The notes under the pieces are model-generated. The model did not search any database and was not told where the DNA came from. It saw only the letters and a program-made list of their open reading frames with translations. Made by a program: the position numbers and the translations under genes. Of a stretch of 38,105 nt of DNA, positions 1 through 38,105 are shown in pieces; position 1 is the stretch's first letter, and every line of letters starts with the position of its first letter. Location of the stretch: the NCBI GenBank assembly GCA_025062415.1, contig JANXAH010000144.1, forward strand, positions 1 to 38,105, written 5' to 3'. This DNA comes from Anaerolineae bacterium. Lineage in GTDB: Bacteria > Chloroflexota > Anaerolineae > B4-G1 > DUEL01.

Positions 1-1772
1 CGCGGCGGAGCGAAAGCCGGGCGAATGACCAGCCAGGGGGTGAGGAGGGAGAGGGAGCAAAGGAGCAGGAGGAGCAGGGGAGCGCCGACTGAAGTCGGCC
101 TCGGTTGGCCTTCGGCCGAAGGTCGGCCTTCGCCGACCACTGCCGCGGCGCAGGATGAATCCCCGTCGGTGCCGACCGAAGTCGGCCTCGGTTGGCCTTC
201 GGCCGAAGGTCGGTCTTCGCCGACCGCTGGCGTGGCGCAGGATGAATCCCTGTCGGCGCCGACTGAAGTCGGCATCAGCAGGCCTTCGGCCGAAGGTCGG
301 CCTTCGCCGACCTGGCTGAGAGCGTCGGCAGAGGTGGATGGCTGATCAGCGCCGAAGGGGATTGACCTCGCCGGGGCCGCCAACCCCTGGTTGGCCTTCA
401 CCGACGCTGGGTTTTGACGTCGGCGCAGGCCGACGCTGGGCACTTTGTGCCCAGGGAAGGCTGATTTCCAATCAGCGCCAAGAGACCAGCCACAGGTCAT
501 CAGGAGGGCCCAGGCGGAAAGGGCGGGGAAGAGGAGCCGCCCGTGGGGGGCCTCCACCTGTCGCATCCACTGAAGGAGGGCCAGGAAGACCAGCCCACAC
601 CAGGCCGCAGCCAGAAGCAGAATCCCGGGGTGGCCTGGAATCCGTCGCCGGAGCAACCCCACCGTCCAGCCAAGAAGAGAGAGAAGGATCAGGCCCCCCA
701 GCAGCGCGTAGACCCAGGCCGGATACTCCACGTGCCCCCAGCCGAAAGCTCCCCAGAAGGAGCGATAGAGGCGGGGCATCTCCCACAGGAGGACCATCAA
801 CGGCGCGGGCTGGGACCGGCCCCAGGGGGTCTGAATGTGGCGGCTAATACCCAGGGGGTCATTGTACAGAAGAAGGTTGCGAATGTACCACCAGCCCCCG
901 ACCGCGAAGGCGAGGCCCAGGGCCAGAATTCCTGCGGGAATCTTCCGGCGCATCGGAGTCGGAGCGAAAAGGAGGGCCACAAGGGCCAGAGGGACCAGGA
1001 GGAGTTCGCTGGTCTTGGTGAGCGCGGCCAGGCCCAGGGCCAGCCCCAGAAGAAAAGAACGGCGGAGGTCTGCGCCGCACCGGAGGACGCGCGCTATCGC
1101 CCAGAGGGCAAAAGTGGCGGTCGCAGCGGCCGCGCTGTCGTTGTTGACGACGCCAGAGATGAAGAGGAACTGGGGATGGAAGGCGACGAGGGCCGCCGCC
1201 CAGAGAGGGATAAGGCCGGTTTGGTCCTGGCACAGGGAAGGCCGGCTTTCCGTCGTCGCCGGGGACCCGACAGTCTCACGGGCCAGGGCCCAGGTCCCCA
1301 GAACCGTCAGCAAGCCAAAGAGGAGGGAGACCAGACGGGTGGCATGGACGGCCAGGGCCGCGCCCCGCCAGGGGAACCGCTCCCGATCGGTATGGATGAG
1401 CATGTTCTTGTTGTCGTTGACGGTCCCTCCGGCCTGGTAGCCGAACTGGGGATTGTGCCACATCAGTTCGGAAAGGTCGTCGTCGGGGAAGAAGCGGCGA
1501 ACGGCGGCGGCGGCCAGGTAGTAGAGGGGCGGTTGGGCGGCCTCCTGGTACGCGCCGCTCCGGTCCTCGTCCAGGGGAGGCAAGCCCTTCCCCTGCGCCA
1601 CCCACCGAACATAGGCGTCGTGCCAGACCTCGTCGGGGGCCTCGTAGAGGGGGGTGACAGCGCTGTAGAGAAAACCGAGAAAGAGAAAAAGAAGCAGCAC
1701 GCAGGGGAGCGCCAGTGGGTGCAGGAAAAGCGCAAACAAACGCCGGTGGAATCCGGATGGCAAGGGGCTCAC
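1..1772 (-). CDS. ArnT/GT39-like multi-pass membrane glycosyltransferase, C-terminus truncated by window edge; GTG start overlapping upstream stop
   Basis: Manual translation of the minus frame (not in ORF track because no stop before position 1): VSPLPSGFHRRLFALFLHPLALPCVLLLFLFLGFLYSAVTPLYEAPDEVWHDAYVRWVAQGKGLPPLDEDRSGAYQEAAQPPLYYLAAAAV...QVEAPHGRLLFPALSAWALLM. PDE-H and QPPLYY motifs typical of this family. Confidence 0.8.
   Translation of the reverse strand, partial: MSPLPSGFHRRLFALFLHPLALPCVLLLFLFLGFLYSAVTPLYEAPDEVWHDAYVRWVAQGKGLPPLDEDRSGAYQEAAQPPLYYLAAAAVRRFFPDDDLSELMWHNPQFGYQAGGTVNDNKNMLIHTDRERFPWRGAALAVHATRLVSLLFGLLTVLGTWALARETVGSPATTESRPSLCQDQTGLIPLWAAALVAFHPQFLFISGVVNNDSAAAATATFALWAIARVLRCGADLRRSFLLGLALGLAALTKTSELLLVPLALVALLFAPTPMRRKIPAGILALGLAFAVGGWWYIRNLLLYNDPLGISRHIQTPWGRSQPAPLMVLLWEMPRLYRSFWGAFGWGHVEYPAWVYALLGGLILLSLLGWTVGLLRRRIPGHPGILLLAAAWCGLVFLALLQWMRQVEAPHGRLLFPALSAWALLMTCGWSLGADWKSAFPGHKVPSVGLRRRQNPASVKANQGLAAPARSIPFGADQPSTSADALSQVGEGRPSAEGLLMPTSVGADRDSSCATPAVGEDRPSAEGQPRPTSVGTDGDSSCAAAVVGEGRPSAEGQPRPTSVGAPLLLLLLCSLSLLTPWLVIRPAFAPP
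84..322. repeat. 87-bp tandem repeat, about 2.75 copies, units starting at 84, 171 and 258
   Basis: GCCGAC(T/C)GAAGTCGGC...GGCCTTCGGCCGAAGGTCGG(C/T)CTTCGCCGAC recurs at exact 87-nt spacing; each unit contains several inverted repeats. Confidence 0.93.
379..476. repeat. Cluster of short perfect hairpins (REP-like)
   Basis: GCCAACC-CCT-GGTTGGC (379-395), CGTCGGC-GCAG-GCCGACG (418-435), CTGGGCAC-TTT-GTGCCCAG (436-454), GCTGATT-TCC-AATCAGC (460-476). Confidence 0.9.
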
Positions 1773-4057
1773 TTTACCTCCACCTCTCCCAGGACGACGA
1801 AGTCTCCCGCAGGCGCGCCGCCTACAATCACCGGAAGCCGGGTCCCGTCGGTCAGCCGGTAGAGGCCGGCGCGAAGTTCGTAGGTGCCCGGCGGAAGCCC
1901 CGGCGGGAGAAAGATGCCGTGCCGGTCTGCCACCACCGTCCCGACGGGCCAAAAGGTCGTCGGAGAAAGGTCGCCACGGGGCTCGGAATCGTGCTGGGCA
2001 ACGAGGTTTCCCCCGCTCTCCATCAGGTGGACGAAGACTTTGTGCCGTTCCGGGAGAGGGGCCTCCGTCTCCCAGAAAAGGGTGACCGGGACGACCTCCC
2101 CCGGTTGGAAGGGGCCCCGTCCCCAGACGTATCCCCGAAGTCGGACCGGGCCAATCTGAACGTTCTCCGGTCGGACGACGCGAGGATCGGCCAGGTCGGG
2201 GGTTTCGGCGACGCCGTAGAGAGCCAGACGGACGCGGCCGTACCACCGGGCAGGGCCCGGATAGGCCCGGTCGGCCAGGAGGTTCTCCAGCCACCGCTGG
2301 GGGTCTGCCTCCAGGTCCCCCCAGTAGAGGACGAAGAGCCGTTGATGGGAGGCCAGGATGGGCTCCAGCCACGGGCCAACGTCCTCCGGGCGGGGGTGGT
2401 AGATGAAGGGGTAGATGGGGAGGTCGCCCTTGTAGTAGTAGGTGAAGACCTCCCACTGATTGGGCGCGTTCAGCAGGATCGCGTCACCGGGGCGGGCCGC
2501 CGAGGCGATGTCGGCAGCGATCCCGCGGTAGTTGTCTCGCGCGTAGGCGGGGTTGAAGTAGAGGTTGCGGAGGGAGGGCAAGAAGGCTTGAGCGGTAAGG
2601 AAGTAGAGCGTGAGCGCATAAAAGGCGAGGGTGTACAGCGTGGAAAGGCGGAAGGACTGGAAGGCACGGGCCAGGTTGTGGATTCCTGCGGCCAGCAGGA
2701 TGTGGAAGGCCGGGAGGACGGCCAGCAGGAACTTAAGGTAGGCCGGTTTGTAGAGGTCAAAGGCGAAGATGAGGACGAGGGGGACCAGTAGCCAGAGGGC
2801 CAGGGTCGCCGCAGCGAAGAGTGCTGATAGGGTGTTGGGGGACCCCTCCCCCCGCCCCTCAACCTTGGCCTTTTGGTCTGTAGCCCTGCTGCACGGGCCT
2901 CCAGCCGGCTCCGCCGCCCTAAAAATATTTACTTTTTGTTCTTTTCGGCCCGCCGGAGGCGACCTTTGGATATTTTCAAACTGCCCACCTGAAAAAGGCC
3001 AAACTTCAGGGGTGTTTTCTCCGAAGGCGGGCCCTTCTACGGGGGGAGTGGGGGACGCAGAGGTTCTGCACCGGGCGCCGACCATCGCCAATGCCCCCGT
3101 CAGAGGCCACAGGCCGAGGGCCAGCAAAACGCCCACGCTGTACAGGACAGGGCGAATCTGGTCCGCCTCCAGGGTAATGCCCACCGCCAGGGCGCGGAAA
3201 ATGTCCAGCAGGGCCGCCCCCAGGGTGTAGTTCCGCCCGGCGGAGGGCCAGCCCGTCGCCCGAAGGGCGGTGGGAAGCCAGGGGAGGTACAGGAGGACGA
3301 TGGACGCCTGCAGGGCGAGCCACTGGAGGGCCTCACCCCACCCCCGACGGCTCCGCCGCCACCCCTTCCCCTCTCCTGACCGAAGGTCAGAAGAGGGGAG
3401 GGAGATGGGGGAGAGGTGAGGCCACAGCCACCATCCCAGGACCAACAGGTTGTGAGCGAGCAGGACGAATGGAAAGGAGTAGTGGGTATAAAGACCGGCG
3501 GCGGCGACGAGGGCGTAAAGGACTCCCGCCCGCAGACGGGGGCGAGAGAGGAAACTCCAAAGGAGATCAGTGGAGGCGACGGCGATCAGGCCCAGCAGGC
3601 CATACATCCGCGCCTCCTGAGAGTAGTAAACGGCCAGAGGAGAGAGGGCAGCCAGGAGCGCGGCCACCAGCCCGACTTCGGCTCCAAACATCCGCCGCCC
3701 CAGCCGTCCGGTCAGCGCGACGGCCAGCAGGCCAATGTAGACGGAGAGGGCGCGGACAGCGAACTCGCTATCCCCTGTGGGGATGCGCCAGAAGTGGAGC
3801 AGGAGGTAGTAGCCCGGGGGGTGGATATCTCCTCGGGCCGCGGCGATAACCAGAGGGATGGGCCGCTCCGCTGCGCGGACGGCGTTCCCCTCGTCGTTCC
3901 AGAAGGACTGGGCATCCAGCCGGTAGAAGCGCAGACCGGCGGCCAGCAGAAGGATCAGGAGGAGCAGGACGCGGACGCGCGCGGACAGGCCCAAAGCGTT
4001 GAACCGCAAAAGGCGCAAGGGAAGATGGAGGCAAAGTCCGCGTTTCTCCGCGTTCAT
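1769..4057 (-). CDS. ArnT/GT39-like membrane glycosyltransferase (762 aa)
   Basis: SFWNDEGNAVRAAERPIPLVIAAARGDIHPPGYYLLLHFWR...SPLAVYYSQEARMYGLL; many hydrophobic helices. True start may be downstream of repeat-like N-terminal codons. Confidence 0.85.
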   Translation of the reverse strand: MNAEKRGLCLHLPLRLLRFNALGLSARVRVLLLLILLLAAGLRFYRLDAQSFWNDEGNAVRAAERPIPLVIAAARGDIHPPGYYLLLHFWRIPTGDSEFAVRALSVYIGLLAVALTGRLGRRMFGAEVGLVAALLAALSPLAVYYSQEARMYGLLGLIAVASTDLLWSFLSRPRLRAGVLYALVAAAGLYTHYSFPFVLLAHNLLVLGWWLWPHLSPISLPSSDLRSGEGKGWRRSRRGWGEALQWLALQASIVLLYLPWLPTALRATGWPSAGRNYTLGAALLDIFRALAVGITLEADQIRPVLYSVGVLLALGLWPLTGALAMVGARCRTSASPTPPVEGPAFGENTPEVWPFSGGQFENIQRSPPAGRKEQKVNIFRAAEPAGGPCSRATDQKAKVEGRGEGSPNTLSALFAAATLALWLLVPLVLIFAFDLYKPAYLKFLLAVLPAFHILLAAGIHNLARAFQSFRLSTLYTLAFYALTLYFLTAQAFLPSLRNLYFNPAYARDNYRGIAADIASAARPGDAILLNAPNQWEVFTYYYKGDLPIYPFIYHPRPEDVGPWLEPILASHQRLFVLYWGDLEADPQRWLENLLADRAYPGPARWYGRVRLALYGVAETPDLADPRVVRPENVQIGPVRLRGYVWGRGPFQPGEVVPVTLFWETEAPLPERHKVFVHLMESGGNLVAQHDSEPRGDLSPTTFWPVGTVVADRHGIFLPPGLPPGTYELRAGLYRLTDGTRLPVIVGGAPAGDFVVLGEVEVK
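2865..3002. repeat. 138-bp AT-richer segment bounded by 10-bp inverted repeats TTGGCCTTTT/AAAAGGCCAA, in frame within the glycosyltransferase
   Basis: 2865-2874 TTGGCCTTTT and 2993-3002 AAAAGGCCAA; interior includes taaaaatatttactttttgttctttt. Confidence 0.6.
3329..3423. repeat. 95-bp nested inverted-repeat element within glycosyltransferase CDS
   Basis: Outer 9-bp perfect inverted repeat GGCCTCACC/GGTGAGGCC; inner CCCCTCTCCTGACC-GAA-GGTCAGAAGAGGGG. Confidence 0.75.
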
Positions 4058-4065
4058 CCGCGTCC
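4037..4065. repeat. 10-bp tandem repeat TCCGCGTTTC/TCCGCGTTCA/TCCGCGTCCC
   Basis: Read directly; overlaps the annotated start codon of the 1769..4057 ORF. Confidence 0.8.
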
Positions 4066-4070
4066 CCTTT

Positions 4071-5711
4071 CTACCCCAGAAGCCGCTGGCGCATCAGCCG
4101 GGGTGGGAGGCTCCCACAACCCAAGATGGCGTCGTGGATTTCCCGCAGTGACGCGTCGGGGTGGGCGCGGCGGTAATCCGCCACCAGTTCCAGAATCGCC
4201 AGTTTGCCCATCAGGTACGACTGAGGTTGGGTGGGACTGGAGGTGTACCGGCGGACCTCCGCCAGCGCGTTGGCGGGCTCCAGTTGGCATTCCCGAACGA
4301 GAAAGTCCACCGCCTCCTCCACCGACATCCCGCGGGTGTGAAGGGAGACATCCAGGATAATCCGCGCGGCCCGCCACAACTGGTCGGAGAGGCGGCCCAG
4401 CCGCTGAATCGGTTCGGCGATGTAGCCCAGTTGCTCCATCAGTTCCTCGCAGTAGAAGGCCCAGCCCTCAATGAAGAGCGTCGCCAGGAAGGAGCCCATC
4501 CGCCGGGGGATCGTCTCCTGGCGGTTGGCCCAGACCAACTGCAGGTGGTGGCCCGGATAGGCCTCGTGGAGCGCCGTGATGGGCAACTTGGCCCAGTTGT
4601 GCCCCTTCAGCGTCTGTTCCTGGACCTCCGGCGGAGCAGTGGGGTCAACCGGGGTGACCAGGAAGATGCCCTCCTGCTTCTCCTCCAGGATGCCAGGGGG
4701 CATGTAGGCGGCATAGGGGATGACGGGCCGCAGGTAGAAGGGCGTCTCCACAACGTGCAGGACCTCTCCCTCCGGGATCGTAGCGATGTTGTGGTCTATC
4801 ACGTACTGGCGGACGGCGGCCATCGCCTCCCGGTAGGCGTCCAGCAACCCCTCCGCCGTCGGATGGTCGTTCTTGGCCTCCTCCAGCAGGTCCTGCACCG
4901 ACTTGCTGGGGTCTATCTGGCGGGCGACCTCCTCCATCTGACGGCGGGTGAGGTGGAACTGCTCCCAGCCGATCTCCAGGAGGCGGTCAGCGTCGTAGTC
5001 CACCATATGCTCTTCCCGCAGCATTTCATTAAAGAGGTCTTTTCCGGCGGCGAAGTCGCCAGCCGCGCGGGGGAGGACGTCGTTCTCTATAAAGGCCGCG
5101 TACTCCTGGACAGCCTGAGCCGCGGCCTGCCCGGCCTCCTGGAGGGGGGCCTGGAGATCGGGAGCGGCCTCGGCGGCGATGGCGGGGAGCAGGCCGAGGA
5201 AGAGGCCCGGAGCCTGTCGGGCCTGTTCCAGGGTCACCTCTGCCCACACACGGGGTACCCGCTCCGGGATGATGTTGTTCATCCCCTCCCGCAGGACGCG
5301 CGGGGTCTCCCGAACCCGTCCCAGGATGGAGCGCAGCCGCTCCGGAAGCGGTGCGAAGTCCCGGATGATGAGCAGAAAGATACCATCCAGGGGCTCTTCC
5401 AGATAGCCCCCTGGGTGCCGGAGATGTCCCTGGAATTTCTCGTGGGAACGGACGAAGGAGCCCAGGATGTGGGTAAGGAGCGTGTGGTCAATGCGAGCAT
5501 CGGGGCGAAAGTCGGAGACGTCCATTGCCCGCAATTCGGCCAGCGCGGCCAGGACCTCCTGGTGGGCCTCCTCCAGCCCCTTCAGAGTCCGATCACCCAG
5601 TCGGTGGTCGTGCTGGTGGATGCCAAGGTAAGTCGCCACAACCGGGTTCAACTCGGCCATCCGGTAGAGCCATTCTTCGGCACGGCGATAGAAGTAGGAT
5701 TCGGTGGTCAT
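4071..5711 (-). CDS. DUF885 family protein, putative metallopeptidase-like
   Basis: ITALHEAYPGHHLQLVWANRQ motif typical of DUF885; start MTTESYFYRRAEEW preceded by AGGAGG. Confidence 0.88.
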   Translation of the reverse strand: MTTESYFYRRAEEWLYRMAELNPVVATYLGIHQHDHRLGDRTLKGLEEAHQEVLAALAELRAMDVSDFRPDARIDHTLLTHILGSFVRSHEKFQGHLRHPGGYLEEPLDGIFLLIIRDFAPLPERLRSILGRVRETPRVLREGMNNIIPERVPRVWAEVTLEQARQAPGLFLGLLPAIAAEAAPDLQAPLQEAGQAAAQAVQEYAAFIENDVLPRAAGDFAAGKDLFNEMLREEHMVDYDADRLLEIGWEQFHLTRRQMEEVARQIDPSKSVQDLLEEAKNDHPTAEGLLDAYREAMAAVRQYVIDHNIATIPEGEVLHVVETPFYLRPVIPYAAYMPPGILEEKQEGIFLVTPVDPTAPPEVQEQTLKGHNWAKLPITALHEAYPGHHLQLVWANRQETIPRRMGSFLATLFIEGWAFYCEELMEQLGYIAEPIQRLGRLSDQLWRAARIILDVSLHTRGMSVEEAVDFLVRECQLEPANALAEVRRYTSSPTQPQSYLMGKLAILELVADYRRAHPDASLREIHDAILGCGSLPPRLMRQRLLG

Positions 5712-5756
5712 TGGGCCTCCTGGAAATGAAGGAATGACGAAATGACAGAATGGCAG

Positions 5757-5783
5757 AATTAACAATTAAAAATTAACAATTAA
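5757..5783. repeat. Direct repeat AATTAACAATTAA x2 (period 14)
   Basis: aattaacaattaa-a-aattaacaattaa between DUF885 and psuG. Confidence 0.85.
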
Positions 5784-5799
5784 CTTTGTGTCTTGGTGG

Positions 5800-6729
5800 T
5801 TATCGCGCGCGGGCGATGCGGGCGGCAAGGCGGGCGTTCTGCAGAAGCAGGGCCCGGTTGGCGTGCAGGGAGCGGCCATCGGTCTGATGGGCCAGGCGGG
5901 AGAGGAGGTAGGGAGTGAGCGCGGGCCCGCGGATGCCTTCCCGTTCCGCCTCTGCCACCGCCGCCTCTATCTCGGCCTCTGCCTCCTCCCAGGGGATGGC
6001 GGCCTCCTGGGGGACGGGAACGGTCACCAGCAGCGCAGCACGTAATCCCAGGTCGTCCCGCGCGCGGGCCATCGCGGCCACCTCCTCCGGGGAGTCGGCG
6101 CGTAGGGGGAGGGGGAGGCCGGAGGTGGGGCTGGTGAAGGCCGGGAAGGTATCCGTCCCGTAGCCCACCACGGGCACTCCCAGCGTCTCCAGCATCTCCA
6201 GCGTGCGGGGAAGGTCCAGAATGGCCTTGGCCCCCGCGCAGACGACGACCATCGGGATGGAGGCCAGGGCAATGAGGTCGGCGGAGACGTCTTCGGGATG
6301 GCCCCGATGGACGCCGCCGATGCCGCCGGTGGCGAAGACCCGCAGGCCGGCCCGATACGCCAGGTGCATCGTCGCAGCGACGGTGGTTCCGCCGGTGGCG
6401 CGCCGGGCCACGGCGGCGGGCAGGTCCCGCAGGCTGATTTTGACCGGCGCAGGCTCCGCGGCCAGGCGCTCCAGTTGTTCCGGGCTCAACCCCACGCAGG
6501 GGCGGCCCTCCAGGACGGCGATGGTTGCAGGGATGGCCCCCTCCTCCCGGACAGTCTCCTCCAGTTCCCGCGCGATCTCCAGGTTGAGGGGCCGGGGGAG
6601 ACCGTGGGTGATGAGGGCCGATTCCAGCGCCACGACAGGGCGGCCTTCCTGAAGGGCCTGGGCGACTTCGGGTTCTACGGAGAAGCGCTGGGGCGCTTCA
6701 GATGCGTCGGAAACGTATGAGCAGGTCAC
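5800..6729 (-). CDS. psuG: Pseudouridine-5'-phosphate glycosidase
   Basis: VVALESALITHGLPRPLNLEIARELEETVREEGAIPATIAVLEGRPCVGL; FATGGIGGVHRG. Confidence 0.93.
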   Translation of the reverse strand: MTCSYVSDASEAPQRFSVEPEVAQALQEGRPVVALESALITHGLPRPLNLEIARELEETVREEGAIPATIAVLEGRPCVGLSPEQLERLAAEPAPVKISLRDLPAAVARRATGGTTVAATMHLAYRAGLRVFATGGIGGVHRGHPEDVSADLIALASIPMVVVCAGAKAILDLPRTLEMLETLGVPVVGYGTDTFPAFTSPTSGLPLPLRADSPEEVAAMARARDDLGLRAALLVTVPVPQEAAIPWEEAEAEIEAAVAEAEREGIRGPALTPYLLSRLAHQTDGRSLHANRALLLQNARLAARIARAR

Positions 6730-6817
6730 TGGGACATTCTCCGAGTTCTCTCAACGTGCCCCTATTTATGCCTCATTTCTGTGGAGAGCGCAAGTTGAGA
6801 AAGCGCAGCGGTGCCTC

Positions 6818-6846
6818 TTGCATTTTGGGGGAAATGGTAGTACACT
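6818..6846 (+). promoter_or_regulatory. Putative sigma70-type promoter for moaA
   Basis: TTGCAT-17 nt-TACACT upstream of ATG 6891. Confidence 0.55.
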
Positions 6847-6890
6847 TTTTCCGAAACGACCAACTGGAAGTTCCCAATAGGAGCCCCTCT

Positions 6891-7874
6891 ATGCCCTTTG
6901 ATGCCTACGAACGCCCGATTCAGTACCTCCGCGTGTCGGTCACCGACCGATGTAATCTCCGATGTGTCTACTGTATGCCCGAAGAGGGAGTGCCCCAACT
7001 GGCTCATGAGGACGTCCTGCGCAACGAGGAGATTGTCCGCATTGTGCGGATTGCGGTGGGTTTAGGGTTCCATCATATCCGGCTGACGGGAGGGGAACCG
7101 CTGGTCCGGCGGGGGATTGTGGACCTGGTGGCCAATTTGGCGCGCCTCCCTGGTTTAGACGACCTCTCTATGACCACCAACGGGATTCTCCTGCGGGAAT
7201 ACGCTGTTCCCCTGGCCCGCGCCGGCCTGCACCGGGTCAACATCAGCCTGGATACACTGCGTCCGGAGCGGTTCCGGCAGATGACCCGATGGGGGGATTT
7301 AGAGGACGTGCTGGCAGGACGGGAAGCCGCGCTGGCCGCGGGCCTTCGTCCCGTGAAAGTCAATATGGTGGTCATCCGGGGGCTGAACGACGACGAAGTG
7401 GTGGACATGGCCCGTCTGACCCTGGAGCCCGACTGGCACATCCGGTTCATTGAGGTGATGCCGCTGGGAGCCGGTGTCCACTGGGTCGGCGACGGGGTTG
7501 TCCCGTCGGTGGAGATTCGGGAGCGGATAGAGGCGGCGTTGGGGCCCCTCACCCCTGTCTACGGGGAAGTTGGGGTTGGCCCTGCCCGGTACTACCAGTT
7601 GCCGAAAGCGAAGGGGACGATCGGCTTCATCAGCGCCATCACGGAGCACTTCTGCCAGTACTGCAACCGCCTCCGGCTGACCTCAGACGGCCAATTGCTG
7701 CCCTGTCTGCTCTCCAGCGCAACGATAGACCTGCGGACTCCTCTCCGGAACGGTGCCACCGATGAGGAGTTGCGGGCCCTGTTTTTGCAGGCGGTGGTCG
7801 CCAAACCCCGAGGGCATACCCTTTCTGAGATAGCCTGTCCTTCCGCTCTGCCGATGTCCCATATCGGGGGATAA
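6891..7874 (+). CDS. moaA: GTP 3',8-cyclase (radical SAM)
   Basis: MPFDAYERPIQYLRVSVTDRCNLRCVYCMPEEGV (CxxxCxxC) and C-terminal FCQYCNRLRLTSDGQLLPCL. Confidence 0.96.
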   Translation: MPFDAYERPIQYLRVSVTDRCNLRCVYCMPEEGVPQLAHEDVLRNEEIVRIVRIAVGLGFHHIRLTGGEPLVRRGIVDLVANLARLPGLDDLSMTTNGILLREYAVPLARAGLHRVNISLDTLRPERFRQMTRWGDLEDVLAGREAALAAGLRPVKVNMVVIRGLNDDEVVDMARLTLEPDWHIRFIEVMPLGAGVHWVGDGVVPSVEIRERIEAALGPLTPVYGEVGVGPARYYQLPKAKGTIGFISAITEHFCQYCNRLRLTSDGQLLPCLLSSATIDLRTPLRNGATDEELRALFLQAVVAKPRGHTLSEIACPSALPMSHIGG

Positions 7875-8386
7875 TGACCGCGGTCGTTCTCCTTCTGGTC
7901 CTGGTCGGGCTGGTGCTGTTGTGGCTGGCCCGACGGCTGCGGGCCCGGACAGGGCTTCCTTCGGGGCGCATTGTCGCCACAGATACGGGACTGTGGCGAC
8001 GGCTGGATCGTCCTCTGTTTTCCCACCGTTACTGCCTGGTCGGTCGGCCCGATTACATCGTTGCCGATGGCGCGGACCTGATCCCGGTGGAAGTCAAGTC
8101 GGCCCGCGCCCCTGCGCGGCCGCACGCTTCCCACATTCTCCAATTGGCCGCATACTGTCTTCTGGTCGCGGAGACCTCCGGGCGCCGTCCTCCCTATGGC
8201 GTGATCCAGTACGCAGACCGAACTTTCCGGATTCCCTATACCCGCGAACTGGAGGAGGAGTTGTTGGCTCTTCTGGAGGAAATGCGGGAGGACCTGGAAG
8301 CGGGCGATGCCCCGCGCCGTCATCAGGACCCTGGCCGCTGCCGGAGGTGCGGCTATCGGGAGGTCTGCGAGCAATCTCTCGTTTGA
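7874..8386 (+). CDS. Cas4/Dna2-like PD-(D/E)xK nuclease domain with N-terminal transmembrane helix
   Basis: MTAVVLLLVLVGLVLLWLARRL then VGRPDYIVADGADLIPVEVKSAR...HILQLAAYCLLVAE...GRCRRCGYREVCEQSLV; TAATG overlap with moaA. Confidence 0.8.
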   Translation: MTAVVLLLVLVGLVLLWLARRLRARTGLPSGRIVATDTGLWRRLDRPLFSHRYCLVGRPDYIVADGADLIPVEVKSARAPARPHASHILQLAAYCLLVAETSGRRPPYGVIQYADRTFRIPYTRELEEELLALLEEMREDLEAGDAPRRHQDPGRCRRCGYREVCEQSLV

Positions 8387-8638
8387 TGGACGCGAAGACG
8401 CCAGGTGCCGGAAAGTGCCTGGCATGTTCGTCCTTCTACAGGGTAAGCACGCAGAATATCTCTGCGAGACCATTTGCGCATCGTCATCTTTTCCTCTCAA
8501 TCGCCCGTGGAATACCGGCAAGGTATAATTTCGCCCAACACGCAGGGAAAAGGCAGGGAAGGGGTGAGGGATTCCGCCATCGGGTAAATGAAGTAATTGA
8601 GTATATCCAGGGCAGGTATAGACAGGGTAGCGGAAGGA

Positions 8639-10282
8639 TTAAAAATCTCTTCGGGGATAGGTTTGGCGCCAAGGTTCTTCCTTAAAGAAAATAACCACAA
8701 CGGGACGGTCGTAGACGGTGAAACTCTCGTCTAAAGGGGGTAGAGGGAGAAACGGGCGTTTCGGGAGACAGTGAGGATGGGGAACGGGAAGCCCGGCGGC
8801 CCAGAAGGGATTATCGGCCAGCGGGAGTGTGCCCAGAATCAGGGGACGGTGAAAACAGGCTGCGGGAACAAAGCCCAGGTCGCCGGAGAAGAGGCGGCGG
8901 TAGTAGGCGACCGTCCGGGGGAACCGATCGGGCCAGCGCGTTAGGGCACCGTATCCCCGCTGACTGGCGACGATCAGCACATCCGCTTCGGCAAGCATCC
9001 GTTCCATTTTCGCCTCTTTTTCCGGTGTGTCCGGCTCAAAGATCGGGAGGACGCGCACTTCGTAGCCCGTGGGGTCCAGGGGCAGAGGGTGGTCCCAGGC
9101 CTCCACGGCGATGCGGGAGCCCGGCGGGAGATTCTGCCGAATCCAGTCGGACGCCGCAACCCAGGGGTGGGGGAAGCGGTAGGAGGCAACAAGCGCCCCA
9201 GAAAGGGCCCAGGCCGGAAGGAGCGCTGCGAGGGCCAGGGCCACAGCCGGAAGCGCACGAGGTCCCCCCAATCGGGTGACGATCCGGGCACTGTAGACTG
9301 CCAGCACAGGGGTCAGGGGGAGCCAGTACCGGGGAAACTTGACGAACAGGCCGCCGGTAAAAGCGAAGAAGGGAAGCGCCCAGGCCAGCAGAACCCACTC
9401 CGCGCGGGCGGGTGAGCCGCGTGCGGCGCGAACTGTCGCGGCGAACATCCCCCCGAATCCCATCAGCGCCAGCCCAGGACCCATTCCCCAGACCATTTGC
9501 TGGAGGATGGGGTAAAGGTAAGGCAAAGTCCCCCGGTACTGGAGGGTATATGGAACCAGCACAGTTCCCCGGACGAGCGCGCTCTGGGTCTGGAGATTTT
9601 CCCAAAGGTTCGCGAACCGCAGGAGGGCGAAGGGATTGGTGAGGGCAAAAGCGGCTGTTGCGGCGCTCAGAGCGACGGCTCCCAACCGCCACCCGTTCCG
9701 GAGGGTATTCCCCGCAATGCAGGCCATCATCAGTGGCAGGGCCAGCAGGGCGGCACTCGCCTTGCATCCGAGGGCCAGCCCGATCCAGGTCCCTGCCCAA
9801 AGAGCCCATTGCCGTTTCCCGGTCTCCGCCAGGCGAACGGCTCCCAGCAGCGCGCCGGTGGCAAAGAAGGCCAGCCAGGGGTCTACCGTGCCGAAATGGG
9901 CCTGCTGGACGTGGAGCGGCATTCCGGCCAGAAGGGCCGCAGCCAGCCATCCTGCCCGGCGCCCGGCCAGCCGACTGCCCAGCGCGGCGGTCAGGGCGAC
10001 GGTTCCGGTATCCAGAAGGGCCGCCAGCACGCGCGCGGTCCAGAGAGGGTCGCCGGAGTCCTTTGCCAGGGCAACGACATAGACAGGAAGGTGGCCATAG
10101 GGAAACCGGGGGTCCGACGCAAAAGGGTCCAGACGGTCCGGCCAGGCCAGTCGGGCGGCGGTATCCACGATGTGCCGCTCGTCGGGGTGGGCAGCGATCC
10201 CGCCGTCCCATGCCAGCCCGGAAAGCCTCAGGACCAGGGCGGCCCACAGCAACACTGCAGATAAGAGCATCCTTCTCCGCAT
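8639..10282 (-). CDS. GT39/ArnT-like membrane glycosyltransferase
   Basis: DERHIVDTAARLAWPDRLDPFASDPRFPYGHLPVYVVAL; many TM helices. Track start (10420) includes repeat-like PLPSPDLSSPHPSPSGGLSPLPVG; MRRRMLLSA taken as more likely start. Confidence 0.8.
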   Translation of the reverse strand: MRRRMLLSAVLLWAALVLRLSGLAWDGGIAAHPDERHIVDTAARLAWPDRLDPFASDPRFPYGHLPVYVVALAKDSGDPLWTARVLAALLDTGTVALTAALGSRLAGRRAGWLAAALLAGMPLHVQQAHFGTVDPWLAFFATGALLGAVRLAETGKRQWALWAGTWIGLALGCKASAALLALPLMMACIAGNTLRNGWRLGAVALSAATAAFALTNPFALLRFANLWENLQTQSALVRGTVLVPYTLQYRGTLPYLYPILQQMVWGMGPGLALMGFGGMFAATVRAARGSPARAEWVLLAWALPFFAFTGGLFVKFPRYWLPLTPVLAVYSARIVTRLGGPRALPAVALALAALLPAWALSGALVASYRFPHPWVAASDWIRQNLPPGSRIAVEAWDHPLPLDPTGYEVRVLPIFEPDTPEKEAKMERMLAEADVLIVASQRGYGALTRWPDRFPRTVAYYRRLFSGDLGFVPAACFHRPLILGTLPLADNPFWAAGLPVPHPHCLPKRPFLPLPPLDESFTVYDRPVVVIFFKEEPWRQTYPRRDF

Positions 10283-10472
10283 GCGCAGACCCACTGGAAG
10301 GGGAGAGAGACCGCCCGAAGGGCTGGGGTGGGGTGAGGAAAGGTCCGGAGAGGGGAGGGGGGGCTGCTCATAAACACCCTGTCCCAACGATGTCCGAACC
10401 TCAGTGATCCCACTTGGCATTTTCCCCCGATTATGCTATCGTTAGAGCGTGCCTGAAAAATGCTGAAGGCCG

Positions 10473-10555
10473 TGTAGCGCACGCTGTTAGCCTGTGATGG
10501 GTGGCCTGAAACAGCCTCCTGACGAACGTCCACAGACCTGGCAGTCTGCGCTACA
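10473..10555. repeat. REP/MITE-like inverted repeat, arms about 24 nt
   Basis: TGTAGCGCACGCTGTTAGCCTGTG (10473-10496) versus reverse complement of CACAGACCTGGCAGTCTGCGCTACA (10531-10555) = TGTAGCGCAGACTGCCAGGTCTGTG. Confidence 0.75.
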
Positions 10556-10608
10556 GCGCTGGAGTCCCCGGAGAAACCGAGTTTTCAGACCTGCTCTTAC
10601 AAGGCGCG

Positions 10609-11433
10609 ATGAAGCGGCTCTCCTATTCCGACATTGACCTTTCCCGCTGGCGGGAGTACGGCCACATCTGGACGGACTCCCTCTGGATCATTGAGGCCCG
10701 GGACCGGACCGGGGGACATCAACTGGACTATCACGGCAACTTCGTCCCCCAGATCGCCACCCAGACCTACCTGCGCTACACCCGGGAGAACGACGTCGTC
10801 CTGGACCTCTTTCTGGGCTCGGGGACCAGCGCTGTAGAGGCCGTCCGACTGAACCGTCGTTTCGTGGGCGTGGAACTCCAGCCCGACTTGGTCGCCTATG
10901 TCCAGGCCAAAATCCGGGAACTGGAGAACCACCACGGCGCTCCCCTGTTGGGCCGCCGCGTCCACATCCTCCAGGGAGATAGCACCCAAGAGGAGACTGC
11001 GGAGCGGATACGGGAGGCCCTGACCCGAATGGGGGAGTCCGCCGTCCACCTGCTGGTCCTTCATCCCCCGTACCACGACATCATCCGGTTCTCCGCCGAC
11101 CCGGCGGATCTCTCCAATGCTCCGGACCTCCCGACCTTCCTGGACCGCTTTGAGAAGAGCGTGCGTTTGGGGACGGCACTTCTGGCTCCTGGGCGGTTCG
11201 TCGTCCTGGTCATTGGCGACAAATACAACCGGGGGGAACTGATTCCCCTGGGATTTTACTGCTTCCAGCGGTGTCAGCAAGTCGGGTTGATCCCTAAAGC
11301 CATCGTCGTCAAAAACATCACGGGGAACGAGCGGGGGAAGGGCCGCGCGACCAACCTCTGGCGCTATCGGGCCCTGGCGGGAGGGTACTACATCTTCAAG
11401 CACGAGTACGTCGTCATTTTCCAGAAACGATGA
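10609..11433 (+). CDS. Site-specific DNA methyltransferase (N4/N6 type), no adjacent restriction gene
   Basis: VVLDLFLGSGTSAVEAVRLNRRFVGVELQPD (SAM motif), LVLHPPYHDIIRF (PPY motif), HGNFVPQIA. Confidence 0.85.
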   Translation: MKRLSYSDIDLSRWREYGHIWTDSLWIIEARDRTGGHQLDYHGNFVPQIATQTYLRYTRENDVVLDLFLGSGTSAVEAVRLNRRFVGVELQPDLVAYVQAKIRELENHHGAPLLGRRVHILQGDSTQEETAERIREALTRMGESAVHLLVLHPPYHDIIRFSADPADLSNAPDLPTFLDRFEKSVRLGTALLAPGRFVVLVIGDKYNRGELIPLGFYCFQRCQQVGLIPKAIVVKNITGNERGKGRATNLWRYRALAGGYYIFKHEYVVIFQKR

Positions 11434-12557
11434 GGAACGCGTTCACCGTTTCCCTACTGTTGATTCTTCTGACCGGGCTGATGCTGGCCCCGGCGCCAAT
11501 GGCAGCCCAGGAGGGACCGGCGACCCAACTCTATACTCTTGTCAACAAGGCCCGGCTGGATAACGGTCTGGCGCCATACGGCTGGTCCACTCTGCTGGCA
11601 GCAGCGGCCCAGCGCCACGCCGACGACCTGGCGGCTAACCGTCGGGCCTCTCACACCGGCTCCGACGGCTCCACCCCTGCCCAGCGCATCCTTCAGGCCG
11701 GCTACGTGGCGTGGGGAAACGGGGCCGTTGTGGGAGAGAACTTCTGGACCGGGACAGGCTCTCCGGAGGACGTGCTGGAATGGTTCCTGGGCGACCCGCC
11801 CCACCGGGCGAACATCCTCAGCGAGCGCTACCGGGAAATCGGGATCGGCTTTGCCAGGGATAGTGAAGGTCGGGTCTATTACGTTCTGGACTTCGGCGCG
11901 CGGCCCAATGTGCTCCCCGTATTCATCAACGACGGCGCTGCGACAACAGATTCCCCCCAGGTTGCTGTCCGACTCACCAACGAGGAGGCCTATCCCCAGG
12001 GAGAGGGAAACGCCTACATGGGGCGGGCTGTGGAGGTCCGGCTCAGCAACACCCCCGATTTTTCTGGCGCAGTCTGGCAACTGTGGGAGCCGCTGATTCC
12101 GTGGACGATTCCCGCCGAGCCGGGAGAACACTGGGTCTACGTCCAGTTCCGGGACGCTGCAGGTCGCATGGCGGGGTCTGCCGACAGCATCCTGCTGGTC
12201 CTTGGACCAGGGACGCCGACCGCGCCCGCAGTCCCCCCCACAATTCCTCCCGCGCCGACCGCGACCCCCGTCCCGATGCCGGTGCCGACGGCTGTTCCGA
12301 GTCCCACTCCGTTCCCTACCCCATTGCCGACGGAACTCCCCTCTGCGACGAGGCCCCCTGTTTCTCCGGTCTCAGGACCCATCTCCTCTCCGTCGCCCAT
12401 CGTCGTACGGACGCCTTTTCCCACCTGGACGCCCCTCCCGCCTCTCACTTCCGAAGGGGAACCGGAGACTCGCTCCCCGCTGGGGCTCCTTTTCACCCTT
12501 CAGGGGCTGGCACTCCTTCTGGGCATCTACCTTGCCCTGCGGCGGCGACCGACCTGA
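11430..12557 (+). CDS. Secreted CAP/SCP-domain protein with Pro/Thr-rich linker and C-terminal TM anchor
   Basis: Signal peptide; LYTLVNKARLDNGLAPYGWSTLLAAAAQRHADDLAAN...SHTGSDGSTPAQRI...VVGENFW; C-terminal LLFTLQGLALLLGIYLALRRRPT. Confidence 0.9.
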   Translation: MRNAFTVSLLLILLTGLMLAPAPMAAQEGPATQLYTLVNKARLDNGLAPYGWSTLLAAAAQRHADDLAANRRASHTGSDGSTPAQRILQAGYVAWGNGAVVGENFWTGTGSPEDVLEWFLGDPPHRANILSERYREIGIGFARDSEGRVYYVLDFGARPNVLPVFINDGAATTDSPQVAVRLTNEEAYPQGEGNAYMGRAVEVRLSNTPDFSGAVWQLWEPLIPWTIPAEPGEHWVYVQFRDAAGRMAGSADSILLVLGPGTPTAPAVPPTIPPAPTATPVPMPVPTAVPSPTPFPTPLPTELPSATRPPVSPVSGPISSPSPIVVRTPFPTWTPLPPLTSEGEPETRSPLGLLFTLQGLALLLGIYLALRRRPT

Positions 12558-12580
12558 CACCCTCTGCTGGGAGCAGGAGA

Positions 12581-13411
12581 ATGACTGTGCCCTTCCACGA
12601 TTTTGGCGGCGATGGCCCGTTGGTCCACTTTGCCCATGCCAACGGCTTTCCCCCTGCGACCTACCGCCCCTTTATTGCGACGCTGACGGACCGATACCAC
12701 GTGATCGGATTGCCCGCCCGGCCCTTGTGGCCTGGGAGCCGTCCAGAGGAAATTTCGGGCTGGCATCCGATGGCGGAGGACCTAATTCGTGCCCTGGATG
12801 GGCTGAAGGCTCGGGGAATTTTTGGAGTTGGGCACTCTATGGGTGGAGTGCTGACCCTCTGGGCGGCTATCCAGCGATCAGACCTTTTTCGGGCTGTTGT
12901 CCTGATAGACCCGGTCATTCTGCCACCGCATTACCTCTGGGTGGCGCGTGCGATGCGGCGGCTGGGGCTTGTCTATCGGCACTCGCTGATCTGGAGGACC
13001 CTGCGCCGCCGCCGGACCTGGCCCGATCGGAAGGCCTGCTTCCGGTACTTTCGGGAGAAGCCCTTCTTTGCCCGCTGGCCCGACGAGAGCCTCTGGGCCT
13101 ATGTGGAGGCCGGGACGCGGGAGCGTCCGGAGGGCGGGGTGGAACTGGTCTATTCGCCGGAGTGGGAGGCCCGCATTTTTGCCCTGATCCCGACCGACGT
13201 CTGGAGAGCGGTGCCGCGCCTGCGGACTCCGGCGCTGGTTGTTCGGGGCGCGCATTCGGGGACTTTCCGGCCCCAGGCGATGGCGCGGATGCAACGGCTG
13301 TTGCCCGGAGCCCGCTACTGTGTCGTTCCCGACGCAGGCCATATGGTCCCGCTGGAGCGTCCGGTGGAGACAGGGGCCATCGTCCGGGCCTTTCTGGGAG
13401 AGTTTGCGTAG
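12581..13411 (+). CDS. Alpha/beta hydrolase
   Basis: GHSMGG nucleophile elbow, PDAGHMVPLERP C-terminal His. Confidence 0.88.
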   Translation: MTVPFHDFGGDGPLVHFAHANGFPPATYRPFIATLTDRYHVIGLPARPLWPGSRPEEISGWHPMAEDLIRALDGLKARGIFGVGHSMGGVLTLWAAIQRSDLFRAVVLIDPVILPPHYLWVARAMRRLGLVYRHSLIWRTLRRRRTWPDRKACFRYFREKPFFARWPDESLWAYVEAGTRERPEGGVELVYSPEWEARIFALIPTDVWRAVPRLRTPALVVRGAHSGTFRPQAMARMQRLLPGARYCVVPDAGHMVPLERPVETGAIVRAFLGEFA

Positions 13412-13435
13412 CGCTCAAGGTGCAAGGAGGGAACA

Positions 13436-14191
13436 ATGCCGTATGTGGAAGCCCGAGGCACACAGATTTTCTACACCCAGTATGGCCGAGAGGGAAAAGC
13501 CCTGGTCCTGATCCACGGCGCAGGGGGCAGCCACCTGCACTGGCCATCCCCGTTGCGGCGCCTTCCCGGGGCGCGGGTCTACGCCATAGACCTGCCGGGC
13601 CACGGGAGATCCAGTGGCCCGGGACGGACGGCCATTGAGGAATATGCTGCCGACGTGGCCGGATTCCTGGACGGGGTAGGGCTGGCCCAGGCCATTCTGG
13701 TTGGGCATTCTATGGGAGGGGCCATCGCCCAGACCATGGCGCTGCGGTATCCGGAACGGGTCGCCGGACTGGTGCTGGTAGGGACAGGGGCCCGGCTGCG
13801 GGTCTCCCCGCTCCTTCTGGAGGGAATCCTCCAGAACTTCCAGGGTGTCCTGAGCCTGATGGACGATTGGGCCTGGGGGCCGGGAACATCCCCCGAACTG
13901 GTGGAGCGAGGGCGCCGGATGCTGGCGCGCGTAGACCCCCAGGTGCTCTGGGGGGATTTTGCCGCCTGCGACCGATTTGACGTGCGCGATCAGGTCGGAG
14001 AGATCCGCGTTCCAACGCTGGTCATCACCGGTTCCGAGGACCGGATGACGCCGCCCAAGTTTGCCCAGTGGCTCCAGGAGCACATCCCCAACGCCCGCCT
14101 GGTTCTGGTGGAGGGTGCGGGGCACATGGTGATGCTGGAGAAACCAGAGGAGGTCGCAGCCCAGATCCGGGATTGGTTGCAGGCGTTGTAG
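13436..14191 (+). CDS. Alpha/beta hydrolase
   Basis: VLIHGAGGSHLHW, VGHSMGGAIAQTMALRYPERVAGLVLV, GAGHMVMLEKP. Confidence 0.92.
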   Translation: MPYVEARGTQIFYTQYGREGKALVLIHGAGGSHLHWPSPLRRLPGARVYAIDLPGHGRSSGPGRTAIEEYAADVAGFLDGVGLAQAILVGHSMGGAIAQTMALRYPERVAGLVLVGTGARLRVSPLLLEGILQNFQGVLSLMDDWAWGPGTSPELVERGRRMLARVDPQVLWGDFAACDRFDVRDQVGEIRVPTLVITGSEDRMTPPKFAQWLQEHIPNARLVLVEGAGHMVMLEKPEEVAAQIRDWLQAL

Positions 14192-14220
14192 GACAACTGC
14201 GCGCAGTTGTCCTACAACGC
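14183..14220. terminator. Perfect 38-bp palindrome, probable bidirectional terminator between convergent genes
   Basis: GCGTTGTAGGACAACTGCG|CGCAGTTGTCCTACAACGC, both halves exact reverse complements; contains stop codons of both genes. Confidence 0.9.
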
Positions 14221-15558
14221 TTCCTTCAGCGTATCCAGGAACTCCTTGTTGTTCCGGGTGCGGGCGAGGTGCTGGAGCACAGCCTCGGTCACAGTCGTTA
14301 AGTCGTAGCCTGCTCCGGCGGGCGGCGGGGCCAGCATCTGGGAAACCATCTTCCGCATCAGCCACACCTTCTGGAGCGTCTCTGCGTCCAAGAGCAACTC
14401 CTCCCGACGAGTGCCCGACCGCTCTATGTCAATAGCGGGGAAGATGCGCCGTTCCTGGAGCCGCCGGCTGAGGTGGAGTTCCATATTGCCCGTGCCCTTG
14501 AACTCCTCGTAAATCATATCGTCCATCCGACTCCCGGTGTCTATCAGGCACGTGGCGATAATGGTCAGGCTTCCTCCCTCCTCCAGGTTGCGGGCCGCGC
14601 CGAAGAAACTCTTGGGCGGATACAGCGCCGCAGGGTCCAGACCGCCGGAGAGAGTGCGCCCACTGGGCTGGACGACCAGGTTGTAGGCCCGGGCCAGGCG
14701 GGTGATGCTATCCAGCAGGATGACCACGTCTTGCCCGCATTCCACCAGCCGCTTAGCCCGCTCCAGCGCCATCTCTGCGACTTTGGTGTGGTTCTGGACC
14801 GGCTCGTCAAAGGTAGAACTGATGACCTCCGCCTCCACCGACCGATCCATATCGGTGACCTCTTCCGGCCGTTCCCCGATGAGGACAACCATCAGGTGGA
14901 CTTCGGGGTGATTTTTAGTGATGCCGTTGGCGATGTGTTTGAGGACGGTTGTCTTCCCGGCCTTGGGCGGAGAGACGATAAGCCCGCGCTGGCCCTTCCC
15001 GATAGGCGCAATCAGGCTGATCAGCCGGGTGGTCAGGTTGTAGCGGTCGGTCTCAATAATCAGGCGCTTGTTGGGGAAGATGGGCGTTAACCGCTCAAAG
15101 CGGGGCCGCTGCCGGGCCAGTTCCGGGTCCATCCCGTTGACGGCCTCCACCCGCAGCAGGCTATAGTAGCGCTCGTTCTCCTTTGGGGGCCGGACCTGCC
15201 CGACGACCATATCGCCGTTGCGCAGGCCAAACCGACGAATCTGGGAAAGGGAAACGTAAACATCGTCGGGGCCGGGCAGGTAATTCTTCCCACGCAGGAA
15301 TCCCACCCCCTCTTCCGGAACAATCTCCAGCACACCTCCGCGGAAGGTATATCCCTCCCGCTCCGCCTTCGCTTGCAGGATGCGCAGGATCAGGTCGTCC
15401 TTTTTCAGGCGACTGTAGCCAGAAACCCCCATCTCCCGCGCCAGTTCCCGCAATTCGGCGAGGGTCATTTTCTCCAGGTCCCCCAGGTCTAACTCCAGGG
15501 GAGGAGCGTGGACTTCGGTCGTTTCTTCTACGGTTGTGGACGCAATCGGTTCGTCCAT
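14212..15558 (-). CDS. rho: Transcription termination factor Rho
   Basis: [60 protein letters not shown]-type C-term. Start ATG at 15558 preceded by GGAGG. Confidence 0.96.
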
Positions 15559-15580
15559 CCCAAACCTCCGTAGGAAAGGG

Positions 15581-16597
15581 TTATCCGTATCGGGCAATGA
15601 ACTCTTCAGCCTTTTCTACCAGGTCCCGGTTGCCGATGAAGAGTGCAGTCCGCTGATGGAGGGACTCCGGGACAATCTCCAGGATGGGGCGGCGGCCGTC
15701 GGACGCATACCCTCCAGCGTGATGAGCGATGAAAGCCAGGGGGGCCGCCTCGTAGAGCAGCCGGAGTTTCCCTTTGGGCTTACCGGGGTCCTTATAGTCC
15801 AAAGGATAATAGAAGATTCCGCCCTCCAACAGATTGCGGTGGAAATCGGCGACAAGGGAGCCGATGTAGCGTGCCGAGAGGGGTTTCCGCGGATCTTCTT
15901 CATCCAATCCCTGGAGCCAGCGGGTGTACCGCCGCACCCCTTCGCTCCAGTACCGCTCATTCCCCTGGTTAGCGCTGTAGTATTTGGGCTCGGTGGGAAT
16001 CCGGATATTCGGATGAGAGAGCAGGAACTCCCCTACACTGGGATCCAGCGTGAACCCGTGGACACCGCTCCCGGTGGTGTAGACCAGCATCGTGCTGGAA
16101 CCGTAGATGACGTAGCCTGCGGCGACCAGGTCCCGACCCGGCTGGAGGCAATCCTCCACCGTCCCCGGCCCGCCCGAAGTCTTCCGGCGATAGATGCCGA
16201 AGATGGTCCCAATGCTGGCGTTCACATCAATGTTGGAGGACCCATCCAGAGGGTCAAAGACCAGGACGTAGCGGCCCGTCGGATACCCTTCCGGGATGGG
16301 AATGATGTGCGGCTCCTCCTCTGAGGCCATCACCGCCAAGCGTCCAGTGTAGGAGTTCATCCGGATGATGGTCTGGTTCGCGAAGACGTCCAGTTTCATC
16401 TGGGCCTCGCCCTGAACGTTGACCGTTCCCGCGCGGCCCAGAATCTGGACCAGGCCAGCGCGGGAGACTTCCCGCGCGATGATTTTGGCCGCCAGGGCAA
16501 TATCGTAGAGCAGGTTGGTGAAGACGCCCGTGGCCTCCGGATGGGCTCGTTGTTGTTCCAGAATGTGGCGTTCTATCGTGATGATTTCCCCGTTCAT
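15581..16597 (-). CDS. fbp: Class I fructose-1,6-bisphosphatase
   Basis: [50 protein letters not shown]. Confidence 0.95.
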
Positions 16598-16600
16598 AGC

Positions 16601-17005
16601 CTACCCCGTGTACCAGACCCATTTGGAACCGCGCATATCGCGGACAATGTCCGTGGTGGAGAGAATCCCCAGGGGGCGGCCGTCGGTATCCACGACCAGC
16701 AGGCGGTGGATCCGGCTTTCCAGCATTTTCCGGGCCGCCTCGGCGACGGGCGCGTCTTTGGAGATCGTGATCACCCCACGGGTCATTACGTCCGTCGCGC
16801 GCAGACGGCTCAGGTCCTCGCCATAATGGGCGATGACGTCGGTATGGGAGACGACGCCCAGCGGCTGAGTCCCCTCCCCCTCTGCGACGATGATGGCGTG
16901 GATGTCTGTATCCGCCATCACCCGAACCACTTCATCCAGCGGGGTATCCGGCTTACAGAAGATGACGCCTTTGTGGTAGATGTCCCGTACAAATCGCTCG
17001 GTCAT
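16601..17005 (-). CDS. CBS-domain pair protein
   Basis: Two CBS repeats: PLDEVVRVMADTDIHAIIVAEGEGTQPLGVVSHTDV and APVAEAARKMLESRIHRLLVVDTDGRPLGILSTTDI. Confidence 0.92.
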   Translation of the reverse strand: MTERFVRDIYHKGVIFCKPDTPLDEVVRVMADTDIHAIIVAEGEGTQPLGVVSHTDVIAHYGEDLSRLRATDVMTRGVITISKDAPVAEAARKMLESRIHRLLVVDTDGRPLGILSTTDIVRDMRGSKWVWYTG

Positions 17006-17105
17006 TCGTGCCTCCTGAAGTTTAAGCCCTTAGGGATGACGATTTCCGCCACCGGGTGAACGCTGGAATAATTTGTTAAACTGCAAAATTGCCAGGCAGC
17101 GATTT

Positions 17106-17954
17106 TCAGTGGGTCCAGAGGATGAAGTAGTATCCCAGGACGGCGGCCCAGAGAAGACTGTCTATCCGGTCCAGGGCGCCACCGTGGCCCGGGAAGAGCG
17201 TGCCGCTATCTTTCACTCCTACCTGGCGCTTGATCATAGAAATCGCCAGGTCTCCCAGGGGGGAGAGGAGGGCGACGATCAGGCCGATGCCGAAGCCGCG
17301 GATGGCCGTGGGACCCTGCGGACCGGCGGCAAGTCCCCAGAGTGCGGCCAGTCCAGTGGTCAGAATCGTCCCCAGGACCACGCCACCTGCGTATCCTTCC
17401 CATGTCTTGCCGGGGCTCAATGCCGGAGCCATCTTGTGCCGGCCCCACTTCCGCCCGACGAGGTACGCGCCACTATCGGCAAACCAGACGGCGGGCAGAA
17501 CGGTCAACACCCACCAGAGCCCCTCCGGAAGGCTGCGCAGACGCAGAATGTGGGATCCACACCATCCCAGATAAAATGCCCCTGCGACCGTCAGGGCCCA
17601 ATCCGCGGTGGGTTTTTCCCGACGGTGAAACATCTGCCATGCGATGGACCCCAGGAGGGCAAAGGAGAGGCCGGGGCCCAGAAGGTTCCAGGCAGGGAAC
17701 TGGGCGTCCAGGAGCAGGACCCATAGGGAGAACACAGCCCAGGGTATCGCGGGGTGGAAGTGGTCCTTTTCCATCAGCCGACAGAACTCCACCACCGCTG
17801 CGGTGAGGATCAGGGCCACAAGGGCAAAGAAGGCCAGCCCACCAATCCGGATCAGTGTGACGACCAGGGGGAGAGCGACGATGGCAGTTAGCAGGCGGGT
17901 GCGGAACACGAGCGAGCGTGCCTCCGGTATGGGATCATCCGGGGACGCGGCCAA
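17106..17954 (-). CDS. cdsA: Phosphatidate cytidylyltransferase
   Basis: [67 protein letters not shown]. Confidence 0.96.
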
Positions 17955-18663
17955 AACGGCGTTCCCTTCGGGCGTATTCGGTCAGGGCTTTGTAGTACTC
18001 GTCTTTGTCAAAATCGGGCCAGTAGACGGGGGTCACGTAATACTCCGCATAGGCTCCCTGCCAGATAAGAAAATTGCTCACGCGCATTTCCCCACTGGTG
18101 CGGATAATCAGGTCCGGGTCTGGCAGGCCCGCGGTATAGAGATACCGGGCAATAAGGGCCTCGTCCACTTGTTCGGCGGAGATGCCGTCCTGGATAATGC
18201 GCCGAACGGCGTCCACGATTTCTGCCCGCCCTCCGTAGTTGAAAGCGACGTTCAGAATCAGCCGCTGATTGTTGCGGGTCAGGTCCAGGGCATATCGGAT
18301 TTTCTCCTGCAGCCGCTCTGGCACCCGCTCCATCCGACCAATATGGCGAATCTGCACGCCCTCTCGGTGGAGTTCGGGAAGTTCCTGATCTATCATTCGC
18401 TCCATAATGTTCATCAGGCCTTCCACTTCTTCCCGTGGGCGCTCCCAGTTTTCCGTGGAGAACGCGTAGATGGTGAGAATACGGATGCCGAACTCCACCG
18501 TAGCGCGTAAGATTCGGCGCAGGTTCTCCGTGCCGGCCTGGTGCCCAGCGATGCGGGGAAGCCCGCGTGCCTGCGCCCAGCGTCCATTCCCGTCCATAAT
18601 GATGCCAACGTGGACAGGGACTTTTGGCAAAGGAGGGTAGGTTTTTTCTTCCGATTGACTCAT
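17935..18663 (-). CDS. uppS: Isoprenyl (undecaprenyl) diphosphate synthase
   Basis: [68 protein letters not shown]. Confidence 0.96.
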
Positions 18664-18749
18664 ACCGGATTTTCCCGCTCCTTCTTGAAAAGGGCCTCAG
18701 CCTTGGGAAGGAGGAGATGGGGACAGTAGCCACTCCAGCAATCCAGGGC

Positions 18750-18914
18750 GTTCATTTGGTAAATGAACTCTCGTAACAGCGTTTCGCTGTCGCAGCAAAA
18801 CGATCTCCTCCAGGAAACCAGCAGGCTCGGAGAGCCCAGGGGTTTTTTCAGGTTGAAGCGTCGGGGTCACGTGCTCAGCAAACCGATGCTCCCGATGGGG
18901 TAGATTGCGGAGCA
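18750..18914 (-). other. Structured 5' leader upstream of uppS
   Basis: Perfect hairpins GTTCATTT-GGT-AAATGAAC (18750-18768), ACAGCG-TTT-CGCTGT (18776-18790), GGCTC-GGA-GAGCC (18824-18836) between promoter and ATG 18663. Confidence 0.45.
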
Positions 18915-18920
18915 AAACAA

Positions 18921-18948
18921 ATTATACCATCATTCTGATTTTTGGCAA
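18921..18948 (-). promoter_or_regulatory. Sigma70-type promoter driving uppS-cdsA direction
   Basis: On minus strand TTGCCA-16 nt-TATAAT. Confidence 0.7.
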
Positions 18949-18995
18949 AAGAGGAGAACTGCCGAGGGAACGGACAGATAGAGGGTTTCCACCAA

Positions 18996-19553
18996 TCAGA
19001 CTTCCATGACTTCTTTGATCTTCCGCTCGCCGATTTCATCCGCTCGGGCGATGTATTTGTCGGTCAGTTCCTGGAGTTCATCTCGCCCCCGGAAGAACTC
19101 GTCTTCGGAAATCATCTTTTCTTTTTCAAATTCCCGCATATCGTCCAGTGCCTCCCGACGGATGTTCCGCAGGGCGACTTTTGCTTCCTCCACCCGTCGG
19201 CTGACGAGGCGAGCCAGTTCGTTGCGCCGTTCCTCCGTCAGGGGCGGGATGACCAGTCGGATAATCCGACCGTCATTGGAAGGGGTCAGGCCCAGGTCCG
19301 ATTTCTGGATGGCGCGCTCTATATCTCCCAGGGAGGACGGGTCGTAGGGCCGGATGGTCAGCAGTTGGGGCTCCGGCGCGCTGATAACGGCCAGTTGGTT
19401 GAGCGGGGTGGGGATGCCGTAGTAGTCCACCATCACCCGTTCCACCAGCGCGGGGCTGGCACGACCAGTGCGAATACCCTTCAGGTCGGCCTCCAGGACT
19501 TCCAGGGTTTTCTTCATCCGGTTTTCGGTTTCGCGCAGGAGATCCCGTATCAC
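18996..19553 (-). CDS. frr: Ribosome recycling factor
   Basis: TENRMKKTLEVLEADLKGIRTGRASPALVERVMVDYYG; VKVALRNIRREA-type core. Confidence 0.97.
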   Translation of the reverse strand: MIRDLLRETENRMKKTLEVLEADLKGIRTGRASPALVERVMVDYYGIPTPLNQLAVISAPEPQLLTIRPYDPSSLGDIERAIQKSDLGLTPSNDGRIIRLVIPPLTEERRNELARLVSRRVEEAKVALRNIRREALDDMREFEKEKMISEDEFFRGRDELQELTDKYIARADEIGERKIKEVMEV

Positions 19554-19567
19554 GTTTCACCTCCAGC

Positions 19568-19631
19568 CAGGAAAAAAACGTTCTCCCTGCAGGGCGGTTC
19601 TTGCGGCGGTTCGCCGCCGCAAGAACCGCCC
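19568..19631 (-). terminator. 18-bp perfect stem with TTCG loop followed on minus strand by a T tract, between pyrH and frr
   Basis: GGGCGGTTCTTGCGGCGG-TTCG-CCGCCGCAAGAACCGCCC (19592-19631); minus strand continues to CGTTTTTTTCC. Confidence 0.7.
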
Positions 19632-19651
19632 CCACCGACGTGGGGGGATTC

Positions 19652-20374
<723 letters not shown>

Positions 20375-20434
20375 CTATCCAGGAAGCAGGATACAGCGAT
20401 GCGCCGCCAATCCCGGCGGCGCATCGTTGGTTCT

Positions 20435-21034
20435 CTACATCCCCTCGCCCAATTCGTACCGGACGAAACGCCGGACGACGATGTTCTCCCCCAGGAGCGC
20501 CGTGTGCTCCTTCAGAATTTGCTCCACCGTCCGTTCCTCGTCCTTCACGAAGGGCTGTTCTAACAGGCACACCGACTGGTAGAATTTCTCCAGTTTTCCC
20601 TGAACGATTCGGTCCACCACGTGCTCAGGCTTCCCTTCCTCCAGGGCCTGGGCGCGGTAGATGCGCCGCTCTTCTTCCACAACCTCCGCGGGCACGTGGT
20701 TGCGGGAGAGATAGCGCGGGGCCGCAAAGGCGATGTGGAGGGCCAGGTCGTGGGCCAGCCGTCGGAACTCCTCCGTGCGGGCGACAAAGTCTGTCTCGCA
20801 GTTGAGTTCCAGAATGACGCCCACCCGGTTTCCCGTATGGACGTAGGCCTCAATTACGCCTTCCTTCGCCAGCCGGTCCATCTTCTTGGCCGCCTCGGCC
20901 AATCCTTTCTCGCGCAGATACGCGACGGCTGCCTCAAAATCCCCTCCGGTGGCCTCCAGGGCTTTCCGGCAATCCAGGACGCCCGCACCAGTGGCCTCCC
21001 GCAGTTCTTTCACCATCGCCGTTGTGATTTCCAC
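20435..21034 (-). CDS. tsf: Elongation factor Ts
   Basis: [55 protein letters not shown]. Confidence 0.97.
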
Positions 21035-21113
21035 GGTTCTCCTCCAGTCCTGCCAGAATTCGGGTTTTCAGAGTGCAGGAGTGCGGCGGCCTCGGAGCCT
21101 TCGCAAACCGCTG

Positions 21114-21986
21114 CTACTCCTCCTCGTCTTCAAATTCAAAGTCGGCTTCTTCTTCAAACTCCTCTTCCTCAAACTCCGGCCCGAAATAGGTCTCCTCTTC
21201 CTCCGCCTCTGCCATCTCCAGTTGGCGCATCCGGGCCAGCGTCTCTGCGCTCAGATACCTCTGGTCCTCCTCCGGGATGATTTCCTCCACTGCGTACTCC
21301 TTGCGGAGGGCCAGGCCTTCCAGCACCGCGTCGGCGATCAGGCCCGTGATGAGGCGGATGGACCGGATCGCGTCGTCGTTGCCCGGGATGACATAGTCTA
21401 TCGGGTCCGGATCGCAGTTGGTGTCCACCAGGCCGATGACGGGGATATCCAGAATATTGGCCTCTTTGACCGCTGTGGCCTCTCTCCGGACATCCACGAC
21501 ATACAGGAGGTCCGGCAGCCGTTGCATCTGCTTAATCCCGCTGAGCCGGGCGTTCAGCCGCTCTATTTCCCGCTGGAGTTGAAGGGCTTCCCGTTTGGGC
21601 AGGCGCTCAAAATCGCCCCGATCCCGGCGGGCCTCCAGGTCCAGCAGGTAGTCAATCCGCTTGCGAATGGTGCGGAAGTTGGTGAGCGTGCCGCCCAGCC
21701 AGCGCTGATGGACGTAGGGCATTCCACAGCGCTGGGCCTCCTGAGCGATGACCTCCTGAGCCTGCTGTTTGGTCCCCACAAAGAGGATGATGCCGCCCTC
21801 TGCGACCTTCTGCCGGACGACCCCGACGGCGGTCTCCAGGGCCTGGAGCGTCTGTTGCAGGTCAATAATGTGGACTCCGTTGCGCTCCGTGAAAATGTAG
21901 GGGCGCATTTTCGGGTTCCAGCGCCGGACCCGATGGCCGAAGTGCACGCCCGTTTCCAGGAGCGCGCGCATCGTGGTGACTGCCAT
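21114..21986 (-). CDS. rpsB: 30S ribosomal protein S2 with acidic C-terminal tail
   Basis: [55 protein letters not shown]. Confidence 0.97.
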
Positions 21987-22109
21987 TTCGTTTGCCTCCT
22001 TTCTCTGTTTTCTCCTCCGCCTCCATCATCCCGTCCGGGGACCGGGGGACTCCCGGCACAGCCCTTCCGGTCCGGAGGCGTGCGAATTGGCCCAGCCGGG
22101 CCGGGCTTG

Positions 22110-22138
22110 ATTGTACCACAGACTGAAAGATTGAGCAA
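22110..22138 (-). promoter_or_regulatory. Promoter upstream of rpsB
   Basis: Minus strand TTGCTC-17 nt-TACAAT. Confidence 0.65.
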
Positions 22139-22231
22139 GCCAGACCTTTTCCTCTTCTGGCAGCCGTGCTATACTGTAAACACGACTTTTCAGCCTCACC
22201 TGAACCAATTCCCGTTGGACGGAGGCATACG

Positions 22232-22477
22232 ATGGTGGACCCCGAACTGCTGGCCATTCTGCGCTGCCCCTACTGTGTGAGCGGGGAGACCCGAAAGCCG
22301 GGGGAAGACCCGGGTCGCCTGGAACTGGTCCACGGCTGCTGGCTGGTCTGCCTGGAGCCGGACTGCGGCCGGAAGTATCCCATCCGGGATGACATTCCAG
22401 TGATGCTAATAGAGGAAGGCGAGAAGTGGATGCATGTTGCAGTGGAGGACCTGCCAGTTCCACCGCCGTCGGAGTGA
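22232..22477 (+). CDS. Trm112-like small zinc-ribbon protein
   Basis: MVDPELLAILRCPYCVSGETRKPGEDPGRLELVHGCWLVCLEPDCGRKYPIRDDIPVML. Confidence 0.85.
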   Translation: MVDPELLAILRCPYCVSGETRKPGEDPGRLELVHGCWLVCLEPDCGRKYPIRDDIPVMLIEEGEKWMHVAVEDLPVPPPSE

Positions 22478-22479
22478 AG

Positions 22480-22707
22480 ATGGGAAACCCGTGGGTCTAC
22501 ACTCTTGCTGCCCTGGGCTTTTTCTTCCTGCTGGCGGGCCTGGTGGCTCTGGCTCTGCCGGGGCCCTATGAAGGGGTCACGCTGTATACGATGGATGCTT
22601 CCCACGCAGTGCAGGCGATGGACCTGGTGGGATTGGGCCTGCTTCTGCTGGGAAGCGCGTTCGCCCTGAGCGCTGAGGTTATCTGGCGACGATGGATGTC
22701 TCGCTGA
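22480..22707 (+). CDS. Small two-helix membrane protein (75 aa), unknown
   Basis: MGNPWVYTLAALGFFFLLAGLVALAL...AMDLVGLGLLLLGSAFALSAEVIW. Confidence 0.65.
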   Translation: MGNPWVYTLAALGFFFLLAGLVALALPGPYEGVTLYTMDASHAVQAMDLVGLGLLLLGSAFALSAEVIWRRWMSR

Positions 22708-23150
22708 TCCCTTCCCGACTTGGGACCTACATCCTCTGGCTGACGCTGGACCGGAGGACCGAGATAGAGGTTGGGCGGCTGGGCAAGTTTCGCTTTTCAT
22801 CGGGGGTTCTGGCTTACGTGGGGAGCGCACGGGGACCCGGCGGCCTGCGGGCCCGCCTGGCTCGCCACCTCCGCGTCCCAAGACCCCTTGTCTGGCACAT
22901 AGACGCCCTGCAGACCGCAACACGCCCCATCGGCATATGGTTCGCCGAGGGAAAGGATAAAAAGGAATGTGCCTGGGCAACGGCCCTGGCAAGTCTTCCC
23001 GGCGCTTCCTTCCCTGCGCTGAAATTTGGCGCCAGCGACTGCCGATGCCCAGCGCATCTTCTTCACTTCCCCACGCTGCCTGACCGCGCGGACTTTGTAC
23101 AGGCCACAGGAGAAGCCGTACAGGAGGTATTGTGCAACACCCTCTACTAA
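22692..23150 (+). CDS. DUF123 GIY-YIG-like protein
   Basis: SRLGTYILWLTLDRRTEIEVGRLGKFRFSSGVLAYVGSARGPGGLRARLARHLR...WHIDALQ. Confidence 0.82.
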   Translation: MDVSLIPSRLGTYILWLTLDRRTEIEVGRLGKFRFSSGVLAYVGSARGPGGLRARLARHLRVPRPLVWHIDALQTATRPIGIWFAEGKDKKECAWATALASLPGASFPALKFGASDCRCPAHLLHFPTLPDRADFVQATGEAVQEVLCNTLY

Positions 23151-23716
23151 CTGCCCTGCAAAAAGCCATCACCGAAAAGGACGACGCACTGGCAGAAGAA
23201 ACCGCCCTTCGGGTGGGTACGGAATTGGGGAACGATGCCCTTCCCACCCTCCGGGATTGGCAGAACTCTCCGGAGCGGGATCGGCGCTGGTGGGCAGTGC
23301 GAACACTGGCCGCAATCGGAACACCGGAGGCAGTGGGCGGCCTGATCGCTGCGCTGGAAGACCCCGATCCGGATGTCCGCGCCTGCGCAGTGGTGGGGTT
23401 GGCCTTCCTGCGTGCTGCAGAGGCGGTGGACCCCCTGGTTGCCCGCCTTTCCGATCCCTCTGCCTACGTGGCTCGTCTGGCGGCCGACGCACTGGCCCGT
23501 ATCGGGGCCCCCGCAGTTCCTGCCCTGATCGCAGCGTTGCAGGAGGGGGACACGGTCACCCGTATCGGTGCTGCCCGTGCCCTATCTGTCATCGGCCCAG
23601 AAGAGGCCGTTCCCGCCCTCTGTGCCGCGCTGGACGACCCCAGTGCACTGGTTACTTACTACGCTGAGGAGGCTTTGGACAAACTGGGCGTGGGAATGCT
23701 CCTTTTTGAGCCATAG
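23132..23716 (+). CDS. HEAT-repeat (PBS-lyase-like) protein
   Basis: Repeated motifs AVRTLAAIGTPEAVGGLIAALEDPDPDVRACAVVGLAFLRAAEAVDPLVARLSDP. Confidence 0.88.
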   Translation: MQHPLLTALQKAITEKDDALAEETALRVGTELGNDALPTLRDWQNSPERDRRWWAVRTLAAIGTPEAVGGLIAALEDPDPDVRACAVVGLAFLRAAEAVDPLVARLSDPSAYVARLAADALARIGAPAVPALIAALQEGDTVTRIGAARALSVIGPEEAVPALCAALDDPSALVTYYAEEALDKLGVGMLLFEP

Positions 23717-23724
23717 GGCCTTTT

Positions 23725-25785
23725 GTGGCTATGAAAGTGGGCTGGTTCTGGGTTCGGCTGATTCTGATAGGGGTTGTCCTGATTGCGTGGACGACGTTTC
23801 TTCTGGCCTTTCCGCTTCTCCCGGCGGTGCGAGTCGTGCTGGAAGAGGGAGATGTAGCCCCGCAGGACATCCGGGCCCCCCGGCGCATCACCTACGAGAG
23901 CGCCATTCGGACCGCTGAGCAACAGCGACAGGCCGAAGCAGCCGTCCCTCCCATCTACACCTCCCCGGATCCGAACATCGCTCGCCAGCAGCGGGAACGG
24001 GTGCGGCAGGTGGTGGATTACCTGAGTGCAGTCCGGGCCGACACCTTCGGTACACCGGCGCAGCGCCGCGCCTGGGTCCTGGCCGTCCCTGAACTTCACG
24101 ACCTTCCCCCCCAGACCGCCGATGCGCTTCTGGCCCTATCGGAGGACTCTTGGAATCGCATACAACTGGAGGTTCAGAGGGTCGTAGAGGAGAAGATGCG
24201 CCAGGGGGTACGAGAGGACACCCTGGATCAGGCCCGGCGAGAAATTTCTACCCTCGTGGGACTGGACCTTTCCCCGGAGGAGGCATCGGTCACCATTGCC
24301 CTTGCCCAGCGATTCATTGCCCCCAATTCCTTCTACGATGAGACAGCGACCCAAGAGGCCCGACGGCGGGCACGGGAATCCGTCCCACCTGTTGTCCGCA
24401 CTTTTGAGGCCAACGAAATCATCGTGCGGGAAGGGCAGCGGGTCACCGCGCTGGACCTGGAAGCCTTGCGGGAACTGGGCCTACAGCAGCCCCACACCCG
24501 CTGGTCCGATGTTGTCGCCAGCGGCATATTTGCTGTCCTGGCGGTTCTCCTCCTCGGCGTTTTCCTCCATCAGTTTCAGCCCGATGTTCTGCAGGAGAGC
24601 CGGAAGTTGCTCCTGGTCGCAATTCTCTGGGCCCTCTTCCTGCTTCTGGCCCGGCTGATGATTCCGGACCGGACTGTTCTGCGCTATCTCTTTCCGGCTC
24701 CAGCCCTGGCGATGCTGGCGACAGTCACCCTGGGCCCTTCCGTCGGCCTGATCCTGAGTTCTCTGATGGGCGGGGTGGTCGGGCTAATTGGGGAGCATTC
24801 TCTGGAACTGGGCCTCTACATGGCCGCGGGTGGGGCTGTGGCAGCGCTCTCTATGCGGCGCGCCGACCGCTTGACCAACTTTTTCTACGCCGCTCTCTTT
24901 GTGAGCGCTGCGCTGATGGGATTGACCACCGCGTTCTTGCTTCCACACGGTCAGACAAACTGGATGGAGATGGGCCTCACTTTAGCCATGGCAGGGATGA
25001 ACGGCCTGATTTCTGCCAGTTTGACCCTGGGCGGTCTGTTTTTTCTCGGTCCTCTTTTTGATCTGATGACCCCTTTCCGGCTTCTGGAACTCAGTCGCCC
25101 GGATCAGCCACTCCTGCAGCGGCTCCTGAGGGAGGCGCCTGGCACATATCACCACTCGCTGGTCGTCGCCAGTCTGGCGGAGCAGGCTGCAGAGCGTATT
25201 GGCCTGAATCCCCTGCTGGTGCGGGTCGGGGCCTACTACCACGACATTGGCAAAATCGCCCGCCCCTATTTCTTTGCAGAGAACCAGTTGGACGGGAACA
25301 ATCCGCACGATAACCTGGACCCCTACAGCAGCGCGCGAGTCATTTTGGGACATGTGCGGGACGGAGTGGAATTGGCCCGGCGATATCGGCTCCCTTCCTG
25401 GATTCGGGCCTTCATCACCGAGCACCACGGGACAAACCGCCTGAGAATCCAGTATCAGCGGGCTGTGGAGCAGGCTGGAAATCCTGATTTGGTGAACGAA
25501 GAGGAATTTCGCCACACTGGCCCCCGGCCCCGGAGCCGGGAGACCGCGCTGGTGATGCTGGCAGATCAATGTGAGGCTACAGTCCGGGCCCGTCGGCCGC
25601 GGACTCCGGAGGAACTGACACAAATTGTGGAGGAGGTCTTCCAACGAGCACTGGAGGAGGGGCAACTGGATCAATGCTCCATCACGTTGCAGGAACTGCG
25701 GGCCGTTCGGGAGTCGTTTATCTCTAACCTGAAAGGGGTTTTCCATCCCCGCCCGCTCTATCCGGAATTTCCCAGGAATCGCTGA
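23725..25785 (+). CDS. 7TM-HD family phosphohydrolase (PgpH-like, putative c-di-AMP phosphodiesterase)
   Basis: Extracytoplasmic 7TMR-HDED-like N-terminal, TM block, HD domain GTYHHSLVVASLAEQAAERIG...VGAYYHDIGKIARPYFFAENQ. Confidence 0.9.
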   Translation: MAMKVGWFWVRLILIGVVLIAWTTFLLAFPLLPAVRVVLEEGDVAPQDIRAPRRITYESAIRTAEQQRQAEAAVPPIYTSPDPNIARQQRERVRQVVDYLSAVRADTFGTPAQRRAWVLAVPELHDLPPQTADALLALSEDSWNRIQLEVQRVVEEKMRQGVREDTLDQARREISTLVGLDLSPEEASVTIALAQRFIAPNSFYDETATQEARRRARESVPPVVRTFEANEIIVREGQRVTALDLEALRELGLQQPHTRWSDVVASGIFAVLAVLLLGVFLHQFQPDVLQESRKLLLVAILWALFLLLARLMIPDRTVLRYLFPAPALAMLATVTLGPSVGLILSSLMGGVVGLIGEHSLELGLYMAAGGAVAALSMRRADRLTNFFYAALFVSAALMGLTTAFLLPHGQTNWMEMGLTLAMAGMNGLISASLTLGGLFFLGPLFDLMTPFRLLELSRPDQPLLQRLLREAPGTYHHSLVVASLAEQAAERIGLNPLLVRVGAYYHDIGKIARPYFFAENQLDGNNPHDNLDPYSSARVILGHVRDGVELARRYRLPSWIRAFITEHHGTNRLRIQYQRAVEQAGNPDLVNEEEFRHTGPRPRSRETALVMLADQCEATVRARRPRTPEELTQIVEEVFQRALEEGQLDQCSITLQELRAVRESFISNLKGVFHPRPLYPEFPRNR

Positions 25786-25826
25786 TGATTGTGGGACAAC
25801 AGGGGCACCTCAGCGTCCCTTGAGAT

Positions 25827-25863
25827 TTTTTCGCTGCGGCGGCGAAGCCGCCGCAGCGAAAAA
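25827..25863. terminator. Bidirectional intrinsic terminator, 17-bp stem
   Basis: TTTTTCGCTGCGGCGGC-GAA-GCCGCCGCAGCGAAAAA. Confidence 0.85.
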
Positions 25864-25931
25864 TGAACCTATCTGCGCTTCTGGCCAGGACGACCCCGTG
25901 AGAGCGGGGCATACCCAAGATTAACTCTGAC

Positions 25932-25959
25932 TTGCCAAAATGGGCAAAGCGGGTATAAT
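25932..25959 (+). promoter_or_regulatory. tRNA-Pro promoter
   Basis: TTGCCA-16 nt-TATAAT, 13 nt upstream of tRNA. Confidence 0.75.
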
Positions 25960-25972
25960 TAAAAGCGCCTGT

Positions 25973-26050
25973 CGGGGCGTAGCGCAGTCCGGTTAGCGCG
26001 CAGCGTTCGGGACGCTGAGGTCCGGGGTCCAAATCCCCGCGCCCCGACCA
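25973..26050 (+). tRNA. tRNA-Pro(CGG), CCA encoded
   Basis: CGGGGCG/CGCCCCG acceptor, GCGC/GCGC D-stem, CAGCG-TTCGGGA-CGCTG anticodon arm, CGGGG-TCCAAAT-CCCCG T arm, ACCA end. Confidence 0.95.
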
Positions 26051-26214
26051 GCCCAAACGGGCCAGGGGCTACCGACGCGCCGGGCACTTTTCGTTTACAG
26101 GGGCACGGCAGGGTTCGGTCTTCACCCGGGCCCGTAGCCCTTCTACATAACCGCAGTCCGAGAAGAACCTCGCCTTTTCGCTCCAGTTTGGACGCGGCTA
26201 AGGTCAATGCGCAC

Positions 26215-26242
26215 TTGACAAATCGGCCAGTTCGGTTATATT
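26215..26242 (+). promoter_or_regulatory. Promoter for the branched-chain amino-acid ABC operon
   Basis: TTGACA-16 nt-TATATT. Confidence 0.65.
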
Positions 26243-26380
26243 GTAACCAACAGCCACCATCTCTGCTCACTTCGGCCTCAGATTCTGAATCAGAAAGGGG
26301 GGATCATCGCAAAAACGAGTCGTTCTGCATCCACGTCCTGCCTCACGTATCTTTCCCAAGAATCTTGAAGGAGGAGAGCT

Positions 26381-27535
26381 ATGATGAGGAAACTCCTACT
26401 GATCGCCTTCGCTCTTATCCTTATAGTCCCCGTCCTCTCCGGCTGCAAGCGAGAGGCTGGCCCCATCAAGATCGGTGTGCAACTGCCCCTGACAGGTGAC
26501 TTCGCTTATGAGGGCCAGGGGATGCTGAAGTCCATCCAGTTGCTGGTGGACCAGACCAACGCGGCGGGTGGCATCCTGGGTCGCAAGGTGGAAATCTTTG
26601 TGGAGGACGATGCAGGTGACCCCGGCCAGTCTTCCCAGGTCGCCCAGAAACTGGTGGATGCGGGGGTGATTGCCGTCATCGGCGCATATAACTCCAGCGC
26701 AACCGAGCCCGCCTCTGTTATCTACAACGAAGCGGGCATTCTGCATATCACCCCCTCCTCCACCGCGACCCGGCTCACTGAGAAAGGCTTCAAGCGCTTC
26801 TTCCGCGTCTGCTTCCTGGACGACCGCCAGGGGCTCTTCGCGGCGAAGTTTATGAAGGAAGTGATGGGCGTCCAGAAGATCGGCATCCTGCACGACAACT
26901 CCACCTACGCCCAGGGCCTGGCGGAACACACCAAGCGGTACGCCGAGCAACTGGGGCTGACGGTGGCTTTCTATGACGCGATCAACCCGGCCGACAAGGA
27001 CTTCACTCCCATCCTGACCCGTATCGGCGGCGCCGGGCTGGACGCCGTTTACTTCACGGGTTACCACGCCCAGGGCGGCCTGCTCCTGAAACAGACGGGA
27101 GATCTGGGGCTGAAGATTCAGTGGATTATGGGGAACGCCTGCAATAACCCCGAACTCATCCAGATCGCCGGGGTGGAGAACGCGGCAGGCACCTTCGTCA
27201 CCACGGAGCCGCTGCCGAAGGACGTGAACACGCCGGAGGCCCGCAAGTACGTGGAGGACTTCAAGGCCCGCTATGGCGAGGAGCCGGCCAGCGTCTGGTG
27301 GATGATGGCCGCTGAGGCTTTCAACGTCATCCGCTACGCCATTGAACAGACCAAGTCCACCGACCCCGGCGTGCTGGCGGAGTTCCTCCACACTCAGGCC
27401 AAGAACATCCCGGGCATCACTGGCACCATCATCGGCTGGGACGAGAAGGGGGACCGCCTGGGCACCATCCACGTCGCCTACGTCATCAATGAGAAGGGTG
27501 AGTTCATCCTCTACCCGCAGCAGCCCTCTCCGTAA
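26381..27535 (+). CDS. Branched-chain amino acid-type ABC transporter substrate-binding lipoprotein
   Basis: LSGCKREAGPIKIGVQLPLTGDFAYEGQGMLKSIQLLVDQTNAAGGILGRKVEIFVEDD; RBS GGAGGAG. Confidence 0.94.
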   Translation: MMRKLLLIAFALILIVPVLSGCKREAGPIKIGVQLPLTGDFAYEGQGMLKSIQLLVDQTNAAGGILGRKVEIFVEDDAGDPGQSSQVAQKLVDAGVIAVIGAYNSSATEPASVIYNEAGILHITPSSTATRLTEKGFKRFFRVCFLDDRQGLFAAKFMKEVMGVQKIGILHDNSTYAQGLAEHTKRYAEQLGLTVAFYDAINPADKDFTPILTRIGGAGLDAVYFTGYHAQGGLLLKQTGDLGLKIQWIMGNACNNPELIQIAGVENAAGTFVTTEPLPKDVNTPEARKYVEDFKARYGEEPASVWWMMAAEAFNVIRYAIEQTKSTDPGVLAEFLHTQAKNIPGITGTIIGWDEKGDRLGTIHVAYVINEKGEFILYPQQPSP

Positions 27536-27552
27536 GGACCGGAGGTCCGGCG

Positions 27553-27595
27553 GGAGGGGAGTTCGGAGCGCTCCTCCGGACTCCCCTCCTTTGTA
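27553..27595 (+). terminator. Intercistronic attenuator between SBP and permease genes
   Basis: GGAGGGGAGTTCGGAG-CGCTC-CTCCGGACTCCCCTCC followed by TTTGTATT. Confidence 0.75.
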
Positions 27596-27643
27596 TTAAA
27601 TCCCGCCGCAACCCTCCACAGCCTGGTCCCCGAGGAGGTGTGC

Positions 27644-28549
27644 ATGCAGTTTCTTCAGCAGACGATTAACGGCATCACGATTGGCTCCTTCTATGCCTTG
27701 GTCGCCTTGGGCTACACGATGGTCTACGGTGTGCTCAAGATGATCAATTTCGCCCACGGCGGCATGTTTATGTGGGGCGCCTACATCGGGTTGACGGTCA
27801 CCACTGGCCTGGTCGCGCTTGTGGGTTACGCCAGCCCCTGGGCCCTTGTCCCAACGCTGATAGCCGTGATGGTCGCCGTCGCCGGCATCGGAGTCCTGGT
27901 GGAGCGGGTTGCCTACCGCCCCCTGCGAACGGCTGGACGGCTGGCCCCGCTCATCTCCGCCCTGGGTATGGCCTTCATCCTGGAGAGCCTGGCCCGCAAC
28001 GTCTACGGCGCCAGTTGGAAGACGTATCTGCCAGGGCTCGTACCCGGCGGCCGGGTCGCGCTTCTGGGCAATGTCCGTATCAGTGTTATGCAAGTCCTGG
28101 TCCTGTTGGTCTCCTTTCTGCTGATGGCGCTTCTTTACCTTTTTGTCTACCGAACCCGTGTCGGCACGGCGATGCGGGCTGTCGCCCAGGACCACGAAGT
28201 CTCCCGCCTGATGGGGATAGATGTGGATCGGATTATCGCAACGGTTTTCCTCATCGGCCCTGGCCTGGGCGGGATGGCCGGGCTCATCGTGGGCACTTAC
28301 TATGGGTCCTTTGACTTCACCCTGGGCTGGAGTTTTGGCCTGCGGGCCTTTATTGCGGCGATTCTGGGAGGGATCGGAAACATCCCAGGTGCTATGCTGG
28401 GCGGGATGCTGCTGGGCATTGTGGAGACTTTCGCCGCTGGCTACATCTCTCCCCAGTGGAAAGACGTTATTGCCTACGTCATTCTGATCTTCATCCTCAT
28501 TTTCCGCCCCACCGGCCTGCTGGGCGAACGGGTGGCGGAGAAACTGTAG
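27644..28549 (+). CDS. livH: Branched-chain amino acid ABC permease LivH-type
   Basis: QQTINGITIGSFYALVALGYTMVYGVLKMINFAHGGMFMWGAY. Confidence 0.95.
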   Translation: MQFLQQTINGITIGSFYALVALGYTMVYGVLKMINFAHGGMFMWGAYIGLTVTTGLVALVGYASPWALVPTLIAVMVAVAGIGVLVERVAYRPLRTAGRLAPLISALGMAFILESLARNVYGASWKTYLPGLVPGGRVALLGNVRISVMQVLVLLVSFLLMALLYLFVYRTRVGTAMRAVAQDHEVSRLMGIDVDRIIATVFLIGPGLGGMAGLIVGTYYGSFDFTLGWSFGLRAFIAAILGGIGNIPGAMLGGMLLGIVETFAAGYISPQWKDVIAYVILIFILIFRPTGLLGERVAEKL

Positions 28550-28559
28550 GAGGACAGCG

Positions 28560-29717
28560 ATGAAAAGCCTGCAGGCGCGCCTTGGGAGAATTCCTCCTCT
28601 CTGGTGGCAGGTAGGGCTGCTGGCCCTGGCCGTTCTCCTGCCCCTCCCGATGAGCGACTATTACCGGTCCGTTCTGTGGCGGACGGCCCTCTACGCCATC
28701 CTGGGGCTGAGCCTGAACATTATCGTCGGTTACGCAGGGCTCTTCCAGTTGGGCCACGCAGCGTTCTATGCCCTGGGCGCCTACACTTCGGCGTTGCTGA
28801 ACCTCTATCTGGACGTTCCCCTCATTCTGACTTGGCCCGCCAGCGTCCTGGTAGCCGCGTTCTTTGGCTATCTCATTTCCCGGCCCATCATTCATCTCCG
28901 GGGCGACTATCTCTGTGTGGTAACCATTGCATTTGGGGAGGTGGTCCGACTGGCGCTGGTCAACAACATCTTCGGCATCACGGGCGGGGCCAACGGGCTC
29001 AGCGGTATTGACCGCCCTGTCCTCTTCGGCCTTGTCCTCCGGACTCCTCTCCAGCACTACTATCTGGTTCTCTTCTTCCTGGTTCTGACCCTCTTTGCTG
29101 TCCGGCGGCTGGAGAACTCCCGCCTGGGGCGGGCCTGGGTCTGCATCCGGGAGGACGAGACTGCGGCGGAGGCGATGGGCATAGACACGGTGCGGGCCAA
29201 ACTCCTGGCCTTCGTTGTGGGCTCCGCGTGGGCTGGCCTGGCGGGCGCACTCTACGTGGCCCGCGTCCCCGTCGTCTCCCCCGATCTGGCCCGCTTCATT
29301 GAATCGGTGGTGATGTTCTGTATCGTCGTCTTGGGCGGCACAGGCTCTATCCCCGGCGTCTTTGTCGGTACCCTGGGGATGGTTACCCTGCCGGAACTTC
29401 TCCGCTTTCTTCAGACCTGGCGAGACGCCTGGATGGGTGTGGCGATGGTGGTGATGATGATCGCGCGACCGGAGGGGCTATGGCCCAGCCGTCGCGTCCG
29501 GATGGAGATTCGGGGCGAAGAAGAAGAGGAAGCGGGATTCCCGACGGGAGTGGAGGAAGACCCTCCAGATCCATCGTCGGACAACTCTGGAGAACCCGAT
29601 TTCAGTGGGGAGGTGTACCAACTCTACGACGAAGAGACCTACCTGATCACGCTCCTGGAGGAAGGACCCAGGGGCCTTCCATCGGAGGGTGACCCTTCGG
29701 GGAAAGATGCGGTGTAG
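28560..29717 (+). CDS. livM: Branched-chain amino acid ABC permease LivM-type with acidic C-terminal extension
   Basis: [34 protein letters not shown]-terminal [30 protein letters not shown].... Confidence 0.94.
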
Positions 29718-29726
29718 GGGGAGAAT

Positions 29727-30587
29727 ATGGCGCTTCTGGAACTCCGTGATCTGACGAAGCAGTTCGGCGGCCTGACCGCTGTAGACCATGTCACCTTTGA
29801 CGTCCACGAGGGGGAGATCCTGGGGCTTATTGGCCCCAACGGAGCCGGGAAGACAACCATCTTTAACCTTATCACCGGCATCTATGCCCCGACAGAGGGA
29901 GAGATTTTCTTTGACGGGAAACGGATCGCCCATCCGCCCCTGGGAGCCCGTAAGTTCATAACCCCGGTCTGGTGGGTTCAGTGGCTACCAGTCCGGTCTG
30001 TGCGGGAGCAATGGGACCAACTGCGCACTCTCCGACCCCACGAGATCACCGAAATGGGCATTGCCCGGACGTTTCAAACCATCCGGCTCTTCAAAAATAT
30101 GACGGTCCTGGAGAACGTAATGGCGGGAGTGCACCATCGGACCCGCGCCGGGCTCTGGGGGGCCATCTTCCGGCCACCCTTCCAGCGGCGGGAGGAGGCC
30201 TTTATTGTCTCTGAAGCGGAGCGCTGGATCCGATTTATGGGGCTGGAGGCGTACCGAGACGAACTGGCAAAGAACCTTCCCTATGGGCATCAGCGGCGGC
30301 TGGAGATCGCCCGCGCACTGGCGGCAAACCCTCGTCTCCTGATTCTGGACGAGCCGGCGGCTGGGCTGAACGAGGCGGAGACCCTGGAACTGATGGACGT
30401 CATCCGGCAAATCCGGAACTCCGGCATCACAGTTCTCCTGATTGAGCACGATATGAAGGTCGTGATGGGTATCTGTGAGCGCATTGTTGTTCTGGACTAC
30501 GGGAAGAAAATCGCGGAAGGGACTCCGGAGGAGGTACAGCGGAACCCGCGCGTCATCCAGGCCTATCTGGGTGAGGAGGAGGTGTGA
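29727..30587 (+). CDS. livG: Branched-chain amino acid ABC ATPase LivG-type
   Basis: [57 protein letters not shown]. Confidence 0.95.
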
Positions 30588-30589
30588 GA

Positions 30590-31303
30590 ATGCCGCTCCT
30601 GAAGATAGAGAACCTCCACACGTTCTATGGCCATGTCCATGCCCTTAAGGGAATCAACCTGGAGGTGGAAGAGGGGGAAATTGTCACCCTTATTGGGGCC
30701 AACGGAGCGGGCAAAAGCACGACCCTCCGCACGATCTCTGGCCTGGTCCGCCCGCGCGAGGGAAGGATTGAGTTCAACGGACATCTCCTGAACAACGTCC
30801 CGGCCCACCAGATTGTCCAGATGGGGATCTCCCACGTTCCCGAAGGGCGGCGCATTTTTACCACCCTTACAGTGATGGAGAACCTGATGATGGGGGCTTA
30901 CACGATTCGGGACGAGCGGGTGATTCAGGAAAACCTGGAGCGGGTCTTTACGCTGTTCCCACGGCTGGCAGAACGAAAGAACCAGTTGGGAGGCACTCTT
31001 TCCGGTGGGGAGCAGCAGATGCTGACCATCGGACGGGCCCTGATGGCCCGGCCGCGCCTTCTCTTGCTGGACGAGCCCTCGTTGGGCCTGGCCCCTATGC
31101 TGGTTAGGGCGATCTTTGAGACCATTCGGGAAATCAACGCAGGTGGAACCACCATCCTGTTGGTGGAGCAGAACGCCCGGGCCGCGCTGAAAATCGCCCA
31201 TCGGGCCTATGTCCTGGAGACCGGGCGCGTCGTTCTTTCCGGCCCCGCCCATGAACTGATGCAGGACGAGCGGGTCCGGAAGGCTTACCTGGGAGAGCGG
31301 TGA
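30590..31303 (+). CDS. livF: Branched-chain amino acid ABC ATPase LivF-type
   Basis: LIGANGAGKSTTLRTISGL; LSGGEQQMLTIGRALMARPRLLLLDEPSLGLAPMLV. Confidence 0.96.
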   Translation: MPLLKIENLHTFYGHVHALKGINLEVEEGEIVTLIGANGAGKSTTLRTISGLVRPREGRIEFNGHLLNNVPAHQIVQMGISHVPEGRRIFTTLTVMENLMMGAYTIRDERVIQENLERVFTLFPRLAERKNQLGGTLSGGEQQMLTIGRALMARPRLLLLDEPSLGLAPMLVRAIFETIREINAGGTTILLVEQNARAALKIAHRAYVLETGRVVLSGPAHELMQDERVRKAYLGER

Positions 31304-31361
31304 AGGCGGTTTTTCGCAAGGGCGGCCTCGCCGCTCCAGCAAAGGGCAAATCCTATCGTAC

Positions 31362-31394
31362 GGGGCAGGCCACGTGCCTGCCCCGCATTTTTCT
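31362..31394 (+). terminator. Intrinsic terminator after livF
   Basis: GGGGCAGGC-CACGT-GCCTGCCCC-GCATTTTTCT. Confidence 0.85.
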
Positions 31395-31547
31395 ATTGCA
31401 ATTCTAATTGTCCTCTTGTGGGATTCTAACGCAAGGATGGCATGATAGTAGGCGCAATTAGATGCAATGGACTCTCCGCAGGCCAAACCCTGCGGGCAAA
31501 CAAAATAGAGATTCCCAAAATCCCTTCGGGGAAAGGAGGTGATGGTT

Positions 31548-31991
31548 ATGTCGCTGATGAGATGGGAGCCCTTCCGGGAACTGCTGAGCCTGCGCGAGGC
31601 GATGAATCGGCTGATGGAGGAGACTTTCCTCCGCCCGTGGGAGCCCTGGACCCGCTGGACGGAAGTTCCGGCGGTGGATATGTATGAGACGGACGAGGCG
31701 GTAGTGGTGAAGGCTGCTATCCCCGGCGTGAAGCCGGAGGATGTGGAGATCAGCGTCACCGGCGATACCCTGACCATCCGGGGTGAAGTCAAGCGGGAGG
31801 AGAAGGTCAAGGAAGAGAACTACGTCCGTCAGGAGCGCTACTACGGCACCTTCTGCCGGTCCCTTCTCCTGCCGACCCGGGTCGTCGCCGATGACGCGGA
31901 GGCCGTCTTTGAGAACGGTGTCCTGACCTTGACCCTCCCCAAGGCGGAGGAGGTCAAGCCCAAGGCTATCAAGGTCAAGGCCAAGAAATAA
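31548..31991 (+). CDS. Hsp20/alpha-crystallin small heat-shock protein
   Basis: VPAVDMYETDEAVVVKAAIPGVKPEDVEISVTGDTLTIRGE...FENGVLTLTLPKAEE; strong RBS AAAGGAGG. Confidence 0.95.
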   Translation: MSLMRWEPFRELLSLREAMNRLMEETFLRPWEPWTRWTEVPAVDMYETDEAVVVKAAIPGVKPEDVEISVTGDTLTIRGEVKREEKVKEENYVRQERYYGTFCRSLLLPTRVVADDAEAVFENGVLTLTLPKAEEVKPKAIKVKAKK

Positions 31992-32002
31992 TCCGAACCC
32001 TT

Positions 32003-32037
32003 GGGTGGTCGGCGTTCGGCGCCGACCACCCCCTTTT
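32003..32037 (+). terminator. Hairpin between the two hsp20 genes (attenuator/terminator)
   Basis: GGGTGGTCGGCG-TTCGG-CGCCGACCACCC-CCTTTTC. Confidence 0.75.
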
Positions 32038-32064
32038 CAAATCCCCGAAAAAGGAGGTGAGACT

Positions 32065-32505
32065 ATGTCGCTGATCAGCCCGCTGCGTGAGATTATGACC
32101 CTGCGCGAGGCAATGGATCGGCTGTTTGAGGAACCCTTCTTCCGGCCCTGGAGCCTATGGCGGCGCGGCACGCCGGAGGAGCCGCTGCGGCTGCCCGTGG
32201 ACGTCTACACCACCCCGGAGGAGATCGTTATCGTCGCCTCTGTCCCGGGCCTTCTGCCTGAGGAGGTGGACGTCTCCATCCAGGGGGACACGCTGACCAT
32301 CCGGGGTGAACTCCGCCCGCCGCTGGACAACGTCCAGTACCTCTTCCAGGAGCGGCCCTACGGTCCCTTCACCCGCTCCCTGGTACTGAACGTCCCAGTG
32401 GATGTGGAAAAGGCGGAGGTAACTCTGGAGAACGGCGTGCTGACCATTACGCTGCCCAAGGCCGAGGAGATCAAGCCCAAGACCATCAAAGTGAAGGCCA
32501 AATAA
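32065..32505 (+). CDS. Hsp20/alpha-crystallin small heat-shock protein (tandem paralog)
   Basis: LPVDVYTTPEEIVIVASVPGLLPEEVDVSIQGDTLTIRGE...LENGVLTITLPKAEEIKPKTIKVKAK. Confidence 0.95.
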   Translation: MSLISPLREIMTLREAMDRLFEEPFFRPWSLWRRGTPEEPLRLPVDVYTTPEEIVIVASVPGLLPEEVDVSIQGDTLTIRGELRPPLDNVQYLFQERPYGPFTRSLVLNVPVDVEKAEVTLENGVLTITLPKAEEIKPKTIKVKAK

Positions 32506-32513
32506 GAGCAAGG

Positions 32514-32546
32514 AGCGGCGGGGTCAAAACCCCGCCGCTTTTTTTC
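32514..32546 (+). terminator. Intrinsic terminator after hsp20 pair
   Basis: AGCGGCGGGG-TCAAAA-CCCCGCCGCT-TTTTTT. Confidence 0.92.
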
Positions 32547-32713
32547 AGTCTTCCAGTTCTCCACCACTGCGGAGGTGAAGCCTCTCCACTGCGGAAGATG
32601 AACTTCTTCGGCAGACCCCTCGCGCCTCCGGCCAGGGCGATTCCAACAGGAATGGACACACCAACAATCCCCTTCGTTTGCAGAAATACCCGTTAGGAGT
32701 AGGATAATAAAAG

Positions 32714-33469
32714 ATGGGCAGCGTTCATACTTTCGGAGATCCGTTGATTCGGCTTCTCTCCACCACGTCCACGAACGATGTAGCCCGGGACCTGGCGCGG
32801 CAGGGGGCTCCGGAGGGTACGGTTGTTGTAGCCGACTATCAGACTGCGGGGCGGGGTCGGATGGGGCGCCGCTGGTTGGCGCCGCCGGGGACCTCCCTTC
32901 TCTGCTCCCTTCTGTTCCGGCCCCATCCGGAGCATGCGCGGGATCTGCCTTTCCTCTGTGCGTTGGCCGCGGCCGACGCAGTAGAGAAGGTCGCCGGGCT
33001 TTCTGTTGCTCTGAAGTGGCCCAACGACCTGATCGTAGTACGGGGGGAAGGCTGGAGGAAACTGGGAGGGATACTTGCCGAAACGGAGGTTTCCGGCGGG
33101 CAGGTAGAATTTGTTGTGGTGGGGATCGGGATCAACGTCAATGTGCCTCCTGAGGTTCTGCCCAGCCTCTCTCCGGAGGCGACCAGCATTCTGGCCGAGA
33201 CAGGCCGGGAGACAGACCGGGAGCAACTGCTGATTGCTCTCCTGGAGCAGACCGACCTTCTGTACAGGCAACTGCGCGCAGGTCAGCGTCCCTTTGCCCA
33301 ATGGGTCACCCGTCTGGCGACGCTGGGGCAAGAGGTTCGGCTATCTACGGTGGAAGGGGAATGGTGTGGCATAGCGGAAGCCGTGGACGAAGAGGGTGCG
33401 CTCCTGTTGCGCACTCCTGACGGAGCACTCCGCCGGGTACTGGTCGGAGATGTCCTCCGGGCGCACTGA
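32714..33469 (+). CDS. birA: Biotin--[acetyl-CoA-carboxylase] ligase
   Basis: LLSTTSTNDVARDLARQGAPEGTVVVADYQTAGRGRMGRRWLAPPGTSLLCSLLFRP; KWPNDLIV. Confidence 0.94.
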   Translation: MGSVHTFGDPLIRLLSTTSTNDVARDLARQGAPEGTVVVADYQTAGRGRMGRRWLAPPGTSLLCSLLFRPHPEHARDLPFLCALAAADAVEKVAGLSVALKWPNDLIVVRGEGWRKLGGILAETEVSGGQVEFVVVGIGINVNVPPEVLPSLSPEATSILAETGRETDREQLLIALLEQTDLLYRQLRAGQRPFAQWVTRLATLGQEVRLSTVEGEWCGIAEAVDEEGALLLRTPDGALRRVLVGDVLRAH

Positions 33470-33500
33470 TTCCCTCAGGACGGACGAATCCAGGTTTGTT

Positions 33501-34124
33501 CTAATACTTCACCTCAATCACCTCCGGGTCCTGCAGCAGTGCTTCCACAAGTTTCCGGTGACTTTCCCTCCGACCAGCGGTGCGCAGCGTGAGTGTTAGA
33601 ATGTCCCCTGTTTTAATCTCCCGCTGGTGGTAAATTCGTATTCCGTAGTTCCTGAACATTTCCATCAGACTTCTTCGGCGGGGGGACTGGACAGGTAAAG
33701 AAATCTCATAGGTCACCGTCTCGCGGGTCTGGTCCAACCAGGTCTCCAGGGCTGGGAAGAGCCAGAGAGCGATGAGGGTTAGCCCTGTTGCGACGCCGAC
33801 CAGGGCATATTTCCCAACCCCGATGCCCATTCCCAGCGCAGCGGCCATCCAGATTGTCGCAGCGGTGGTCAGGCCGGTAATCCGATGGCCCTCCCGCAGG
33901 ATGGCACCGGCGCCCAGGAAACCGACACCAGTGACAATGTTGGCCGCGATACGTGTGGGATTGGTCTCAACACCGATATCCAGGGAGAGGATGGTGAAGA
34001 GGGTGGAGCCGACAGTAATGAGCAGGATGGTGCGGAACCCCGCACTCTTATCTCGGTACTCCCGTTCCACCCCGATAATTCCTCCAACCAGCATTGCCAA
34101 GAGGAGTTTCAGGATTTCTTCCAT
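33501..34124 (-). CDS. MgtC/SapB family membrane protein
   Basis: LLAMLVGGIIGVEREYRDKSAGFRTILLITVGSTLFTILS...RIAANIVTGVGFLGAGAILREG. Confidence 0.94.
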   Translation of the reverse strand: MEEILKLLLAMLVGGIIGVEREYRDKSAGFRTILLITVGSTLFTILSLDIGVETNPTRIAANIVTGVGFLGAGAILREGHRITGLTTAATIWMAAALGMGIGVGKYALVGVATGLTLIALWLFPALETWLDQTRETVTYEISLPVQSPRRRSLMEMFRNYGIRIYHQREIKTGDILTLTLRTAGRRESHRKLVEALLQDPEVIEVKY

Positions 34125-34158
34125 TCGGCCTGCTCCGACAAGGGGATAGAACAAACAA

Positions 34159-34184
34159 CGCCCGACCATCCGCATGATCGGGCG
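34159..34184 (-). terminator. Hairpin terminator after the TPR gene
   Basis: Minus strand CGCCCGATCAT-GCGG-ATGGTCGGGCG followed by TTGTTTGTTCT. Confidence 0.65.
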
Positions 34185-34211
34185 TATTAGGAAGATTTCA
34201 AAGGAACGCGG

Positions 34212-34865
34212 TTATGGCTGAGATTCTGTGTTGTTCTCTGTTTCCGACTTTTTCTTCTTCAGCGCTTGCCGAGCGCCGTAGGCGTAGATGGAGCCCGGGA
34301 GGGCGTCTATGGCCTCGTTGAAGCGCTGGATGGCCTCCGCCTCTTTTCCCGTGCGACGACATGCCAGGCCCAGGTTGTAGCAGGCCGCTGCCTGATATTT
34401 TGCGCCCAGCCGGATGCTGGTATCCGTGACCACCTCCCGCAGAATCTGGCAGGCCTCCTCGTTCCGACCCAACTTCAGAAGAGCCACTCCCTGGTTAATC
34501 TGGGCCACCCGTCGGGCCACCGGGTCTGCTCCCAACCGGAGGGCCAGGTCGTAAATCTGGAGGGCCCGCTCCGGATTCCCGCGCGCTGCCACAGCGTTCC
34601 CCAGGTCCACCAGTAACCGGACCCGCATTGTGAGCAGGTACAGTAGCAGGAGGAACAGCAGGGGATTCACCGGAACGGTCAGCGCCAGCAGCGCGCCGAT
34701 TCCAGTCAGGAGGAGCCCCTCCACGATGAAGCGGTTAGAGAGCCCCTGATGGCGCAGATAAGAAAGAAGATTAAAGCCCAGGATATACAGGAAGCCGATC
34801 AGCAGGATGAGCAAAGACGGGTGCACGGCCACCTCGGAACCCCGAAATGGGGACACGAAGGACAC
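34212..34865 (-). CDS. Membrane-anchored TPR protein
   Basis: N-terminal hydrophobic helices; GNPERALQIYDLALRLGADPVARRVAQINQGVALLKLGRNEEACQILRE...AACYNLGLACRRTGKEAEAIQRFNEAI. Start uncertain (GTG within a repeat). Confidence 0.82.
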   Translation of the reverse strand: MSFVSPFRGSEVAVHPSLLILLIGFLYILGFNLLSYLRHQGLSNRFIVEGLLLTGIGALLALTVPVNPLLFLLLLYLLTMRVRLLVDLGNAVAARGNPERALQIYDLALRLGADPVARRVAQINQGVALLKLGRNEEACQILREVVTDTSIRLGAKYQAAACYNLGLACRRTGKEAEAIQRFNEAIDALPGSIYAYGARQALKKKKSETENNTESQP

Positions 34866-34912
34866 AAAGAACCGCAGTTATGCAATCTGGTGAACTTTGT
34901 GTCCTTCGCGTC
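34852..34912. repeat. 18-bp inverted repeat (one mismatch), 25-nt spacer
   Basis: GACACGAAGGACACAAAG (34852-34869) / CTTTGTGTCCTTCGCGTC (34895-34912). Confidence 0.85.
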
Positions 34913-34922
34913 TTTTGTGGTT

Positions 34923-35897
34923 TTATGCGAAAAGATACTTGGCGGTCCGCTCCAGCATGGGCACGCCCTGGACTTCCGTTTCAAAAAGCGGCACCAGGGC
35001 GCGGACGTTGGGGAAGAGCCGCCGGATTTCTTCCATGTACTCCGCCTGCATAGCGATGCGGTTGCGGACGAACTCCGGCGGGTTCTCCCCGACGGCCTTG
35101 GGGTCAATCAGCATATTGACCACGACGCCGCCCACCGGGATGCCGAAGTCCTCAAACCAGTTGATGAAACGGCGGATGACTGCGATGGGCAGAGCCTCCG
35201 GCAGGGTGACGAAGAAGAAGGCCGTCTTCTCCGCGTCCGTCAGCAGCCGCTTGGCCTGGGAAATCCGGTCCCGGAACCGCAGCAGGTACTCCATCAGCGG
35301 GTCCTTCTCCTGCTTCTTCTTGCTGTAGGAGAGGAGTTCCCGCAGGGTCATCGCCTCCTGGCGGCTCTGGACCATCTTGTTGACCCACATAGAATAGACG
35401 CTGGACATCCCCAGGAGTCGGCGGGCATTGGCGGTGGGTGCGGTGTCAAAGACGTAGACCTCGTACTTGTCCTCAAACATAATGTCAATCATGTTCTCAA
35501 ACATCGCCGACTCCTCAAAGGCCGGGTTCATCGTGGCGGATTCCACGAACTCGTCGGTCTTCACCCGGATGTCGGCGTATTTGAGGAACCACTCAATTTT
35601 CTCCCGGATCTCCCGCTTGGACCGTTCAATGGTGTCCTTGGTGTCAATCTCGTAAGCCCAGAGGTTTGGAACACCTTGCACGGGGGTGGGCTTACCGAAG
35701 ACATCCTGGCGCAGGAGGCCGCTGAGGGAGTGGACCGGGTTGGTGGAAGCCAGAAGGGTGCGCCGACCCTGACGGGCGAACCAGAGCGCGGCGGTCCCCG
35801 CCATCACGGTTTTCCCCACGCCGCCCTTGCCGCCGAAAAAGATGTATTTCAGATTGGGGTGCTCCTGGACAAACTGGGTCATGGACTTTTCAATCAT
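34923..35897 (-). CDS. ArsA/Get3-like ATPase 1 (324 aa, single domain)
   Basis: KYIFFGGKGGVGKTVMAGTAALWFARQGRRTLLASTNPVHSLSGLL (deviant Walker A); VFDTAPTANARRLLGM. No cysteines. Confidence 0.9.
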   Translation of the reverse strand: MIEKSMTQFVQEHPNLKYIFFGGKGGVGKTVMAGTAALWFARQGRRTLLASTNPVHSLSGLLRQDVFGKPTPVQGVPNLWAYEIDTKDTIERSKREIREKIEWFLKYADIRVKTDEFVESATMNPAFEESAMFENMIDIMFEDKYEVYVFDTAPTANARRLLGMSSVYSMWVNKMVQSRQEAMTLRELLSYSKKKQEKDPLMEYLLRFRDRISQAKRLLTDAEKTAFFFVTLPEALPIAVIRRFINWFEDFGIPVGGVVVNMLIDPKAVGENPPEFVRNRIAMQAEYMEEIRRLFPNVRALVPLFETEVQGVPMLERTAKYLFA

Positions 35898-36874
35898 TCC
35901 ACACCTCCAAACATCACCTCCGCCATCCGCCGAATCATATCCAGGCCCGTCACATCCCGCTCAAACTCCGGGACGTAGGCCAGCACCTGGTTGCCGAAGC
36001 GCTGCCGGATTTCGGCCAGGTACTTCTTCTGCATCTGGATGCGGTGGCGCAGGTACTCGGGGATGTCCTGCTGTTCCAGTTCTGGTGGGATAACCCGGTT
36101 GACGATGTAGCCGGAAATCGGGACCTGGAATTTGGCAAAGAGCCCCGCAGCCTTGATCGTATCCAGGATGACCATCTCCTCCGGGATGAGGACGAAGAAG
36201 AAGGCCGTCTTTTCCTTATCGGTCAGTATGCTGGAGGAGGTGTTGATCCGGTAGCGGATATCCTGCAGTTCCGCCAGGATTTTGTCCTCCTCCAATTCCT
36301 CGTCCCGGCGCAGCAGCGCGGCAACCTGGGCGTACTCTTGCATCTCCTCCCGGAGTTTGGTGATTTTCTCAATCCACTGGTCGTAGACGCTGGCCATGCT
36401 CAAATAGTAGAGCGCGTGGCCCAAGGGGACCAGGTCGTAGATATAGTAGTCGTAGCCGCCGCTGACGACGATGTCTACCACCTGGTCAAAGATGGCGCTC
36501 TCTTCCATTGCTGGCTCGGCCGCCGCAGCCTGGATGTAATCCTCAATCTCATCCGGCACCTTCTCCAGGCCGTACATCTTCAGGATTTTCTGGCGGATTT
36601 CTTCCTGGTATTCCCGGATGCGCCGGTCGGCATCTATTTCCTGGGCGAAAAGGCCAGGGATGATCTCCACGGGCCCTTTCCCGAAGATGTCCTGCTGGAA
36701 GATGTCGGAGAGGGAGGCCTGAGGGTCCACGGAGAAGACCAGGACTTTATAGCCCTGTTTCGCCAGCCAGTAGGCCGTGGCGGCGGAGAAGGTGGTCTTC
36801 CCCAGCCCGCCCTTGCCGCCGAACATAATGTAACGGCGCTCAGGATGTTGTTTGAAGACTTCTGCGAGGGACAA
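35894..36874 (-). CDS. ArsA/Get3-like ATPase 2 (326 aa, single domain)
   Basis: RYIMFGGKGGLGKTTFSAATAYWLAKQGYKVLVFSVDPQASLSDIF; IYDLVPLGHALYYLSM. No cysteines. 4-nt overlap with next gene. Confidence 0.9.
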   Translation of the reverse strand: MSLAEVFKQHPERRYIMFGGKGGLGKTTFSAATAYWLAKQGYKVLVFSVDPQASLSDIFQQDIFGKGPVEIIPGLFAQEIDADRRIREYQEEIRQKILKMYGLEKVPDEIEDYIQAAAAEPAMEESAIFDQVVDIVVSGGYDYYIYDLVPLGHALYYLSMASVYDQWIEKITKLREEMQEYAQVAALLRRDEELEEDKILAELQDIRYRINTSSSILTDKEKTAFFFVLIPEEMVILDTIKAAGLFAKFQVPISGYIVNRVIPPELEQQDIPEYLRHRIQMQKKYLAEIRQRFGNQVLAYVPEFERDVTGLDMIRRMAEVMFGGVE

Positions 36875-36889
36875 GGTGGACCTCCTTGA

Positions 36890-36917
36890 GCGAGTGTGCG
36901 AGTGAGCGAGTGGGCGA
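36890..36917. repeat. 8-bp tandem repeat GCGAGTGN, 3 full plus 1 partial unit
   Basis: gcgagtgt-gcgagtga-gcgagtgg-gcga in the gap between small-protein and ATPase genes. Confidence 0.85.
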
Positions 36918-36919
36918 GA

Positions 36920-37192
36920 TTATGCCAGGGCGTCGGTCAGATCGCGTTCCCGGAGCATGCGGCGCTTCCATGTGGCGATCTGGGGGACGACGTAGGGAAG
37001 CAGGCGCAGGGAGTAGTAGGGCGGAAGGATGGGAATGCCCAGCAGGTCACCCATAGTGACCAGAATGAAGAGGTGCTCCATGCTCCCACGCGTCTTGAGG
37101 GCAAAGCGGGCCATGTCGTGCCCGGCCATACCGTAGAGGACACTCTTGACACCCTCCCAGAAGTTTTGCCATTTGTTTTTTTGTGCGGACAT
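36920..37192 (-). CDS. Small conserved-looking protein A (~90 aa), unknown
   Basis: MSAQKNKWQNFWEGVKSVLYGMAGHDMARFALKTRGSMEHLFILVTMGDLLGIPILPPYYSLRLLPYVVPQIATWKRRMLRERDLTDALA; paralog of next ORF. Confidence 0.85.
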   Translation of the reverse strand: MSAQKNKWQNFWEGVKSVLYGMAGHDMARFALKTRGSMEHLFILVTMGDLLGIPILPPYYSLRLLPYVVPQIATWKRRMLRERDLTDALA

Positions 37193-37232
37193 TTCGCTCC
37201 AACCTCCTGAAGGATTATAGAGAATTATACCC

Positions 37233-37556
37233 CTACCCAATCTCCTGGTCAAACAACTCACAGATATCCCGCTCCCGGAGCATGCATCGTTTCCAGGATT
37301 CCAGGCGAGGGACCATATACGGAATCAGCCGCATGGTATAGTAGGGGGTCAGGATAGGGATGCCCAGCAGATCGCCAAAGACGATCAAGGTGAAGGCCTG
37401 CTCCACTTCCCCGCGCGCCTTCTGCAGTTCCCGCACCCAGTCGTGGAGGGTCATCCCGTAGAAGATGTCCCGCAGGGTGCAGAGGGCCTGGCTCAGCCGT
37501 TCCCGAATCGCCTCTGGCAGAGAAGGGCGCTCTTCTTCAGGGCATTGGGCAGTCAT
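37233..37556 (-). CDS. Small conserved-looking protein B (~107 aa), paralog of A, unknown
   Basis: IFYGMTLHDWVRELQKARGEVEQAFTLIVFGDLLGIPILTPYYTMRLIPYMVPRLESWKRCMLRERDICELFDQEIG. Confidence 0.85.
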   Translation of the reverse strand: MTAQCPEEERPSLPEAIRERLSQALCTLRDIFYGMTLHDWVRELQKARGEVEQAFTLIVFGDLLGIPILTPYYTMRLIPYMVPRLESWKRCMLRERDICELFDQEIG

Positions 37557-37570
37557 TGGAAAACCTCTAT

Positions 37571-37927
37571 TCACCCATAAATTGCTCGTAGTGCCTGCTC
37601 CAGAGCGTCCCAATCCCAGCCCACCACCTTGCGGCCTCCCGGCAGGATAAAGGTGGGATAGCGACGGACACCATGCCGCAGGCATTTCCAGAACCCTTCC
37701 AGGGACTGGGGGTCCACTACTCGCACCTGAAGTGTCGGACCGAAGCGGAGGACCAGTTTGTTGATCCAGTCCATCAGACGGTTAAACTCCTCCAGGAACT
37801 CCGCCGGGTACTCCTGCAGCATCTCCCGGCGGGCCTGGTCTCCCACCGCCTCCGCCGAAAGTACCTCACAGGCCAGGCAGTGACGGAAGGTGGTCGGAAT
37901 GGGCATCAGAATCTGCAATTGCACCAT
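37571..37927 (-). CDS. Thioredoxin-fold-like protein with CxxC
   Basis: RHCLACEVLSAEAVGD...VRVVDPQSLEGFWKCLRHGVRRYPTFILPGGRKVVGWDWDALEQALRAIYG (CLAC; cis-Pro-like YPTFIL). Confidence 0.72.
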   Translation of the reverse strand: MVQLQILMPIPTTFRHCLACEVLSAEAVGDQARREMLQEYPAEFLEEFNRLMDWINKLVLRFGPTLQVRVVDPQSLEGFWKCLRHGVRRYPTFILPGGRKVVGWDWDALEQALRAIYG

Positions 37928-37962
37928 AGTCGGATGAGAGAGTCCGCGTCCACTTTACAAAA

Positions 37963-37989
37963 GCAGGGCGGGTGGGGAGCCCGCCCTGC
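37963..37989 (-). terminator. Intrinsic terminator upstream of the thioredoxin/ArsA operon
   Basis: GCAGGGCGGG-TGGGGAG-CCCGCCCTGC; minus strand followed by TTTTG. Confidence 0.75.
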
Positions 37990-38016
37990 CTCGGCCATTG
38001 ATGCCCGTGGACGATT

Positions 38017-38105
38017 TTACCGGCGGGCCTTCGCCAGTTCGGCCCGGTAGCGACGAATGGAGCCGATGCCGTCCACCACCAGGATGACAGCCAGCACCAC
38101 CAGAA
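38017..38105 (-). CDS. C-terminus of a membrane protein, truncated by window edge
   Basis: ...LVVLAVILVVDGIGSIRRYRAELAKARR* read on minus strand. Confidence 0.55.
   Translation of the reverse strand, partial: LVVLAVILVVDGIGSIRRYRAELAKARR

Follow-up and report, generated by a model that had tools for sequence, protein, structure and literature searches.

A CstA-family transporter operon with paired ArsA/Get3-type ATPases, CstX-like small proteins and a thioredoxin-like gene in an Anaerolineae genome

Gene content of the locus

The window, by which we mean the whole stretch of 38,105 nucleotides that was analysed, comes from a 2.7-Mb genome bin of an Anaerolineae bacterium (264 contigs, 93% complete) whose congeners are Thermoflexales/Anaerolineae MAGs. 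Towards the end of the window lies a compact set of genes, given here in order of transcription:

38017..38103, minus strand: 3' end of cstA (CstA family, PF02554), the final 28 codons and the stop
37571..37927, minus strand: trx, thioredoxin-like, with CxxC (C17-L-A-C20) and a cis-Pro-like YP
37233..37556, minus strand: cstX2 (small protein B), about 107 aa, NF041419 match, paralog of cstX1
36920..37192, minus strand: cstX1 (small protein A), 90 aa, NF041419 match, AGGAGG upstream
35894..36874, minus strand: AT2, ArsA/Get3-type half-ATPase, GKGGLGKT, SVDPQASLSD, TTG start
34923..35897, minus strand: AT1, ArsA/Get3-type half-ATPase, GKGGVGKT, STNPVHSLS

The five minus-strand reading frames from trx to AT1 lie in the order given by the preliminary description and are as tightly spaced as it had reported: the two ATPase genes overlap by 4 nt, and the remaining gaps in the five-gene cluster are 45, 40 and 14 nt. 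The likely start of cstX2 is at 37556, the ORF from 37685 having an over-long start, and that of cstX1 is at 37192, behind the AGGAGG, rather than at the start of the longest ORF.

With the contig ending inside it, cstA escaped the preliminary description. On the minus strand, positions 38103-38017 encode LVVLAVILVVDGIGSIRRYRAELAKARR followed by a stop codon; this is the CstA C-terminus, identical in 27 of 28 residues to that of a congener (L060). Another contig of the same genome, C137, has an exact 141 nt overlap with the window end, carries the rest of cstA (C137:53-1798), giving a CstA of 581 aa, and holds the only CstA of this genome (Pfam E 2.8e-96). Such an overlap is typical of contigs that share an end in the assembly graph. 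The join could in principle be wrong; five congeneric loci (L060, L062-L065) have the matching gene order, each on a single contig. From the join and the gene order in the congeners together it follows that the operon is cstA-trx-cstX2-cstX1-AT2-AT1. The window thus ends inside an operon whose first gene, cstA, is cut at the contig edge.

Two adjacent genes for HSP20-type small heat-shock-like proteins, so named from sequence, are found at window positions 31539-32505 on the plus strand. Hsp20 accompanies ArsA in gas-vesicle clusters, and we therefore considered its involvement here but set it aside: the HSP20 genes are separated from the end of the operon by more than 2 kb, a stretch that contains biotin-ligase-like, MgtC and TPR genes.

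Conservation across genomes

A scan of species genomes yielded 423 stretches that encode proteins related to the two small ones, and the best 80 of these were examined; being the top matches to a Chloroflexota query, they are biased towards this type of locus. They span Chloroflexota, Acidobacteria, Desulfobacterota and others. The commonest extra neighbour in related loci is an upstream protein of about 580 aa that matches PF02554 (E 8e-114 for L083), and among the best 80 of 423 CstA is present in 68, mostly on the same strand and just upstream. This constant neighbour, CstA, had gone unnoticed in the preliminary description. The commonest gene orders, again among the best 80 of 423, are cstA-trx-cstX-cstX-AT2-AT1 (25 loci), cstA-cstX-cstX-AT2-AT1 (20) and cstA-cstX-AT2-AT1 (6). 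Where CstA is missing from one of these 80 loci the cluster is at or near a contig end, with the exception of L068, in whose genome CstA is found near the end of another contig, and of L131, from a genome that carries cstA and trx side by side at another site. At L131 itself a radical-SAM/SPASM-like gene (L131:3789-5348) sits just upstream of the CstX-ATPase block that has no cstA neighbour.

A single, fixed set of 400 genomes sampled from Chloroflexota had CstX in 38, CstA in 39 (both counts leave out the window genome) and the two together in 36 (Fisher p 3e-45, with no correction for relatedness); CstX occurred without CstA in 2 genomes and CstA without CstX in 3. Since rows and genomes are related, such counts are not independent events. 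The five-gene unit is not a chance arrangement, as it recurs in dozens of genomes from several phyla. A tblastn search of plasmids with CstX gave no match, and neither CstX nor ArsA adjoins CstA at the haloarchaeal plasmid loci.

The ATPase pair

The profile search suggested in the preliminary description places both ATPases in the Get3/ArsA/TRC40 family: AT1 and AT2 match PF02374 and TIGR00345 far over cut-off in Pfam and NCBIfam (207 and 237 bits for TIGR00345, cut-off 135), and both have the deviant Walker A motif already pointed out there, GKGG[VL]GKT, of the KGGxGK type. They are 37% identical to each other. Cysteine occurs in neither sequence, and both therefore lack the Zn-binding CxxC known from Get3.

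Switch I of AT1 is STNPVHS in 73 of 73 rows, with Asn at the position of Get3 Asp57, and its switch II is DTAPTANARRLL. AT2 keeps the catalytic Asp (SVDPQ or PVDPL, 78 of 78 rows) and has an altered switch II, DLVPLGHALYYL, in the same 78 of 78. On a divergent Chloroflexota branch the AT1 motif is SLNPVHSL; in AT2, switch I is STDPQASL and switch II is changed. Actinobacterial CstA operons have single ATPases of canonical type, with STDPAH, D[TS]AP and DTAPTGHTLRLL-type motifs. AT1, AT2 and these singles form one clade each (support 100/99, 100/98 and 100/100) in a tree that is unrooted and in which some long branches meet. AT1 and AT2 were always paired in the loci examined, their genes overlapping by 4 nt in 45 of 74 loci and lying no more than 60 nt apart in 72 of 74.

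The usual form of an ArsA/Get3 ATPase is a symmetric dimer or a fused pseudo-dimer. Because AT1 and AT2 are always paired, fall into separate clades, have complementary active-site changes and usually overlap by 4 nt, they probably form a heterodimer, and the earlier proposal of two partnered half-ATPases is thereby strengthened. Yeast Get3 cannot hydrolyse ATP without D57, and its D57N variant traps the nucleotide (PMC12506534). The complementary changes suggest that one ATPase mainly holds ATP and the partner burns it; we infer that AT1 would be the hydrolysis-dead, ATP-holding half of an obligate asymmetric heterodimer.

The same genome encodes a third ArsA/Get3-like protein, a single gene on another contig (G000:C47:24891-25760, L238) with a more canonical active site, in which the switch-I Asp is kept (SSDLTPSLSD) and switch II is DTAP.

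The small proteins

The products of cstX1 and cstX2 are paralogs (53% identity over 73 aa). Both match NF041419 (cory-CC-star), cstX2 with E 1.9e-10 (40.6 bits) and cstX1 with E 9.5e-8; the scores of 32-41 bits against a curated cut-off of 80 are well above chance but fall far short of membership. They thus appear related to that family at the profile level, a relationship that counts against the preliminary view of an undescribed system. By their size (about 90 aa), their place and their cory-CC-star profile, they fit the published description of CstX, and we use this name for them. Full members of NF041419, from Actinomycetota, are likewise found between cstA and an ArsA gene. Unlike the proteins here they end in CC, a tail that none of 145 CstX ORFs has, and they stand beside one canonical ATPase instead of two.

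An AlphaFold model of CstX has two helices at low confidence (pTM 0.35) and matched nothing in the PDB. The protein has one hydrophobic stretch, borderline for a membrane segment (KD maximum 1.6). Homology of CstX to YbdD/YjiX was tried on account of a similar-looking [YI]GM motif and the adjacency to CstA, and was rejected (hhalign probability 0.4%); we keep the likeness as an analogy. In the Pfam search the small proteins had no match to PF04328 (YbdD/YjiX), which was found in 0 of 400 Chloroflexota genomes by a search that detects the E. coli and C. glutamicum controls. CstX here occupies the genomic place that YbdD/YjiX has beside CstA in proteobacteria.

A one-to-one match of small paralogs to ATPases does not hold up: in 11 loci that have CstA as well as AT1 and AT2 there is only one CstX on the same strand, and some Chloroflexota have three. 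At three loci of one Chloroflexota family (L182, L183 and L199) the third CstX gene lies directly downstream of AT1. Lone CstX-like genes also occur: one (L058:4806-5069, in genome G058) is directly upstream of HdrC/HdrB/HdrA-like genes, named from their sequences, and two (L056:7167-7439 and L185:7003-7275) lie beside a roadblock-like ORF of 390 aa, away from the cst operon. G058, which is 92% complete, has no CstA match.

The thioredoxin-like protein

The trx product has no family match in Pfam or NCBIfam, ArsD included, and its profile reaches thioredoxins weakly (best E 5e-4). Its predicted model (pLDDT 89.5, falling to 65-69 around the CxxC) has a thioredoxin-like fold with CxxC at the start of helix 1 and a cis-Pro-like motif, and its best fold matches are thioredoxins (E 2e-3, TM ~0.5, a modest likeness). 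Both CxxC cysteines are invariant in 35 such sequences. It is therefore as a thioredoxin-type CxxC protein, rather than as the ArsD-like one proposed earlier, that it models. At four loci (L194, L196, L200 and L233) the operon is divided, with cstA and trx adjoining each other in one part and CstX and the ATPases making up the other; trx thus keeps company with cstA and not with the ATPases, contrary to the ArsD analogy. Since trx is absent near many clusters (20 of 51 two-CstX loci with CstA), it is best seen as an accessory. In the loci examined, CC-tailed CstX occurs without trx, and tail-less CstX is often found with it. The CC tail and trx might replace each other in a single thiol function, but this is no more than a guess, as the pattern follows clade lines.

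Relation to known systems

Operons of this kind were already predicted in 2010. Castillo & Saier reported 26 associations of CstA with ArsA, 24 of them with CstX, and parallel trees; they predicted that the ArsA homologues energise CstA through CstX. They also recorded that Pyrobaculum arsenaticum and Symbiobacterium thermophilum have two ArsA genes side by side, and that CstX is paired in two organisms (PMC2963123). The system is thus not undescribed, as had been thought. The operon here shares with theirs CstA (joined across the contig overlap, contiguous in the congeners), and single-domain ArsA of about 330 aa, with no arsR or other ars genes in the operon, and its small proteins fit CstX in size (about 90 aa) and place. 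It differs from that account in two respects: the asymmetry of paired ATPases is unreported there, ArsA homodimers having been suggested, and the accessible part of the text does not mention a thioredoxin-like cst gene (PMC2963123). What is new here is the complementary paired active sites, fixed across the phyla sampled, the thioredoxin-like component tracking CstA, and the link between cory-CC-star and CstX.

Pyruvate uptake by E. coli CstA depends on YbdD, the small protein encoded next to it (PMC5847655). Both this pair and btsT-yjiX-yjiA resemble the present operon in having a CstA-family transporter followed by a small protein (YbdD obligate, YjiX adjacent), and the latter also includes a P-loop NTPase gene. 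YjiA is, however, a GTPase annotated outside ArsA, and those operons have no ATPase pair and no thioredoxin-like gene; the resemblance of the btsT-yjiX-yjiA layout to cstA-cstX-ATPase may be a coincidence. Adjacent genes for a BtsT/CstA-type transporter, YjiX and the P-loop GTPase YjiA were also seen among our loci, in E. coli and Rahnella (L175:1410-4780 and L179:3330-6732).

Two adjacent ArsA/Get3-type ATPases are likewise found in Rv3679/Rv3680 (BagA/BagB) of M. tuberculosis, two chains of one structure (PDB 6bs3), though these are a remote sequence match (E 2e-9 and weaker), and AT1 and AT2 score 41-51 and 34 bits for NF053622/NF053621 against cut-offs of 400 and 521. The ArsAB arsenite pump is similar in that an ArsA-family ATPase is proposed to act on a membrane transporter. 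Here, unlike there, the transporter is CstA, two separate half-ATPases lack cysteines, and the arsenical pump-driving equivalog TIGR04291 is reached with only ~100 bits against a cut-off of 650.

Possible functions of the operon

Energising, gating or assembling CstA are the candidate roles that the sequences leave for the ATPase pair. We consider it somewhat probable that the cluster is a CstA-family transporter operon in which an asymmetric ATPase acts on CstA via CstX, with a thiol-redox accessory. AT1 and AT2 would form one ATPase, in which AT2, with the catalytic switch-I Asp, hydrolyses ATP and AT1, with an Asn like that of the ATP-trapping Get3 variant, mainly holds it; CstX proteins would attach the pair to CstA, where the ATPase cycle would control or energise uptake of the substrate, by analogy with E. 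coli perhaps pyruvate or peptides. The thioredoxin-like protein may be a redox accessory of CstA. Several observations count against this: BtsT carries the annotation of a proton symporter, no homology is detectable between CstX and YbdD, CstX occurs without CstA (G058) and CstA without CstX (in three Chloroflexota genomes), and trx is often missing. Energisation by ATP is moreover not required by the CstA fold, since E. coli CstA with YbdD transports without ArsA.

An alternative that we regard as possible, if less so, is that the ATPases serve as a Get3-like chaperone for targeting or insertion, bringing either CstX or CstA to the membrane instead of powering transport. The nearest solved relatives of AT1 and AT2 by sequence are archaeal Get3-type ATPases (3ug6 and 3zq6) and not two-domain ArsA, and CstX, being short, with one hydrophobic stretch and modelled as two helices, could be a client, although the model is of low confidence. 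A natural change of Asp57 to Asn, moreover, gives a long-lived, ATP-bound, client-holding form (PMC12506534). On the other hand, the missing Zn-binding CxxC speaks against a Get3-like chaperone, and a targeting factor dedicated to one transporter would be unusual. It seems unlikely that CstX and the ATPases are a general module for some other membrane or cytosolic target, CstA being merely the commonest neighbour. CstX is indeed found without CstA near the HdrCBA-like and roadblock-like genes, and CstX-ATPase blocks lie away from cstA in L131 and L195; yet CstA and CstX occur together in 36 of the 41 genomes that have either, and no ATPase genes lie beside the lone CstX genes.

The preliminary description had favoured a new ArsA-like metalloid or redox system, with perhaps one small paralog per ATPase and a thioredoxin-like metallochaperone resembling ArsD, while granting that ordinary arsenite export was unsupported. 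We agree on the latter point, and reject an arsenic role: ArsB and Acr3 are absent from the whole genome bin. Family membership of both ATPases and the modelled thioredoxin fold would suit a metalloid system, but the lack of these exporters and of cysteines in either ATPase, the loci with a single CstX, and the thioredoxin-like gene's following CstA in split loci make it highly improbable, and the constant linkage to cstA largely refutes it.

To return to an ATPase acting on CstA, its strongest form can be put forward only tentatively: CstA would be driven or gated by an obligate ArsA/Get3-type heterodimer, with AT1 as a fixed ATP trap and AT2 as the working ATPase, coupled by CstX and under thiol control by the thioredoxin-like protein. 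If this is true, a carrier that acts as a secondary transporter in other settings would have an ATP-dependent form here. The operon also raises the question of how CstA carriers can manage with just YbdD in some bacteria when others employ an ATPase. From the sequences alone, a split and asymmetric ArsA/Get3 pair is predicted, fixed across several phyla, in which the Asn of AT1 is the very residue used in Get3 biochemistry to make an ATP-trap mutant. The 2010 proposal that ArsA homologues energise CstA, for which the literature searched holds no test, thereby becomes directly testable, with a likely function attached to an unnamed small-protein family and a thioredoxin-like component added.
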